64,000 nucleotides of DNA from Corynebacterium deserti GIMN1.010 (GTDB lineage: Bacteria > Actinomycetota > Actinomycetes > Mycobacteriales > Mycobacteriaceae): assembly GCF_001277995.1 (NCBI RefSeq), contig NZ_CP009220.1:434001-498000 (forward strand), written 5' to 3'. The position numbers and the translations under genes were made by a program. Position 1 is the first letter of the stretch. Every line of letters starts with the position of its first letter. The notes below the pieces were generated by a model that saw nothing but the letters and a program-made list of their open reading frames with translations, made no database searches and had not been told where the DNA came from. This document shows, piece after piece, positions 1-64,000 of the stretch.

Positions 1-1048
1 GGGCATCATCGCCATCGGCGTGGCCATCTACTTCCTGGAAATTCCAAAGAAGAGCGTCAAGTTCCACTGGGATTACCTGGGCACCATCTTGATGATCATC
101 GCAGCCACCAGCCTCATTCTCTTCACCACGTGGGGTGGATCGCAGTACGAGTGGAGCGACCCCATCATCATCGGCCTGATCGCCACCACTGTTATTGCTG
201 CAGCGCTGCTGGTTGTCGTCGAATTACGAGCCAAGGATCCTTTGGTGCCGATGGAATTCTTCAAAAACCGCAACTTCACCGTCACCACCATTGCTGGCCT
301 GATCCTGGGCATCGCAATGTTCGGCATCATCGGCTACCTGCCTACTTACCTGCAAATGGTTCACGGCATCAACGCCACCGAAGCTGGATACATGCTCATC
401 CCAATGATGGTCGGCATGATGGGAACCTCCATTTGGACGGGTCTGCGCATCACCAAGACTGGCCGCTACAAATGGTTCCCGCCAATCGGCATGGTGATCA
501 CCTTTGTGGCACTGATCTTCTTCGCTCAGCTGTCCGTATCCACCACCCTGTGGCAGATCGGCATCTACCTGCTGTTACTGGGTGTTGGTTTGGGCTTGGC
601 CATGCAGGTTCTGGTCCTCATTGTCCAAAACACCCTGCCGATGGCCGTAGTTGGTTCGGCAACTGCCGTGAACAACTTCTTCCGCCAGATTGGTTCCTCA
701 TTGGGATCGGCACTGGTCGGTGGCATGTTTGTGGGTAACTTAGGTGATCTCATGGCCGAGCGTATGCCAGCCGCAGTTGCATCGCTGTCCCCAGAAGAAC
801 AAGCGGCCGTGGCTGCGCAAGGCGGAATGGACTCCAACGACCTCACTCCAGCACTGGTCAACCAGCTTCCAGCACCGCTTCACGACGCCTTCGCCGGCGC
901 CTACAACGACGCACTGACCCCAGTGTTCTACACGATGATGCCACTCATCATCATCGCGTTCGTGCTGCTGGTGTTTGTTAAGCACGAGAAGCTTCGTGAG
1001 ACAACCACGGACGAACCGGCTGCAGACGAACCTGTCTCGAGTTCCTAA
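1..1048 (+). CDS. MFS multidrug-type exporter, C-terminal part (5' end outside window)
   Basis: The reading frame is open from the left edge of the window, so the gene is truncated at its 5' end; a GTG at 20 is an internal codon rather than a start. The visible ~348 residues hold about eight hydrophobic helices and a short hydrophilic C-terminal tail rich in Glu, Asp and Thr. The loop RAKDPLVPMEFFKNR followed by TM segments is typical of the 14-TM DHA2 (EmrB/QacA) drug:H+ antiporter family, and the visible part fits its C-terminal half. Substrate cannot be told from sequence. It is convergent with purU and separated from it by a strong hairpin terminator. Family assignment is firm, function is inferred. 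Confidence 0.85.
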   Translation, partial: GIIAIGVAIYFLEIPKKSVKFHWDYLGTILMIIAATSLILFTTWGGSQYEWSDPIIIGLIATTVIAAALLVVVELRAKDPLVPMEFFKNRNFTVTTIAGLILGIAMFGIIGYLPTYLQMVHGINATEAGYMLIPMMVGMMGTSIWTGLRITKTGRYKWFPPIGMVITFVALIFFAQLSVSTTLWQIGIYLLLLGVGLGLAMQVLVLIVQNTLPMAVVGSATAVNNFFRQIGSSLGSALVGGMFVGNLGDLMAERMPAAVASLSPEEQAAVAAQGGMDSNDLTPALVNQLPAPLHDAFAGAYNDALTPVFYTMMPLIIIAFVLLVFVKHEKLRETTTDEPAADEPVSSS

Positions 1049-1062
1049 AGTTTTTCAACGTC

Positions 1063-1117
1063 AAACTGCGGGGACCTCATAGGTATGAATTCCATACCTA
1101 TGAGGTCCCCGCAGTTT
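1063..1117. terminator. Bidirectional hairpin terminator between the MFS gene and purU
   Basis: Two perfectly complementary 25-nt arms (1063-1087 and 1093-1117) enclose a 5-nt loop AATTC. A-rich and T-rich ends on both flanks make it usable from both sides, which suits its place between two convergent genes. Confidence 0.9.
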
Positions 1118-1157
1118 TTGCTGTCCTCAACCGGTGAGGGTGGCGTCGTAAAGCAAA

Positions 1158-2072
1158 TTAATCAAAAATAACCGTACGGTTGCCATACACCAACACGCGA
1201 TCTTCCAGGTGGAAGCGCAGACCGCGGGCGAGGACCTGCTTCTCAGCATCGCGGCCGAGACGCTGCATCTCAGAAGGAGTGTCCTTATGGGTGACACGGA
1301 TCACGTCCTGCTCGATGATGGGGCCGTCATCAAGATCGGGAGTCGCGTAGTGGCAGGTCGCGCCAATCAGCTTCACGCCGCGGCTATACGCCTGGTGATA
1401 CGGGCGGGCACCCATAAACGACGGCAAGAAGCTGTGATGAATATTAAGCACCCGACCAGCCCACATCTCACACAGGTCAGGAGGGAGAATCTGCATAAAA
1501 CGCGCAAGCACAATCGCATCAGGGTCGTAACCGTTCACAATTTCTGCGACCTGATCAAAAGCCTTGCGCTTACCGACGGCATCTTTCGGAAACGGCACGT
1601 GGAAGAAAGGAACATTGTGATTTTCCGCAATGTACTTCAGGTTGTCATGATTGCCCACGACCGCCACAACTTCCATTGGATAATCATTCTCCGCCACACG
1701 ACCCAACAAATCGTGCAAGCAATGACCCTCCTTGGACACCAACAGCACAGCCTTCTTCACCTGCGCAGTATCAGTAAACTTCCACCGCGCACGAGGACCA
1801 AACTCCTCCGCAAGCGGCGCGAACTCCTCACGAAGCTGCTCAATCGTCACATCAACCGAATCCGCACGAATCGCCTGACGCGTAAAGAACCAATTGGAAT
1901 CCGGATCAGTGAAATACCCGGCCTCAGTGATCCATCCGCCACGCTCCGCAAGGAACGACGACAGCTTGGCCACAATACCCGTGGAGTCGGGGCAGCCGAA
2001 GGTGAGCACGAACTGACGCTCCTCAGGAGCGGTGCTCGGACGATTACGGATTTCGGAAGAACTCGGGGTCAT
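1158..2072 (-). CDS. purU: Formyltetrahydrofolate deformylase
   Basis: PurU hydrolyses 10-formyl-tetrahydrofolate to formate and tetrahydrofolate, balancing the one-carbon pool and supplying formate. The 304-aa product has an N-terminal ACT domain (about residues 20-95, starting [20 protein letters not shown]) and a C-terminal formyltransferase-like domain with the motifs [10 protein letters not shown] and [16 protein letters not shown] that carry the catalytic His and Asp. The frame is open 47 codons further upstream, but the ATG at 2072 is preceded by a TAGAAT -10 element exactly 7 nt away, as expected for a leaderless transcript, and matches the usual length of the family. Divergent from deoC. 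Identification is firm. Confidence 0.95.
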
Positions 2073-2079
2073 TCGTCGA

Positions 2080-2085
2080 ATTCTA
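2080..2085 (-). promoter_or_regulatory. -10 element of purU (leaderless type)
   Basis: On the minus strand TAGAAT lies 7 nt before the purU ATG, so transcription would begin at or next to the start codon. This decides between the ATG at 2072 and the longer open frame. Confidence 0.6.
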
Positions 2086-2109
2086 CCTTGGATATTCTCT
2101 GTGTCTAAG

Positions 2110-2115
2110 TAGGGT
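2110..2115 (+). promoter_or_regulatory. -10 element of deoC (leaderless type)
   Basis: TAGGGT lies 7 nt before the ATG at 2123. With the purU -10 element on the other strand it makes a compact divergent promoter region of about 50 bp. Confidence 0.5.
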
Positions 2116-2122
2116 GTGTCGT

Positions 2123-2815
2123 ATGACAAATTCTCGCACTTCTCTCGGTTCCTCGCTTGTTTCGGATATGGCCACGATCCTCGACTACACACTCCTCGGA
2201 CCGGAAGTTTCAACCTCTGATTTGGACCTGTTTATTGATTCGGCGGTGGAGCTGGGAGTCGGCGCAATCTGCGTTCCCAACAGCATGGTCAGCCAAACAA
2301 AGAAAGCCCAGGACGCAGGCATTCGAGTGGCCACCGTCGCAGGATTTCCCCACGGAAAAACACCCGCACTAGTGAAAGCTGCCGAAGCTCGACTCGCCGT
2401 CCAGTCCGGCGCCTCAGAAGTAGACGTTGTGTTGGACATTGCAGCCGTAAAGGAAGGGGACTCCAATAGATTGCTCGCCGAAATGGTGGCGATCCGCGAA
2501 GCCGTCCCCTCACCAGTGGTATTGAAGTTCATCCTGGAAAGCGCCGTGGTCAGCGACGAATCCCTCGTGATCGCCACCCACGCCGCAGTGGCCGCGGGTG
2601 CGGACTATGTAAAGACCTCCACAGGATTCCATCCCGCCGGCGGCGCCACCGTCCATGCCGTATCCGTGATGGCGCGCGCCGGGCAGGGGAAAATCGGAGT
2701 GAAAGCTTCTGGAGGAGTGAAAACCTGGGACGACGCCGTCGCGATGGTGTATGCAGGGGCGACTCGTATTGGAACATCGAATGCCGCGGCGATTTTGGCG
2801 GGGGCTCCTTCTTAG
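2123..2815 (+). CDS. deoC: Deoxyribose-phosphate aldolase
   Basis: DeoC cleaves 2-deoxyribose-5-phosphate to acetaldehyde and glyceraldehyde-3-phosphate in deoxynucleoside catabolism. The 230-aa product is a class I TIM-barrel aldolase: [16 protein letters not shown] carries the conserved acidic residue, [11 protein letters not shown] contains the Schiff-base lysine, and [14 protein letters not shown] the second active-site lysine. ATG 2123 is chosen because a TAGGGT -10 box sits 7 nt upstream; an internal Met at 2168 (MATILDY) is an alternative that would drop 15 poorly conserved residues. No terminator is visible; the gene is followed by 500 bp of repeat-bearing DNA. Confidence 0.93.
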
Positions 2816-3315
2816 GTTTCTTCGGCTGAGTGTTTTGGGCTTGTAACGGTTTGTTGTTGGGGAGTGGAATTCGGTTTTCACACCACAAAATGGGGTTGGA
2901 CCGGCGTTTTGCGGTATTTCGAGTAGGGCAGGTGTGGATTCGGCGGTTCTGAAGTGGGTCGGCTTGGGTCGATAAGCGAATAGCACCACATCTACCGCTA
3001 TATGAGGGGCCATGTGTTGCCTTCGGGCAGTCGGGCGAGTTTTTAACTCACCGACCGTACCGCAAATATGTTCGCATAAGGCTCTGTGTGGTGTGGATCG
3101 GGAACCGGGGAAAATGGAGCTGAAAATGAGCCGAAGCTGCCACACCGGCCCGAAAAATCCGAGGCCCTGTACGGCGATTTAAGCGATCTAAAACAGGGGG
3201 TTGGAGTGTTTGGGTGGTTGAGACTTTTAACCCCTTAGAAGCGCTTTGAAAGCTCTTTGAAAATTGGGGTCGACAAATGGGAACCAAACGAGCATTTCGG
3301 CAGTCTAACCAAAGT
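2816..3315. other. Non-coding stretch upstream of the first DUF559-type gene
   Basis: No credible gene is seen here. The stretch holds one copy of a 116-bp bipartite palindromic repeat (2981-3096). The short sequence CAGTCTAAC at 3301-3309, just before the next start codon, is also present before the paralogous gene at 24215. Confidence 0.6.
2981..3096 (+). repeat. 116-bp bipartite palindromic repeat, copy 1
   Basis: The element has two imperfect palindromes. The left one (2981-3020) begins TAGCACCACATCTAC, has CTATATGAG at its centre and ends CCATGTGTTGC. The right one (about 3058-3096) contains TTCGCATAAGGCTCTGTGTG. They are joined by a spacer with a GTTTTT tract. It aligns without gaps to copy 2 at 4196-4311 in the same orientation and to copy 3 at 43310-43425 in inverted orientation, all three being 116 nt long. 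Confidence 0.85.
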
Positions 3316-4149
3316 ATGGACCCAATTACTTTCAAAGAAGTTAGCCATCAAATGAGTCGATATGTTTTCGGCAGAACCCACACGCAGATCGTAGGGTTTA
3401 TCTACTTAGAAAATAGGTATGCCGATGATCCGGTACTTATCGGCCGGGCATTACTGAAAAGATTTCCCGAAGGGGTGTTGCGAGGTTTTTCTGCACTTCG
3501 CGAGATGGGATATCAATTGTTTACGGAGGAGTGGGAACCGCTTGTGTTCGTTCCTCGGAACTCCTCTAATCTGAAAATTTGCAAGGGCAGGGTACTAAGG
3601 CGAAAACTGCCGGAATTTAGGGTGGTCAACGGACGGCGGGTAGTCGGCGAGGCTCAAGCATTGCTTGATGAGTTTCCAGGTATGGCCTTTGAGGAGCAAG
3701 TCGCACTGGTGGATTTCTTAACTCGGCAGAATGCAGGCCTTTATTCAGAGTTGGTACAGGTCAATGGGCTCCAGGATGTGATGAGGTATGTCAATCCGAT
3801 GGCGGAGTCTCGGCCGGAATCGCTGCTTCGTGTGCGATTGATCAAGTCGGGGGTTTATGGATTCGAGCCACAGATTCCTGTGGAGTGTGATAGTGGTACT
3901 CGGTTTATCGATTTGGCGAATGCTCGACTACGGGTGGGGTTGGAATATCAAGGAGCGGTGCACTTCGATAGTTTGGAAAGGAGGGCAAAAGATAGTCAGC
4001 GTGTGAATGAGTTGAGGACTGCCGGGTGGGTGATCATTGAAGTGACGTGGACAGATCTGCGTGATGAAGTGCGGTGGCAGGATCTGCTCAAGCGATTGGG
4101 GAAGGTGGTAAGGAGGGCGGAGGAGCACCGTCGCAAACGAATGCTCTGA
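3316..4149 (+). CDS. DUF559 / PD-(D/E)XK nuclease-like protein, paralogue of the gene at 24215
   Basis: Function is not established. The 277-aa product has an N-terminal region (about 1-130) resembling the AbiEi-type antitoxin-like regulators that often precede DUF559 domains in actinobacteria, and a C-terminal region with a PD-(D/E)XK pattern: PESLLRVRL with E168, then FEPQ, FIDL with D199, GLEYQG with E210, H216, a Lys-Asp pair at 225-226 and GWVIIEVTW. The frame is open upstream to 3277, but ATG 3316 is preferred: both the residues after it (MDPITFKEV) and the bases before it (CAGTCTAAC) match the paralogue at 24215. Base composition is visibly poorer in G+C than the neighbours. The gene is bracketed by direct 116-bp repeats, which suggests past mobility. 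A role in defence or DNA repair is possible but unproven. Confidence 0.7.
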   Translation: MDPITFKEVSHQMSRYVFGRTHTQIVGFIYLENRYADDPVLIGRALLKRFPEGVLRGFSALREMGYQLFTEEWEPLVFVPRNSSNLKICKGRVLRRKLPEFRVVNGRRVVGEAQALLDEFPGMAFEEQVALVDFLTRQNAGLYSELVQVNGLQDVMRYVNPMAESRPESLLRVRLIKSGVYGFEPQIPVECDSGTRFIDLANARLRVGLEYQGAVHFDSLERRAKDSQRVNELRTAGWVIIEVTWTDLRDEVRWQDLLKRLGKVVRRAEEHRRKRML

Positions 4150-4476
4150 CTGGGGGCTGACGCGTCACGGTGGGGCGTGTTAGGCGGCCTGAGGATAGCA
4201 CCACATCTACTGCTATATGGGGTGTCATGTGTTGCGGATGGGGATTCGATCACGTTTTTGAATAAAGAATCACACCGCACATGTGTTCATATAAGACCCT
4301 GTGTGGTGCGGTTCGCGTATGGGTGGAGAAGGGGGCTGACTAATCGGTGAAAGCGGCCCAAGGTCAGCCCAAAGTCGGCCCAAAGTCGGCAGAAAATCCA
4401 GGAAAGTTCGCCGCTCTGTGAGGCGAATTGGCCGTCAGGCCCCGCCGCTAGATCCCGTCCGAACTGGGCGAAACGC
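4150..4476. other. Non-coding stretch between the DUF559-type gene and csoR
   Basis: This holds the second copy of the 116-bp repeat (4196-4311). Beyond it is a short internally repetitive run in which AAAGTCGGCCC-like words recur (about 4365-4392). No gene, RNA or clear terminator is recognised. Confidence 0.5.
4196..4311 (+). repeat. 116-bp bipartite palindromic repeat, copy 2
   Basis: It starts TAGCACCACATCTAC and ends CTGTGTGGTGCGG. It aligns to copy 1 (2981-3096) over the full 116 nt with no gap, same orientation; the outer palindromes are better conserved than the spacer. Together the two copies flank one DUF559-type gene. Confidence 0.85.
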
Positions 4477-4782
4477 TCATGTTTTGGAGAAGCGGGCGAT
4501 GGCGTCGGAGACTTCCTTGAGTTTGAGGTCGAGGTCGTCGCCACCGAGTTCGGCGGCTTCTTTGACACAGTGGGCGAGGTGGTCGTCGAGAAGCCCATAT
4601 GCGACGTTTTTCAGGGCTGAGTTGACGGCGGCGATTTGGGTGAGGATGTCGATGCAGTATTGTTCTTCGTCGATCATGCGGTGGATGCCGCGGGTTTGAC
4701 CTTCGATGCGCTTGAGTCGGGAGAGGTAGCGCTGCTTTTCATCGATGTAGCCGTGGGTGTGGCACGAGGGATCTGTGGACAT
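4477..4782 (-). CDS. csoR: Copper-sensing repressor, CsoR/DUF156 family
   Basis: The protein is a small all-helical repressor that releases DNA on binding Cu(I). The 101-aa product carries the Cu(I) ligand set of the family: Cys43 in EEQYCIDIL, and His68 and Cys72 in DDHLAHC (the H-x3-C pattern). The core LSRLKRIEGQTRGI is the family's signature. Its ATG directly abuts the stop codon of the copper ATPase gene, so the two are one operon. The palindromic operator at 7094-7112 upstream of the ATPase is the expected binding site, giving autoregulation. Identification as CsoR rather than RcnR, FrmR or CstR rests on the Cys-His-Cys pattern and the neighbour. Confidence 0.92.
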   Translation of the reverse strand: MSTDPSCHTHGYIDEKQRYLSRLKRIEGQTRGIHRMIDEEQYCIDILTQIAAVNSALKNVAYGLLDDHLAHCVKEAAELGGDDLDLKLKEVSDAIARFSKT

Positions 4783-7056
4783 TTAGTTGCTCCTTGCTTG
4801 GAATCTGCGCAGGCGCAGGGAATTGGAGACGACAAACACGGAGCTGAATGCCATGGCAATGCCTGCGAGCATGGGGTTGAGGAGTCCGAGTGCGGCGACT
4901 GGGATTAGAGCAACATTGTAGGCGAAGGCCCAGAAGAGGTTGCCTTTGATGGTGCCGAGGGTTTTGCGGGAGAGTCGGATGGCGTCGACGGCGGAGCGGA
5001 GATCGTTGTTCATCAGGGTGATGTCGGAGGCTTCGATAGCGACGTCGGTGCCGGCTCCCATAGCGAGGCCGAGGTCGGCTTGGGCAAGGGCTGCTGCATC
5101 GTTGACGCCGTCGCCGACCATCGCGACGTTTTTGCCTTCTGCCTGCAGGGATGAGATTTTTGCGACTTTTTCGGCGGGGAGGACATCGGCGATGACGTGG
5201 TCAATTCCTACTTCCTTGGCGACGGCGTTTGCTGCGCCGAGGTTGTCGCCGGTGAGGAGGATGGGGGTGAGGCCGAGGTTTTTGAGTCCGGAGATGGCTT
5301 CGGCGGAGGTGTCTTTGATGGTGTCGCGGACGGTGATGACGCCGGAGTCGACGCCGTCGATGGTGACGACGACGGGGGTGCCTCCGATGGTTTGGGCGTG
5401 TTGGTAGGGGTGGAGGAGGGCGTCGATAAGCGTGTTTTGAGGCTTACCGACGCGGACCGTGTGTCCGCTGACCACGCCGGTAACGCCCTGGCCTGCCGTG
5501 TTTTGGAAGTTGGTGACCTCGGGGTGGTCGGTGGATCGTGCGATGGCTTGGGCGATGGGGTGTTCGGAGGCGGATTCGACGGCGGCGGCGAAGGCGAGGA
5601 TTTCCGCTGAGGAGTAGTTGATCGCGGTGACGTCGGTGACGGACATTGTGCCGGAGGTGACGGTGCCGGTTTTGTCGAGGACGATGGTGTCGACTTTTTT
5701 GGTTGATTCGAGGATTTCGGGGCCTTTGATGAGCAGGCCTAATTGTGCGCCGCGACCGGTGCCGACGAGGAGTGCCGTGGGTGTGGCCAGGCCAAGTGCG
5801 CAGGGGCAGGCGATGATGAGGACTGCGACGGCGGCGGTGAATGCGGGGGTGAGGCCGGCGTCGGTGAAGATGAGGTGGCCGATGAGGGTGAGGATCGCAA
5901 TGACGATGACGGCGGGGACGAAGATTTGGGAGATTTTGTCAACAAGTCGCTGGACAGGCGCCTTTTGGGATTGGGCATCGGTGACCAGTTTTGCCATTTG
6001 CGCAAGGGTCGTGTCGGCGCCGGTGCGGGTGACTTTCACGAGGAGGCGGCCGGAGGTGTTGAGCGTTGCGCCGGTGACTTTAGAGCCTTTGGTGGCTTCG
6101 ACGGGGATGGATTCGCCGGTGAGCATGGATTCGTCGATGGCGGAGGTGCCTTCGATGACCTCGCCGTCGGTGGCGATTTTTTCGCCGGGGCGGGTGACAA
6201 AAACGTCTCCGATTTTAAGCTGGCTCACAGGAATGCGGACTTCGGATCCGTCGCGAATCACAGCTGCATCCTTGGCGCCCATATCCAGGAGTTTGCGCAA
6301 CGCTTCCGATGATTGGCCTTTTGCTTTGGTTTCAAACCAGCGGCCAAGCAGCAGGAATGTGATGACAACTGCAACGGTCTCCAGATAGATTTCATCCATT
6401 GACGATGCTGTGGAAGTAGTGGGGAGCAGGTGCATTTCCATCGTCATGCCGGGGTGGCCAGCGTTGCCGATAAACAGCGCCCACAGTGACCAGAGGTATG
6501 CGGCGGTGGTGCCGAGCGATACGAGGGTGTCCATGGTGAAGGAGCCGTGCTTCAGGTTTGCCCAGGTAGCCTTATGAAACGGTGCGCCGCCCCAGAAGAA
6601 AATCGGGGTGACCATCGTGAGAACCGCCCACTGCCAGTTGGTGAATTGCAGGGCCGGAATCATGCTGAGCAGCACGACGGGAACGGTGAGCAGCGCGGAG
6701 ATTTGCACGCGGTGTTTGAGGTCGGCAGCCTCGGCGTCGCGGGCCGCGTCGATGCGGGATTGGCCTGTACCGGTTTCGGAAGAATCGGAAGAATCGGAAG
6801 ATTCGGGAACGGGGTCAGTTGAGTTGGCCATCGTAAATGCACCATAACCTGCACCTTCGACGGTTTTGATCAGCTTCTCCGTGTCCACTTTGGCGGGATC
6901 GTAACTCACCTGCGCCGACTCTGTGGCGTAGTTGACGGTTGCCTCAACTCCGTCGAGCTTGTTTAGTTTGCGCTCGACGCGGGCAGAACACGAGGTGCAC
7001 GTCATGCCTGTGACGCCGAGATCTACATTGATCAGATTGAGTGCTGGTTGAGTCAT
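4783..7056 (-). CDS. ctpA: Copper-exporting P1B-type ATPase
   Basis: This membrane pump exports Cu(I) from the cytoplasm at the cost of ATP. The 757-aa product has an N-terminal heavy-metal-associated domain (GMTCTSC, Cys20 and Cys23), about eight TM helices, the actuator motif DESMLTGES, the metal-site CPC in [11 protein letters not shown], the phosphorylation motif DKTGTVTSG and the hinge [10 protein letters not shown]. The frame is open upstream of 7056, but the ATG there has a good ribosome binding site (AAGGAG) and starts the conserved sequence. It is transcribed toward csoR with no gap, and a CsoR-type palindrome sits about 40 bp upstream. The name ctpA or copA can be used; Cu(I) specificity is inferred from CPC plus the csoR linkage. 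Confidence 0.95.
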
Positions 7057-7093
7057 TGAAACTCCTTCGGGGAAGTTGTTTATAACTTCACCG

Positions 7094-7112
7094 TATACCC
7101 CTATGGGGTATA
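7094..7112. promoter_or_regulatory. CsoR-type operator upstream of the copper ATPase gene
   Basis: Two 8-nt arms, TATACCCC and GGGGTATA, separated by TAT. The G/C-rich core flanked by A/T is the usual CsoR half-site pattern. The site overlaps the stop codon (7101-7103) of the upstream membrane-protein gene. Confidence 0.8.
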
Positions 7113-7577
7113 TTGCAAGGCTGCTTGCCGCTCCCAAGACGATGAAATTCCTGGGGTAAACCAGGCCAACACTGCCGCGATGACGGCCACGAGAGTAGGT
7201 CCCCACATGCCATCTACCAGCCAGAACGCCGTGAAACTTAACGTTGCGATCGCCACCCACACCGCTGGCACCACGAGATTTAGGCGCCGCGCGCTCAAGA
7301 TTTCCTGTTCAGCCCAGGGTTGGTGGGGGAACCGGGCCCTTGCTTCTCGACGAATCCTTCTTCCCGTTTTTCCTGCCGGAACTAACGTCGCAAACAGCAC
7401 AAGCGCAAGGCCTGCACCTGTTATTAGGAGATCTCCCGATGCTGCGCCAAAGGCTAAGGTTGCGACTGCCACGCTCATGGCGAGTCGCTCTCCGGCGGTG
7501 ATCGGGAGGGTGGAGGTTGGGTCGATATCGGGGTAAAGGTTGTCGAAGGCGGACTGGGTGGGGAGTGGTGAACTCAC
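7101..7577 (-). CDS. Small membrane protein upstream of the copper ATPase
   Basis: This 158-aa protein of unknown function has four predicted membrane segments arranged as two pairs (about 33-47, 50-67, 101-120 and 124-141), separated by a basic cytoplasmic loop ([14 protein letters not shown]). The start is a GTG at 7577 with AAAGG about 8 nt upstream. The first 28 residues are polar. It lies on the same strand just upstream of the copper ATPase, and its last codons are inside the CsoR operator, so CsoR binding may affect the end of this transcript. It is divergent from htaA. A copper role is suggested only by position. Confidence 0.7.
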
Positions 7578-7633
7578 GGGGCAGGCCTTTCGGGGGTAGT
7601 CAATCTTTTGGAGGGTTCTAGTTTGTAAATCGC

Positions 7634-7652
7634 TTAAGTTAGCATAGCCTTA
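7634..7652. promoter_or_regulatory. DtxR-type iron box upstream of htaA
   Basis: The 19-nt site TTAAGTTAGCATAGCCTTA matches the DtxR consensus TWAGGTWAGSCTWACCTWA at 16 of 19 positions by my alignment. It lies about 100 bp before the htaA start and is placed to repress the haem uptake genes when iron is plentiful. Confidence 0.75.
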
Positions 7653-7755
7653 ACTTATTTTGATTGTGAAGGATCTCTGCGAAATGCCCCCGAGCGGAGC
7701 GAGGGGGAGCGTCGACAAGCAATCTTTTATCGAACGTAAAGGATCTCCATTTGCC

Positions 7756-9603
7756 ATGAGCATCGCCTCAACCCCGTCTCGCCTGCGCTTTTCGCGCCGG
7801 GTCGCTGCCGCGTTCACAGCGACCGCATTGATATCCACCTTGGGAGCAGTTCCCGCAGCGCATGCTCAAACTGAGTATCGCACTGCCACGGGAGGGTCGC
7901 TTGTCTGGGGTTTTAAGCAATCTTTCCGGAACTATATTCAAACAGGTGTGGCAAAAGGATCGATTGAGCTCGGCGACGGCGCGCAGGATAGTGGTGGGAG
8001 CTTTGCGTTTAGCCCGCGTGAAAATGGGACCAGTGTGACCAGTGATTCAGAAGGCTCCGTGGCGTTTTCAGGTTCCGTTCACTTTGTCGGCCACCAAGCG
8101 CAGGGGCAGTGGATCCTCGACACCACGCTTTCTGACATTAAGCTGCTGATCAGTGGTTCGCAGGCGCAGATTCAGGCGGATTTGGTGGCTCGTGAATTTA
8201 AGGGCACGACGTATGACGACATCGGAGATTTTGTGATTTCCGACGACATCATCCTCGCCAACGTCTCTCTTAATAGCGCGGCGGACTTTTCGCAGGATTC
8301 CATAGATTTGTCCGGTACCACCACGTTGACCTCCGCCGGCGCTCAGGCATTCGGAGGGTTTTATGAATCCGGCGAAGTGCTTGACCCTACCGGGGGATCG
8401 CTCACGATCGCCTCGACAACCACCACCCCCACGACTGGAACTTCTACGACGACCACTTCGGGAACTGCATCCGCGGACTGTTCGTCAGGCGCGTTGGGCG
8501 TGATCACCACGGGCGACAGCGACGGCATTCTTGGCACACTTCAGGAGGTCAACAACACATTTGCGTTGTGGAATAACCTCATCGTTAACACGGAGCGGAT
8601 GTTTTGCAATGTGGATACGTTGAAGGCGCGGTTCAATGTGGACGACGGTGACAACGGCACTGACGGCACCGACGGCACAGGCACGGCCGCAAGCACTGTC
8701 GCAAGTACAGCGAGCACCGCAACGACCGCGACCTCCCCAACCACGGTGTCCACGGGAGCCGCAGGAACTACTACAACCCCATCAACTTCCGGAACAAGCA
8801 CCGGCACCGGAGGCACCACTCCCTCCGATACCGGTGTGTGCACTGCATCCGGCTCCCTCGGCGTGACCCAAGCAACCGCGCAATGGGGTGTGAAGGCATC
8901 GTTCCAAAACTACATCCGCGGATCGATCGCGAAGGGGCAGTGGACGCTGAACGGTGTGGGATTTGAGAATCAGCAGTTCCAATTCCAGGGCGCGAGTGGT
9001 GCGGTGGATGTGACGAATAAGTCGGGAAGCATTGTGTACCCCGGTTCGATTCACTTCACTGGGCACGATGGAATTTTGGACATGCAGATCTCTAACCTGG
9101 AGATTTCCTTCAGTGGGAATTCCGGCGAGCTGATTGCCGAGGTAGTCTCATCTGATATGGAAGGAAATTCAACCAACTACGGTCGCACTGTGGTGGGCAC
9201 CTTGAATTTCTCTTCGCTGACCGTCACTGATTCCCACGCGCAGGGCGCTGCGTCGGTCGCATTGTCGGAGGCCGGTTCCAAGGCATTCGCCGATTTCTAC
9301 ACTCCCGGCACCGCGCTTGATCCGATTTCTTTCAGTGCCACTCTCGGCGGCGCGTCTAACTGTGATTCCACAACCGCTGGACTTTCCCCGACGCAAGATG
9401 CCGGTGCGGTCACTGATGCGTCCGTGAACTCAGAGAGTGTCTCGGATCCTGCGGTGCAGGACAGTCAGTTCCAAATCCGCCAGGCAGGTTCTGATGCCAC
9501 CGGAATCGATACCACCACCACGCTGTTGCTCATCCTCGCGGCGTTCGTCGTCGCAGGCGGCTCCATGACCCGCTTCACCATCGCTCACCCGAGTGGAAAA
9601 TAA
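7756..9603 (+). CDS. htaA: Cell-surface haemin-binding protein with two HtaA domains
   Basis: HtaA captures haemin outside the cell and passes it on to HmuT. The 615-aa product has a signal peptide (cleavage near AHA-QT, residue 37), a first HtaA domain (about 45-215, with Y60 in FRNY and H109/H113 in GSVHFVGH), a Thr/Ser-rich linker (about 218-360), a second HtaA domain (about 365-530, with Y386 in FQNY and H433/H437 in GSIHFTGHD) and a C-terminal membrane helix (about 586-603). Tyr and His in these positions are the haem ligands of the family. ATG 7756 is chosen because it begins the signal peptide and has AAAGGA upstream. The frame is open to 7660, with a second SD-like AAGGATCTC there. 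First gene of the htaA-hmuTUV operon; DtxR box upstream. Confidence 0.93.
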   Translation: MSIASTPSRLRFSRRVAAAFTATALISTLGAVPAAHAQTEYRTATGGSLVWGFKQSFRNYIQTGVAKGSIELGDGAQDSGGSFAFSPRENGTSVTSDSEGSVAFSGSVHFVGHQAQGQWILDTTLSDIKLLISGSQAQIQADLVAREFKGTTYDDIGDFVISDDIILANVSLNSAADFSQDSIDLSGTTTLTSAGAQAFGGFYESGEVLDPTGGSLTIASTTTTPTTGTSTTTTSGTASADCSSGALGVITTGDSDGILGTLQEVNNTFALWNNLIVNTERMFCNVDTLKARFNVDDGDNGTDGTDGTGTAASTVASTASTATTATSPTTVSTGAAGTTTTPSTSGTSTGTGGTTPSDTGVCTASGSLGVTQATAQWGVKASFQNYIRGSIAKGQWTLNGVGFENQQFQFQGASGAVDVTNKSGSIVYPGSIHFTGHDGILDMQISNLEISFSGNSGELIAEVVSSDMEGNSTNYGRTVVGTLNFSSLTVTDSHAQGAASVALSEAGSKAFADFYTPGTALDPISFSATLGGASNCDSTTAGLSPTQDAGAVTDASVNSESVSDPAVQDSQFQIRQAGSDATGIDTTTTLLLILAAFVVAGGSMTRFTIAHPSGK

Positions 9604-9612
9604 AAGGCCCCC

Positions 9613-10698
9613 ATGTTTAACGCTTTTCGACGCCCCCTTGCCCTTGCACTCAGCGCCACCTTGGCCTTTACGGCCCTCACGGCCTGCGCGTCCTGGGACT
9701 CACCGTCTGGATCTACCAATGCAGAACTCATCGAAGAGATCCAATCCGAGGCCGGTTCCACCGACCCGCGCACCTTTACCGGCATGAGCTTGGTGGAAGA
9801 CATCGGTGATGTTGTTCCCGTTGCTGACAATCCCACCCCCAACCTGCCAGTGAGCCTCACTGACGCCGATGGTAACGACGTGACCATCACCGATGTCTCC
9901 CGCATTCTGCCTCTTGATCTCTATGGAACCTACTCCAAAACCATCGCTGGCCTGGGGCTGGTGGATAACATCGTTGGTCGAACGGTCAGTTCCACCGAAC
10001 CTGCGCTTGCCGACGCCGAAGTGGTCACAACCGGTGGGCATAACCTTAACGCCGAAGCCATTTTGAATCTCCACCCAAGCGTGGTGATCATCGATCACTC
10101 CATCGGCCCCCGCGAAGTCATCGAACAGATCCGCGCCGCTGGCATTCCTACGGTCACTATGTCGCCGAATCGCAGCATTGATTCCATTGGTGAGGACATC
10201 AAAGACATCGCAGCTGTCGTTGGCCTGCCCGAAGAAGGTGAAAAACTCGCCGAGCGATCCGTGGCAGAAGTGGAAGAAGCACGCACCGTGGTTCAAGACC
10301 TCGCTCCCGACGATCCCCTGAAGATGGTGTTCCTCTACGCGCGTGGAACGGGTGGTGTGTTCTTCATCCTGGGTGATGCCTATGGCGGACGTGACCTCAT
10401 CGAAGGCCTGGGAGGTGTCGACATGGCTGCCGAAAAAGGCATTATGGATCTTGCACCTGCAAATGCGGAAGCACTCGCGGAGCTTAATCCAGATGTTTTT
10501 GTCATGATGTCAGAAGGATTGGTTTCGACAGGTGGCATTGAAGGATTGATGCAGCGTCCTGGTATTGCTCAAACAACTGCGGGACAACACCAACGAGTGC
10601 TTGCTCTTCCTGATGGGCAGTCGTTGGCGTTTGGTGCGCAAACTGGTGAGTTGTTGCTTCGAGCATCCCGCGAATTGTATTTGCAGGGTGGTGAGTAG
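9613..10698 (+). CDS. hmuT: Haemin-binding lipoprotein of the HmuTUV importer
   Basis: HmuT is the substrate-binding protein that delivers haemin to HmuUV. The 361-aa product has a lipoprotein signal with Cys25 in LTACAS as the lipidated residue, followed by a low-complexity linker and a periplasmic-binding-protein fold of the BtuF/FhuD class (two lobes joined by a long helix). H143 in GGHNL and Y242 with R244 in FLYARG correspond to the axial His and Tyr/Arg haem-binding residues known for corynebacterial HmuT. It begins 9 bp after htaA, and its stop codon directly abuts the hmuU ATG. Confidence 0.94.
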   Translation: MFNAFRRPLALALSATLAFTALTACASWDSPSGSTNAELIEEIQSEAGSTDPRTFTGMSLVEDIGDVVPVADNPTPNLPVSLTDADGNDVTITDVSRILPLDLYGTYSKTIAGLGLVDNIVGRTVSSTEPALADAEVVTTGGHNLNAEAILNLHPSVVIIDHSIGPREVIEQIRAAGIPTVTMSPNRSIDSIGEDIKDIAAVVGLPEEGEKLAERSVAEVEEARTVVQDLAPDDPLKMVFLYARGTGGVFFILGDAYGGRDLIEGLGGVDMAAEKGIMDLAPANAEALAELNPDVFVMMSEGLVSTGGIEGLMQRPGIAQTTAGQHQRVLALPDGQSLAFGAQTGELLLRASRELYLQGGE

Positions 10699-11769
10699 AT
10701 GGTTGTGATGGAAAAAAGCGTCGAAAAGCACTCGTTGCGCCCGCAGGCGCTGGAAAAGCGCAGGTCGGTGCGGATCGCATTGTTTGTTGTGCTTGGCGTG
10801 GTGGTTGTGGCGGCGTCGCTGTGGTCGATTGTGGTTGGCCAATATACGATTCCGCTGCGTGATCTGCCAGGCATTTTGGCGGCTGGTCCGGCAGGTGCGG
10901 AAAGTATGGCTGAGCAGGTGGTATGGCAGATTCGTATGCCGCGCATCGTGTTGGGTTTGTTGGTGGGCGCGGCGCTGGGTGTCTCTGGCGCATTGTTGCA
11001 GGCGGTGTTTTCCAATCCGCTCGCGGAGCCGTCGATTATCGGCGTGACCTCGGGTGCGGGTGTTGGTGCTGCCGCGGTGATCGTTTTCAACATCACTATT
11101 TTTGGCACCTCGACTGTTGCTGTTGGTGCTTTTGTGACAGCAGTGATTACAACGGTGCTGGTGTACCAGTTGGCGAAAAGCCGTGGCCGTGTGCAGATCA
11201 TTAACCTCATTCTCACCGGTATCGCCATCAATGCCGTTTCTGGCGCGTTGACCTCCTTCTTTATTTATTTGGCGCCGACGAGCTCGCGCGAGGAGATTAT
11301 TTTCTGGCAGATGGGTTCGCTTAACGGCTCGCAATGGGCGCATGTCAATGTGGTATTCGTGCTGGTTGGCGTGGGATTTGTGCTGGCGCTGCTATTGAGT
11401 AAGCAACTCGATGTGCTGGCGCTTGGCGAAAGCGCTGCAGGTCACGTGGGTCTCAACGTCAAGCGGCTTCGACTTCTTGCCATCGCCGCCTCCACGCTAT
11501 TGACTGCCGGTGCCGTTGCCTACGCAGGATTGATTAGCTTTGTTGGATTGATCATTCCGCACCTGTTGCGCACGGTGACTGGCCCTGCCAACAAAATCCT
11601 CGTCCCCGCCTCTGCTCTTGCAGGCGCGGCGTTGATTAGCGTGTCCGACATCCTCGCGCGCACCCTGGTTCCTTATGCTGACCTGCCGATTGGCATTTTC
11701 ACAGCGCTGGTTGGCGGCCCGACGTTCTTTATTTTGCTGCGCCGGATGATGAAGAAAGGCACCCATTAA
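10699..11769 (+). CDS. hmuU: Haemin ABC transporter permease
   Basis: This is the membrane subunit that carries haemin across the inner membrane. The 356-aa product is a FecCD/BtuC-type permease with about ten TM helices. Typical motifs are PRIVLGLLVGAALGVSGALLQ near residue 80-100, NPLAEPSIIGVTSGAG, and FVGLIIPHLLR before the last helices, a region that contacts the ATPase. It starts immediately after the hmuT stop, and hmuV starts immediately after its own stop, so translation of the three is tightly linked. A second in-frame Met three codons on is a possible alternative start. Confidence 0.94.
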   Translation: MVVMEKSVEKHSLRPQALEKRRSVRIALFVVLGVVVVAASLWSIVVGQYTIPLRDLPGILAAGPAGAESMAEQVVWQIRMPRIVLGLLVGAALGVSGALLQAVFSNPLAEPSIIGVTSGAGVGAAAVIVFNITIFGTSTVAVGAFVTAVITTVLVYQLAKSRGRVQIINLILTGIAINAVSGALTSFFIYLAPTSSREEIIFWQMGSLNGSQWAHVNVVFVLVGVGFVLALLLSKQLDVLALGESAAGHVGLNVKRLRLLAIAASTLLTAGAVAYAGLISFVGLIIPHLLRTVTGPANKILVPASALAGAALISVSDILARTLVPYADLPIGIFTALVGGPTFFILLRRMMKKGTH

Positions 11770-12594
11770 ATGGATATGGTTTCAGTCAGCGGGCTCAGCG
11801 TCTCCATCGGGGGAAAAACGCTGCTTAACGACGTCTCCTTCACCGCCCGTTCGGGGGAAGTTCTCGGTCTGATTGGACCCAATGGTGCAGGTAAATCAAC
11901 CCTGCTCAGTGTCCTTTCTGGTGATCGTGAATGGGATTGCGGAACGGTGTCTGTTGGTGGTCTTGATCCTTCGCGCACGTCTGCGTCAGAGATGGCGCGT
12001 GTGCGTGCGGTCATGCTTCAAGATGTCAACGTGGCGTTTTCCTTCCTCGTGTGGGATGTCGTAGAGATGGGTCGGCGGCCGTGGGAAAAGCAGTCATCGC
12101 CTGAACAGGACAGGGCGATTATCGAGGCTTCGCTGGCTGCGACCTCGGTAACTCATTTGGCGGAACGGGAAATTACCACGTTGTCTGGCGGCGAAAAGGC
12201 GCGTGTGGCGTTGTCCCGAGTACTTGCCCAGCAAACACCCATCGTGCTGCTGGACGAGCCAACGGCGGCGATGGATATTAGCCATCAGGAACAAACGCTA
12301 GGTCTTGCTCGGGCTCTTGCGGCTTCTGGTGCTGCTGTGATTGTGGTGCTTCATGATCTCAATGCTGCCGCCGCCTATTGCGACAACATTGTTTGCCTTA
12401 GTGGTGGGCGAGTGGTTGCTCAGGGATCAGTGGATGAGGTGTATTCCTCCGAGACTCTGTCCAAGGTGTACGGATGGCCTATCAGAGTTGATTATAGTGG
12501 AAAATATGTTCGAGTATCACCCGATCGCTCCAACGTTTCCCTCCCGCAAAATCTGGGTCCAGTGCGGGCGGAAAATGCATCTTTACCTGCTTAG
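11770..12594 (+). CDS. hmuV: Haemin ABC transporter ATP-binding protein
   Basis: HmuV powers haemin import through HmuU. The 274-aa product has Walker A GPNGAGKST (from 36), Q-loop LQD, the signature LSGGEKARV (from 138), Walker B IVLLDEPTAA (from 158) and the switch His195 in VVLHDLN. Length and motifs are those of complete FecE/BtuD-class ATPases. It abuts hmuU. After its stop comes the separate promoter region of htaB with DtxR-type sites. Confidence 0.95.
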   Translation: MDMVSVSGLSVSIGGKTLLNDVSFTARSGEVLGLIGPNGAGKSTLLSVLSGDREWDCGTVSVGGLDPSRTSASEMARVRAVMLQDVNVAFSFLVWDVVEMGRRPWEKQSSPEQDRAIIEASLAATSVTHLAEREITTLSGGEKARVALSRVLAQQTPIVLLDEPTAAMDISHQEQTLGLARALAASGAAVIVVLHDLNAAAAYCDNIVCLSGGRVVAQGSVDEVYSSETLSKVYGWPIRVDYSGKYVRVSPDRSNVSLPQNLGPVRAENASLPA

Positions 12595-12607
12595 ATAAGG
12601 GTGAAAG

Positions 12608-12634
12608 TTAGGCTAACCTACCCCCAATGGGGTA
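12608..12634. promoter_or_regulatory. DtxR-like half box overlapping a CsoR-like palindrome
   Basis: TTAGGCTAACCTA (12608-12620) matches the right two thirds of the DtxR consensus. It runs into TACCCC-CAAT-GGGGTA (12619-12634), an inverted repeat that resembles the CsoR operator at 7094-7112. Whether either protein binds here is inference. Confidence 0.4.
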
Positions 12635-12663
12635 AGTATTAAGCTTACCCACTTTCTTTTTTG

Positions 12664-12682
12664 CTAGGTTAGGCTAAGCTTA
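12664..12682. promoter_or_regulatory. DtxR box upstream of htaB
   Basis: CTAGGTTAGGCTAAGCTTA matches the DtxR consensus at 17 of 19 positions by my alignment and lies about 70 bp before the htaB start, so htaB has its own iron-controlled promoter. Confidence 0.75.
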
Positions 12683-12752
12683 TTCCTGTTTTGTACGGGG
12701 CTTCTCACAAGTCGGGCAGCCACTTAACAGCCACTCAACAGGAGAAAATAAT

Positions 12753-13604
12753 ATGAATCGGACCGTCTCCCGCGCCGTCGTCTTGCTCGCAAGCACCGCG
12801 GTTGCCACCACTGGGCTCGCCGTCTTGTCCACCGCTACACATGCCGCGGAGGTGGGAGAAAACTGCCACGTTGTCACCACCGGTACTGCAGACTGGGCGA
12901 TGCGCACATCGTTCAACAGCTATTTGGAAGGCCCGATCGCCAACGGTGCGCTCTACAAGTACAAGGGTGGTATTGAGGTTCGGGATGGCGTAGAGACCTC
13001 CGGTGAGCGTGCTACTCGTCAGTTCACCTGGCCAGTTTCCGGATCAAACGACGGCGAGATCAACTTTGGCGGCGGCGTCCACTGGACTGGGCATAACCAC
13101 TACACCGGCGATGATGCGTCCCAGGCACCTGATAACTTCATTCTTGACCTGGACATCTCTAACCCCACCATCGAGTTCAACGGCACCCAAGCAACTCTCC
13201 TGGTTGACTACAAGTCCCGCGAGTTTGTCGACACCACCACAGTCGCTGGTTTTCTTTCTGGAACCCAGGCGGAACTGGCGACCATCACCCTAGATGAGGC
13301 TATTGATCTCACCACGCCTTCAGTGACCGTTATTGGCGAGACCGTGCCCACTGCCGCGGGTGTCGATGTCATGGGCGGCTTCTACCCAGCAGGTGATGCA
13401 CTAGCGCCGATCACGTTGAACCTTACCAACGAGGTTGTCTGTGATGAGCCACAAGAGCCAGAAACTCCAGAAACGCCTGATGCCACCACTGGCAGCAGCG
13501 AGGGCGGAATCTTAGGGATCGTCGGCATCCTTGCGGCGCTGGGTGGCATCGGTGCTGTGGTCTACAACTACCTTGTCTCAGCTGGCATTATCGCAGCATA
13601 CTAA
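12753..13604 (+). CDS. htaB: Membrane-anchored haemin-binding protein with one HtaA domain
   Basis: HtaB is a surface haemin-binding protein that acts as an intermediate between HtaA and HmuT in related species. The 283-aa product has a signal peptide (cleavage near THA-AE, residue 32), one HtaA domain (about 36-235, with Y57 in FNSYLEG and H110/H114 in GGVHWTGHNHY), an acidic Pro/Glu-rich linker (EPQEPETPETPD) and a Gly/Ile-rich C-terminal membrane helix (about 252-280). The start ATG has the ribosome binding site AGGAG. It has a DtxR-type promoter of its own and overlaps a 40-codon gene at its stop (TAATG). Confidence 0.92.
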   Translation: MNRTVSRAVVLLASTAVATTGLAVLSTATHAAEVGENCHVVTTGTADWAMRTSFNSYLEGPIANGALYKYKGGIEVRDGVETSGERATRQFTWPVSGSNDGEINFGGGVHWTGHNHYTGDDASQAPDNFILDLDISNPTIEFNGTQATLLVDYKSREFVDTTTVAGFLSGTQAELATITLDEAIDLTTPSVTVIGETVPTAAGVDVMGGFYPAGDALAPITLNLTNEVVCDEPQEPETPETPDATTGSSEGGILGIVGILAALGGIGAVVYNYLVSAGIIAAY

Positions 13605-13726
13605 TGGATAGCTTTGTCAGCACCGTGGAATCAATCGTCGAGCACGTTCTAAACTACGGCTCCGTGATTGGTCTAGTCGGACTGCTTATCACCATTGTGG
13701 GATACGCAGTCCAGACGTTTCTGTAA
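13604..13726 (+). CDS. 40-aa single-pass membrane protein overlapping the htaB stop
   Basis: The ATG shares one base with the htaB stop codon (TAATG), the classic sign of translational coupling. The product has an amphipathic, acidic N-terminal half (MDSFVSTVESIVEHVLNYGS) and a hydrophobic C-terminal half (VIGLVGLLITIVGYAVQTFL). It is too short to be called by most gene finders. By position it could be the counterpart of htaC, reported downstream of htaB in corynebacteria, but I cannot confirm the homology. A role as a helper for HtaB anchoring is only a guess. Its stop directly abuts the stop of the next, convergent gene. Confidence 0.6.
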   Translation: MDSFVSTVESIVEHVLNYGSVIGLVGLLITIVGYAVQTFL

Positions 13727-14539
13727 TTACTGCACGCTCTCTAAGGTGCGGACATTGATGTTGTCGCCGGTCAACGTGACGTTGATGCCGCCGTCGGCAA
13801 CCTCAATGGATTGAATCTGCAGGCCACCGGCGACGTCCTGGATAGAGGACTGAACACCGTCGGTAAGCATCTGGGAGACCTCTTCAGGCAAGCCGAAGCC
13901 GAAGAGTTGGGAATCCAGCACCTCGAATGCGAGCTGTCCGTTGAGGATGATGGGGCGAAGTGAAGCGCGAGCGGCACCCTCGGTGAATTCCACCTCGACG
14001 GATTGGTTGGCCGGATCTGAGGTAACGTCGGTGATTTTCACCAGTTCCTGAACTAGCTGCGCAGCAAGACCTGCATTTGCGCCGTCGCCACCTGCGGTTT
14101 GAGCCATCTGCTGCTGGACGGTCGCCAGGATGAAATCGTCTGGCGCGAAGGTGGTCAACTGCAGGGTGTCGGCCACAGGGTTTTCGGTGTCGCGGATACC
14201 CAATCCTTGGAGGGTGATCGTTGCCTCTGGAGTGCCAGTGATGGAGGGGGTTCCATTCTGGTCAGTGATCTGGAGCGTATCTGGGGTGTCTACCGTGACT
14301 TCGCTGATGCTGCCACGAAGGATGCCGAGCAGCAGGGGAGAGGCACCAAAGGCGATCGAGGGTTCTTCTGTGGTGGTCAACCCTTGGTTAGCTGTCTGAG
14401 CTTGGAACTCTTCTTTTAGCTGCTTGCCGATCATGTATCGCAGACCGAATTCCGCCACAAGGACAAGGATGAGCAGAATCACCACGATGGTGAGCAGGAC
14501 TTTGGGAAGTGCAGATTTTCTCGATTTAGCCACGCCCAC
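13727..14539 (-). CDS. LmeA-like DUF2993 envelope protein
   Basis: The 270-aa product starts with a basic stretch and one N-terminal membrane helix (about 14-33), after which a DUF2993-type domain lies outside the membrane: hydrophobic, strand-rich repeats such as SISEVTVDTPDTLQI and LLLGILRG. Proteins of this family in mycobacteria (LmeA) act in mannan/lipomannan synthesis, so an envelope role is likely here, but the exact function is inference. The start is GTG 14539 (MGVAKSRKS); a second GTG two codons on is possible. The gene converges on the htaB-linked small ORF with no base in between and no terminator. Confidence 0.75.
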   Translation of the reverse strand: MGVAKSRKSALPKVLLTIVVILLILVLVAEFGLRYMIGKQLKEEFQAQTANQGLTTTEEPSIAFGASPLLLGILRGSISEVTVDTPDTLQITDQNGTPSITGTPEATITLQGLGIRDTENPVADTLQLTTFAPDDFILATVQQQMAQTAGGDGANAGLAAQLVQELVKITDVTSDPANQSVEVEFTEGAARASLRPIILNGQLAFEVLDSQLFGFGLPEEVSQMLTDGVQSSIQDVAGGLQIQSIEVADGGINVTLTGDNINVRTLESVQ

Positions 14540-14614
14540 TAGTGTTCCTTATTCCGGCGAGGTTGGAAAGTTCCGCACCGGCACAATTGCCTGAGTAAAA
14601 CCTGAAAACACCCT

Positions 14615-15436
14615 CTATGGGGAAACCACGCTCCACGGAATCGTCAATAAGCAATCGCTGGTACGGCGCCTGGACGCCCTAATGGGCCAGCCTTCGTCGA
14701 TGAGTATGGCGCGTGCTTTTTCCCAGCGCACGCGCGGGCCGTAAGGCTCCCACCCGGCGGCGTGTTTCCACGCGGTGTCGGCAGCCGAGAGTAAACGGTG
14801 AATTTTTTCACCGGGCACGTTGCGGTGAATCAAGATCTTGGGCAGGCGTTCTGCCACGTCAGAGGGGGTGGTAATACCCCAGGGGTGCCAGGCGAGGGTG
14901 AGTTCGCGGGGGCCGTCGGCGTCGAGGGTGATCCACGTGCAGCGACGGCCAATTTCGTCGCAGGTGCCTTCAAAGAAGAGGCCTCCGGGTGCAAGGCGTG
15001 AGGTGACGGTGGACCAGGCGGCTTCGACTTGGTCGACGTCGTATTGGCGCAGCACATTGAATGCGCGCACCAGCTGGGGTTGATATCCGGCGAGCTCAAA
15101 GCCGCCGAGTTCAAATGACACGCCGCTTTGGGGTGGGAGGACGCGCTCGGGGTTGATTTCCAAACCGATCACGCGCATGTCGGGGTTAAGGCGATGCAGC
15201 CAGCGACCCCATTCGACGGTGGTGGTGTGGCTGGCTCCGTACCCAACATCGAGGGCCAGCGGCGCAACGTCCGTTGCCAGCTCGCGCACGTGGGGGTGAT
15301 GAAAACACCACCGGTCGAACCGTCGCAGACGATTCACCCCGGTGGTGCCGCGGGTGATCACGCCAATGGGCTTAACTTTGGAGGAAGAACTAGCTCCAGT
15401 GAAAGTTGCGCGCAGATTGTGGGCGTGATCAGCCAT
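14615..15436 (-). CDS. Putative SAM-dependent methyltransferase
   Basis: The 273-aa product shows a class I methyltransferase layout: motif I LDVGYGASHTT near residue 82, an acidic end of strand 2 (VIGLEINPERV) and a later LAPGGLFFEGT typical of motif III. The motif I glycines are fewer than usual (D-V-G-Y-G-A). The C-terminal ~80 residues are Trp/Arg rich (TAWKHAAGWEPYGPRVRW). The substrate is unknown. It lies on the minus strand with the DUF2505 gene 10 bp upstream, likely as one operon. Confidence 0.75.
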   Translation of the reverse strand: MADHAHNLRATFTGASSSSKVKPIGVITRGTTGVNRLRRFDRWCFHHPHVRELATDVAPLALDVGYGASHTTTVEWGRWLHRLNPDMRVIGLEINPERVLPPQSGVSFELGGFELAGYQPQLVRAFNVLRQYDVDQVEAAWSTVTSRLAPGGLFFEGTCDEIGRRCTWITLDADGPRELTLAWHPWGITTPSDVAERLPKILIHRNVPGEKIHRLLSAADTAWKHAAGWEPYGPRVRWEKARAILIDEGWPIRASRRRTSDCLLTIPWSVVSP

Positions 15437-15446
15437 TAGATACAGA

Positions 15447-15950
15447 TTAGAGGTTCTCGGAGATCCACTTTTCGGTCAGCTTGCCTTCGTTGGCAAAGAG
15501 CTCACCGAGGGCGTCGGCAACCTTTGGCTCGATGGCAGGTCCCATGAATGGGATGTTGACGGAGACTTCGTTGCTGTAGTCGAAGGTGGTTGCGGCGTCG
15601 TCACCGTTGACGGCGATGGTGCCCTTGAAATCAACAGGGGTGCCCTTGACGTCTGCGGTGTACTCGATGGTGCCTGCGTTGTTGTTGAATGCAGGGACGG
15701 TGATTACTCGCTTGACCTTGAGAGCCTGGCTGATCATTGCGCGAACTGCCTCAGGAAGGACCTCGAGTGGGAGGACTTCAAAGAGGGTTGCGGTTGCGCC
15801 GCCGTCAGCAGCGGTGAACTCGTTGACCTCGCCTGCTTCTGGGGAAAGGTTCTCTGCGATGTATGCCCAGTAGGCCTCGGTGGTGAGGGCCTGGTGGACT
15901 TTGTCCACGGACTGGTTGATCGTAATAGTGTTTTCGGTACGCGTTGCCAT
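15447..15950 (-). CDS. DUF2505 (START-like) protein
   Basis: The 167-aa product fits the DUF2505 family, whose fold belongs to the polyketide cyclase/START group with a hydrophobic cavity. The N-terminus ENTITINQSVDKVHQALT and the C-terminal helix GELFANEGKLTEKWISENL are typical. Ligand and function are unknown. It is divergent from murB with 24 bp between starts, an arrangement also found in mycobacteria. It shares a strand and probably a transcript with the methyltransferase gene. Confidence 0.8.
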   Translation of the reverse strand: MATRTENTITINQSVDKVHQALTTEAYWAYIAENLSPEAGEVNEFTAADGGATATLFEVLPLEVLPEAVRAMISQALKVKRVITVPAFNNNAGTIEYTADVKGTPVDFKGTIAVNGDDAATTFDYSNEVSVNIPFMGPAIEPKVADALGELFANEGKLTEKWISENL

Positions 15951-15974
15951 GAGGTTAAGACTACCGTTAGTAGG

Positions 15975-17081
15975 GTGTTGGATTCATCGCTAGCCCAGGA
16001 AATCGCCGCGATCGACGGTGCGGAACTTGATTCGGACGTCACATTCGCCGAGCTCACGACCCTAAAAATAGGTGGAAAACCGCGCGGCGCAGTACGTTGC
16101 CAGACCACCGAAGCGCTGGTCAGCGTGGTCAAATTGCTTGACGACGCCTCCGTCCCGCTCCTCATCGTCGGCGGCGGATCTAATCTCGTCGTGGCAGACG
16201 GCGATGTGGATATCGTTGCCGTGATTGTGGAAGCCGATGAAGTTTCCCTCAACTTCGCCGACGCCACACTCACTGCCGAAGCAGGTGCCGTTTGGGACGA
16301 TGTCGTCTCCCTGTCCGTTGAGGCTGGCCTCGGCGGCATTGAATGCCTTTCCGGCATCCCCGGCTCCGCGGGTGCCACACCCGTCCAAAACGTTGGTGCA
16401 TATGGCACGGAAGTCTCCGACGTGCTCACCCGCGTCCAGCTTCTTGACCGCTCAACCGGCGAGGTCTCCTGGGTCGAGGCCTCCGCATTGGAGTTGTCCT
16501 ACCGCTATTCCAACCTCAAGTTCACCAACCGTGCAGTGGTCCTCGCGATTGAGTTGCAGCTGCTGGCGGATGGATTGTCTGCACCGTTGCGGTTTGGTGA
16601 ATTGGGACGTCGATTAGCAATTTCGGAGGCCGAGGAGCAACCACGTCGCCCCGTCCGCCTCGTCCGTGACACCGTGCTTGAACTGCGCCGTGCCAAAGGC
16701 ATGGTTGTCGAGCACACCGACCACGACACCTGTTCCGCCGGCTCATTTTTTACCAACCCAATCGTCGACCCTGCCACCGCTGACGCCGTCTTCGCCACCG
16801 TCGGCGAACCTACCATGCCCCGCTTCCCCGCAGGTGACGGCAAAGAAAAACTCTCCGCTGCCTGGCTCATCGAGCGCGCCGGCTTCAAAAAAGGCCACCC
16901 AGGATCCGACTCAAAAGTATCCTTGAGCACAAAGCACACCCTTGCCCTCACCAACAGGGGAGAAGCCCGAAGCGCCGACCTTCTCGCCCTCGCCCAAGAA
17001 ATCCGCGACGGCGTCCACAAAGCTTTCGGCGTCACCCTTGTTCCCGAGCCCGTTTGGATTGGATTGAGCATCGATGACTGA
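15975..17081 (+). CDS. murB: UDP-N-acetylenolpyruvoylglucosamine reductase
   Basis: MurB is an FAD enzyme that reduces UDP-GlcNAc-enolpyruvate to UDP-MurNAc in peptidoglycan synthesis. The 368-aa product contains the FAD-binding motifs GGGSNLVVAD and SGIPGSAGATPVQNVGAYG, the catalytic Ser region CSAGSFFTNP and the C-terminal Glu in PEPVWIG. The frame is open to 15894, but that would overlap the divergent DUF2505 gene; GTG 15975 gives the normal length and has TACCGT 7 nt upstream as a possible -10 box. The next gene begins inside its stop (ATGACTGA overlap). Confidence 0.93.
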   Translation: MLDSSLAQEIAAIDGAELDSDVTFAELTTLKIGGKPRGAVRCQTTEALVSVVKLLDDASVPLLIVGGGSNLVVADGDVDIVAVIVEADEVSLNFADATLTAEAGAVWDDVVSLSVEAGLGGIECLSGIPGSAGATPVQNVGAYGTEVSDVLTRVQLLDRSTGEVSWVEASALELSYRYSNLKFTNRAVVLAIELQLLADGLSAPLRFGELGRRLAISEAEEQPRRPVRLVRDTVLELRRAKGMVVEHTDHDTCSAGSFFTNPIVDPATADAVFATVGEPTMPRFPAGDGKEKLSAAWLIERAGFKKGHPGSDSKVSLSTKHTLALTNRGEARSADLLALAQEIRDGVHKAFGVTLVPEPVWIGLSIDD

Positions 17082-17727
17082 TTTCGCCGACGTCCCCGGC
17101 ACCGCCGCGCCCCTGCACAACGCGCTTATCGAGGCCGGCTACCCCACCCTGGAATCCCTCGACGGCGTCCCCTACAAAACGCTGATCGCTCTCCACGGCG
17201 TGGGCAAAGTCGGGCTCGGACGCATCCAAGACGCGCTGCGCTCCCAGGGGCTGTCGCTTGGTGAAGAAACAAAGGGCGCCACGATCACCGCAGGCCACAC
17301 CGGAAAATCCGCCTCGGACATCAAAACCCACATCACCTCCGTGGATCCCGTCGACTACATCAATGGCCTCGACACCCCACGCCGCGTCGAACACGGCAAA
17401 CAGCTGTTGGAAATGTTCAACCGCATCACCGGTGCTGAACCCAAAATGTGGGGACCATCCATGATCGGCTACGGCGAAGTCCACTACGTCTCCCACACCG
17501 GCCGCGAAGGCGATTGGTTCCAATGCGGATTCAGCCCCGCCAAATCCAAAATCTCCCTCTACGGACTCAAAGACACTCCGCGTGGCGAACAACTCCTCCA
17601 GAAACTCGGCAAATACACCGAAGGCAAAGGCTGCGCGTACATCAATAAACCAGAAGATATCGACTTGGATGTGCTCGAAGCGATGATCCAGGAATCGTGG
17701 GAGGACTTACAAGCTAGCGAAGAGTAA
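17074..17727 (+). CDS. DUF1801 protein with N-terminal helix-hairpin-helix-like region
   Basis: The 217-aa product has two parts. Residues about 1-70 look like a helix-hairpin-helix motif (LHGVGKVGLGRIQDALRSQG), and about 90-210 a DUF1801 (YdhG-like) domain with WGPSMIGYGEVHY and GFSPAKSKISLYG. DUF1801 has a small alpha/beta fold of unknown biochemical function. It overlaps murB by 8 bp, so it is cotranscribed and probably translationally coupled. No role in peptidoglycan synthesis is evident. Confidence 0.8.
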   Translation: MTDFADVPGTAAPLHNALIEAGYPTLESLDGVPYKTLIALHGVGKVGLGRIQDALRSQGLSLGEETKGATITAGHTGKSASDIKTHITSVDPVDYINGLDTPRRVEHGKQLLEMFNRITGAEPKMWGPSMIGYGEVHYVSHTGREGDWFQCGFSPAKSKISLYGLKDTPRGEQLLQKLGKYTEGKGCAYINKPEDIDLDVLEAMIQESWEDLQASEE

Positions 17728-17952
17728 TGCAATGTAGGGGAATTGCTTTTGCTAGTTCTTCCCGTTATTTTGCTCGGTCGCGGGGGTAATGTTGTCACAA
17801 GGGTTTCCAACTTGTTCTTCCCGAAAACTGCTGACGATTATTCGGAAATATTGCGGAGACCCGGCGCGCAATCTACAAGAGCCAGCAACTACGTCCAACT
17901 AGGTCTTCGCACACGCGTAAACGCTTTAAGGCCTGGGCTCTAGCGCACAGAA

Positions 17953-17982
17953 AAGTCCTCCACCATTTTCGGTGGAGGACTT
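17953..17982 (-). terminator. Hairpin terminator of the acyl-CoA ligase gene
   Basis: Perfect 12-nt arms AAGTCCTCCACC and GGTGGAGGACTT enclose ATTTTC, 11 bp past the ligase stop, followed by a short U-run on the minus strand. It may also stop transcripts coming from murB. The rest of 17728-17952 shows no convincing gene. Confidence 0.85.
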
Positions 17983-17993
17983 GTGTCTGAGAA

Positions 17994-19700
17994 CTACTTG
18001 CCGAGCTTCTTTAGCAACTCAGCCTGCACCTCGCGGCGACGGATCTTGCCCATCTGATCGCGAGGCATCTCCTCGAAGTGATAGAAGGTGCGAGGAACCT
18101 TATAGCGAGTGAGGTTTTCGCGAGCGAAATCCTTCAGGCCTTCAGGATCCAGCGCTGCGCCCTCGACGAGGGTGATGGCAGCAACAACGTTTTCGGAGCC
18201 GTCTTCACGAGGAATACCAACAACCGCTGCATCCTCAACATCAGGGTGAGCCGTGATGACGTCCTCCACCTCAGCAGGGTAGACATTGAAACCACCGGTG
18301 ATAATGACTTCCTTAATGCGGGCAACGAGACGGATGAAACCGTCTTCTTCCATCACTCCGACATCGCCGGTGCGGTACCACTCGCCGTGGAAGCTGTTCT
18401 TGGTGGCTTCCTCCTGGTTGAGGTAGCCCTTGAATACCTGAGGTCCCTTGACCAGAACTTCGCCTTCTTCGCCGTCTGGAACGGTTTCGTCGAGGTTCTC
18501 GGGGTTAGCGATGCGCACGATGGTGTCTGGGAATGGGATGCCCACGTATCCCTGCTTGCGGTGATCGCTCATGGGGTTACCAACGATGATCGGAGAGGTC
18601 TCGGTAAGGCCGTAACCTTCCACGAGGCGACCACCGGTATGGTTTTCCCAGCGCTCGACGGTTCGGGTCGACAAAGTGGATGCGCCAGAGAATGCGTTGC
18701 GCACGCCCTTGATGGGGATGCCTTCCTTGTCGGAGGCGTCGACGATCTTCTCGTACAGCGTTGGCACTCCTGGAAGCCAGGTGGGGGTGTGCTTCTTCAT
18801 GATGTTCATGATGAGGTCGATGCGCGGGGTAGGCAACAAGACCATTTCGCCACCGATGAAGACAGACAGGGTGCCGACCATCGTCAAACCATAGGCGTGG
18901 AACATAGGCAGAGCAGCCAACATGCGTTCTGGCTTATCGCCAAGGCCTGGTACCCAGTGCTTACCTTGGAGCAGGTTGGAGAAGAGGTTTCCGTGGGTTA
19001 GCTGCGCACCCTTGGGGGTTCCGGTGGTGCCGGAGGTGTACAAAATGAGTGCGACGGTGTCCTTGGTCACGGATGGCTCAGACACGATGTCTTCGCCCTC
19101 GCCACCCATCGCTGCACTCGCGAGGGTTTCAAAAGGAACAGTGTTCGGTGCAGAACCAGACAGTGCCTCACGGCTCTTGCGCAACGCCGGAATCGGCAGC
19201 TTGAGGGCCAAACGCTGAACAGTAGGCATCGCGTTGATCATGTTGACGGACACGATGGTTTCCAGGTTGGTCTCACCGCGCAGTTTCTCTACGACGGGTG
19301 ACGCCTTATCCCACACAATGGCGACGCGAGCGCCGTGATCCTTGAATGGCTCTAGCAGCTCGTGCGCGGTGTAGAGCGGGTTGTGCTCGATGACGGTAGC
19401 GCCCAGCTTGAGCACCGCATAGAACGCGGCGATATGTTGTGGACAGTTGGGCAAAATAATGGCTACTCGATCGCCCGGTCGTACACCCAAAGCGCGCAAG
19501 CCGGCTGCGGTGCGACGAACTTCCTTATCCAACTCGGCGTACGTCTGGGACTTGCCAAAAAAGTACGTTGCTGGCTTTTCTGCATTGATGGCCAGGTTGT
19601 TGTCATAAACGTCCAGCAGCGTGGTGTCGCCGTACTCGAGTGTGTGTGGGGTCCACTCGGGGTAGTGCTGGAGCCAAGCCTTGGTTTCGTATGCTGACAT
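17994..19700 (-). CDS. fadD: Long-chain fatty acid-CoA ligase (AMP-binding)
   Basis: The enzyme activates fatty acids to acyl-CoA via acyl-AMP. The 568-aa product carries the P-loop-like AMP-binding motif YTSGTTGTPKGAQLTH, the ATP/AMP motif VEGYGLTETSPI, the hinge motif with EWYRTGDVG, and the C-terminal catalytic Lys in PRDQMGKIRRREV. Length and motifs are those of full-length FadD. ATG 19700 has AAGGG nearby. Chain-length preference cannot be told. It is divergent from mshA and has its own terminator. Confidence 0.92.
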   Translation of the reverse strand: MSAYETKAWLQHYPEWTPHTLEYGDTTLLDVYDNNLAINAEKPATYFFGKSQTYAELDKEVRRTAAGLRALGVRPGDRVAIILPNCPQHIAAFYAVLKLGATVIEHNPLYTAHELLEPFKDHGARVAIVWDKASPVVEKLRGETNLETIVSVNMINAMPTVQRLALKLPIPALRKSREALSGSAPNTVPFETLASAAMGGEGEDIVSEPSVTKDTVALILYTSGTTGTPKGAQLTHGNLFSNLLQGKHWVPGLGDKPERMLAALPMFHAYGLTMVGTLSVFIGGEMVLLPTPRIDLIMNIMKKHTPTWLPGVPTLYEKIVDASDKEGIPIKGVRNAFSGASTLSTRTVERWENHTGGRLVEGYGLTETSPIIVGNPMSDHRKQGYVGIPFPDTIVRIANPENLDETVPDGEEGEVLVKGPQVFKGYLNQEEATKNSFHGEWYRTGDVGVMEEDGFIRLVARIKEVIITGGFNVYPAEVEDVITAHPDVEDAAVVGIPREDGSENVVAAITLVEGAALDPEGLKDFARENLTRYKVPRTFYHFEEMPRDQMGKIRRREVQAELLKKLGK

Positions 19701-19712
19701 GTTTTCCCTTCA

Positions 19713-19755
19713 GTGGCAGGTTAAAAGGCAGATTAAGTGGCAGATTCAACTGCAG
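19713..19755. repeat. Short direct repeats in the fadD-mshA promoter region
   Basis: The word GGCAGATTA or a close variant occurs three times at 11-12 nt spacing between 19715 and 19748, followed by CTGCAG. This could be a cluster of regulator half-sites or simple slippage; no regulator is suggested. Confidence 0.35.
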
Positions 19756-19821
19756 TATTCCCTAAGTACCCCCAAGTATATAGAGACACACCACCCTTAT
19801 CCGCGGGCAAACGCGGGGAAC

Positions 19822-19827
19822 TAGAAT
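19822..19827 (+). promoter_or_regulatory. -10 element of mshA (leaderless type)
   Basis: TAGAAT lies 6 nt before the ATG at 19834 and directly touches the GTG at 19828, so the ATG is the more likely start. Confidence 0.6.
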
Positions 19828-19833
19828 GTGAGC

Positions 19834-21114
19834 ATGCGCGTCGCAATGATTTCCATGCACACTTCACCTTTGCAGCAGCCAGGCACTGGTGATTCTGGGG
19901 GCATGAATGTATATATCCTCTCCACGGCCACTGAGCTGGCAAAACAGGGGATCGAGGTGGATATTTACACCCGCGCCACGCGGCCATCCCAGGGTGAGGT
20001 GGTGGAGGTCGCCGAGAATCTTCGGGTGGTCAACATTGCGGCTGGACCGTATGAGGGTCTGTCCAAGGAGGAGTTGCCTACGCAGTTGGCGGCGTTCGCT
20101 GGCGGAATGTTGGCTTTTACGCGCCGGGAGGGGGTCTCGTATGACTTGGTCCATTCGCACTATTGGTTGTCGGGGCAGATTGGTTGGCTGATGCGCGATC
20201 TGTGGCGGATTCCGCTGGTGCATACGGCGCACACGTTGGCGGCGGTGAAGAATTCGTATCGGGATGATTCGGATACTCCAGAGTCGGAGGCGCGTCGTAT
20301 TTGTGAGCAGCAGCTTGTGGATAACGCTGATGTGTTGGCAGTGAATACGCAGGAAGAGCTGCAGGATTTGGTCCACCACTACGACGCGGATCCGAGCCGG
20401 ATCACCGTGGTGTCGCCGGGTGCGGACGTGGAATTGTACAGCCCGGGTAATGATCGTGCGACGGAGAGGTCACGTCGCGAGCTGGGTATACCTCTGCACA
20501 CCAAAGTGGTGGCGTTTGTCGGTAGGTTGCAGCCATTTAAAGGCCCGCAGGTGTTGATTCGGGCGGTGGCGGAGCTGTTTGAACGCGACCCGGAGCGCAA
20601 TCTGCGAGTGCTGATTTGTGGTGGACCATCAGGTCCGAATGCGTCGCCGGATACGTATAGGAATTTGGCGGTGGAGTTGGGCGTCGAAAAGCGTTTTCGG
20701 TTTTTGGACCCGCGGCCCCCAAGCGAGCTGGTGTCGGTATACCGAGCGGCCGACATCGTTGCCGTGCCCAGCTACAACGAGTCCTTCGGCCTGGTTGCCA
20801 TGGAAGCACAAGCCAGCGGAACGCCCGTTATTGCCGCCAGGGTCGGCGGGTTGCCCATCGCCGTCGCGGAGGGCGAGACCGGATTGCTTGTCGACGGCCA
20901 CTCGCCGCACGCCTGGGCTGACGCGTTGGCCACCCTGCTTGACGACGACGAAACGCGCATCCGCATGGGTGAAGACGCCGTCGACCACGCTCGAACCTTC
21001 TCGTGGGCCAACACCGCCGCACAGCTATCGTCCCTGTACAACGAAGCTATTGCTAACGAAACTGTCGATGGTGAAACGCATCACGGTGAGGTAACCGCGC
21101 GTCCTGCAACATAA
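19834..21114 (+). CDS. mshA: D-inositol-3-phosphate glycosyltransferase (mycothiol synthesis)
   Basis: MshA joins GlcNAc from UDP-GlcNAc to 1-L-myo-inositol-1-phosphate, the first step of mycothiol synthesis. The 426-aa product is a GT4/GT-B retaining glycosyltransferase: N-terminal [23 protein letters not shown], the linker motif [13 protein letters not shown], and the C-terminal E-x7-E motif in [23 protein letters not shown] 19834 is preferred over GTG 19828 because the -10 box TAGAAT would place the transcription start at the ATG. It is followed 18 bp later by gpmA. Confidence 0.94.
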
Positions 21115-21132
21115 AATGGCAGACTAGAACAC

Positions 21133-21879
21133 ATGACTAACGGAAAACTGATTCTTCTTCGTCACGGTCAGAGCGAATGGAACGCCTCCAACCAGTTCAC
21201 TGGATGGGTCGACGTCAATCTGACCGAGCAAGGTGAAGCGGAGGCAAAGCGCGGCGGCGAGCTCCTCGTCGAGTCCGGCGTCCTCCCAAGTGTTGTGTAC
21301 ACCTCCCTCCTGCGTCGTGCCATCCGCACCGCAAACATTGCCCTCAACGCCGCTGATCGCCACTGGATCCCCGTGATCCGCGACTGGCGTCTCAACGAGC
21401 GTCACTACGGTGCTCTCCAGGGCCTTGACAAGGCTGAGACCAAGGAAAAGTACGGCGACGAGCAGTTCATGGAATGGCGCCGTTCATACGACACCCCACC
21501 ACCAGAGCTCGCTGACGACGCCGAGTTTTCCCAAGCCAACGACGTCCGCTACGCAGACCTCGAGACCGTCCCACGCACCGAGTGCCTCCAGGACGTTGTG
21601 GTTCGATTCGTTCCTTACTTCGAGGAAGAAATCCTGCCACGTGCCAAGAAGGGCGAAACCGTCCTCATCGCAGCACACGGCAACTCCCTGCGCGCACTGG
21701 TCAAGCACCTCGACGGCATCTCCGACGCCGACATCGCTGAGCTGAACATCCCAACCGGCATCCCACTGGTCTACGAAATCGCCTCCGACGGCTCCGTAGT
21801 TAACCCAGGTGGCACCTACCTCGACCCAGAAGCAGCAGCAGCCGGCGCCGCCGCAGTCGCAAACCAGGGTAATAAGTAG
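21133..21879 (+). CDS. gpmA: 2,3-bisphosphoglycerate-dependent phosphoglycerate mutase
   Basis: This glycolytic enzyme interconverts 3- and 2-phosphoglycerate through a phosphohistidine. The 248-aa product has the catalytic H11 in [10 protein letters not shown], the substrate loop [15 protein letters not shown], and the second His in [14 protein letters not shown]. Its length is that of the dimeric/tetrameric dPGM class. It has a TAAAAT box at about 21112-21117 that could serve as its own promoter. It is followed by senX3 after 10 bp, so gpmA, senX3 and regX3 may share a transcript. Confidence 0.95.
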
Positions 21880-21889
21880 CTATTTGTAG

Positions 21890-23131
21890 GTGAGCACACT
21901 TCTTGCTTTCGTATCGGGCGTGGTCCTCATGGGCCTCGCCCTACCTGCGTATACGAAAATCAAGGAGCGTCTGCGTCGCCACAAATCCGCCAGCACCCTC
22001 TCCGAAAACCAAGTAACCACCGTTGGCCAGGTCCTTCACCTCGCCATTCAGGGTTCGCCCACCGGAATCACAGTTGTCGACCGCACCGGCGATGTCATCC
22101 TGTCCAACGGTCGCGCCCACGAACTTGGCATCGTCCACGAACGCGCCGTCGACGCCCATGTCTGGCGCGCTGCCCAAGACGCATTCCAAGACCAAGAAAC
22201 CCACTCCCTCGACGTTCACCCCGAGCGCAGCCCGCGCCGACCCGGCAACCGCATCACCGCGGTACAGGCAGTCGTCAAACCATTAACGCTTATCGACGAC
22301 CGCTTCGTGATCATCTACGCCTCCGACGAATCCGAAAACGTCCGCATGGAATCCGCCCGCCGCGACTTCGTTGCCAACGTCTCCCACGAACTCAAAACCC
22401 CCGTCGGCGGCATGGCCCTCCTCGCGGAAGCCCTCATGGAATCCGCCGACGACCCCGACCAAGTCGAATACTTCGGCTCCCGCCTCCACCGCGAAGCCCA
22501 CCGCATGGCCGACATGATCAACGAGCTGATCTCCCTGTCCAAACTCCAGGGCGCCGAACGACTCCCCGACATGGAACCAGTCAAAGTCGACGACATCATC
22601 TCCGAGGCCATCGAACGCACCCAACTCGCCGCCGACAACGCCAACATCGAAATCGTCCGCGGCGATCGCACCGGCGTCTGGGTGGAAGCTGACCGATCCC
22701 TCCTGGTCACAGCCTTGGCCAACCTCATCAGCAACGCGATCAACTACTCACCAAAGTCAGTTCCCGTTTCTGTCAGCCAAAGCATCCGCAACGATGTCGT
22801 CATGATCCGCGTCACCGACCGAGGCATCGGCATCGCCCCCGAAGACCAATCCCGCGTTTTCGAACGTTTCTTCCGCGTCGACAAAGCCCGCTCCCGCCAA
22901 ACCGGAGGCACCGGCCTTGGACTCGCTATCGTTAAGCACGTCATGGCCAATCATGGCGGTAGTATTAGTTTGTGGTCCCGACCTGGCACAGGCTCCACAT
23001 TCACTCTTGAACTTCCCGTTTACCACCCCGAGTCCAAGGAACCCAAAGTCACCAAGCAGGGGCCAAGTTTGGATTCACCCATTCGTACGACTGCGTCCAA
23101 TGCCCAAGGACGCCGAAAGGAAAAATCATGA
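21890..23131 (+). CDS. senX3: Sensor histidine kinase SenX3
   Basis: The sensor kinase pairs with RegX3; in actinobacteria the pair answers to phosphate supply. The 413-aa product has one N-terminal membrane segment (about 3-20), a PAS-like domain (about 45-145), a HisKA domain with the phospho-acceptor H166 in VANVSHELKTP, and a HATPase_c domain with N-box LANLISNAINYSP, G1 DRGIGIAP, F-box FERFFRVDKARS and G2 GGTGLGLAIVKH. The start is a GTG. It overlaps regX3 by 4 bp (ATGA). The extracellular part is negligible, so sensing must be cytoplasmic or within the membrane. Confidence 0.93.
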   Translation: MSTLLAFVSGVVLMGLALPAYTKIKERLRRHKSASTLSENQVTTVGQVLHLAIQGSPTGITVVDRTGDVILSNGRAHELGIVHERAVDAHVWRAAQDAFQDQETHSLDVHPERSPRRPGNRITAVQAVVKPLTLIDDRFVIIYASDESENVRMESARRDFVANVSHELKTPVGGMALLAEALMESADDPDQVEYFGSRLHREAHRMADMINELISLSKLQGAERLPDMEPVKVDDIISEAIERTQLAADNANIEIVRGDRTGVWVEADRSLLVTALANLISNAINYSPKSVPVSVSQSIRNDVVMIRVTDRGIGIAPEDQSRVFERFFRVDKARSRQTGGTGLGLAIVKHVMANHGGSISLWSRPGTGSTFTLELPVYHPESKEPKVTKQGPSLDSPIRTTASNAQGRRKEKS

Positions 23132-23826
23132 CGACCATCCTGATCGTTGAAGATGAGGAATCGTTGGCAGATCCTTTGGCCTTTCTTCTCCGCAAAGAGG
23201 GTTTCGACACCATCATCGCAGGCGATGGCCCCACGGCCCTTGTGGAATTTAGTCGCAACGAAGTAGACATCGTCCTCCTCGACCTCATGCTCCCCGGCAT
23301 GTCCGGCACCGACGTCTGCAAAGAACTCCGCAACGTCTCCACCGTCCCGGTCATCATGGTCACCGCCCGCGACTCCGAAATCGACAAAGTTGTCGGCCTC
23401 GAGTTAGGCGCCGACGACTACGTGACCAAACCATATTCTTCCCGCGAGCTCATCGCCCGCATCCGCGCAGTCCTCCGCCGACGTGGTGGCACCGAAACCG
23501 AAACGGAAGAAGTCGAGCTCGACGAACAAATCCTCGAAGGCGGCCGCGTCCGCATGGACGTCGATTCCCACACCGTCACCGTTGACGGCGAACCCGTCTC
23601 GATGCCACTGAAGGAATTCGACCTCCTCGAGTACCTCCTGCGCAACGCCGGGCGAGTCCTCACCCGCGGCCAGCTCATCGACCGTATCTGGGGAGCCGAC
23701 TACGTTGGCGACACCAAAACCCTCGATGTCCACGTCAAGCGATTACGCTCCAAGATCGAAGAAGAGCCTTCCCGTCCTCGTTACCTCGTGACCGTCCGCG
23801 GCCTGGGCTACAAGTTCGAGCTGTAG
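23128..23826 (+). CDS. regX3: Response regulator RegX3 (OmpR/PhoB class)
   Basis: This DNA-binding response regulator is partnered with SenX3. The 232-aa product has a receiver domain (1-120) with the acidic pair in VEDEES, phospho-acceptor D52 in LLDLMLPG, the Thr in MVTARDS and the Lys in VTKPYSSREL, and a winged-helix effector domain with LTRGQLIDRIWG and TLDVHVKRLRSKIE. ATG 23128 overlaps the senX3 stop. In mycobacteria the regulon includes phosphate uptake genes; here ppx2 (polyphosphate) lies 5 kb downstream, which may be coincidence. Confidence 0.94.
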   Translation: MTTILIVEDEESLADPLAFLLRKEGFDTIIAGDGPTALVEFSRNEVDIVLLDLMLPGMSGTDVCKELRNVSTVPVIMVTARDSEIDKVVGLELGADDYVTKPYSSRELIARIRAVLRRRGGTETETEEVELDEQILEGGRVRMDVDSHTVTVDGEPVSMPLKEFDLLEYLLRNAGRVLTRGQLIDRIWGADYVGDTKTLDVHVKRLRSKIEEEPSRPRYLVTVRGLGYKFEL

Positions 23827-24214
23827 AAGCTCATCTTGAGGGCTTTCGGGGTGTGGCGCGGCTGCTTTGCTGGTGCAGGAAGGGCTAGGTAGAGGATTTT
23901 CGGGGCCTAAGCCGAAGGAAGTGGGAAGATCGCACGGATATTTTCGGTATGGCAAATGATCCGTGCGATCGGCACATTTTAAGGCCATATTTTGTGCCAA
24001 TCGCACGGATTTCCTGACCACCTTGAAAAATATGTGCGATCGGCACAGTCCGTGGAAGATGACCATTTGTATGCAGAAATACTGACGTTTTGTGTGCCCG
24101 ATAGAGGGATTAATAGAAGGTCGTCCAGGGGAATGGTCGTTTAAGAAACTCAGCCCCTTAAATCGCCGCAGAGCGACATGGAACCTGAGGGCAGTTTTTT
24201 CAGTCTAACTAGGT
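23827..24214. other. Non-coding stretch between regX3 and the second DUF559-type gene
   Basis: It contains four copies of a short palindromic unit (23928-24047) and, at its end, the word CAGTCTAAC (24200-24208) shared with the promoter region of the paralogue at 3316. No gene is seen. Confidence 0.6.
23928..24047. repeat. Array of four alternating TGTGCCGATCGCACGGAT units
   Basis: The copies are GATCGCACGGAT (23928-23939, forward, partial), ATCCGTGCGATCGGCACA (23959-23976, reverse), TGTGCCAATCGCACGGAT (23993-24010, forward) and GTGCGATCGGCACA (24034-24047, reverse). Alternating orientation lets neighbouring copies pair into 12-18 bp stems. It is unlike a CRISPR, since spacing is 17-24 nt and orientation alternates. 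Confidence 0.8.
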
Positions 24215-25093
24215 ATGGACCAAAGTATTTTTTACATTCACCCAGTGACGTACAGAGAAGTTGCAACAACCATGTCGAAGCGGAAATTCTTCCACGATTT
24301 CACAAAAATAGTGGGCGACATTTATCTACGGAATGACCTCGCCAAGGATCCGCGAAATATCACCAAAGCCTTGTTGAGGAGAAGCCCGAATGGAGTGGTT
24401 CGGGGATACGGAGCGCTCGCGATCCGAGGATTTTCCCTGTTGACCAACGATTGGGAGCCAATAGTTGGTGTCCCTGAGTTGAAACATGAGGTTAAGACGC
24501 AGAAAGGGAAAATTCTTAGACGTGAAGAACCCGAGAATGTGCTGCGCAGAGGCGATGTGAAGTTAGTGGATCACTATCAGGCCCTGAGGGATGTGTTTTC
24601 GCTGCATGGTTTGAACAAATTTGAGGAGCAAGTGGCGCTGATTGATCATTTGGGGAGGCAAAATCATCAGCTAATTCCAGGGCTGCAGGGGAAGCAGGGG
24701 TTTGAGGAGCATCGAGGTTTTGTGAACATCTTTGCCGAGTCACCGCCGGAGAGCATTGTGCGGGTTCGTCTGTATCAGGCGGGGATGTGGTCGTTTTTTC
24801 CGCAGCTTCGGGTGGATTATCAGGATGCGCACTATTTTTTGGATTTGGGCGATCCGCTTTCGAGGATTGCGATCGAGTACAACGGGGCGTGGCATTACAA
24901 CTCGGATACGAGGGCGAAGGACTCGTTGAGGAAGAATGCACTGAAGAATGTGGGGTGGGATGTGTATGAGATTACGGCGAAAATAGTGAATAACCAGGTA
25001 CTTTGGGAGCGGTTTCTGGCGGAAATCCGGCGGGCGAGGGATCGGAAGCTGGCGGAGCGCAGGCGCAGACTGCCAATAAGTACGGTCGATTAG
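24215..25093 (+). CDS. DUF559 / PD-(D/E)XK nuclease-like protein, paralogue of the gene at 3316
   Basis: Function is unknown. The 292-aa product aligns along its length with the 277-aa protein at 3316: an AbiEi-like N-terminal region (VTYREVATTMSKRKF, NDWEPIVGVPE), then FEEQVALIDHLGRQN and the nuclease-like core PPESIVRVRLYQAG (E179), FFPQ, FLDL (D210), AIEYNGAWHY (E221), KD at 235-236 and GWDVYEIT. All candidate catalytic acidic residues are present. The C-terminus is strongly basic (RRARDRKLAERRRRL). ATG 24215 follows TAACTAGGT closely, suggesting a leaderless or very short leader. It sits next to a palindrome array, as its paralogue sits between palindromic repeats. It could be a nuclease, an antitoxin-like regulator or both. 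Confidence 0.7.
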   Translation: MDQSIFYIHPVTYREVATTMSKRKFFHDFTKIVGDIYLRNDLAKDPRNITKALLRRSPNGVVRGYGALAIRGFSLLTNDWEPIVGVPELKHEVKTQKGKILRREEPENVLRRGDVKLVDHYQALRDVFSLHGLNKFEEQVALIDHLGRQNHQLIPGLQGKQGFEEHRGFVNIFAESPPESIVRVRLYQAGMWSFFPQLRVDYQDAHYFLDLGDPLSRIAIEYNGAWHYNSDTRAKDSLRKNALKNVGWDVYEITAKIVNNQVLWERFLAEIRRARDRKLAERRRRLPISTVD

Positions 25094-25111
25094 TACAGCC
25101 GATTAGTACTG

Positions 25112-27784
25112 TTAGCTGATGGCTTCGAGTGGGGAGATCTTGGATGCGCGGTTGGCGGGGATGAGGGCGGCGAGGCTTCCGATGATGACGGCGGATACCA
25201 GCATGAGGATGATTTGAGTCCAGGGGAATTCGACAGGCGCCATGCCTCGGGAACGAAGACAGCTGACGATAGCCCATCCGACGAACGTGCCGAGTGCCAG
25301 GCCGTGGACTGCTCCGTGGATGGAGAGGATCACGGATTCAAGGGAGATCATCCGGCGGATTTGGCTGCGCTGGATGCCGGTGGCTCGGAGGATGCCGATT
25401 TCTCGGGTGCGTTCGCTGATGGAGAGGAACAGCGTGTTGACGATACCGAGGATGGCGATGATGACGGCGAGGGCGAGTAGTCCGTAGACGATGCCGAGGA
25501 GTTGGTTGATTTGGGTGCCGAGGCTCCCACGAAATTCGTCTTTAGATTTCACCTGAACGATGAGGAAGGGGGAGACGGTTTGGGTGAGGATGTCGCGGAG
25601 TTCGTCGTTTGTGGTGGAGCCGTCGCCGTCGACAAAGATCTGGGAGCGGTGGTACGTCTCGGGGGTGGTGACGACTCGGTAGGTGGCTGCTGAGTTGACG
25701 ATGAGGTGTCCGACCAGGCTGGTTTCTGCGTAGATGCCGGTGATGGGGACACGGATGCCGTCTTCGGAGCCGTAGGGGTTGACGGTGATGCGGTCGCCGA
25801 CTTCAAGGTCAGATTGGTCGGCGTAGGTGGTGGAGATCATCGCGCCGGGGGTGTCGCCATCGAAGGCTTCGCCGGAGCGGACCGCGAGGTCAAGAAAGGA
25901 GGCGATGTCGCCGTCGAAGATGGAGGTGTTTTCGTTGTCCCAGCCGTTGACTTGGACGCTTCCAGTCATGAGGGTTCCTACGTTGCCGACGCCGCGGGCT
26001 TCTGCGACTGCGGGTGCTACGGACGAGGACATGGAAAGGGATCGTGAGCCGCCGGATGGTTGGCCGGGGACCATGGTGCCACCGATGCTGTCGAGGACGA
26101 AGGGGGCACGGATGGTCGAATCCATGGATCCGAAGACGCTGGCTCGGGTGGTGGCTCCGATGACGCCGACGCAGGCGACCAGCCCGACGCTGAGGGTGAC
26201 GGCGAGGGCTGTTGTCGCTGATCGACGGGGGTTTCGGAGGGTGTTTCTTTGGGCGAGTTTTCCTACGGAGCGGAAAGGGGCCATGATGGCGACGCCGAGG
26301 CTTTGGGATGTTGCCACGATGAGGGCAGGGCCACAGAGGGTGATGGCGAAGAAGATCAGGAGGAGTCCGCCGCCGATGAGGGCGAGTCGGGGTTCGGTGC
26401 TGAGGTCGTCGCCATTGACACCGGAGACAAGGGCGCCTGCGACGGTGAGGCTGATGCCGAGGGTGACTAGGACTGCGCCGATGAGGATTCGGATGCGGCC
26501 GAGGTTGTCGCTGCGTGCGTCGGAGGAATCGAATGCTTCGACTGGGGGCAGGTTTCCGGCGCGGTGAGCTGGGGCGATGGCGCTTAAGGCGGTGGCGGTG
26601 ACGGCGAAGAGGATGGGGAAGATAAAGGCGCTGGCATTGTAGGAGAGGTTGATGGAGGAAAGCGTCTCGCCTAGTTGGTTTAGGATTTGGACTAGGGCAT
26701 TTACTACACCGAAACCAACCACAATGCCCAAGATGCCGCCGATGAGTCCGATGAAGACGGCTTCCATGATGACGGAGAAACCGATTTGGAAGGTGGGGAC
26801 ACCGATAGAGCGGAGGAGAGCGAATTCGCTGGTGCGTTGGGCGACGATCATCGCGAAGGTGTTGGCGATGATGAAGGAGCCGACGATCAGTGCGATGGCT
26901 GCGAATGCGATGAGCACGTAGGTCATGAATTCGAGCTGGCGGGTGGTGTCGCCGGTGGTTTGTTCGATGATCTGCTCGGGCAGGAGTGGCATTAAGGTGC
27001 GGTAGGTTTTGCCGATGCGGTTGCGCACGTCCATTGGGTCAACTCCGTCGTTGACTGCGATGGTGATTTGGCTTGCGTGGGTGCCGTTGGTGAAGAGATC
27101 GAGGTAGCGGGAAGGAGTGAAGCCGACGCCGATCCAGCCGGCGACGTCGGAGTTTGATTCGAAGGTGCCGGATAGGGTGGCAGTGATTCGTTCGGTAGGG
27201 GTGACGATGGTGACGTCATCACCGATGGTAAGGCCGCCACGGTTGGCAGCTGAGGAGTTGACGACGACTTCGGAGTCGGTGGAGGGGAAGTGGCCGTCGA
27301 TAAGCGTTGGTTCCGGTGCCACCCACTGACCTGGTGGGTACATGGCAAGCGGGTGTGTGCCGGAACTGCCAGCCTGTAAAGGCTGGCCAGAGGCGTCGGT
27401 GAGGATGAGTGCCGATTGGCCAGTCATGGTGGTGCCGGAGGGCATGCCGGGGCCGTCGCCGATAACGTTGACGGCGCGGACTTCGGGGTATTGAGCGATC
27501 TCGGAGATGACGTCGAAGGGGACGCCGTCGGGGTTGTTTTGTTGTGCGATCACGCCGAGGTCAACGCCCTCGACGCCGGCGTCGATGATGGAGGAAAAAG
27601 TGCGTTCTAGGGAGTTGGTGAGGAGGAGAGAGCCGCAGAGGAACGCGGTGCCAAGTATTACCGACAACAGCGTGAGTGCCATGCGCAGCTTGTTTGCCAC
27701 CACGCTGCGCCAGGTGATGGTGCGCAGCGGCGAATTGATAAATGCTCTAAGCGAGCGCAGGCCGGTGATAACTTGTCCTCCCAA
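25112..27784 (-). CDS. FtsX-like ABC transporter permease (MacB/LolC type)
   Basis: The 890-aa membrane protein has the FtsX/MacB layout: an N-terminal TM (ALTLLSVILGTAFLCGSLLL), a large extracytoplasmic domain (about 65-265), three TMs forming the first FtsX domain, a central TM region, a second extracytoplasmic domain (about 560-760) and three more TMs with SISERTREIGILRATG. The start appears to be TTG 27784, preceded by GAAGGA. Such permeases work with a LolD/MacB-type ATPase to move lipids, peptides or drugs, or to control cell-wall enzymes, but no ATPase gene adjoins it in this window. It shares its strand with the Cys-rich gene 43 bp upstream. Confidence 0.85.
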   Translation of the reverse strand: MGGQVITGLRSLRAFINSPLRTITWRSVVANKLRMALTLLSVILGTAFLCGSLLLTNSLERTFSSIIDAGVEGVDLGVIAQQNNPDGVPFDVISEIAQYPEVRAVNVIGDGPGMPSGTTMTGQSALILTDASGQPLQAGSSGTHPLAMYPPGQWVAPEPTLIDGHFPSTDSEVVVNSSAANRGGLTIGDDVTIVTPTERITATLSGTFESNSDVAGWIGVGFTPSRYLDLFTNGTHASQITIAVNDGVDPMDVRNRIGKTYRTLMPLLPEQIIEQTTGDTTRQLEFMTYVLIAFAAIALIVGSFIIANTFAMIVAQRTSEFALLRSIGVPTFQIGFSVIMEAVFIGLIGGILGIVVGFGVVNALVQILNQLGETLSSINLSYNASAFIFPILFAVTATALSAIAPAHRAGNLPPVEAFDSSDARSDNLGRIRILIGAVLVTLGISLTVAGALVSGVNGDDLSTEPRLALIGGGLLLIFFAITLCGPALIVATSQSLGVAIMAPFRSVGKLAQRNTLRNPRRSATTALAVTLSVGLVACVGVIGATTRASVFGSMDSTIRAPFVLDSIGGTMVPGQPSGGSRSLSMSSSVAPAVAEARGVGNVGTLMTGSVQVNGWDNENTSIFDGDIASFLDLAVRSGEAFDGDTPGAMISTTYADQSDLEVGDRITVNPYGSEDGIRVPITGIYAETSLVGHLIVNSAATYRVVTTPETYHRSQIFVDGDGSTTNDELRDILTQTVSPFLIVQVKSKDEFRGSLGTQINQLLGIVYGLLALAVIIAILGIVNTLFLSISERTREIGILRATGIQRSQIRRMISLESVILSIHGAVHGLALGTFVGWAIVSCLRSRGMAPVEFPWTQIILMLVSAVIIGSLAALIPANRASKISPLEAIS

Positions 27785-27827
27785 CGGGTCCTTCGGTTTA
27801 AGCTGAGGCTTTTAGGTTCATCTCAGT

Positions 27828-28733
27828 TTAACCGTGGGATGCGACATCATTGTTACGCGCGGTCGCCGGGTGCTGTGCCCGCAGGTGAGCGGGGATTGCG
27901 GCGCGCGCTTCGAGGTAGATTCGCAGTTGGTCATAGGCTTCGTGTCCCATGAGGGCGCGGAGCTCGTTTTCCTGGGTTTTCCACATGGGGTCGGCGTTGG
28001 TATGGCAGCGTGGGGCGGTGGAGCAGTACCAATCGAAATCTTCGCCACCATTGCCCCAACCTCGGCGGTTGTATTCGGTGATGGTGGTGCGCAGCATTTC
28101 ATGGCCGTCGGCGCGCTCTTCCCAGGCCTCCAGGCGGCGTAAAGGCAGTTGCCAACAAACCTCAGGCTTGACGACGGTCAGATCCTGCCCTTCCGCAACA
28201 CCCCACTGATGCAAGGCGCAGCCAGCTCCGGTTTCCCAGCCTGCGCGGTTGGCGAAAATGCAGGCGCCATCAACGACTCGGGTTTTGAGGGCGGGTTCGG
28301 GGTTGCCGTCTTCATCGTCGAGTTCATCCCACGTCAGCCAGGGTTCGATTTCCAAGGCGTCATCGGAGGCGAGGAAGGAGTCGGTGGAGGAGGGGCGGAG
28401 CTGCCAAAACTTAGCTGGCATATGGGCAACGGCGTCGTAAAGCTGGTCGCGGTCGGTCTCGTCTGCCAGAAACGCACCGTGCCCGCAGCAACCCACGCCG
28501 GGGTTTTGCGCGTCAATACCCAAACAATCGGGGGTACCAAAGGTGCAATTCCAATGGGACTCTAGCCACGTTAAATCGATACTGAATACATGGTCTGAAT
28601 TATTAGGATCAATGAATTCATACCATTCACGTGGGAAATCAGGGGCGAGCTCTTCCCCGGCACGGATAGACGCCGCAGCCGGTGACGACTCCGGAAACCC
28701 TAAGAAAACTGAAGAAGAATTTGGCCGATTCAC
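27828..28733 (-). CDS. Conserved Cys-rich protein of unknown function
   Basis: The 301-aa soluble protein has nine cysteines (63, 70, 82, 83, 158, 172, 193, 237, 243), of which NCTFGTPDC and GVGCCGHG form a cluster that recalls YkgJ-type metal- or Fe-S-binding motifs. Trp and acidic residues are frequent ([13 protein letters not shown]). It looks like the counterpart of the mycobacterial gene found next to the ppx-like gene (Rv0495c). The start is GTG 28733, 8 nt after TAGGGT on the minus strand; with TAACCT for ppx2 this forms a divergent promoter pair. Ligand and function are unknown. Confidence 0.75.
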
Positions 28734-28754
28734 ACTTTGACACCCTAGACCGTC

Positions 28755-28760
28755 TAACCT
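28755..28760 (+). promoter_or_regulatory. -10 element of ppx2 (leaderless type)
   Basis: TAACCT lies 6 nt before the GTG start at 28767; there is no room for a ribosome binding site. Confidence 0.55.
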
Positions 28761-28766
28761 TTAGGT

Positions 28767-29696
28767 GTGAGATTAGGTGTATTGGATGTGGGCAGCAATA
28801 CTGTCCACCTAGTTGCAGTAGATGCCCGGCCCGGTGGACACCCCACCCCGATGAGCAATTGGCGCACCCCGTTGCGCCTTGTTGAGCTTCTCGACGTCGA
28901 CGGTGCGATCACTGACAAGGGCATCAACAAGCTGACGTCCGCCGTGGCAGAAGCCAAGGAATTGGCCGACACCCTCGGCTGCGCTGAGCTGATGCCTTTT
29001 GCAACTTCCGCTGTGCGCTCTGCGACCAACAGCGAAGAGGTCCTCGACCACGTGGAGAAGGAAACCGGCGTCCGCCTGTCCATCCTCTCTGGTGAAGACG
29101 AGGCCCGCCAAACCTTCCTAGCTGTACGTCGCTGGTACGGCTGGTCAGCTGGACGAATCACCAACCTTGATATCGGTGGTGGCTCCCTCGAACTGTCCTC
29201 CGGCACCGACGAATCCCCTGATCTGGCGTTCTCCCTCGACCTCGGCGCGGGCCGCTTGACTCACAACTGGTTCGACACAGATCCGCCAGCACGTAAGAAG
29301 ATTAACCTGCTGCGCGATTACATCGATGCAGAACTCGCCGAACCCGCTCGCCAAATGCGCACCCTCGGGCCTGCGCGCCTGGCAGTGGGAACGTCCAAAA
29401 CCTTCCGCACCCTCGCACGACTCACCGGTGCAGCACCCTCATCCGCTGGTCCGCACGTTACCCGCACGCTCACCGCGCCGGGTCTGCGCCAGCTGATTGC
29501 TTTTATCTCACGTATGACTGCCGCCGACCGTGCCGAGTTGGAAGGCATCAGTTCCGATCGATCCCACCAGATCGTCGCTGGTGCGCTAGTTGCGGAAGCT
29601 GCGATGCGTGCGTTGGATATCGAGAAAGTCGAAATCTGTCCCTGGGCTCTTCGCGAAGGTGTGATTTTTACTCGCATCGATAAGGGACTTGAATAA
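28767..29696 (+). CDS. ppx2: Exopolyphosphatase Ppx2
   Basis: The enzyme removes terminal phosphate from polyphosphate, or hydrolyses (p)ppGpp in related enzymes. The 309-aa product is a short-form Ppx/GppA protein of the ASKHA fold: phosphate-1 motif LDVGSNTVHLVAVDA, catalytic Glu in LSGEDEARQTF, phosphate-2 motif NLDIGGGSLELSSG and adenosine-type motif AVGTSKTFRTLARL. It lacks the C-terminal HD-like domain of E. coli Ppx/GppA, as is usual in actinobacterial short forms. The GTG start is probably leaderless. It is followed by the membrane-protein gene 27 bp on. Confidence 0.92.
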   Translation: MRLGVLDVGSNTVHLVAVDARPGGHPTPMSNWRTPLRLVELLDVDGAITDKGINKLTSAVAEAKELADTLGCAELMPFATSAVRSATNSEEVLDHVEKETGVRLSILSGEDEARQTFLAVRRWYGWSAGRITNLDIGGGSLELSSGTDESPDLAFSLDLGAGRLTHNWFDTDPPARKKINLLRDYIDAELAEPARQMRTLGPARLAVGTSKTFRTLARLTGAAPSSAGPHVTRTLTAPGLRQLIAFISRMTAADRAELEGISSDRSHQIVAGALVAEAAMRALDIEKVEICPWALREGVIFTRIDKGLE

Positions 29697-29723
29697 TATA
29701 TAAACGGAAAGGAGTTGGCGAAG

Positions 29724-30800
29724 ATGAGTGAAGAGAAGCTCACAGTTGCTGAGCTGATGGCGCGCGCCGCAAATGAAGGACGCACCACCGATGCTCCCCG
29801 TCGTCGTAGACGCCGCAGCATTGAAGACGGTGGCGTGTCCGTCGCTGAGCTGACCGGCTCCATTCCAGCTGTCAAGGAAAAGCCAGCCGAGTCACGTCAT
29901 TCAAGCGTGCCTATCGACGCGCCCGCCGAAAAGCCAGCAGAGAAGTCGGGCGAGACCAAGGCAGCGGAGACCAAGGCAGTGGAGACCGCCCAGCCTGCTG
30001 CACCAGTGGAAAAGCCTGCTGAAAAGGCCGCTGGAAAGGCTACGGAGGCGCCAAAGGTTGGTGAAAAGCCTGCGGAGGTAAAGAAGCCTGAGGCCAAAAA
30101 ACCTGAGGTTAAGCCGCAAGCTCCTGCTGCGAAGCAGGAGGAGAAGCCTGCCGACAAGGCTTCCTCGACCTCCCCAGAAACTGACAGCGCTGGTCGCCCT
30201 GCTCCAAGCAATGAAGAGACCATGGTCTTGCGCATTGTTGATGAAAAGGATCCCATCAGCTTGACCACTGGTGCTTTCCCAGTGGTTCCTGCATCTGCTG
30301 CAAAACCAGCACCTACTGTTCGCGCTGCTAAAGACGCTGATGCAGAGACTGCCCTCAAGGCAGATTTTGCTGAGGAGAAGGCGGTGCCAGCATCTAAAGC
30401 CCAGCCTTTTGAGACCTCGCAGATCCCAGCGGTTACTGATTCGCACGGAGCCGCCAGAGTTGCCGCCGGAGTTGCTGACGACGCGGCCGCGGACACCACT
30501 TCTGAGCGTGTAGACGCTGTAGCCGACGCGGAGGAAGAATCCGACAGCAAGATGTCTGTCTTCTCGATCATCCTCATGGCTGTTGTGGGCATCGTTTTAG
30601 GTGTCGTGGTGTTCATGTGCTTTGAAATGCTGTGGGAGCGCCTGAATACCTGGATCGTTGCTATTCTTGCCGTCGGTGTCACCCTCGGCATGGTGGGAAT
30701 TGTGCATGCTCTGCGCACTTCACGCGATGCATTCAGCATGGTGCTTGCGGGTATTGTCGGTATTGTTATGACCTTCGGTCCGCTGGCAATTGTGATGTAA
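29724..30800 (+). CDS. Disordered, Ala/Lys/Pro/Glu-rich membrane protein
   Basis: The 358-aa protein has a short conserved head ([16 protein letters not shown]), an Arg run (RRRRRR), a second [11 protein letters not shown] motif, then about 220 low-complexity residues built on EKPAEK/AETKA words, and two or three C-terminal membrane helices (about 275-350). ATG 29724 is chosen over the TTG at 29715 because AAAGGAG lies 9 nt upstream. In mycobacteria a protein of the same architecture also follows the ppx-like gene (Rv0497), so the linkage is conserved. A role at the cell envelope or in division is plausible but unproven. The low-complexity part gives long spurious antisense ORFs. Confidence 0.8.
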
Positions 30801-30852
30801 TTTTTACCCACGCTGCTGCAAAGTAGGGGTGTTTGGTGGCAGTGTGGGGGGC

Positions 30853-31665
30853 ATGACAAATATTGCTGTAATCGGTGGCGGCCAAATCGGCGAGGCGTTG
30901 GTCTCGGGATTGGTCGCCGCTAACGTAAATCCACTCCACATCCGAGTGACCAACCGCACTGAGGCGCGTGGTCAAGAACTTCATGATCGCTACGGCATCG
31001 TCAACATGACGGACAATGCGCAGGCAGCGGATGAGGCGGATGTGGTTTTTCTGTGTGTGAAGCCAAAGTTCATCATTGAAGTCCTTTCAGAGATCACCCC
31101 CACCTTGGATAACAACTCCACCCACAGTGTTGTGGTGAGCATGGCAGCGGGAATCAGCATCGCGGCTATGGAGGAAAGTGCAACTGCTGGTCTTCCCGTC
31201 ATTCGCGTCATGCCTAATACCCCAATGTTGGTTGGTAAGGGTATGAGCACGGTGACTCCTGGCCGTCATATCAATGAGGATCAGCTGAACAAGGTCAAGG
31301 AGTTGTTGTCCACGGTTGGTGACGTCCTTGAAGTTGCTGAATACGAGTTGGATGCCGTCACCGCGATGTCTGGATCCTCTCCTGCGTACCTGTTCCTTGT
31401 GACGGAAGCGCTCATTGATGCTGGAGTTAACCTCGGATTGCCCCGAGGCACCGCTAAACAGCTCGCTGTGGCCGCTTTTGAGGGTGCTGCGACCATGATG
31501 AAGGAAACTGGCAAAGAACCCTCAGAATTGCGAGCTGGTGTGTCATCGCCAGCGGGCACCACTATCGCTGCGATCAGAGAGCTCGAAGAGAGCGGAATTC
31601 GTGGTGCTTTTTACCGCGCGGCGCAGGCGTGTGCTGACCGTTCGGAAGAACTCGGTAAACAATAG
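30853..31665 (+). CDS. proC: Pyrroline-5-carboxylate reductase
   Basis: ProC reduces pyrroline-5-carboxylate to proline with NAD(P)H. The 270-aa product has the Rossmann motif [17 protein letters not shown], the mid-domain [14 protein letters not shown] and the C-terminal signature [17 protein letters not shown] followed by the helical dimerisation domain ending [19 protein letters not shown] 30853 is preferred over an upstream in-frame start at 30829 because it begins the Rossmann fold directly and gives the usual length. It lies 52 bp after the disordered membrane-protein gene. Confidence 0.95.
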
Positions 31666-31872
31666 ATAACAAAAGGTAACGTTATTTCTCCGTTATCGGG
31701 TCGTTGCTTGGGGTAATTTTCGTGAAAACGATATTTTTTACGCATCCCGTTGACCTGCACTTTCTCTCACGCAACTTCAGATAACGGGGGAATCAACCGC
31801 GTGTTTAAACAACAATTGTCGCACTAATAACAAAAATCACGCTAAGCTGAACCAGGCAAATGCGTGATCGTA

Positions 31873-31894
31873 CTGCGGGAGGGGAAGCCCGCAG
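31873..31894 (+). promoter_or_regulatory. GC-rich hairpin in the leader of the small HTH gene
   Basis: Seven-nt arms CTGCGGG (31873-31879) and CCCGCAG (31888-31894) with loop AGGGGAAG precede the ribosome binding site GAAGGG (about 31908). The remainder of 31666-31924 holds the promoter region of this gene; no other gene is seen there. Confidence 0.45.
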
Positions 31895-31924
31895 CGCGCG
31901 AGTTGCTGAAGGGTATTGATAGAT

Positions 31925-32116
31925 ATGGCTAGAGAAGATAACGGAACCTTCTTGACAGTCGCTGAGGTCGCGGAGATCATGCGCGTATCCAAGATGACTG
32001 TTTACCGACTGGTTCACTCCGGAGAGCTTCCGGCAGTTCGCGTTGGACGTTCATTTCGCGTTCACGAAAAGGCTGTCAATGAGTACCTGGACTCCTCGTT
32101 CTACGAGGCTGGCTAA
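31925..32116 (+). CDS. 63-aa excisionase-type helix-turn-helix protein
   Basis: The 63-aa product is almost entirely one MerR/excisionase-type winged HTH: LTVAEVAEIMRVSKMTVYRLVHSG, then a short wing ELPAVRVGRSFRVHEKAVNEYL. A protein of this size and sequence type lies between proC and the bS22 gene in mycobacteria too (Rv0500A), which argues for a conserved housekeeping or developmental regulator rather than a phage excisionase. There is no integrase or att site nearby. The ATG has GAAGGG about 12 nt upstream. A hairpin terminator follows at 32135-32190. Confidence 0.88.
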   Translation: MAREDNGTFLTVAEVAEIMRVSKMTVYRLVHSGELPAVRVGRSFRVHEKAVNEYLDSSFYEAG

Positions 32117-32134
32117 ACTCACTCTCGGCAAAGG

Positions 32135-32190
32135 CCTCTCTACGTAGTTTTTCCGGATGATCATTTCCGGGGATTACGTAGAGAGGTTTT
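32135..32190 (+). terminator. Hairpin terminator after the small HTH gene
   Basis: Perfect 12-nt arms CCTCTCTACGTA (32135-32146) and TACGTAGAGAGG (32175-32186) enclose a loop that itself contains TTCCGG repeats; TTTTCGTTTT follows. Confidence 0.85.
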
Positions 32191-32423
32191 CGTTTTCTCT
32201 AAAGCTTTCCCTCAAGTCCTAACCTATTTTTTTGGTGCTCAATAGTCTTAAAGGTAAGATAGAACAATCGTGCCAGCGCACACCCTTGGAAATGCCATCG
32301 CGGATACTTCCGGTGGTGTACCTCGTGGGTTAGTTTTTTAGCTCGCGATCCGAAAGTGCACTTCGGCAATAAGTGCTGGCAGGTTTTGTACGTACAACAT
32401 CGAATTAAGCGAGGGAAACCGTA

Positions 32424-32525
32424 ATGGGTTCTGTCATCAAGAAGCGCCGCAAGCGCATGTCCAAGAAGAAGCACCGCAAGATGCTGCGCCGTACTCGCGT
32501 TCAGCGTAGAAAATTGGGCAAGTAA
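32424..32525 (+). CDS. Small ribosomal subunit protein bS22 (AURKAIP1/COX24 type)
   Basis: The 33-aa, extremely basic product [20 protein letters not shown] with a tail [13 protein letters not shown] matches the actinobacterial bS22 protein, which binds 16S rRNA near the decoding region and is homologous to mitochondrial AURKAIP1/COX24. It is below the usual gene-calling limit. It starts with ATG after GAGGGAAACCGTA, keeps its conserved place downstream of proC and the small HTH gene, and ends at a strong terminator. The 230-bp leader (32191-32423) shows no other gene. Confidence 0.9.
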
Positions 32526-32533
32526 ATCTTGTC

Positions 32534-32563
32534 AAAAACACCGCCTTTCGGGGCGGTGTTTTT
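32534..32563. terminator. Bidirectional hairpin terminator after bS22
   Basis: Arms AAAAACACCGCC (32534-32545) and GGCGGTGTTTTT (32552-32563) with a six-base loop; A and T runs at both ends serve both bS22 and the convergent HAD gene. Confidence 0.92.
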
Positions 32564-32575
32564 CATTTCCAGCCC

Positions 32576-33643
32576 CTATTCTTTGCGCAGCTTTTGCCTA
32601 ATCCTCCAACCGGTCAAGCTAAACGCAGCTGTTGCTAGTGCTGGAAGGCCGTAGGCGCGTGCAGCTTTGCGTAAGCTACGGAAATCGCGTACTTCCCAGC
32701 CGCGGGCTTCAGCTTCCTTGCGGAGTTTGGAATCAGGGTTAATGGCAACTGCGGTACCGACCATCGATAGCATCGGTAGATCATTGATGGAGTCGGAATA
32801 CGCGGTGCAGCGCGCGAGATCGAGCTTTTCAATGGATGCGAGCGCCGCGACCGCATGACGCTTGCCGGGGCCGTGCAAAATATCGCCTACTAGACGCCCG
32901 GTAAACACGCCGTCCTTGGCCTCTGCGACTGTTCCGATGGCGCCGGTGAAGCCGAGGCGCTGCGCCAAAATTTGGGCAAGCTGCACCGGTGTGGCTGAGA
33001 CCAGCCATACTTGGTGCCCGGCGGCGATGTGCATATCGGCGAGCTGCTTAGTGCCAGGCCACATTTTATCGGTCATGCGCTTATCGACGATTTCCTCGCA
33101 CAGCTCCACCAACTCAGAGACAGAACGCCCCTTGATAAATTCCAAGGCTTGCTCGCGACCGCGGGAGACGTCGTCGGCATTTTCGGAGCCGGTGAGTTTG
33201 AATTTCGCCTGCTTCCACACCACGGGGAGGATTTCTTTGAAAGTGAAGAACTTCTTTCGGAACAACCCTTGGGCAAACACGATCAGTGATGAGCCCTGGA
33301 TGAGGGTGTTATCCACGTCGAAGAAAGCGGCAGCTCCCACGTCTTGGGGAACATCGGGATCGGGGGTGCTCACATGAATGGCACCGGCGGATTCGATGGC
33401 GCCAGCGACGGCGTCGACACCTGCGTGGAAATCGTTGAGATCCATGTCGTAGATGGCGGCGACAGCTTGGGTGGCTGCGGCTTCGCCGGCTTGGCGCTGG
33501 GATTCTTCGTTGATGGGGGCGGCTGCGTGGTCTTCGAAGAAGCGGCGCAGGTTGCCGCGGGACGCACTCCAGCTGGATAGGAAGTCTTCGGGGGTTCCGA
33601 TCGCGTCGAAATCCCAACCGCCTCGTGCATCATTACTGCTCAT
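32576..33643 (-). CDS. HAD-family phosphatase (SerB1-like)
   Basis: The 355-aa product contains a HAD subfamily IB core: motif [12 protein letters not shown] (D109, D111), motif II WLVSATP, motif III Lys in GPGKRHA and motif [15 protein letters not shown] ~100-residue N-terminal extension and a short hydrophobic, basic C-terminal tail ([21 protein letters not shown]) are outside the core. The mycobacterial protein at the same place is named SerB1, but phosphoserine phosphatase activity is not certain; HAD-IB proteins also act on lipids and nucleotides. ATG 33643. It is divergent from the glutaredoxin-like gene. Confidence 0.88.
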
Positions 33644-33809
33644 GAGACAACTAAACCTTCCTGGATCATGAGCGCAAAAGACGCCAAACCGTTAAAAGAT
33701 ATCTTCATTGAGTATCGTATCCATGGTAAAGCTTTCGGGGCGTCGATGCTCGCGAAGGGGAAGCATTGCGTGGTCAAGGAACGTAAAAGGACTATTAAAG
33801 GAGGCCGAG

Positions 33810-34055
33810 ATGTCTCAGAATACTCATTCGGTGGAGATCATTGTTCGAGATAACTGTGGTTCGTGTGAGCGGGTGAAGGCGCAGATTTTGCCTGTTGTTG
33901 AGGCTGCGGGAATTTCGTTGACCGAGCGCAATGTTGATCAAGATGCGAGTCTTAAGATTGAATTCGGCGACCGAGTGCCTGTCATTTTGGTCGATGAGGA
34001 AGAATTTGCTTGTTGGGAAGTAGACAACGGCGACTTAGCCAACGCTTTGTTGTGA
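33810..34055 (+). CDS. Glutaredoxin/thioredoxin-like protein with CGSC motif
   Basis: The 81-aa product is a minimal thioredoxin fold of the DUF836 type: strand VEIIVRDNCGSCERVKAQI with the redox pair C16-x2-C19, cis-Pro region RVPVILVDEEE, and a short C-terminal helix. ATG 33810 is set by the strong ribosome binding site AAAGGAGG 5 nt upstream; the frame is open to 33708 without homology. It precedes hemA, as in mycobacteria, so a redox function connected with tetrapyrrole synthesis or mycothiol is conceivable but unproven. Confidence 0.85.
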   Translation: MSQNTHSVEIIVRDNCGSCERVKAQILPVVEAAGISLTERNVDQDASLKIEFGDRVPVILVDEEEFACWEVDNGDLANALL

Positions 34056-34139
34056 TGACAGCGATTGAAAGCTACCCTAATTAAATCAACTAGGATTCAT
34101 TCTTTTGGTGGATCAAATCTCCGTTGAAAGTCGGGTGGA

Positions 34140-35534
34140 ATGGTGAGTGTTCTCATCGTGGGAATGTCCCACAGGTCTGCGCCTGTGGCGCTTCTCGAGC
34201 GACTGAGCATGGATGACTCAGTACGTGGTGATACAACACAATCGTTGTTGGCCAGGCCGTCGTTAAGCGAGGCCCTCATTGTTTCTACCTGCAACCGGCT
34301 TGAGGTCTATACCGTCACCAACAGCTTCCACACAGGCGTTAATGATGTGGTGGAAGTGCTCCATGAGGTGAGTGGGGTAGATATCGAAACCCTGCGTGGC
34401 TACCTATATGTGCGTTATGCAGATGCCGCGGCTGAGCACATGCTGATGGTCGCTTCTGGTTTGGATTCCATGGTGCTCGGCGAGCAGCAGATTATTGGTC
34501 AGGTGCGTACTGCCTACCAAGTTGCAACGGAGATCGGTTCCGCAGGACCTGCTCTGCATTCTTTGACCCAGACTGCACTGCACACAGGTAAGCGCGTGCA
34601 CACGGAGACCGAAATCGATGATGCTGGTGCGTCCATGGTGTCGTTTGCGCTCGACCGCGCGCTAACCCTCATGGGCATTGACCCGCAGTCGGAATCCCCA
34701 CTTGCAGGAAAGACTGCGCTGGTGCTTGGCGCTGGTGCGATGAGTTCTTTAGCTGCTACCCATTTGGGCAAAGCTGGTGTGGACTTACTCATCATGGCAA
34801 ACCGCACTTTTGAGCGCGCAGAACGTCTAGCAGAACACTCCATTGAAGCGGGAGTGCCAGCAGAGGTCGTGGAATTTAACAACCGCGCTTCGGTTTATGA
34901 TCGCGTGGATCTTATCGTGTCGGCAACCGGTGCCGACGATTTCACCGTCAAGCCAGAAGACATTCCTGCAGGCGCACAGCCTATGCTTGTGGATTTGTCG
35001 ATGCCTCGCGATATCGACGATGCCTGCGCAGATGTGCCAGGCGTTGAACTGGTCAATATCGAGCGCCTGCACAAAGCCTCCCTCGAAGGCGCGAACGGCG
35101 CCAACCCCACGGAAGCCGCAGCGCTGTCCATCGTCCGCGAAGAACTCGAATCCTTTACCACTGAGCAGCGTATCCGCGACGTCGTTCCGGCGGTGTCGGC
35201 ATTGCGTAAGCAAGCAGCATCTGTAGGCAGCGATGAACTAGAAAGGCTGCGTAGTCGAGCTCCAGGCATTGAGGACGCTGACTGGGCTGAGGTGGAACGG
35301 ACGGTGAGGCGCGTCGTCGATAAGCTTATGCATGAGCCGACTGTGCGCGTTAAAGAGCTCGCGGCCCGGTCCGGCAGCATCTCTTATGAATCAGCTCTGC
35401 AAGAGCTGTTCGGTTTAGAGGCCGTGGCATCAGCGGCGGCACCTGCGACAACGTCGGTTAACGCGTCAGAATTGCCGGACGCGGGTATCGTCGCATTCGT
35501 GAACGCAACTTCTGTCACCCAATCGAGGGAGTAG
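34140..35534 (+). CDS. hemA: Glutamyl-tRNA reductase
   Basis: HemA is the committed enzyme of C5-pathway haem synthesis, reducing glutamyl-tRNA to glutamate-1-semialdehyde with NADPH. The 464-aa product has the catalytic Cys in [12 protein letters not shown] (Cys51, or 50 if translation starts at GTG 34143), the signature [20 protein letters not shown], an NADPH-binding domain with [19 protein letters not shown], and a C-terminal dimerisation helix ([18 protein letters not shown]). ATG 34140 and GTG 34143 are adjacent and both possible. hemC follows after one base, so the two are one operon. Confidence 0.95.
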
Positions 35535-35535
35535 C

Positions 35536-36432
35536 ATGACCTTAAAAATTGGTACCCGAGGCTCGAAACTAGCAACCACCCAAGCTGGCCACATCCGTGA
35601 TCAGCTGAAGTACTTTGGTCGCGACGCAGAACTGCACATCGTCACCACCCCTGGCGATGTCAATATGTCTCCCGTTGAGCGCATTGGTGTCGGCGTCTTC
35701 ACGCAGGCGCTGCGCGACGTCCTTGAGGCGGGCGAATGCGATATCGCCGTGCACTCCATGAAGGATCTGCCCACGGCCGCTGATCCGCGCTTCCACCTGG
35801 TTGTTCCAACCCGCGCTGATGCTCGTGAGGCGCTCATTGCGCGCGACGGCCTGACGCTTTCAGAACTTCCTGAGGGTGCCAAGGTGGGTACCTCGGCGCC
35901 TCGTCGTGTGTCGCAGCTCAAAGCAATCCGCCCTGATCTGGAGATTCTTCCCCTGCGTGGCAATATTGACACTCGCATGGGCAAGGTGGCCTCCGGTGAG
36001 CTCGACGCCGTCATGCTCGCATATGCAGGGCTCAGTCGCGTTGGCATGCAAGCAAACGCCACTGAAGTATTTGACGCCGACGTCATCATGCCCGCCCCCG
36101 CCCAGGGCGCCTTGGCCATTGAATGTCGCGTCGATGACACCGAAACTGTCCGCGCACTCAACATGCTTATGCACGCCGACACCTTTGCTTCCGCGATCGC
36201 CGAGCGCACCGTGCTCAACCGCCTCGAAGCTGGCTGCACCGCACCCGTCGCCGCCCACGCCACCCTCGGCGGATACTCCGGCGACATGATGACTCTCACT
36301 GCCGGCGTGTTCGCCCTCGACGGCTCACAGCAGCTGGTCTACACCGCAGAGGGGCCAGGTGCGCTCCCAGAGGAACTCGGCGAGCAGGTTGCACAGGAGC
36401 TTATCGACGCCGGCGCCGCCTCACTGCTCTAG
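35536..36432 (+). CDS. hemC: Porphobilinogen deaminase (hydroxymethylbilane synthase)
   Basis: HemC links four porphobilinogen units into hydroxymethylbilane. The 298-aa product has the N-terminal [18 protein letters not shown], the active-site region VHSMKDLPT, Arg-rich substrate contacts [18 protein letters not shown] and [10 protein letters not shown], and the dipyrromethane-cofactor Cys in [12 protein letters not shown]. It starts 2 bp after the hemA stop. A 7-bp stem (36450-36456 with 36471-36477) lies after its stop and could be a weak terminator. Confidence 0.95.
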
Positions 36433-36583
36433 GCAGTCGTCGGGGTATCTGCCGGAGTGCTAGTAAGTTTTCCGGCAACACTTATCTAGCTTGCAGGATT
36501 TTGGGCTCCATACGTGTCACAATTGGTGGCGGTAAAGAAACCGTCATCTACTTTATAAGTGGCAGAAAAGAGTTGAACCTGTA

Positions 36584-36961
36584 GTGGCTGAGCTAAAAAT
36601 TGATAACCGCAGCGTTACGGTTCGACTCTCCTGGTGGGAGAAACTCAGCGCACGGCGTAGCCACCTCACCATCCCACGCCGGGCGATCCGCAACATCGAG
36701 GTTATTGACAACGCGATTTCTTCCGTTGATCACCCACTAAAGCGCGCCAGCCGCCTGCGCATCCCAGGCTTCTTCGTTGCAGGCACCCATGCATACACCA
36801 CTGAGGTATTGGACGAGGCGTGCCAAGAGCACGAGTTCAGCATGTGCCGCAAGAACGTCCCTGGCCTGGTCATTGAGTTGGAAAACATCAGCATCGACCG
36901 CATTGTCATTTCCACCCCCAATGCTTATCAATACGCTGAAGAGCTCAGCGTATTGGTTTAA
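36584..36961 (+). CDS. Conserved hypothetical protein, 125 aa
   Basis: No function can be given. The product is soluble and strand-rich: KIDNRSVTVRLSWWEKLSAR, then LTIPRRAIRNIEVIDN, RLRIPGFFVAGTH and a C-terminal ELENISIDRIVISTPNAYQYAEEL. The alternating strands and Trp pair recall a pleckstrin-like (bacterial PH) fold, but this is a guess. The start is GTG 36584. Its TAA stop overlaps the stop of convergent qsuR by two bases (TTAA read on both strands). Confidence 0.7.
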   Translation: MAELKIDNRSVTVRLSWWEKLSARRSHLTIPRRAIRNIEVIDNAISSVDHPLKRASRLRIPGFFVAGTHAYTTEVLDEACQEHEFSMCRKNVPGLVIELENISIDRIVISTPNAYQYAEELSVLV

Positions 36962-37842
36962 TCCCCGTACATAAACGTTTGGATCAGCTCTTTTACCTCG
37001 GGGGAGGGCTGAGGATTCCACGTGATCCAGGTGCGCACAATGAGGTCATTTCCAGACGCATCTTCGCCTTCGACGGGAACCCACTGCCAATCCTGAAAAT
37101 TCATGCGTGCTGATTCCTGCGTGGTCAACGCGACATCGGCGCTGACAAGATCTGCGATCAGCGAGCTGTACTGGCCAAACTTCCGAAAAATCCACGTCGC
37201 CGTGACCCCGGCGGCGAGCATGGCATTTTTTAGCACTTCCTCTTGGATACGCACCTCGCCCCTGGAGTGTGCTAAAACTCGGAGGCCTTCCAGGTCGTAG
37301 AGGGTGACGGTGTCTCGTCCGGCAAGCTTTCGGTGCAGCTCAGAGTCGGCGCGGACGACGATCCCTAGCTTTTGCTCATGCACGAGGGCGGTAGCAAACG
37401 ATTCGCTTTGTCGACGACACAACGCAATGTCCAACTCATGCTGTTTGAGGAGTTTCAACTGTTCATCGGTGGGGGACTCGATGACAGAAATGCGGGTTTG
37501 AGTATCCAAATGGGACAGGCGTTCTCTCAGCCACGCAATGGGTATACCAGGGGGTACACCAATCTTGATGTTGGTGATCAAGTGCTCACCGGATTGGATC
37601 TCATCCACCACTGCTTGCATACGGTTGAGCGTGCGCAGTGCCTCCTCGTGGAGGATCTCTCCAGCTTTAGTAAGGGATACGCCACGTGAATGGCGCTCGA
37701 AAAGTGGGGCTCCAACGCTCTTTTCAAGGGCGGCCATTTGGCGACTTAGTGCAGGTTGAGAGATTAGGAGTTCGTCTGCCGCACGGTTAATTTGCCCATG
37801 ATGGGCCACTGCAATGAAGGATTCCAGCTGGTCGAAGTGCAT
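36958..37842 (-). CDS. qsuR: LysR-type regulator of quinate/shikimate genes
   Basis: This transcription factor is expected to activate qsuABCD when chorismate-pathway or quinate-derived ligands are present. The 294-aa product has an N-terminal winged HTH (FIAVAHHGQINRAADELLISQPALSRQMAALE) and a two-lobed ligand-binding domain (about 90-290). It is divergent from qsuA across a 286-bp region, the normal LysR arrangement for auto- and target regulation. Naming rests on position beside a recognisable qsu cluster. Confidence 0.9.
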   Translation of the reverse strand: MHFDQLESFIAVAHHGQINRAADELLISQPALSRQMAALEKSVGAPLFERHSRGVSLTKAGEILHEEALRTLNRMQAVVDEIQSGEHLITNIKIGVPPGIPIAWLRERLSHLDTQTRISVIESPTDEQLKLLKQHELDIALCRRQSESFATALVHEQKLGIVVRADSELHRKLAGRDTVTLYDLEGLRVLAHSRGEVRIQEEVLKNAMLAAGVTATWIFRKFGQYSSLIADLVSADVALTTQESARMNFQDWQWVPVEGEDASGNDLIVRTWITWNPQPSPEVKELIQTFMYGD

Positions 37843-37869
37843 GTGGTCAAAACGTCCTTTTTGATATGC

Positions 37870-37885
37870 GTGAGATGGATATCAC
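37870..37885. promoter_or_regulatory. Candidate QsuR binding site
   Basis: GTGAGATGGATATCAC is an imperfect 16-nt palindrome in the qsuR-qsuA intergenic region, close to the qsuR start. LysR sites are typically T-N11-A dyads in this position. No other feature is recognised between here and qsuA except a short CACCG-CAAA-CGGTG hairpin at 38076-38089. Confidence 0.4.
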
Positions 37886-38128
37886 GATTAACAAATATGC
37901 ATTTGTACTATAGGTCACAACTGCTTAAAGTTCTGGGAAAGGGTCATACAAACCATCCCTTCGTGAAGCTAAGAACTAGGGATGCCACCACACATGGCAA
38001 CAACTTAACTTGGCAGAATCCGACAGCGTTACGCTCGCGGAGCGAAAAATTTCAGTGCATACCCATGCGTGTGCTCACCGCAAACGGTGTGCCCGAACTG
38101 CCAAAACTTTCAACGAACAGGATCTTCG

Positions 38129-39574
38129 ATGAGCGATCACATTCAGAGTGCATCTCACTCCGAAACAGCTCCAGCTAAAACCCCAAAGCGCGCCGCGCTG
38201 TCTAGCTGGATTGGCTCTGCACTTGAGTACTATGACTTCGCGGTCTACGGAACTGCAGCAGCCTTGGTTCTTAACCACCTCTTCTTCCCAGCTGATACCT
38301 CCCCAGGTGTCGCCATCTTGGCCGCCATGGGCACCGTGGGTGTGGCCTACGTTGTTCGCCCACTCGGCGCATTGATCATGGGTCCACTCGGTGACCGTTA
38401 TGGTCGCAAGTTTGTCCTTATGCTCTGCCTCTTCCTTATCGGTGCATCCACCTTCGCTGTTGGTTGCTTGCCTACCTACGATCAGGTTGGCTACCTGGCA
38501 CCAGCACTTCTGGTCCTGTGCCGTGTGATCCAGGGACTGTCTGCATCGGGTGAGCAGTCCAGCGCTATCTCGGTGTCCCTCGAGCACGCTGATGAGCACC
38601 GACGCTCGTTCACCTCCAGCTGGACTCTGCACGGCACCCAGTTCGGTACCCTCCTTGCCACCGCAGTGTTTATTCCATTCACCTTGCTCCTCAGCGAAGA
38701 TGCGCTGATGAGCTGGGGCTGGCGCGTACCATTCTGGCTATCCGCAGCAGTTGTTCTGGTTGCATTCATGATCCGTCGTGGCCTGGAAGAACCACCAGCC
38801 TTCCGCGAGAACAAGGAAGCAATCGCTGGCGCTCCATCACCACTGACTCTTACCTTGCGTTACCACAAGGCTGCTATCGCTCGTGTTGCAGTGTGCGCCA
38901 TGATCAACTCCGTTAACGTGGTCTTCACCGTGTGGTCCCTGTCGTTTGCAACCAACATCGTTGGTCTCGATCGATCCACCATGCTGCTCGTACCTGTTGT
39001 GGCTAACGTCGTCGCTCTGGTTGCAATCCCACTGTCCGGCATGCTGGCTGACCGCATTGGTCGCCGCCCCGTTTTCATCATGGGTGCCATCGGTGGTGGC
39101 CTGGCCATGAACGGCTACCTCGGTGCTATCTACTCCGGCAACTGGACCACGATCTTCCTCATGGGCATCGTCATGTCCGGTCTGCTGTACTCCATGGGCA
39201 ACGCTGTATGGCCAGCATTCTACGCAGAGATGTTCCCAACCTCTGTTCGCGTTACCGGCCTGGCACTGGGAACTCAGATTGGCTTCGCAGTCTCTGGTGG
39301 TTTCGTCCCAGTCATTGCATCTGCACTCGCAGGTGAGCAGGGAGATCAGTGGCTTAAGGTTGCCATCTTCGTTGGTGTCACCTGCCTTGTCTCTGCAGGT
39401 GTGGCACTGACCGCCAAGGAAACTAAGTCCCTGAGCTTGGATGAAATCGACACACTGCACACCGCACGTGGTGAGGCGGCAGACCTGGCAAAGGCTGGCA
39501 TCGCGCCTACCCGTACGTCCATCACCAACAACAACGGCACAAACATCGACAAAGCGAAGGAATACCAGCTCTAA
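38129..39574 (+). CDS. qsuA: Shikimate/quinate MFS transporter
   Basis: QsuA is a proton symporter of the metabolite:H+ symporter (MHS) branch of the MFS, importing shikimate or quinate. The 481-aa product has 12 TM helices, the N-terminal signature SSWIGSALEYYDFAVYGTAAA, the loop 2-3 motif GPLGDRYGRKFVL and the repeat in the second half, GMLADRIGRRPVF. ATG 38129 is chosen since the frame upstream is not homologous and ACAGGA lies nearby. The stop overlaps the qsuB start (TAATG), so the operon is translationally coupled. Confidence 0.93.
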   Translation: MSDHIQSASHSETAPAKTPKRAALSSWIGSALEYYDFAVYGTAAALVLNHLFFPADTSPGVAILAAMGTVGVAYVVRPLGALIMGPLGDRYGRKFVLMLCLFLIGASTFAVGCLPTYDQVGYLAPALLVLCRVIQGLSASGEQSSAISVSLEHADEHRRSFTSSWTLHGTQFGTLLATAVFIPFTLLLSEDALMSWGWRVPFWLSAAVVLVAFMIRRGLEEPPAFRENKEAIAGAPSPLTLTLRYHKAAIARVAVCAMINSVNVVFTVWSLSFATNIVGLDRSTMLLVPVVANVVALVAIPLSGMLADRIGRRPVFIMGAIGGGLAMNGYLGAIYSGNWTTIFLMGIVMSGLLYSMGNAVWPAFYAEMFPTSVRVTGLALGTQIGFAVSGGFVPVIASALAGEQGDQWLKVAIFVGVTCLVSAGVALTAKETKSLSLDEIDTLHTARGEAADLAKAGIAPTRTSITNNNGTNIDKAKEYQL

Positions 39575-41436
39575 TGCGCACGTCCGTTGCCACAGTTTGT
39601 TTATCAGGAACACTGGCAGAAAAGCTTCGAGCAGCAGCTGATGCAGGGTTCGATGGCGTCGAGATCTTCGAACAAGATCTCACCGTCTCCCCGCACTCAG
39701 CGGAGCAAATCCGACAGCGCGCTGCTGACCTTGGTTTGACCTTGGATCTCTTCCAACCCTTCCGTGACTTCGAAGGTGTGAAAGAAGAACAGTTCCAAGC
39801 GAATCTGCACAGGCTGGAAGCCAAGTTCCACTTGATGAACAGGCTGGGCATCGAGACGATCTTGCTTTGTTCCAACGTGGGCACCGCAACGATTAATGAT
39901 GACGCCCTGTTTGTGGATCAGCTTCGTCGAGCTGGCGAACTGGCCGAACACTACGATGTCAAGATTGCCTACGAGGCGCTGGCGTGGGGAAAGTTTGTCA
40001 ACGATTTCGAGCACGCGCACGACATCGTCACAGCAGTTGATCACCCTCGCGTAGGCACCTGCTTGGATACCTTCCACATTCTCTCCCGCGGCTGGGTGAC
40101 CGACGCGGTGGAAAACATCCCGGCGGAGAAGATCTTCTTTGTCCAGCTTGCCGACGCCCCCAAGCTCAGCATGGACATCTTGTCCTGGTCGCGTCACCAC
40201 CGTGTGTTTCCCGGCGAAGGGGATTTTGACCTGGTGAAGTTTATGGTCCACCTCGCTCGCACCGGCTACGACGGCCCGATCTCCTTGGAGATCTTCAACG
40301 ACTCGTTTCGCAAGGCAGAAGTTGGTCGCACGGCCATCGATGGGTTGCGTTCGCTGCGCTGGTTAGAGGATCAAACGTGGCACGCACTCCCTGAGGCAGA
40401 ACTCCCCAGCGCATTGGACTTACGGCCGTTGCCTGAGGTTGCGGAGCCTGCCGGAATTGATTTCCTGGAAATCTCCACCGGCAGGCTGGGGGAGACGATC
40501 AGGATTCTTCACCAGCTGGGATTCCGTTTAGGTGGACATCACCGCAGCAAACAGGACTACCAAGTGTGGACACAAGGTGACGTGCGCATCGTGGTGTGTG
40601 ATCGTGGGCCAACAGGTGCACCGACCACCATCAACGCGATGGGCTTTGACACCCCAGATCCAGAGGCCGCCCGCGAACGCGCACAACTTCTTCGGGCACG
40701 CACCATTGATCGGACTCGTGAAGAAGACGAAGCTGACCTTAAAGGCGTTTATGCACCGGATGGGGTAGAACTGTTCTTTTCGGGCCCGAGCCCCGATGGG
40801 GTGCCCGAGTGGCTGGTGGAGTTCGGCGTCGATAAGCATGAGGCGGTGCCCGGGTTGGTCACGGGCGTGGACCACGTCAATTTGGCGCAACCGTGGCAGC
40901 ACTTTGATGAGGCAGTCTTGTTCTATACGGCGTTGATGGCGTTGGAGTCTGATCGCGAGGACGAGTTTCCAAGCCCGATCGGGTTGGTGCGCAATCAGGT
41001 GATGCGTTCGCCGAACGACGCAGTACGCCTGTTACTTAGCGTGGCTCCTGAGGATGGTGAGCAGGGAGATTTCCTCAACGCCGCCTACCCAGAGCACATC
41101 GCGCTGGCAACCGACGACATCGTGGCTGTGGCGCGCCGGGCGAAGCAGCGCGGCCTGGAGTTTTTGCCGGTACCGGAAAACTACTTCGACGATGTGCAGG
41201 CACGCTTTGCGCTCGACGATGACTTCCTGCAAACCCTCAAAGACCACAATCTGCTGTACGATCGCGATGCTCAGGGCGAATACCTGCACTTTTACACCCG
41301 CACATTGGGCACGCTGTTCTTTGAAGTTGTGGAGCGCCGCGGCGGATTCGAAGGCTGGGGCGAAACTAATGCGCCGGTACGTTTGGCTGCGCAGTATCGT
41401 GAAGTACGAGACGCCGAACGCGGAATCCCAAGCTAA
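39574..41436 (+). CDS. qsuB: 3-Dehydroshikimate dehydratase, fused to HPPD/VOC-like domain
   Basis: QsuB converts 3-dehydroshikimate to protocatechuate, feeding the beta-ketoadipate pathway. The 620-aa product has an N-terminal TIM barrel of the AP-endonuclease-2/xylose-isomerase group (about 1-275) with likely metal ligands E134, D165, Q191 and E239, and a C-terminal part (about 290-615) with two vicinal-oxygen-chelate repeats like 4-hydroxyphenylpyruvate dioxygenase (GVDHVNLAQP and EHIALATDDI, ending LFFEVVERRGGFEGWGETN). The C-terminal domain keeps the HPPD-like FEVVER motif, so it may be catalytic or structural. It overlaps qsuA by one base. Confidence 0.93.
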   Translation: MRTSVATVCLSGTLAEKLRAAADAGFDGVEIFEQDLTVSPHSAEQIRQRAADLGLTLDLFQPFRDFEGVKEEQFQANLHRLEAKFHLMNRLGIETILLCSNVGTATINDDALFVDQLRRAGELAEHYDVKIAYEALAWGKFVNDFEHAHDIVTAVDHPRVGTCLDTFHILSRGWVTDAVENIPAEKIFFVQLADAPKLSMDILSWSRHHRVFPGEGDFDLVKFMVHLARTGYDGPISLEIFNDSFRKAEVGRTAIDGLRSLRWLEDQTWHALPEAELPSALDLRPLPEVAEPAGIDFLEISTGRLGETIRILHQLGFRLGGHHRSKQDYQVWTQGDVRIVVCDRGPTGAPTTINAMGFDTPDPEAARERAQLLRARTIDRTREEDEADLKGVYAPDGVELFFSGPSPDGVPEWLVEFGVDKHEAVPGLVTGVDHVNLAQPWQHFDEAVLFYTALMALESDREDEFPSPIGLVRNQVMRSPNDAVRLLLSVAPEDGEQGDFLNAAYPEHIALATDDIVAVARRAKQRGLEFLPVPENYFDDVQARFALDDDFLQTLKDHNLLYDRDAQGEYLHFYTRTLGTLFFEVVERRGGFEGWGETNAPVRLAAQYREVRDAERGIPS

Positions 41437-41466
41437 ACCCCTTTAATTGTTAGAAAGCTGATCTCC

Positions 41467-41910
41467 ATGACTTCACCTCAAACCGGAAAAATCCTCCTCC
41501 TCAACGGCCCCAACCTCAACATGTTGGGCAAGCGCGAACCAGACATCTACGGGCACGAAACCCTCGAAGACGTCGTCGCGCTGGCTACCGCGGAAGCAGC
41601 GAAATACGGCCTGGAGATCGACGCCCTGCAAAGCAACCACGAAGGCGATCTCATCGACGCCCTCCACAACGCCCGCGGCACCCATATCGGCTGCGTGATC
41701 AACCCCGGCGGACTTACCCACACCTCCGTAGCGCTTCTCGACGCCGTCAAAGCCTCCGAGCTGCCCACCGTGGAAGTACACATCAGCAACCCACATGCTC
41801 GCGAAGAGTTCCGCCACCATTCCTACATTTCCCTCGCCGCGATCTCCGTCATCGCCGGCGCAGGCATCCAGGGCTACCGCTACGCGGTGGACATCTTGGC
41901 AAACCGCTAA
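41467..41910 (+). CDS. qsuC: 3-Dehydroquinate dehydratase, type II
   Basis: QsuC (also called aroD in this genus) interconverts 3-dehydroquinate and 3-dehydroshikimate. The 147-aa product has the type II signature LLNGPNLNMLGKREPDIYG with the catalytic Arg and Tyr, QSNHEGDLIDALH, NPGGLTHTSVAL and the His in VEVHISNPHAREEFRHHS. It lies 30 bp after qsuB. It may serve both quinate breakdown and the biosynthetic shikimate route. Confidence 0.95.
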   Translation: MTSPQTGKILLLNGPNLNMLGKREPDIYGHETLEDVVALATAEAAKYGLEIDALQSNHEGDLIDALHNARGTHIGCVINPGGLTHTSVALLDAVKASELPTVEVHISNPHAREEFRHHSYISLAAISVIAGAGIQGYRYAVDILANR

Positions 41911-41929
41911 ATTTCTAGAAAGGCCCAGC

Positions 41930-42778
41930 GTGAATAGCATTCTTCTCGGACTCATCGGCGAGGGACTCGACCTCTCCCGCACCCCAGCCATGCACGAGGC
42001 CGAAGGTCTCGCCCAAGGAGCGCCGACGGTATACAGGCGCATCGACACGCTCACCGAACGTGCGTCCGGGCGTGAGCTAAAAACGCTTCTCGACGCCGCC
42101 GTCTCCTCCGGTTTCAACGGCGTCAACGTCACCCACCCCTACAAGCAGGCAGTTCTTCCTCTCCTCGACGAAGTATCCTCCCAAGCCGCCGAACTCGGCG
42201 CTGTCAACACCGTGGTGATTTCCCCCGAAGGCAAGACCACCGGCCACAACACCGACGTCACAGGCTTCGCCCGCGGCCTAGAGGAAGGCCTCCCCAACGC
42301 ACACATGGACACCGTCGTCCAGGTAGGCGCAGGCGGAGTGGGCAATGCCGTGGCGTATTCCCTGGTCACCCATGGTGTCAACACCCTGAAGATCGCCGAC
42401 CTCGACCCCACCCGAGCCCAAGCACTCGCCGATGTCATCAACGATGCTGTTGGACGCGAAGCCGTCGTTGGCGTTGACGCCCGCGGAGTCGAAGACGCCA
42501 TCGCCACCGCAAATGGCGTGGTCAACGCAACTCCAATGGGAATGCTCGCACACCCTGGAACAGCTTTCGACGTCAGCTGCCTCACCGCCGAACACTGGGT
42601 CGGCGACGTTGTCTACATGCCCATCGAAACCGAACTCCTCAAAGCCGCTCGAGCACGTGGCTGCGAAACCCTCGACGGTACCCGCATGGCCATTCACCAA
42701 GCCGTCGACGCATTCCGCCTGTTCACCGGCCTTGAGCCAGACGTCGAGCGTATGCGAAAGACGTTCCTCTCCCTCTAG
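41930..42778 (+). CDS. qsuD: Quinate/shikimate dehydrogenase
   Basis: QsuD oxidises quinate to 3-dehydroquinate or shikimate to 3-dehydroshikimate with NAD(P)+. The 282-aa product is an AroE-class dehydrogenase: LSRTPAMHEAEG for substrate binding, GVNVTHPYKQAVLP with the catalytic Lys, GAVNTVV, the glycine-rich VGAGGVGNAVAYSL, followed by ADLDPTRAQ, where an Asp favours NAD+, and the C-terminal GTRMAIHQAVDAFRLFTG. The frame is open to 41795 over qsuC, but GTG 41930 has AGAAAGG upstream and starts the homology. Confidence 0.93.
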   Translation: MNSILLGLIGEGLDLSRTPAMHEAEGLAQGAPTVYRRIDTLTERASGRELKTLLDAAVSSGFNGVNVTHPYKQAVLPLLDEVSSQAAELGAVNTVVISPEGKTTGHNTDVTGFARGLEEGLPNAHMDTVVQVGAGGVGNAVAYSLVTHGVNTLKIADLDPTRAQALADVINDAVGREAVVGVDARGVEDAIATANGVVNATPMGMLAHPGTAFDVSCLTAEHWVGDVVYMPIETELLKAARARGCETLDGTRMAIHQAVDAFRLFTGLEPDVERMRKTFLSL

Positions 42779-42783
42779 TTCCG

Positions 42784-43053
42784 TTAAAGATTGCGGCGCC
42801 GTTGCTCGGCGTCGATCACATCCTTTGCCTCTTTCAAGCCTGCACCCGTGAGCTCGCGATATCGCTTGATCGCCCGGATTTGTTCCCCGCGATCAAGAAA
42901 AGCCAGCACCTCAGGGTGTAGGCGACTTTTCTTTTGCTGGGGAAGGGCATCTACTTGGGGTTGGAGGAGTTCCTCCAGGCGCGCGACTTGGTTTTCCAGC
43001 GCAGCCACCCGGGCTTTCAGTTCATTGACGTTAGCACTGTTGTTTCTGAACAT
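42784..43053 (-). CDS. Coiled coil plus ribosomal L7/L12 C-terminal-like domain
   Basis: The 89-aa product joins a short coiled coil (about 8-33, NELKARVAALENQVARLEEL) to a stretch (about 45-85) resembling the C-terminal domain of ribosomal protein L7/L12: RGEQIRAIKRYRELTGAGLKEAKDVIDA. In L7/L12 that domain recruits translation factors; here the N-terminal stalk-binding part is replaced by the coiled coil, so it is not a ribosomal stalk protein. Such small proteins occur widely in actinobacteria without known function. It converges on qsuD with 5 bp between stops. Confidence 0.8.
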   Translation of the reverse strand: MFRNNSANVNELKARVAALENQVARLEELLQPQVDALPQQKKSRLHPEVLAFLDRGEQIRAIKRYRELTGAGLKEAKDVIDAEQRRRNL

Positions 43054-43309
43054 GCCCCCACCTTAGCCTGTAAGAGGGGGCGATTTACGGGGGTGAGAAT
43101 TCACCGCACGTCATGGGAGGGCGGTGGTGGAAATTTGCAGTCTCCGAGCTACTAACAGCCAAAGCGCTATGTTCCTATTTAAGGCATCGAGAATCCGAGA
43201 TGATCAATCACTCCACGGAAATTTTTCAAACCCTTAAATCGGCATACAGGGCGTCGAAAACTTCGGCGCTTTGGCCCGATTTTGGCCCCTTTTTTCTCCC
43301 ATCCGCTAA

Positions 43310-43425
43310 CTGCACCACATGGAGGCTAATATAAACACATGTGCGGTGTGGATGTCGAGTTGAAATTATGCCCGCCTGCCCGAAAGTAACACATGGCACC
43401 TCATATAGTGGTAGATGTGGTGCTA
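43310..43425 (-). repeat. 116-bp bipartite palindromic repeat, copy 3 (inverted)
   Basis: Read on the minus strand it begins TAGCACCACATCTACCAC, has CTATATGAGGTGCCATGTG next, and ends with TTAGCCTCCATGTGGTGCA. It has exactly the same length and part order as copies 1 and 2, 39 kb away. No DUF559-type gene adjoins this copy. Confidence 0.85.
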
Positions 43426-43479
43426 CTTGGGGGTTTGGCTAACGTCATGCAACGCCACTTCACCTGCCCTCCGCGAAAT

Positions 43480-43513
43480 ACCACACGGAGCCTTATATAA
43501 GGCAGCATGTGGT
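43480..43513. repeat. 34-bp symmetric palindrome related to the bipartite repeat
   Basis: ACCACA, 4 nt, the perfect 14-nt palindrome GCCTTATATAAGGC (43490-43503), 4 nt, TGTGGT. The outer arms and the central CCTTAT-like part recall the right half of copy 1 (AAGGCTCTGTGTGG on the opposite strand), so it may be a solitary half element. It could also act as a terminator for the ABC operon ending at 43562. Confidence 0.75.
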
Positions 43514-43561
43514 GTCATTGACCACTACGACCACTCTGACCACTCGGAGCTATCCCTAAAC

Positions 43562-44614
43562 TTAGCCAGCCCGGTATACGAACGGATTTTCAAACGCAAG
43601 CCCAATGGTCTCGCCGATCTCCGGCTTGGAGTAATCCATCGAAGTGCGGAAACTCATGCCCGCCGGAGTTTTTGCTGTCACTGAATAGGAACTCACCTGA
43701 TACAACACTGACGTGATCTCTGCGAAGGTGTAGTCAGGGTGATGAGCAGGGCCAATGCTGATGGTGTCCGGCGTGATGGCTATGTCCACGGAGTCGCCCT
43801 CGACCACAGAATCAACAGCGCGAACAGCCGACAAACTCCATGAGTAATCCAGGTCAGTGCATTCAACTCGTCCGTGACGCACCGTCCCCGAAAGCACGGT
43901 GGCATCCGCGATGAAACGGGCAACATCTGCAGTGGCGGGAGTTTTCAGCAGCTCAGCGGGGGGTGCTACTTGTTGGATCTGGCCATTGTCGAGCACGACG
44001 ATGCGGTCTGCGATGGACATTGCTTCGGCGCGGTCGTGTGTGACGTGCACAGTGGTGAGGCCTTCGCGACGGGTAAGGGCGACGAGTTCGCGTCGCAAAG
44101 CATCGCGCAGTGGCTCGTCTAGGGCGGAGAGGGCTTCGTCAAGAAGCAGCACGGCAGGGTCGGCGACAATGGCGCGCGCCAGTGCTACGCGTTGCCTCTG
44201 GCCACCGGACAAGCTGGCAGGTTTGCGACTTCCGAACCCGTCCAGCCCCACGAGCGCGAGGACGCGATCAACGCGACTGCTTATCGACGCCTTCTTCTCA
44301 CCCCTTCTCGCCAGCGGGTACCCCACATTCTTCGCGACAGTCATGTGTGGCCACACGGCATGCTGTTGGAACACCATGCCCATGCGACGATTTTCCGGAA
44401 GGACGTGCGTCATGTCGTTGCCACCAATGTGGACGCTTCCGCTCGTGGGCTGCACAAATCCGGCAATTGTGCGCAGCATCGTGGTTTTTCCTGAACCTGA
44501 GGGGCCGATAAGTGCGACGAATTCTTCAGGGTTAACGTCGATGTCGATGCTTTCTAGGCCGAAGGTGCCGTCGCGGAATTGGACGCTGACATCGCGAAGC
44601 TTGATCGATGACAC
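43562..44614 (-). CDS. Fe3+-type ABC transporter ATP-binding protein
   Basis: The 350-aa ATPase energises the adjacent permease. It has Walker A GPSGSGKT (37-44), signature LSGGQRQRVALARA, Walker B VLLLDEALSALD and switch His in VHVTHDRAEAMS, followed by a C-terminal TOBE-like regulatory region (about 235-350). Order and sequence type match FbpC/SfuC importers of ferric iron, although related systems carry phosphonates or thiamine. It is the last gene of a three-gene operon; its ATG directly follows the permease stop. Confidence 0.9.
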   Translation of the reverse strand: MSSIKLRDVSVQFRDGTFGLESIDIDVNPEEFVALIGPSGSGKTTMLRTIAGFVQPTSGSVHIGGNDMTHVLPENRRMGMVFQQHAVWPHMTVAKNVGYPLARRGEKKASISSRVDRVLALVGLDGFGSRKPASLSGGQRQRVALARAIVADPAVLLLDEALSALDEPLRDALRRELVALTRREGLTTVHVTHDRAEAMSIADRIVVLDNGQIQQVAPPAELLKTPATADVARFIADATVLSGTVRHGRVECTDLDYSWSLSAVRAVDSVVEGDSVDIAITPDTISIGPAHHPDYTFAEITSVLYQVSSYSVTAKTPAGMSFRTSMDYSKPEIGETIGLAFENPFVYRAG

Positions 44615-46261
44615 TTATTTCTCCTTCTGCCCGCGCACGGTGAGCGCAAGCGCGACGATGCCGATGACTGCAAACATGAGCGAAAGCGCTGATGCTTGGT
44701 TGTAGTTTCCGGCTTGTTGCAAGTTGAACACCTGCACGCCCAAAGTGGTGGTGCCTGGGGCGATGAGCAGGATGGATACGGTAAGTTCCCTGATCGCGGT
44801 GACTGCGACGAGTACTGCACCAGCAAAGGCTGCGGGAATGGCCATGGCGCCTGTGGTGTCGAAAATGGATCGCAATCGTCCCGCGCCACTGATTCGTGCC
44901 GCTTCTTCGATGGCTTCCGGTGCTTGGGACAAAGGACCTCGTACCGCTTGAACCACCAGCGCGGTGAAAGCACACACATATGCTCCCAAGATGACCCACG
45001 GGGTGTTGTAAATTCCGGTGTACCGGCCGAGGATCAGCCAGCCCACGCCGATGATCATGCCGGGGAGAGCAGTAGGCAAAAGCACAGTGAGAGTGAGTGA
45101 AACATTAGAGAAGTGGCGGATGCGAGTAACAAGCACCCCAATGAGCCAGCCCAAGATTCCACAGATGATTGCAGCGCCCACTGACAGTGTGAGCGAGTTG
45201 ATAAAGCCGTCAATCACGCGAGGGTTGTTCAGTGCAGCTTGGAAATTGCTCAGAGTTATGGTGTCGAAGTTGAGCGGGATTCCCGGTGCAGGCAACAACG
45301 CACGGTAGGCCAACCCCAACAAGGGAGCAGCCGCAATGATGAGCGCAACAACCCAGCTTGCGATACTCAGAGGAATGCGTGATGCCTTGAGCTCAAAGCT
45401 GTGCGATTGGCCAGAATCCTGCAACTGAGACGACGCATACAAGGACACCAAGTAATCCGCGGTAACAGCACCAATGCCGAGAAACAGCAGCACGACACCA
45501 ATCGTTGAGACCACTTGAAGAGGATTGCTTACGGTGCCGGATTCCATGAAGCGATAAATCATGGTGGCAAGGGTTTCAAAACGCGCCGGAGACCCCAAGA
45601 GTGCTGGAATACCGAAATCTGCCAGATTAGCCACAGCTGTGAGTGTGAACGCGGACAGCAGGGCAGGCTTTAGCAGCGGCAATGTGATCGTGCGCATGAC
45701 AGTAAAAGGATTGGCACCAGAAATCCGAGCGGCCTGCTCCAGGTCTGATGGCAACTGCCGAAGCGCCGAGGACACAATGATGTACACAGTGGGGTAGGAG
45801 TGGACGATCAATAAGAAGGTGACGCCATCAGCGCCGTAAATATTCCAGATCTCTGTGTCAAAAAACCTGTTCAAACCCTGGTTTCGGCCAAAGAGCTGCA
45901 GCCAGGCGATCGCACCAATAAACGGCGGGATCAGCAGCGGCGATAGCAAAAACATCCGAAGTGCTGTTTTGCCTGCCACATTGGTTCGATCCAGCACCAA
46001 CGCCATCGCAGTACCGACGATGACCGCACCAAGTGCCGACAGCAATGTGGTGAACGTGGAATTCCAAACGGCGGTGCCCAGCCCACCATTAAGCAACGCC
46101 GGAAGTTGGTTGCCACCCAGCGCAAGGCCCACGATCAGAGCCAATGGGGTGATAAACAAACCGGCGACGATCAGCCACACGCCCAGTCGCATAACGGACA
46201 AAGACGTAAGCCACCCACTCGCATGTGGGCGTGCCGACGTTTCTGAAAGAGTTAACTGCAT
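44615..46261 (-). CDS. Fe3+-type ABC transporter permease (fused two-domain)
   Basis: The 548-aa membrane protein has about 12 TM helices in two homologous halves, each with a binding-protein-dependent transport (EAA-type) loop: SDLEQAARISGANPFTVMRTI in the first half and APEAIEEAARISGAGRLRSIF in the second. The fused layout is characteristic of FbpB/SfuB ferric-iron permeases. It lies between the ATPase gene (no gap) and the binding-protein gene (7 bp). Confidence 0.9.
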   Translation of the reverse strand: MQLTLSETSARPHASGWLTSLSVMRLGVWLIVAGLFITPLALIVGLALGGNQLPALLNGGLGTAVWNSTFTTLLSALGAVIVGTAMALVLDRTNVAGKTALRMFLLSPLLIPPFIGAIAWLQLFGRNQGLNRFFDTEIWNIYGADGVTFLLIVHSYPTVYIIVSSALRQLPSDLEQAARISGANPFTVMRTITLPLLKPALLSAFTLTAVANLADFGIPALLGSPARFETLATMIYRFMESGTVSNPLQVVSTIGVVLLFLGIGAVTADYLVSLYASSQLQDSGQSHSFELKASRIPLSIASWVVALIIAAAPLLGLAYRALLPAPGIPLNFDTITLSNFQAALNNPRVIDGFINSLTLSVGAAIICGILGWLIGVLVTRIRHFSNVSLTLTVLLPTALPGMIIGVGWLILGRYTGIYNTPWVILGAYVCAFTALVVQAVRGPLSQAPEAIEEAARISGAGRLRSIFDTTGAMAIPAAFAGAVLVAVTAIRELTVSILLIAPGTTTLGVQVFNLQQAGNYNQASALSLMFAVIGIVALALTVRGQKEK

Positions 46262-46268
46262 AGGGAGA

Positions 46269-47339
46269 TTAGTTCATTGCGTTTTGGAAGAGCTCGACAG
46301 CTGCATCCTTATCTGCGGTAACAACAGCCAAATCAGGGGTCATGAGAGCAATGTCAGACAGAGCAGGAGTGCCTTCAGGGGTTCCGACATCTTCACGCAC
46401 TGGCAGGTAAGCCTGCTCAACAGCGATTTCCTGACCTTCAACGGAGAGTAGGAAGTTGATGTAGCGCTCGGCAGCTTCCTTCTTCTCTGAGTCCGCGAAA
46501 ACGCCAGCTGGCTCGGTGATGTACGGAGATCCCTCAGACGCGTAGATAGTGTCTACTGGGGAACCCGCAGCTGCGAGATCACGAACCAGGTAGTCAACGA
46601 CAACACCGATTGGGTGTCCTCCGCCAGCGATTTCCTGGGAGGTTGGGCCATTTGACTGTGCGATCATTGGCTGGTTCTCGCCCAGAGCGTTGATCCAATC
46701 TTCGCCGAGTGCTGGGTCGTTCTTCCATACGGATGCGTTGAATGCAGCAGCACCGGAAACGGCTGGGTCTGGCATGACCAGTTGGCCTGCGTACTTAGGG
46801 TCCGTCAGATCAGCCCAAGAGGTAGGCAGATCAGCCTGGTCAACAACCTCGGTGTTGTAGGCGATGACGGTGGGGATGATACGGGTACCAACGTAGAAGT
46901 TCTCCTCGTCGAGAGCCTCATCGATGATGTCAGCGGTATCAACATCTTGCAGCTCAGCGAGGTCGCCAGCTTCCGCGTAAGTCTCAAAAGTTGCAGCATC
47001 AGCAGCCCAGAACACGTCAGCCTCAATGGATCCGGAAGCCTTCTCTGCCTCGATGCGGGCGGTGAGATCACCAGTGCCCGCGCGGTACACCTCAACCTCA
47101 ATGTCTGGGTTGGCTGCCATGAATGCAGCGTTGATCTCATCAACCTTTTCTTCAGGCTCAGAGGTGTACACCGTGATGGTGGTCTTCTCCTCTGAGTCGG
47201 AGGCGCTGGATGCAGAGGAGGAAGCCTGTGAGGACTCAGAGGTAGCTGCGGTATCTTCTGCTGGTTCAGAGCATGCTGCGAGCAAGACTGCAGAAACGCT
47301 GAGGGTGGCGACTGTCAGTGCGGTGCGCTTCAAAGACAT
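46269..47339 (-). CDS. Fe3+-type ABC transporter substrate-binding lipoprotein
   Basis: The 356-aa product has a lipoprotein signal with Cys23 in LLAACSEPA, a Ser/Ala/Glu-rich linker (TAATSESSQASSSASSASDS) and a family 1/AfuA-type binding fold starting TTITVYTSEPEEKVDEINAAF. Motifs such as DVFWAADAATFE and VAYNTEVV are typical of the ferric-iron group. The Tyr ligands of FbpA cannot be assigned with certainty, so iron is the best guess for the substrate. First gene of the operon, divergent from hemD. Confidence 0.9.
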   Translation of the reverse strand: MSLKRTALTVATLSVSAVLLAACSEPAEDTAATSESSQASSSASSASDSEEKTTITVYTSEPEEKVDEINAAFMAANPDIEVEVYRAGTGDLTARIEAEKASGSIEADVFWAADAATFETYAEAGDLAELQDVDTADIIDEALDEENFYVGTRIIPTVIAYNTEVVDQADLPTSWADLTDPKYAGQLVMPDPAVSGAAAFNASVWKNDPALGEDWINALGENQPMIAQSNGPTSQEIAGGGHPIGVVVDYLVRDLAAAGSPVDTIYASEGSPYITEPAGVFADSEKKEAAERYINFLLSVEGQEIAVEQAYLPVREDVGTPEGTPALSDIALMTPDLAVVTADKDAAVELFQNAMN

Positions 47340-48003
47340 GAAAATTAAAGCCCTTCTAAGAATGCCGGGTAATTTGGTGAGAGAAATTTATCTTTCCATG
47401 AGTCGGACAATCTCGCAGGACTTAAGCGCAGGACTTAAAAGTAGCGGGCAGGCAATCCACCAGACCGCTACGCCACAAAGGGGGGAAAGATGTGGGTAGT
47501 GAAACGAGGCGGGTTTCGCCGCCATCTGTGCCACGAACGGAACGCACCCCGATCTGGAAGTGGTCCTAAATTAGGTACGCTGAACTGCTTGAATCTCATG
47601 GCAATCCACTGGCTTTGAGGTGCCCAAACTCGCAAAAATGGGGACCTTATTATTAAGTCCAAAGTGTCGTTTGGTAAAAGATGCGTACTGAGCAGTTTTT
47701 TAAAACAGGGGGTGCTCAATTATCGTGTATATACCACACGGTAAACACCTGTTTTTAAGGTGGTCGGGTTTTGCAGGGATCTTGAGCCTCGTGCCACAAC
47801 CACCACAATTTCAGGATGCAATATTGTGCGCCGACCAGTTATGTCCTCAATCGACAGATGGTCAATGTGCATCACTAGCGTTTGCTAAAGAATCCGGATC
47901 GGACAAAGATTCGGGCTTTTTTCATGCGGTTGGTGGCTCACGTTGGTCGTTGCCGAGACAAGTACTAGAAAAGATATTGATGACTATCGCCCATAAGGCC
48001 GAG
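47340..48003. other. Divergent regulatory region between the iron-type ABC operon and hemD
   Basis: No credible gene, although the hemD frame is open back to 47725. Seen here: a tandem GCAGGACTTA (47415-47424 and 47428-47437), a small palindrome CCTAA-A-TTAGG (47565-47575) and an inverted repeat CGTGT-N7-ACACG (47724-47740). None matches the DtxR consensus well. GATATT at 47973-47978 could be the hemD -10 box. Confidence 0.45.
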
Positions 48004-49788
48004 ATGGCTGAAACCACCGGGATCGAGACCAGCCAGGTTTCCGATAACACCAGGGTGACCTCCGGGGTTGAAACACTCACTCACGGATCTTTACGTCCTG
48101 TCGCTGTTAAAGGCGGGAAATTAGAGGGGCAAACGGAAGAGTTACTTCCAGGAAAAGTCATTTTTGTAGGTGCCGGTCCGGGTAATCCTGATCTTTTAAC
48201 TGTTCGTGCCCGTGAAGTTTTGGGCAGTACTGTTCGTGCCATTACTGATGAGCAGGTTCTCAAGGGTGTTCGCGCGTTTGTTGCTACTGAAATTCCTGTG
48301 CCAGAAGACAAGCTTCAGGCTGCAGAGGATGAGTATGAGCGCATATGTGCGGAGGCGAAAGAGAACGGGGCGCGTCGTAAGCCTGCACGTCCGGCGCCGC
48401 CGACTGCCGCGGAAATCGTTGAGGTTTCTGATGCCAGCCCAGCGGAGATCGTTGAGTTGGTTAAGGACGCGTTGTCTCATGGTGGCGATGTCATTCGCCT
48501 TGTTACCGGCAACCCATTGAGCAGCGATGGTACTTTGGCTGAGATTTCTGCTGTTTCTGAAGCGGGCATTGAGTTCCAGGTTGTTCCTGGTATGTCGTTG
48601 CCTGCCACTGTTCCTGCGTTTGCGGGCATTGCGTTGGGATCCACTTACACCGAAACCGATGTCAATGGAACGGATTTGGATTGGGATAAGCTGGCCAGTG
48701 CACCCCAGCCCTTGGTGCTTCAGGCGCGCGCCAAGGATCTTCCGCGCATCGCTGATGAGCTGAAGGCACGCTCCATGCCAGTTGATACCCCGGTATCTGT
48801 GACGGCTAACGGCACCACGCGTTTGCAGCGCACCTACGACACCACCTTGGGGCTGCTGGGCAAGCTCGACGCAGAGCTCACTGGACCACTGGTGGTCACC
48901 CTGGGCAAGGGCGTCGACGATCGTTCTAAGTACTCCTGGTGGGAAAACCGCGCGCTGTACGGCTGGCGTGTGCTGGTGCCCCGCGCGAAAGAGCAGGCAG
49001 CATCGATGTCGGCACGCCTGAGCAGTCACGGCGCCATCCCGCAGGAAGTTCCGACGATTTCTGTCGAGCCACCACGTAACCCAGCGCAGATGGAACGCGC
49101 GATCAAGGGCATCGTGGAAGGTCGCTACCAGTGGGTCGTGCTCACCAGCGTCAACGCAGTCAAGGCGGTCTGGGAAAAAATCACCGAATTTGGCCTGGAT
49201 TCCCGCTCATTTGCGGGCGTGCGCATCGCTGCAGTCGGCGAGAAAACGGCCGCCGAAATCCGCGCACTCGGCATCACACCGGAACTGTTGCCGGCGCGCT
49301 CGCGCCAAAACGCACAGGGGCTTGTCGACGTTTTCCCGGAGTACTTCGAGGAGCTTGACCCAGTTGGTCGAGTGTTGTTGCCACGGGCTGACATCGCAAC
49401 CGACGTGCTTGTCGACGGCCTGACTGACCTTGGTTGGGAAGTCGAAGACGTCGTGGCTTACCGTACCGTTCGTGCGGCTCCGCCAAGTGCGGAAATCCGC
49501 GACATGATCAAGACCGGCGGTTTTGATGCTGTTGCTTTCACCTCGTCTTCTACCGTGAAGAACCTGGTGGGTATCGCTGGTAAACCACACCAGCGCACCA
49601 TCATTGCGTGCATCGGACCAATGACCGCCGCAACTGCAGAAGAGCTGGGGTTGCGCGTAGATGTTGTGCCTGAAATTGCGGAAGTACCAGAGCTTATCGA
49701 CGCCCTCGCGGAGCACGTTGCGGATCTGCGCGCGCAAGGTCAGTTGCCACCGCCGAGGAAGAAGCGCAGGCGTCGAAAAGCGTCTTAA
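48004..49788 (+). CDS. hemD: Uroporphyrinogen-III synthase with N-terminal degenerate SUMT-like domain
   Basis: HemD cyclises hydroxymethylbilane to uroporphyrinogen III. The 594-aa product has a SUMT (CobA)-like N-terminal domain (about 48-310): KVIFVGAGPGNPDLLTVRA and VVPGMSLPATVPAFAGIAL are kept, but the usual Tyr-Asp-x-Leu-Val region is replaced by an Ala/Glu/Pro-rich insert, and the GGDPFVFG-type loop reads VTGNPLSSDGT. The HemD domain follows (about 320-575; VLVPRAKEQAASM, LTSVNAVKAVWE, FTSSSTVKNLV), and a basic tail KKRRRRKAS ends it. Starts at 47980 and 48004 are both possible; 48004 has AAGG upstream. Methyltransferase activity is doubtful. Confidence 0.88.
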   Translation: MAETTGIETSQVSDNTRVTSGVETLTHGSLRPVAVKGGKLEGQTEELLPGKVIFVGAGPGNPDLLTVRAREVLGSTVRAITDEQVLKGVRAFVATEIPVPEDKLQAAEDEYERICAEAKENGARRKPARPAPPTAAEIVEVSDASPAEIVELVKDALSHGGDVIRLVTGNPLSSDGTLAEISAVSEAGIEFQVVPGMSLPATVPAFAGIALGSTYTETDVNGTDLDWDKLASAPQPLVLQARAKDLPRIADELKARSMPVDTPVSVTANGTTRLQRTYDTTLGLLGKLDAELTGPLVVTLGKGVDDRSKYSWWENRALYGWRVLVPRAKEQAASMSARLSSHGAIPQEVPTISVEPPRNPAQMERAIKGIVEGRYQWVVLTSVNAVKAVWEKITEFGLDSRSFAGVRIAAVGEKTAAEIRALGITPELLPARSRQNAQGLVDVFPEYFEELDPVGRVLLPRADIATDVLVDGLTDLGWEVEDVVAYRTVRAAPPSAEIRDMIKTGGFDAVAFTSSSTVKNLVGIAGKPHQRTIIACIGPMTAATAEELGLRVDVVPEIAEVPELIDALAEHVADLRAQGQLPPPRKKRRRRKAS

Positions 49789-49800
49789 AAAGTTTTTCAC

Positions 49801-49806
49801 TAGGGT
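49801..49806 (+). promoter_or_regulatory. -10 element of the DUF3806-like gene (leaderless type)
   Basis: TAGGGT lies 7 nt before the ATG at 49814; no ribosome binding site fits between. Confidence 0.5.
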
Positions 49807-49813
49807 GTGATCC

Positions 49814-50245
49814 ATGGACATCCAGCAGCTTGACGCTGAAACAACAGCATGGAAAGACCGCCTCCTGCGCACTGCACAGGAGGCTGGTTTTAGTTCTGCA
49901 CCGCCTCAGTTATATAGGGACTTTGAGACGATGGTGGAGCAATATCAGCAGGCTGCGGCTGTCGATGCGGAGGTTGATGTCACAGATATTCAGCAGATGT
50001 TGGGTGTTGTGGTGGGGGAGTACCTGCGCGCTGAGCTGGGAATGGAGTGGGTGATTATTACAGATGATTACGGCACTGACCTGGCAATTTTGGCGCAGGC
50101 CCCCAATGGGGCAAATGTGTATTCCTGCCCGATCATCGTGGTGGGCAAGAGGTTTAGTCCTGAATATGAGCCCGGTCAGTTGGAGTTCTTTTGCAATCAG
50201 TTCCTCGTGACGTCGAAAGCACAGCTTTTGGATGGTAACTCATAG
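49814..50245 (+). CDS. DUF3806-like protein
   Basis: The 143-aa soluble product fits the DUF3806 pattern: a helical N-terminal half (about 1-60), then VVVGEYLRAELGMEWVIITDDYGTDLAIL and IIVVGKRFSPEYEPGQLEFF. The function of the family is unknown. It has its own probable leaderless promoter and lies between hemD and hemB on the same strand. The assignment to DUF3806 is from memory of its motif and is moderately sure. Confidence 0.65.
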   Translation: MDIQQLDAETTAWKDRLLRTAQEAGFSSAPPQLYRDFETMVEQYQQAAAVDAEVDVTDIQQMLGVVVGEYLRAELGMEWVIITDDYGTDLAILAQAPNGANVYSCPIIVVGKRFSPEYEPGQLEFFCNQFLVTSKAQLLDGNS

Positions 50246-50340
50246 GGCGGTTCCACACGGTGAATTGTTCTGTCGCGGGTGAGCTCTATGATGGATTGAA
50301 GATTAAAGAATTTCCAAAAATGTAAAGGCCTACCTCTGTC

Positions 50341-51369
50341 ATGTCTGCGATGAACGCATCATCTGATTATTCTCACGCACTTGTCCGCCGCCCTCGTCGT
50401 TTGCGCAGTAACCCTGCCATGCGGGAGATGGTGGCAGAAACCGCACTTCGGCCAGCAGATTTCATCCTGCCAATGTTTTATGCAGATGGAATCAATGAGG
50501 CCCGAGAGATTTCATCGATGCCTGGTGTTTTCCAGCACACCGAAGATTCGCTGCTGCGCGCAGCCCACGAAGCCCTTGAAGTTGGTGTGCGCTGCGTGGA
50601 TCTTTTCGGGGTGCCAGTCGATGCGGACAAGGACGCCACCGGGTCACAGGCATGGGCTGAGGAAGGCATCCTTAACCGTGGAGTGGCAGCATTGCGCCAA
50701 GAATTCGGCGATGACCTGCTGATTATGGCCGATACCTGCCTGGATGAGTTCACCGATCACGGACACTGCGGTGTGGTCACTGAGGATCGCCACGGCAACG
50801 CCATCGTGGACAATGACGCCACGCTGCCTCTCTACCAGCAGATGGCTGTTGCTCAGGCTCGCGCCGGTGCACACATTGTGAGCCCCTCCGGAATGATGGA
50901 CGGCCAGATTGCAGCCATCCGCGCAGCTCTGGATGAGGAAGGCTTTGAAGACGTCGCCATCATGGCGTACTCCGCAAAGTATGCTTCCGCATTCTTTGGT
51001 CCTTTCCGCGAAGCCGTAGGTTCCTCCCTTCAAGGCGATCGACGCACCTACCAGCAAGACCCTGCCAACCTGCGGGAATCCCTCCTGGAAGCGGAACTCG
51101 ATATCGCCGAGGGTGCAGACTTCATCATGGTGAAGCCAGCGCTGCCGTATCTCGATGTACTCACCCGCATCGCTGATACCTCACCAGTTCCCGTCGCCGC
51201 CTACCAAGTATCTGGCGAGTACGCGATGATTCAAGCCGCTGGCCGCAATGGCTGGGTTGATCTTGATGCTGTCATGATGGAATCACTGACCTCCATCAAG
51301 CGTGCCGGCGCTAATCAGATTCTCACCTATTTTGCTGTCGATGCCGCCAAAGCTCTGCGCAATGCTTAA
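50341..51369 (+). CDS. hemB: Delta-aminolevulinic acid dehydratase (porphobilinogen synthase)
   Basis: HemB condenses two 5-aminolevulinate molecules to porphobilinogen. The 342-aa product has the N-terminal [16 protein letters not shown], the metal-site region [14 protein letters not shown], the first Schiff-base Lys in [16 protein letters not shown] and the second in [14 protein letters not shown]. The presence of Cys-x-Asp and Cys in that region differs from the all-Cys zinc site and suggests a Mg-dependent type. ATG 50341 is used; an ATG three codons on is possible. Two membrane-protein genes follow in the same direction. Confidence 0.95.
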
Positions 51370-51401
51370 ACCATTTACCGATTTGTAGGACTTGAACTTT
51401 T

Positions 51402-51998
51402 ATGAGCATGCTTCCCAATCTGTCGCCGAAAAAGGCACCACCTGTTGGTGCTAAAGACTCCACTAACTCCGCTAAGAAGGCTGACGGTGAGAAGACCGAT
51501 GACACCATCAAACTACTGATCACCATGTGGAGTGTGATGATCGGTTTGGAACTTGTCCACCAGATCCTCAACGTGGTGATGAGCTTCCTCGACCCGACAG
51601 AGCTTCGGGCTGTTGCCAAAGAACAAGCCGGTGCCCAAGGCCTGTCCGATCAGATTGTGGACGCCACCGTCGTGGCAGCCATCTTGGTGATGGGTCTGTT
51701 CAATCTCCTCATCATCGCCATCATGGCGTGGATGGTCACCGTAGTGAAAAAGCGCGGACGCCGCCTACCTACCGCGTTTTTGTTGCTCACTATCTTTAGC
51801 TTCTTCTTCATCTTGCGCATGCTCATGCTGTTTTTCGCTTCACCTGGCGGAAGCGACGTACCCATGGCACTGTTTGCTATTGACGGTTGTGTACAAATCC
51901 TTACCGCAGTATCCGCTGGTGTGGCCTACGCACTTTCCAGGCGAGATGAGCCCGTGAAGATGCTGCAGGACTACGTGCCTGATGATACAAAACGATAG
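51402..51998 (+). CDS. Membrane protein downstream of hemB (first of two)
   Basis: The 198-aa product has a Lys/Pro/Thr-rich N-terminus (about 1-40) and four membrane helices (about 42-64, 86-113, 120-142 and 150-172). Its function is unknown. Pairs of small membrane proteins follow hemB in mycobacteria also (Rv0513-Rv0514), so the link with haem synthesis is old; a role in membrane handling of haem intermediates is conceivable only. ATG 51402, with a second Met at codon 3. It is 32 bp after hemB. Confidence 0.8.
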   Translation: MSMLPNLSPKKAPPVGAKDSTNSAKKADGEKTDDTIKLLITMWSVMIGLELVHQILNVVMSFLDPTELRAVAKEQAGAQGLSDQIVDATVVAAILVMGLFNLLIIAIMAWMVTVVKKRGRRLPTAFLLLTIFSFFFILRMLMLFFASPGGSDVPMALFAIDGCVQILTAVSAGVAYALSRRDEPVKMLQDYVPDDTKR

Positions 51999-52053
51999 AC
52001 CGCGATAACCGCAACTTTTTAGCCGTTAATAATTTTTCTACGAAAGAGCTCTC

Positions 52054-52563
52054 ATGCCCAGCATGTTTCCATCGCCCGCATCCGGCGGAGACGACCTCAA
52101 CCGCCGCCGCCTTGGACCCTCGGCTGATGAAAACATCATCCCCACCGCCCTTCGCGTGGTGTTTTGGATGCTCTTCGTCACCGCAGCATTTATGATTTTC
52201 ACCGGCATGGTCATGTACACCGCTGGATACACCGGACCTGACGATGTGGATCAAGCGTTTAAAGACACTGTGGTGAACAACCAGAAATTCATCGGTGGCA
52301 TCAACGCGTTTGCGGGCATTGTGATCGCTGCTCTGACTTCTCAGCTACCCCGTGGCGGCAAAACTCCTCGCAGGGTGCTGCTCGCCATTTTGCTGCTCGT
52401 TGTGCTTGTTGATCTGCTGTCTTTCGCCACGCAAGCAGGTGGATTCGCACTCGCCCTCATCGCTGTGGTTGTTGCTCTGGAAGCGCTCATCCTTTTCCGG
52501 CCAAGTATCAATAGCCATATTGAGCGCAATCACATGGCGCGGGTGATGAACCCAGATAAATAG
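52054..52563 (+). CDS. Membrane protein downstream of hemB (second of two)
   Basis: The 169-aa product has a polar N-terminus (MPSMFPSPASGGDDLNRRRL) and four membrane helices (about 29-52, 79-92, 103-122 and 126-148). Function is unknown; it appears paired with the preceding gene. The C-terminal codons and stop fall inside the first unit of a 13-bp tandem repeat, so the C-terminus may have been changed by slippage. ATG 52054 has AAAGAG upstream. Confidence 0.78.
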   Translation: MPSMFPSPASGGDDLNRRRLGPSADENIIPTALRVVFWMLFVTAAFMIFTGMVMYTAGYTGPDDVDQAFKDTVVNNQKFIGGINAFAGIVIAALTSQLPRGGKTPRRVLLAILLLVVLVDLLSFATQAGGFALALIAVVVALEALILFRPSINSHIERNHMARVMNPDK

Positions 52564-52600
52564 CCCAGATAAATAGCCCAGATAAATAGCCCAGAGAAAT
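52551..52600 (+). repeat. 13-bp tandem repeat (CCCAGATAAATAG, 3.8 copies)
   Basis: Exact units at 52551-52563, 52564-52576 and 52577-52589, then a partial diverged unit CCCAGAGAAAT. The first unit encodes the last codons and the TAG stop of the membrane protein gene. Copy number could vary between strains. Confidence 0.9.
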
Positions 52601-52728
52601 TGAGCTTGCTCACTGCCTATTTGGTAGATCTTCGCCCTATACTGTGTGCACATCTGCAGTGATTTTTTGTTACTCTGCAATTTTCATCACTGCACTTTTT
52701 ATTCCCGCACAGTCCAAGAAGGTTTATT

Positions 52729-55362
52729 GTGAGCAGACCCGAGCCATCCTCGGTGGACAAGGCCGTTGGCGCAGCCATTTCGGAAGCCAGGTCCGCCGCG
52801 TTGAAAGCAGGCGTGGGGCTCCACCGACCTGTTGATGAGGAAGAGGACTCACAACAATCTGGCATCAAGGTCTCTCTCAGTTTTGAGCTGGAGGGCCTGG
52901 ACAATGCGCCGTCGCTGATGGCGGTGGAAAGAGCCCTCGAGCATATCCCTGGGGTGTCGGCAACCTTGATTTATCCGACACAAACGGCGTGGATTACTGC
53001 GACGGAAAAGATCGATCTCGACACCATCATTGGTGTTTTTGAACGTTTTGGCATTCGAGCGTATCTTTCCAATTCGTCGCTGATGCGTCGGCACCAGCAG
53101 CTCAGCGCGGAAATCAGTCGTGAAGCCCGCGTCGAGCGCTACCAATTTCGTCGGGCGTCGAAACGCATGTCGCCGCGCGTGCGGCGGCATAATCGGGAAG
53201 AGATGATGCAAGCACTTCGCGCCCGCGAAAGTGGCTGGATTAAAAGAAAAAAGAAAACAACAACGCTTAACGACGACGCCATGTCCGGCGATGTCCTCTT
53301 CACCGCCCGCGCTCTCATCACCCCCATGCGCTTTTGGGTGTGTCTCCCATTCGCCCTTGTTGTCGTGTTGTTGTCTTTTAACCCTTCGTTGCAATTCGAC
53401 TATTGGCAGTGGCTGTCTGCGCTGTTGAGTATTCCTGTGGTGATGTGGGGTGCTTGGCCGTTTCACCGCGCGGCAGCTGGTGGTATTCGTCGAGGAATTT
53501 CCGCCCTTGATGCGACAAGCTCGGTTGCGATTGCAGCGGCCTATCTGTGGTCGCTAGCTATGTTGTTTTTTGAAACACCCGGTAACAAATCATGGCGGTC
53601 TTATCCGGCCTGGTTTGCTTTTGACCACGGCACGCTGACCCAAAACGAAATCTACTTTGATGTAGCCTGTGGCATCACTGTGCTGCTTCTTGCCGGCCGG
53701 TTGCTGACACGTAAGCGCAGCCAATCCAGCCTGTTGGCGGAACTTGATCGTCTCCAAATCGATCCTCACCAGGTGGTCACTGTGGTGCGTAAACACCGTG
53801 CAACCCGCAAAGTGATCGAACTCAACATCCCCATCATGGAGGTGCGCGTCAACGACGACATCATGATTCCACCCGGCACGATCATCCCCGTGGATGGTGT
53901 GGTCATTGGTGGTGGCTCGAGCATCGCGGCGAGCATCATCATGGGCCAGGACAATCACGACGTCAAAGTAAATGACAAAGTTTTTGCCGGCAGCTTGAAC
54001 ATCACGGAAGAGATCAAAGTTCGTGTCATTCGCACCGGCCACCGCACCCGCATCGCAGCTGTCCACCGCTGGGTGAAGGAAGCAACCGTCAAAGAAAACC
54101 GCCACAACCGCGCGGCCATTCACTCAGCTGGAACCCTTGTGCCCATCACCTTCACGTTGGCTGTGGTGAACTTCTGCCTGTGGGCGCTGATCTCTGGGAA
54201 CATCAACGCGGCGTTTACCACTGCGCTTGCAGTGTTGGCCTGTGTGGCTCCCGTGGCGTTGGCGTTGTCAGCACCGCTGGCCACTAGGAACTCTGTGGAA
54301 GCGGCAGCCCGTCACGGCATTCTCGTTCGATCGGGTGAAATCCTTCGCGTGCTTGATGATGTCGATACCGTTGTGTTCAACCGCCTGGGTACCTTGACCG
54401 ACGGTGAAATGACTGTGGAAACTGTCACCGCAGATAAGGGTGAAGATCCAGAACTCGTGCTGCGCGTGGCTGGCGCACTTGCCATGGAATCTAACCACTC
54501 CATCTCCAAGGCCCTGGTGAAGGCATCCCGTGAAGCCCGTGACTCCGGTACTGGCGGTGAGGATGTTCCACACTGGATCGATGTGGGCGCTGTGGAAATT
54601 ACAGAAGAAGGTGCTTTCCAAGCAAAGATCGAACTTCCCTACATCAACTCCTCCGGTGAGAAATCGATGCGCACGGTTGATGCGTTGCTGTGGCGACCTC
54701 GTTCAATGTCGGAAGTCCGCGAGCACCTCAGCCCCCGCCTCATCGCAGCTGCCACCTCAGGTGGTGCACCCTTGATTATCCGGTGGAAAGGCAAAGACCG
54801 CGGTGTGATCACGCTTAACGATCACGTGCGCCCCGATGCCGCTGAGGCAGTTTCAGCACTGGAGGATCAAGGCATTGAGACGATGATGCTGTCGCGGGAT
54901 ACGTATCCAGTTGCTCGTCGCTACGCAGACAACCTTGGTATCACCCATGTCTTGGCCGGCATCGCGCCGGGCAAAAAGCCCCACGTCGTCCGCTCCGTGC
55001 ATACCCGCGGCTCAACGGTTGCCATGGTCGGCGACGGATCGGTGCTTGACAGTATGAAAGTTGCCGACGTGGGCATTTTGATGGGTGTGAACAGCCACTC
55101 GGAGCTTCGCGACGATACCGATGATCCTGCAGCCGACGTTGTGGTGCTTCGCGACGAAGTTGCCAGCGTGCCTTTCCTTTTCCGATTGGCTCGCCGCTAC
55201 GTCAAACTCGTCAACGGAAATATCGCCCTGTCATGGATCTATAACGGTGTGGCCATGGTTCTTGCGATTTCCGGCCTGCTGCACCCCATGGCGGCAACCG
55301 TTGCAATGCTCGCATCATCGCTGATCATTGAGTGGCGCTCTGGCCGGGCGCGCCGATTTTAG
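52729..55362 (+). CDS. P-type-ATPase-like protein lacking the catalytic Asp (pseudo-ATPase)
   Basis: The 877-aa product has the P1B layout (N-terminal ferredoxin-like domain, about eight TMs, actuator, P and N domains), but every key motif is altered. The N-terminal domain (about 48-112) lacks the Cys-x2-Cys metal site (LEGLDNAPSLMAVER). The TGES actuator motif is replaced by IIMGQD near 403-408. The membrane CPC reads CVA at 505-507. DKTGT reads NRLGT with Asn551 for the phosphorylated Asp. GDGxND reads GDGSVLD near 768-774. The frame is intact and long, so the gene is maintained. GTG 52729 has AAGAAGG upstream. It lies between hemB-linked membrane proteins and hemE. It is not expected to pump ions; a structural, regulatory or haem-related role is possible. 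Confidence 0.85.
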   Translation: MSRPEPSSVDKAVGAAISEARSAALKAGVGLHRPVDEEEDSQQSGIKVSLSFELEGLDNAPSLMAVERALEHIPGVSATLIYPTQTAWITATEKIDLDTIIGVFERFGIRAYLSNSSLMRRHQQLSAEISREARVERYQFRRASKRMSPRVRRHNREEMMQALRARESGWIKRKKKTTTLNDDAMSGDVLFTARALITPMRFWVCLPFALVVVLLSFNPSLQFDYWQWLSALLSIPVVMWGAWPFHRAAAGGIRRGISALDATSSVAIAAAYLWSLAMLFFETPGNKSWRSYPAWFAFDHGTLTQNEIYFDVACGITVLLLAGRLLTRKRSQSSLLAELDRLQIDPHQVVTVVRKHRATRKVIELNIPIMEVRVNDDIMIPPGTIIPVDGVVIGGGSSIAASIIMGQDNHDVKVNDKVFAGSLNITEEIKVRVIRTGHRTRIAAVHRWVKEATVKENRHNRAAIHSAGTLVPITFTLAVVNFCLWALISGNINAAFTTALAVLACVAPVALALSAPLATRNSVEAAARHGILVRSGEILRVLDDVDTVVFNRLGTLTDGEMTVETVTADKGEDPELVLRVAGALAMESNHSISKALVKASREARDSGTGGEDVPHWIDVGAVEITEEGAFQAKIELPYINSSGEKSMRTVDALLWRPRSMSEVREHLSPRLIAAATSGGAPLIIRWKGKDRGVITLNDHVRPDAAEAVSALEDQGIETMMLSRDTYPVARRYADNLGITHVLAGIAPGKKPHVVRSVHTRGSTVAMVGDGSVLDSMKVADVGILMGVNSHSELRDDTDDPAADVVVLRDEVASVPFLFRLARRYVKLVNGNIALSWIYNGVAMVLAISGLLHPMAATVAMLASSLIIEWRSGRARRF

Positions 55363-55475
55363 GCAGTTTTTAGGCTGTTATTAAGACGAGCCTCAACCCT
55401 TTTATTGATGTGTGCTTCCTCAATTAGGTGTGGCTTCTTTTCCTAAAACGATGTGAATGGGGCAAGATTGAGCCC

Positions 55476-56552
55476 ATGTCTGCAACAATCATTCCAGCTG
55501 CGCGCCGCACGCTGAACAATGCTCCCATCATTGATGCCGCGACCGGCAAAACCCCGACCCGCACTCCGGTGTGGTTTATGCGCCAGGCAGGACGTTCGCT
55601 GCCTGAGTACAAGAAGGTTCGTGAGGGCATCAGCATGCTGGATTCCTGCTTCATGCCGGAGCTGCTTGCAGAAATCACCCTGCAGCCTGTCCGACGCCAT
55701 GACGTTGATGCTGCGATTTTGTTCTCAGACATTGTTGTTCCGCTGCGCGCTGCAGGCGTGGGGGTAGAGATCGTTCCAGGTCGCGGCCCAGTGCTGGATG
55801 CGCCAATCCGCAGCCGTGAGGACGTTTCAAACCTGCCCATTCTGGAAGGAAATGTTCCGGAAATTGAGCAGGGCATTTCCATCATTTTGGATGAGCTCAC
55901 CGATTCCCAGGCACTTATTGGTTTCGCAGGTGCACCATTTACCCTGGCCAGCTACCTCGTTGAGGGGGGTCCTTCAAAGAATCATGAGAAGACCAAAGCC
56001 ATGATGCACGGTGATCCTGACACCTGGCACGCCCTCATGCAGCGTTTGGTCCCAACGGTGGTGAACTCCCTGAAATCCCAGATCGATGCCGGCATTGATG
56101 CCATGCAGCTTTTCGATTCTTGGGCAGGCTTCCTTACCGAACGTGACTACACCGAATTCGTGCTTCCGTATTCCACCCAGATCCTCTCTGAGATCGAGCA
56201 GTACCAGATTCCTCGTATCCACTTCGGTGTGGGTACCGGCGAGATCCTCGGCGCTATGTCTAAGGCAGGTTCAGATGTGATGGGCGTGGATTGGCGCGTT
56301 CCCTTGGATAAGGCCGCTGAACGGATTCACGCAGCATCTGGTCCTAAGGTTCTCCAGGGCAACCTCGATCCCGCACTGTTGTTCGCTGGAACGGCACCGC
56401 TGACACGTGAGATCGAGCGCATCAAGGCCGAAGCCCAAGCAGCGATTTCTGCAGGTCACGCAACAGGACACATCTTCAACCTCGGCCATGGAGTGTTGCC
56501 TAATACAGTGGCAGAAGACATCACCGAAGCTGTCGCCATCATCCACCAATAA
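55476..56552 (+). CDS. hemE: Uroporphyrinogen decarboxylase
   Basis: HemE decarboxylates uroporphyrinogen III to coproporphyrinogen III. The 358-aa product has the N-terminal signature TPVWFMRQAGRSLPEY, the catalytic Asp in ILFSDIVVPLRAAGVGVE, GFAGAPFTLASYLVEGG and the C-terminal HIFNLGHGVLPNT. ATG 55476 is used rather than the upstream open frame, since AAGATT lies 6 nt upstream as a possible -10 box and homology begins here. hemG/hemY follows after 31 bp. Confidence 0.95.
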   Translation: MSATIIPAARRTLNNAPIIDAATGKTPTRTPVWFMRQAGRSLPEYKKVREGISMLDSCFMPELLAEITLQPVRRHDVDAAILFSDIVVPLRAAGVGVEIVPGRGPVLDAPIRSREDVSNLPILEGNVPEIEQGISIILDELTDSQALIGFAGAPFTLASYLVEGGPSKNHEKTKAMMHGDPDTWHALMQRLVPTVVNSLKSQIDAGIDAMQLFDSWAGFLTERDYTEFVLPYSTQILSEIEQYQIPRIHFGVGTGEILGAMSKAGSDVMGVDWRVPLDKAAERIHAASGPKVLQGNLDPALLFAGTAPLTREIERIKAEAQAAISAGHATGHIFNLGHGVLPNTVAEDITEAVAIIHQ

Positions 56553-56583
56553 TCCACACAGCTAGTAGTTAAGGGGAATATTC

Positions 56584-57954
56584 ATGCGCTTCGCCATTAT
56601 CGGTGCAGGCCTGGCAGGTCTAACTGCCGCATATGAAATCCACAAAGCGGACCCTCAGGCGCATATCGATGTGCTGGAGGCAGGCGAGCGCATCGGCGGA
56701 AAGTTGTTTACCGTTCCGTTCGCCTCAGGCCCTACCGATATTGGTGCAGAAGCCTTCCTTGCTGCCCGCCACGACGCCGTGGAGTTTTTCACCGAGCTTG
56801 GCTTGGCAGATTCCTTGGTCACTCCATCAGGTGCTAAATCTCACTACTTTGCCGGCGGCGAGCTTCACCCGTTCCCTGCAGGCGGTGTCATGGGTATTCC
56901 AAGCACCTCGCCAGACACCTCTTCAGACAACGCGCAAGACGCCCCTTTCACCTGGACTCCAGGCGATGACATCTCTGTCGGCGCCTTGGTGCGCAGGCAG
57001 TACGGCGATGAGATCGTTGATTCTGTCGTGTCTTCACTGTTGGGTGGCGTGTATTCCTCAACTGCAGATGATCTTGGCTTGCGCGCCACGCTTCCGGCTC
57101 TCGCAGCAGCGCTAGATCAGTTGGCTGAAGCAGCCGCAGACAGCCAGGTCACTCTGTCGGCAGCTGTGAAGACGGTTGAGGCACAGCGCGAGGCGGCGAA
57201 GCAGAATTCCTCAGAAACCCGCCCCGTTTTCCAGACTTTTAAAGGTGGTTACGCAGAGCTTTACGAAGCACTCGCGGAGCACAGCGGCGCTGATATTCAC
57301 CTTGACGCATTTGTTTCTGCGATCACTAAGTCAGGCGATGGCTTCACCATCAAGGGTGGTGGCGAAGGCACCTATGACAAGGTGATTTTGGCCGTTCCCG
57401 CACCAACCGCTGCAGTATTGTTGCGTGACATTGCACCCACCGCTGCACCTTATTTGCGGGCGATCAAGCTTGCGTCGTCAGCCGTTGTTGGTTTGCGCTT
57501 CGATTCCGCCGACGGTCTGCCTGACAACTCTGGCGTGCTCGTCGCCGTCGGCGAGCCGGGCATCACCGCGAAGGCGTTCACATTTTCCTCCAAGAAGTGG
57601 CCACACCTGGAAGCGCGCGGTGGCGCGCTTGTCCGCGCATCATTCGGGCGACTAGGCGATGAGGCGTCAGCGCGCATGGATGAGGACGCGCTTGTCGACG
57701 CCGCCCTTGATGACCTCAAGACGATTACCGGCTTCGATGGTCGTGAAGCTGGATTGAGTGAAATCTTTGTCCAACGGTGGTTTGGTGGACTCCCCGCATA
57801 TGGAGTTGATCACATTGCCACGGTTGCAGCTGCCCGTAAGGAGATCGCAGCCGTCGATGGTGTAGAGGCCATTGGCGCGTGGGCTGGGGGAGTGGGAGTA
57901 CCCGCTGTCATCGCAGATGCCCAGGCTGCAGTCCACAGACTTGTAGAAAACTAA
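56584..57954 (+). CDS. hemY: Coproporphyrinogen/protoporphyrinogen oxidase (HemY/CgoX type)
   Basis: This FAD-dependent oxidase aromatises the tetrapyrrole. In actinobacteria the HemY-type enzyme acts mainly on coproporphyrinogen III in the coproporphyrin-dependent haem pathway. The 456-aa product has the FAD motif FAIIGAGLAGLTAAYEIHKA, GERIGGKLFTV, the substrate region TDIGAEAFLAARH and the C-terminal FAD motif ending VEAIGAWAGGVGVPAVIADAQ. A short Ser/Asp-rich insert (about 105-125) is present. AAGGGGAA precedes the ATG. It lies downstream of hemE. The name hemG is also used for it in this genus. Confidence 0.93.
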   Translation: MRFAIIGAGLAGLTAAYEIHKADPQAHIDVLEAGERIGGKLFTVPFASGPTDIGAEAFLAARHDAVEFFTELGLADSLVTPSGAKSHYFAGGELHPFPAGGVMGIPSTSPDTSSDNAQDAPFTWTPGDDISVGALVRRQYGDEIVDSVVSSLLGGVYSSTADDLGLRATLPALAAALDQLAEAAADSQVTLSAAVKTVEAQREAAKQNSSETRPVFQTFKGGYAELYEALAEHSGADIHLDAFVSAITKSGDGFTIKGGGEGTYDKVILAVPAPTAAVLLRDIAPTAAPYLRAIKLASSAVVGLRFDSADGLPDNSGVLVAVGEPGITAKAFTFSSKKWPHLEARGGALVRASFGRLGDEASARMDEDALVDAALDDLKTITGFDGREAGLSEIFVQRWFGGLPAYGVDHIATVAAARKEIAAVDGVEAIGAWAGGVGVPAVIADAQAAVHRLVEN

Positions 57955-58034
57955 CCTCCATTCACCCAATCCATCCTGTTGGTTTGTAAAGTTCGACTGG
58001 CAATGGGCTGGATTGGCCTCACAGATTGAATTAA

Positions 58035-58040
58035 TACAAT
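58035..58040 (+). promoter_or_regulatory. -10 element of hemL (leaderless type)
   Basis: TACAAT ends 7 nt before the ATG at 58048 and contains part of the earlier in-frame ATG at 58039, which therefore is unlikely to be the start. Confidence 0.6.
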
Positions 58041-58047
58041 GACGCAC

Positions 58048-59361
58048 ATGACATCGTCCAACACGGCTCAATCCGCGAAGTGGTTTGAGAAGGCACAAAA
58101 GTTCACTCCTGGTGGTGTGAATTCGCCGGTTCGCGCTTTCGGATCCGTGGGTGGACAAGCTCGTTTTATTGATAAGGCCCATGGCTCTACGCTCATTGAT
58201 GTCGATGGCAACGAGTACGTCGATCTCGTCTGCTCGTGGGGCCCCATGCTCATGGGTCATGCTCACCCAGAGGTTGTCGACGCCGTCCAAAAAGCCGTCG
58301 TAGATGGCCTATCTTTTGGCGCGCCAACGGTTGGTGAAGTTGAGCTTGCCCAGGACATTATCAAGCGCACCTCGGTAGAAGAGGTCCGCCTGGTTAACTC
58401 CGGAACTGAAGCCACCATGTCTGCAGTGCGCTTGGCACGCGGTTACACGCGTCGCTCCAAGATCTTGAAGTTTGAAGGCTGCTACCACGGCCACGTCGAT
58501 GCTCTCTTGGCCTCTGCTGGTTCTGGTGTTGCCACTTTTGCGTTGCCTGATTCCCCAGGTATCACCGGCGCGCAAACCTCTGACACGATCGTTGTCCCGT
58601 ACAACGACATCGACGCCGTCCGCAACGCCTTTGCCCAGTACCCAGGCCAGATTGCGTGCATCATCGCAGAAGCAGCCGGTGGCAACATGGGCACCGTCGC
58701 ACCGAAGGACAACTTCAACGACAAGCTTTTGGCCATCGCCCACGCTGATGGCGCACTGTTGATCCTCGATGAAGTCATGACCGGCTTTCGCACCTCCTAC
58801 CGCGGTTGGTACGGCATCGACAAGGTCACCGCAGACTTGGTCACCTTCGGCAAGGTCGTCTCTGGCGGTCTGCCAGCTGCGGCGTTCGGCGGCAAGGCTG
58901 AGATCATGAACATGCTGGCCCCACAGGGCCCCGTCTACCAAGCAGGCACTCTGTCCGGCAATCCAGTTGCGGTTGCAGCGGGTCGGGCGTCACTAAAGCT
59001 TTCCGACGAGTCTCTCTACCAAATCATTAACGCAAACGCCGACCGTCTTGATTCGTTGATTTCCCAAGCCCTCACGCGCGAAGGCGTTGCTCACCACATT
59101 CAGCGCGCTTCCAACATGCTCTCAATTCGTTTCGCAGAAGGCGAAGGTCATAACTTCAGCGATATGAAGGCAGCCGATACCTTCCGCTTCGCACCGTTCT
59201 TCCACGCACTGCTAGACAATGGCGTTTACGCTCCTCCAAGCGTTTTCGAGACCTGGTTCGTGTCAGCGGCGTTGACTGATGATGACTTCCAGAAGATCGA
59301 AGACGCCCTCAAGCCAGCTGCCCAGGCAGCCGCCACAGCAACCGAGGAGAGCGCATCATGA
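58048..59361 (+). CDS. hemL: Glutamate-1-semialdehyde 2,1-aminomutase
   Basis: HemL converts glutamate-1-semialdehyde to 5-aminolevulinate with PLP. The 437-aa product has [45 protein letters not shown], the PLP-contacting [12 protein letters not shown] and the Schiff-base Lys in [21 protein letters not shown] 58048 is preferred over ATG 58039 because the -10 box TACAAT overlaps the latter. Its stop overlaps the start of the histidine-phosphatase gene (ATGA), so the cytochrome c genes may be cotranscribed with hemL. Confidence 0.95.
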
Positions 59362-59966
59362 CCCACACTATCGTTCACCTGGTTCGCCACGGCGAGGTCC
59401 ACAACCCAGAGAAGATTCTTTACGGTCGCATGCCGGGCTACCACCTGTCCTCGCGCGGACGCAGCCAAGCAGCCCGAACCGCCGAGTCTTTTAATGGCCA
59501 TGACGTTACCTACCTCGCAGCATCGCCATTGCAGCGCGTGCAGGAAACCTCAGAGCCATTTGCTGCAATCACCGGCCTCGATGTCATCACCGATGAAGAT
59601 CTGCTGGAGGCAGGAAACCGCTTCGAGGGATTGCGCACCAAGGGTCTGCGCTCTCAGCTGTGGAACCCCGTGCGCTGGCCACTCATGCGCAACCCGCTGC
59701 AACCCAGCTGGGGTGAGCACTACACCGACATCTTAGAACGCATGATGGCAGCGGTGGAACGTGCTCGTGTGGCAGCAGAAGGCCATGAGGCGATTGTGGT
59801 GACTCATCAGCTTCCCATCGTGTGCGTTCAACGCCATGCCCGTGGACAGAGTCTGTGGCACAACCCTGCCACGAGGCAGTGCGACCTGGCGTCGGTGACC
59901 TCGTTAGTGTTCAACGATGACCGCATTAGCCAGGTGCATTACAACGAACCAGCTCAGGAGATTTGA
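59358..59966 (+). CDS. Histidine phosphatase family protein (phosphoglycerate-mutase-like)
   Basis: The 202-aa product has the family's RHG motif in [13 protein letters not shown] with the phospho-His, and the second catalytic His in [11 protein letters not shown]. It lacks the length and substrate loop of true phosphoglycerate mutases, so it is a broad-class phosphatase with unknown substrate. It overlaps hemL by 4 bp and is followed closely by the TlpA-like gene, an order seen in other actinobacterial cytochrome c maturation clusters. Confidence 0.9.
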
Positions 59967-59978
59967 TTAGTCGTGCAC

Positions 59979-60596
59979 ATGAAGAAACTAGCAGCAACAC
60001 TGGGCTGCGTGACGCTCAGCGGTCTTGCACTAGTTGCCTGCGGTAATGACAGCACTGCAGGAACTGACGCCGTCGCAGTTGGAGGAACCTTCCAATTCCA
60101 CTCACCCGATGGAAAGATGGAAATCTTCTATGATGAGGCGGATCGTCAGCCATTGCCCGATATCGGTGGTGACAACCTCATGATGGAGGGCACCGAGATC
60201 AATCTTTCTGACTTTGAAAACCAAGTCGTCGTCCTCAACGCGTGGGGTCAGTGGTGCGCACCGTGCCGCTCTGAGTCGGACGATCTGCAGATCATCCACG
60301 AGGAGCTTCAGGCTGCCGGAAATGGTGAAACCCCTGGCGGCACCGTGTTTGGCATCAATGTGCGTGACTACTCCCGTGAGATCGCTCAAGACTTTATCAA
60401 TGACAACGGCATTACCTACCCCAGCGTCTACGATCCACCGTTTATGACCGCAGCGCAGCTCGGCGGTGTTCCTGCCTCGGTGATTCCAACCACCATCGTG
60501 TTGGATAAACAGCACCGACCAGCAGCAGTGTTCCTGCGCGAGATCACCTCACAGGACATTTTGGATGTCGCATTGCCGTTAGTGAATGAGGCGTAA
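59979..60596 (+). CDS. TlpA/ResA-like thiol-disulfide oxidoreductase lipoprotein
   Basis: This protein keeps apocytochrome c cysteines reduced for haem attachment. The 205-aa product has a lipoprotein signal (LVACGN, lipidated Cys in the first 25 residues) and a thioredoxin-like domain with the active site WCAPCRSE (C-x2-C), and cis-Pro region SVIPTTIVLD. Gly/Val-rich NVRDYSREIAQDFI is typical of ResA/TlpA. ATG 59979 is used; GTG 59973 is an alternative with AGGAG at 59956-59960 nearer to optimal spacing. The ccdA ATG follows its stop directly. Confidence 0.88.
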   Translation: MKKLAATLGCVTLSGLALVACGNDSTAGTDAVAVGGTFQFHSPDGKMEIFYDEADRQPLPDIGGDNLMMEGTEINLSDFENQVVVLNAWGQWCAPCRSESDDLQIIHEELQAAGNGETPGGTVFGINVRDYSREIAQDFINDNGITYPSVYDPPFMTAAQLGGVPASVIPTTIVLDKQHRPAAVFLREITSQDILDVALPLVNEA

Positions 60597-61403
60597 ATGT
60601 CTGACTTTGAGATCGCCCAAAGCATCGGCCAGCAGTTTGCCGACGTCGCAAGTACCGGACCACTTTTCCTAGGAATCCTCGCCGCCGCAGTAGCTGGCCT
60701 GGTGTCTTTTGCCAGCCCCTGTGTGGTGCCCTTGGTTCCTGGTTATATTTCCTACCTTGCTGGTGTTGTCGGTGGGGAAGTGGAATACACCCAAGGTGGC
60801 ACCAAGGTGAAGACCAAGCGCATGGCCGTCGGTGGCGCAGCGCTCATGTTCATCCTTGGTTTCACTGTCGTGTTCGTCCTTGCTACCGCCAGTGTGTTCG
60901 GCGCGATCAGCATGCTGACTCTCAATGCGGAGACCCTCATGCGTGTTGGTGGCGTCATCACCATCATCATGGGCATCGTGTTCATGGGATTTATCCCTAG
61001 CCTGCAAAAAGACACCCGCATGGCACCGAAGCGCTGGACCACCTGGTTGGGTGCACCACTTTTGGGCGGCGTGTTTGCAGTGGGATGGACACCCTGTCTT
61101 GGCCCAACACTCGCCGCGATTATCTCCGTCTCTGCAGGTACAGAGGGTATGACCGCAGCGCGTGGTGTCGTCCTCATTATTGGCTACTGCCTGGGACTCG
61201 GCCTGCCTTTCTTGTTGATCGCATTGGGATCCACCAAAGCGCTTACCGGTGTGGATTGGCTGCGCAAGCATTCGCGCACCATCCAAATCATCGGCGGTGT
61301 GCTTTTGATCCTCGTCGGAGTAGCGTTGCTCTCTGGCTCGTGGGCGATCTTCATCAACTGGGTTCGCCAGTGGACCGTTGAATACGGCGCAACACTCATC
61401 TAG
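60597..61403 (+). CDS. ccdA: CcdA/DsbD-type cytochrome c biogenesis membrane protein
   Basis: CcdA carries reducing equivalents from cytoplasmic thioredoxin across the membrane to the TlpA-like protein. The 268-aa product has about six TM helices with the conserved Cys regions GLVSFASPCVVPLVPGY in TM1 and VGWTPCLGPTLAA in a later helix, which form the redox pair. It starts immediately after the TlpA-like gene's stop, and resB starts 38 bp downstream. Confidence 0.94.
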   Translation: MSDFEIAQSIGQQFADVASTGPLFLGILAAAVAGLVSFASPCVVPLVPGYISYLAGVVGGEVEYTQGGTKVKTKRMAVGGAALMFILGFTVVFVLATASVFGAISMLTLNAETLMRVGGVITIIMGIVFMGFIPSLQKDTRMAPKRWTTWLGAPLLGGVFAVGWTPCLGPTLAAIISVSAGTEGMTAARGVVLIIGYCLGLGLPFLLIALGSTKALTGVDWLRKHSRTIQIIGGVLLILVGVALLSGSWAIFINWVRQWTVEYGATLI

Positions 61404-61441
61404 AAAAGCTCTACACAAGCAGGAAGAGAATCGGCACTTCA

Positions 61442-63073
61442 ATGCTCAAAACCGTCAAGCTGTACGCAAAGAAAGCGTGGCATTGGCTCACCAGTATGCG
61501 CACTGCGCTAGCACTGCTGTTTCTTTTGGCGATTGCTGCCATCCCGGGAGCGCTGCTCCCACAGCGATCACTTAATGAATCAAACGTCATTGAGTACATC
61601 GAAAGCAACGGAAAATTAGCTGAGTTCTACGACAAGGTTCAGCTTTTCGACGTCTTCTCCTCCACATGGTTCACTGCCATTTACATGCTCCTGCTTATTT
61701 CTTTGGTGGGCTGTATTCTTCCCCGCAGCTTCGAGCACTACAAGGCAATGCGTGCACCTGTGGTGCGCGCGCCGAAGAACCTGTCGCGCCTTGCCCACAG
61801 CGGTGAGGGGGTCGTCGACAAGCGTGAAGACGAAGTTGAAAAAGACATCCGATCCCTGCTTAAAGGGTGGAAGATTACGGAATATTCTGCGGCCGAAGAC
61901 CGTGCCGGTGCGCGCTCTTTTGCAGCTGAGAAGGGCTACATCCGTGAGTTCTTTAACCTCGTGTTCCACCTCGGAATTGTGGGCATGATTGTCACCGCTG
62001 GGCTGGGTCGCCTGTTTTACTACGAAGGCCATGTCATCGTGGTGACTGATGGTGAGCAGAATTCCCAGAACTCCGTGTTCTGTAATACTGCAACCGCAAA
62101 CTATGACTCCTTCCGTGCTGGCGCTAACTTCGACGGCACGGGCCTGACCACCTTCTGCTTCGAGGCACACGACTTCACCGCAGACTACTTGGTCAACGGC
62201 CAGGCCGAGATGTTCCGCTCCAACATTTCCTACGCAGTGGGCGACGACATCCAAAACGACCCAGAGACCTGGGAAGACTACGAACTGCGCGTTAACCACC
62301 CACTGCGCATCGCCGGGGACCGCGTCTACTTGCAGGGCCACGGCTACGCACCGACCTTCACCGTCACCTGGCCAAACGGCGAAACCCGCACACAAACCGT
62401 GCAGTGGCGACCCGATGATCCAATGTTCTTCCTGTCTTCAGGCGTAATGCGTTTCGATCCACCCGCTGGCATGTACCCAGACCTGTACGAACGTCGCCAA
62501 AACCAGCTGTCCATCCAAGGCCTGTTTGCACCGACCGCGTCATGGGAAGGCGACAACGATGAACTTCTGACCTCGTCCTACCCAGCGATGCGTGACCCCG
62601 CCGTGGCCATTGATATCTACCGCGGCGACAACGGCCTAGACACGGGCATCGGACAATCGCTGTTCAGCTTGGATTCCTCGCTCATCCACTCCGGTGTGCT
62701 GCAAAAGATCGAGCGCGTTAACCTGCAGGTCGGCGACACCGTCACGCTTGACGACGGCACCACCGTCACCTTCGACGGCGCCTCCGAATTTGCCAACTAC
62801 CAAATCAGCCGCGACCCCACCCAAAACTGGGTGCTCGTGACCACCATGATTTCGCTTGGCGCCCTCGTGGGCTCGCTGATGATTCGTCGCCGCCGCATCT
62901 GGGTGCGCATCCACCCACAAGCTGACGGCACCACACGCGTGGAAACCGGTGGCCTTGCCCGCACCGACCGCGCCGGCTGGGGCGGTGAATATGAGAAATT
63001 CCACCGCGAGTTGCTTGGCATCGAGGAAGAGGATGAAGATGAGAAGTACTTCGACGACGATGACCGCGATTAA
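61442..63073 (+). CDS. resB: System II cytochrome c maturation protein ResB
   Basis: ResB (CcsB in other naming) joins CcsA in moving haem outward and ligating it to apocytochrome c. The 543-aa product has N-terminal TMs (about 16-33 and 74-92), a third near 175-195 (EFFNLVFHLGIVGMIVTAGLGRL, with a conserved His), a large extracytoplasmic domain (about 200-450) and a last TM (about 460-478) with an acidic cytoplasmic tail (EEEDEDEKYFDDDDRD). It is followed 64 bp later by ccsA. Confidence 0.93.
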   Translation: MLKTVKLYAKKAWHWLTSMRTALALLFLLAIAAIPGALLPQRSLNESNVIEYIESNGKLAEFYDKVQLFDVFSSTWFTAIYMLLLISLVGCILPRSFEHYKAMRAPVVRAPKNLSRLAHSGEGVVDKREDEVEKDIRSLLKGWKITEYSAAEDRAGARSFAAEKGYIREFFNLVFHLGIVGMIVTAGLGRLFYYEGHVIVVTDGEQNSQNSVFCNTATANYDSFRAGANFDGTGLTTFCFEAHDFTADYLVNGQAEMFRSNISYAVGDDIQNDPETWEDYELRVNHPLRIAGDRVYLQGHGYAPTFTVTWPNGETRTQTVQWRPDDPMFFLSSGVMRFDPPAGMYPDLYERRQNQLSIQGLFAPTASWEGDNDELLTSSYPAMRDPAVAIDIYRGDNGLDTGIGQSLFSLDSSLIHSGVLQKIERVNLQVGDTVTLDDGTTVTFDGASEFANYQISRDPTQNWVLVTTMISLGALVGSLMIRRRRIWVRIHPQADGTTRVETGGLARTDRAGWGGEYEKFHRELLGIEEEDEDEKYFDDDDRD

Positions 63074-63137
63074 CTCTTATGCACTTAACTATTCCTAGCC
63101 CCGAAAAACACTTAAAGAATAGGTTGGAAAGAACATA

Positions 63138-64000
63138 ATGCCCGTCAATCAAACGTACGCGGAGTTCTCAGACACTGCCTTCGTCTCGGCATACATAATC
63201 TACGTTCTGGCACTGATCCTCTCACTGGTCTATTACGTTAAACAGCAAGGCATTATCGACGCCCGCCGCGAGCGCGCCCGCGTCGACGAGCTGGTCGCCG
63301 CCGGAAGCGTTTCGACGAGCGACTCTGACGTTTCCGACGGCCTTGTCGACGAAGACGATCTTTCGGCCCGCGAAGACTCCGCACGCAAACTGGCTAATAT
63401 GACCCAATCCTTGATGTGGCTGGGTGTCCTCATCCACCTCACCTCTGTGATCATGCGTGCGCTGTCAGCCAGCCGCTTCCCGTTTGGCAACCTCTACGAG
63501 TACATCCTTATGGTTACCCTCTTCGCGATGATCGGCGCCACCATTATCCTGCAGCGCCCACAGTTCCGTGTCATGTGGCCATGGATCCTCACCCCCATGC
63601 TGGCCTTGCTGTTCTACGGCGGCACTGAACTCTACTCTGACTCCGCACCGGTTGTTCCTGCACTGCAGTCCTTCTGGTTCCCGATCCACGTCTCCTCAGT
63701 ATCGATCGGCGCATCCATCGGCATCGTCTCCGGCATCGCATCCTTGCTCTACCTCCTGCGCATGTGGCAACCCAAAGGCAAGGAAAAAGGCTTCTTCGGC
63801 GCAGTGGCCAAGCCCCTTCCTTCCGCGAAAACCCTCGACAACCTCGCCTACAAGACCGCGATCTGGACCGTCCCAATCTTTGGCCTGGGTGTCATCCTCG
63901 GCGCGATCTGGGCGGAAGCTGCATGGGGCCGATTCTGGGGATGGGATCCTAAAGAAACCGTTTCCTTCATCACCTGGGTTCTCTACGCTGGCTATCTGCA
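63138..64000 (+). CDS. ccsA: System II cytochrome c maturation haem protein CcsA (3' end outside window)
   Basis: This is the haem-exporting partner of ResB (called ResC, CcsA or CcsB in different species). The frame begins with ATG 63138 after GGAAAGAAC and is open to the right edge, giving 287 visible residues. The first TM (about 15-33) is followed by a long acidic cytoplasmic loop (SVSTSDSDVSDGLVDEDD), then several TMs with conserved His in WLGVLIHLTS, NLYEYI and PIHVSS, and the diagnostic tryptophan-rich WWD motif in WGRFWGWDPKETVSFITW close to the edge. The missing part should hold the last TMs. Confidence 0.93.
   Translation, partial: MPVNQTYAEFSDTAFVSAYIIYVLALILSLVYYVKQQGIIDARRERARVDELVAAGSVSTSDSDVSDGLVDEDDLSAREDSARKLANMTQSLMWLGVLIHLTSVIMRALSASRFPFGNLYEYILMVTLFAMIGATIILQRPQFRVMWPWILTPMLALLFYGGTELYSDSAPVVPALQSFWFPIHVSSVSIGASIGIVSGIASLLYLLRMWQPKGKEKGFFGAVAKPLPSAKTLDNLAYKTAIWTVPIFGLGVILGAIWAEAAWGRFWGWDPKETVSFITWVLYAGYL

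Follow-up and report, generated by a model that had tools for sequence, protein, structure and literature searches.

A P1B-type pseudo-pump predicted across Corynebacterium in the haem gene cluster

The window analysed here, a 64,000-nucleotide stretch of the Corynebacterium deserti GIMN1.010 genome (contig NZ_CP009220.1, positions 434,001 to 498,000, forward strand), carries among its haem biosynthesis genes an intact gene for a P1B-type ATPase homologue in which the phosphorylated aspartate is replaced by asparagine. Its assignment, from sequence, as a genus-wide P1B pseudo-pump is well supported: most Corynebacterium species examined keep a complete pump-like protein without the pumping machinery, probably for some other job. 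A single aspartate defines the P-type ATPases, a textbook enzyme family. If most of a genus has kept the whole pump fold under selection but without that residue, the fold would have a second, non-catalytic use in bacteria. To our knowledge, no bacterial family of P-type ATPase pseudoenzymes has been characterised. Annotation can easily label such genes as cation-transporting ATPases. The question can be put to a direct test in C. glutamicum, a workhorse of the laboratory and a host for haem production.

Gene, domains and predicted fold

The pseudo-pump gene encodes 877 residues with no internal stop (Table 1). A preceding sequence-only reading of the window had described an intact 877-codon frame with P1B architecture, which the open frame and domain matches bear out. 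The heavy-metal P1B model TIGR01525 matches at 316.7 bits, under its cut-off of 346.25, and TIGR01494 at 135.3 bits, over its cut-off of 62.3; Pfam, TIGR01494 and a structural match at Z 33.4 assign the protein a P1B membrane core bearing the A, P and N domains, as in members of the P1B fold superfamily. An AlphaFold2 model built with 51 orthologues has a mean pLDDT of 87 and a pTM of 0.72, and among solved structures it lies closest to the copper pump 7r0g_A (Z 33.4, rmsd 3.1, 619 residues, 26% identity), followed by ATP7B mutant structures at Z 29.4 and 27.9. A profile search also matches the protein to LpCopA (3rfu) at 4.1e-84. The predicted full P1B fold and the CopA match suggest that the pump fold is intact while its chemistry is gone.

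Upstream of the gene, a 13-bp tandem repeat, CCCAGATAAATAG, occupies 52551-52600 (3.8 copies, 97% match), spanning the TMb stop codon and lying just before the pseudo-pump gene. A promoter scan found two candidates against 2.4 expected.

Table 1. Coordinates of the pseudo-pump gene, its protein segments and its neighbours in the window
Feature	Position	Strand	Remarks
Pseudo-P1B-ATPase gene	52729..55362	+	GTG start, AAGAAGG ~10 nt upstream; Pfam E1-E2_ATPase 96.7 bits, Hydrolase 57.3 bits
HMA-like domain, residues 45-114, without CxxC pair	52861..53070	+	DNAPS where active pumps have TCxSC; modelled strands and helices mixed
Basic helical linker, residues 115-185	53071..53283	+	Poor conservation, mean 0.32
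DVACGI, codons 311-316, including Cys314	53659..53676	+	From alignment of 51 orthologues with 30 DKTGT pumps
IIMGQD, codons 403-408	53935..53952	+	A-domain loop; replaces MLTGES
APV, codons 507-509	54247..54255	+	At the CPC metal site; Pro508 kept
Codons 551-553, Asn551-Arg552 for Asp-Lys of DKTGT	54379..54387	+	Invariant among orthologues
Trp-Arg-Pro, codons 655-657	54691..54699	+	Trp655 for the Gly found in 97% of DKTGT pumps
DGSVLD, codons 769-774	55033..55050	+	Asp769 kept; Asn-Asp of GDGxND lost, one-residue gap
hemB (ALAD), upstream flank	50341..51369	+	460.7 bits
TMa, small membrane protein, 198 aa	51402..51998	+	No Pfam match over cut-off
TMb, small membrane protein, 169 aa	52054..52563	+	No Pfam match over cut-off
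hemE (URO-D), downstream flank	55428..56552	+	391.4 bits; true start may be further in

Loss and replacement of the pump motifs

The pseudo-pump was aligned with 30 P1B pumps chosen by their DKTGT motif, of which 28 are distinct, 26 carry TGE[SP] and three more carry SGES. Asn551, within FNRLGT, occupies the column of the phosphorylated Asp, as the sequence-only reading had proposed, and Arg552 takes the place of the Lys. That reading had also given CVA as the replacement for CPC; the loss of CPC stands, but the replacement was placed two columns off, since ACVAPVALA of the pseudo-pump aligns with IIACPCALG of the pumps and the site is really A507-P508-V509. TGES, GDGxND and the N-terminal Cys pair are missing from the window protein, again as described, the TGES loop reading MGQD. 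An active comparison is available in the copper ATPase on the minus strand of the same window, which retains DKTGT, CPC, TGES, GDGVND and MTCTSC; its earlier use for this purpose holds, but its frame runs from a GTG over 4783-7260, the previously proposed boundary at 7056 being an internal Met. Near the copper ATPase, positions 7660-12594 hold a gene for a secreted two-repeat protein followed by ABC-uptake-like genes for a binding protein, a permease and an ATPase, presumably resembling the haem-uptake cluster htaA/hmuTUV.

Changes extend to the nucleotide site. The ATP-site motif of the window protein is SNHS, and [ED]SxHP is matched by 68 of 100 orthologues. Pump positions conserved at 90% or more and changed in the pseudo-pump include E585, G627, G629 and G655 (now Trp), columns that we take to correspond to the ATP7B contacts Glu1064, Gly1099, Gly1101 and Gly1149, with full agreement in order and partial agreement in spacing; the region of codons 655-657 is likewise assumed, from ATP7B and CopA work, to belong to the ATP pocket. 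Other parts of the pump residue set remain. His590, presumably the counterpart of ATP7B His1069, is nearly invariant and kept in most orthologues, the HAD core residues K750, D724 and D769 and the Ser/Thr of HAD motif II are present, and YN and MxxSS of the last two helices persist in most orthologues. The A-domain loop has TGES or TGEP in 0 of 100 orthologues (such strings occur elsewhere in the proteins of loci L093 and L109), and TGE followed by another residue in four (L031, L033, L034 and L093), perhaps as a remnant of an active pump. This partial set (H590, K750, D724, D769, YN, MxxSS and the occasional TGE) leaves room for residual ligand binding. A pumping cycle that dispenses with the usual aspartate could draw on the kept motif II Ser/Thr, Lys750, Asp724 and Asp769 and on the four TGE loops, but it is scarcely credible given that the phosphoacceptor, TGES and the second motif-IV Asp are gone, along with four of five presumed ATP contacts (E, G, G and G at columns 585, 627, 629 and 655).

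Relative to active pumps, the orthologues have gained invariant residues of their own: N551, R552, W655, R723 and C314. Cys314 is invariant in 51 aligned orthologues and absent from that column in the 30 DKTGT pumps; one turn separates it from the preceding Asp311 column, which holds Glu in the pumps, and by analogy with CopA work it presumably sits near the former metal entry. A rebuilt site of Asp311 and Cys314 with the Tyr-Asn and Met-Ser-Ser groups could make the protein a sensor or chaperone for copper or another metal, relaying a signal or the metal itself without ATP. The invariant Cys314 and the mostly kept YN and MxxSS agree with such a role, as does the 3.6- to 4.6-fold copper induction of hemL, cg0519, cg0520 and ccsA in C. 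glutamicum, with ccsB listed alongside, in a table portion of PMC3140484. The pseudo-pump gene itself is not in that portion of the table, however, and none of 100 distinct orthologue proteins retains CPC or the HMA CxxC, which makes a metal sensor or chaperone unlikely.

Fixation and spread in the genus

An orthologue is present in 185 of 242 Corynebacterium genomes, 177 of them found by plain search (E 2.9e-175 or better) and eight by profile, the window's own genome included. The 65 genomes re-searched by profile divide across a wide score gap, at least 635 bits versus at most 422 bits. In two positives, G190 and G236, the assembly is incomplete and the match partial; among the 57 negative genomes, 54 reach at least 90% completeness and three fall below.

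The substitution at the catalytic site is fixed. FNRxG[T/A] occurs in 124/124 orthologue loci (100 distinct proteins, with some genomes repeated) selected on alignment score regardless of motif, as FNRxGT in 80 of the distinct proteins and FNRxGA in 20, while all 12 lower-scoring loci of the same 136-locus extraction are DKTGT pumps. Because the loci were picked by score, a shared motif of this kind is far beyond chance. The aligned orthologues thus have the Asn throughout and none of those examined has DKTGT, the finding that would have spoken against the sequence-only reading; a change confined to one strain is ruled out by the same fixation. In a set chosen by motif, which like the score-based set holds 100 distinct proteins, CPC, GDGxND and an MxCxxC in the first 130 residues are each found in 0 of 100.

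Outside Corynebacterium, no orthologue is apparent among the best matches. In a family search of 201 genomes, none of the 185 from outside the genus scored over 411 bits and the seven best all have DKTGT. In a plasmid collection with 103 matching records, two hits that cover most of the query, from Nonomuraea and Arthrobacter, are DKTGT, CPC pumps. A tree of orthologues and active pumps joins the orthologues in one clade (0.938) with no clear active parent.

Purifying selection

The pseudo-pump has dN/dS values of 0.021 to 0.190 over 18 close pairs that partly overlap, the purifying selection that the sequence-only reading had proposed to look for; the haem enzymes span 0.015-0.201 in the same pairs and are alike in most. 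Constraint on the pseudo-pump is 2- to 5-fold weaker than on hemB in some pairs, as in L093-L108 (0.190 vs 0.038). All but one of the 61 named copies have a frame of at least 790 residues, so frameshift decay in relatives, the other outcome that would have told against that reading, does not apply. The exception, at 6001-8339 of locus L111 (C. wankanglinii), is broken into two frames, whether by error or by decay. Taken with the fixed Asn, these ratios give good support to the earlier proposal of selection for a non-pumping role.

The same two results, dN/dS of 0.02-0.19 and one Asn at every locus, rule out pseudogene decay. They bear on decay only, and a related possibility combines it with another: a slowly decaying pseudogene, or a role unrelated to haem whose synteny is kept by inertia. 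Absences at some five points of the haem-gene tree and the one split copy are in keeping with that pair of options, which is nevertheless, as a whole, somewhat unlikely. Elsewhere in the window's genome, another P1B-type paralogue (C1:2305729-2307267) has a TAG stop inside its matched frame.

Haem-cluster context and a role between HemB and HemE

The gene lies among haem genes on the same strand at 61/61 named loci, which bears on the synteny check with hemB and hemE suggested in the sequence-only reading. Within these stretches, hemD was detected at 60, hemB at 59, TMa at 53, hemY at 53, hemE at 51, hemL at 49 and TMb at 32, counts to be read with the caveat that some stretches are cut by contig ends and divergent TMa and TMb may be missed. 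In C. glutamicum ATCC 13032 the orthologue is the gene preceding hemE (cg0516) and, judged by order, probably cg0515. According to a passage of PMC7337898, the region directly before hemE in C. glutamicum carries a binding site for HrrA, a position suggesting that hemE probably has its own transcript start.

Such a fixed place invites the view, put forward in the sequence-only reading, of a scaffold or sensor for the enzymes HemB to HemE, or of porphyrin handling between them. The distribution of the genes argues against it from two directions. First, hemB and hemL are both matched in every one of the 57 genomes that lack the orthologue (the hemB matches of G123 and G195 each with one in-frame TAG), and seven orthologue queries at E up to 1e-4 found no pseudo-pump remnant in the haem-cluster stretch of the 20 negatives that were fetched. 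In the 11 fetched negatives with TMb, no more than 0.9 kb separates it from the start of the hemE match. On the haem-gene tree the 20 absences are spread over about five positions, which suggests repeated loss; this tree holds 79 of 82 loci (three having too little coverage) and is midpoint-rooted without an outgroup, so that the number of losses is approximate. TMa is found in 17 and TMb in 11 of these 20 genomes, and their frequent presence without the pseudo-pump indicates that neither depends on it; dependence of TMa or TMb on the pseudo-pump is accordingly not supported. Four loci without the pseudo-pump (L171, L177, L180 and L183) have about 10 to 14 kb between hemY and hemL.

Second, the pseudo-pump persists where these enzymes are not detected. 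C. tuscaniense (G223, locus L110) and Corynebacterium sp. MSK041 (G186, locus L095) give neither a hemB match at E 1e-5 nor a hemE (URO-D) match at 0.001; their assemblies are rated 99-100% complete. A third genome, G111, has hemB but no URO-D match; all three keep an open pseudo-pump frame. COX1 oxidase is found in all three far over the cut-off, in a search whose control was imperfect because C. glutamicum, known to have an aa3 oxidase, gave no signal. The two hemB-less loci retain the order hemD-TMa-TMb-pseudo-pump-hemY, with hemY shortened, and between them omega is 0.064 for the pseudo-pump, 0.090 for TMa, 0.094 for TMb, 0.115 for hemY and 0.041 for hemD. Constraint on hemD without hemB would be odd if no tetrapyrrole were made, so haem auxotrophy of this pair is not certain and some tetrapyrrole role there is possible. 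Even so, a gene missing from 57 genomes that all have hemB and hemL, and kept under constraint in a hemB-less pair, is hard to reconcile with scaffolding, sensing or porphyrin handling between HemB and HemE, and a role of this kind is distinctly unlikely.

Proposed role of the pseudo-pump

The preferred reading, to which a rough probability of 0.35 is given, is that the pseudo-pump is a membrane adaptor that works by binding alone and acts on how respiratory cytochromes are supplied with haem or metal. It should not form an aspartyl-phosphate intermediate, and the usual binding of nucleotide and of copper is probably lost. It would instead remain in one pump-like conformation and, without pumping, serve through binding as an adaptor or regulator in the membrane that plausibly contacts TMa and TMb, with Cys314 and Asp311 as the best candidate ligand site. 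This supply, with haem from synthesis or from uptake, would be its most likely target, in preference to the hemB-hemE enzymes. Against the adaptor reading, its cytochrome link comes from COX1 in the three pseudo-pump-bearing genomes described above, and 57 of the 242 genomes do without the pseudo-pump. A more elaborate version, in which a copper-pump fold was recruited early in Corynebacterium to form a platform with TMa and TMb that hands made or imported haem, or copper, to cytochrome bc1-aa3, is a tentative idea and probably goes too far; if true, it would make this group the earliest bacterial family of P-type pseudo-ATPases to be tied to a defined pathway.

Comparison with known systems

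Among the open-access papers listed by text searches, titles and the starts of abstracts gave no description of the pseudo-pump group, and a search by locus tag gave only DNA-methylation work among the 20 of 132 matches listed. The group may have been listed earlier among TCDB's uncharacterised P-type families, of which FUPA 24 is treated in a passage of PMC3573892. In the CopA pumps (7r0g, 3rfu and 3j09) and human ATP7B (7xun), the fold over residues ~183-877, the domain order and the membrane helices are like those of the pseudo-pump, but the latter is without DKTGT, TGES, GDGxND, CPC and the HMA CxxC, and it has Trp655 in place of the N-domain Gly together with the invariant Cys314, Arg552 and Arg723.

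A parallel in kind is offered by pseudoenzymes as a class (PMC5106787, PMC10211241), for example pseudokinases. As in those proteins, an intact fold goes with a fixed catalytic loss and purifying selection, and both the orthologue sequences and the structural model of the pseudo-pump have the features that mark a pseudoenzyme, namely catalytic residues lost with fold and selection kept across species. KdpB of KdpFABC, to which the model matches at Z 23.1 (7lc3_B), may serve as an analogy for a P-type ATPase fold working in complex with membrane subunits. KdpB is catalytically competent, which the pseudo-pump is predicted not to be.
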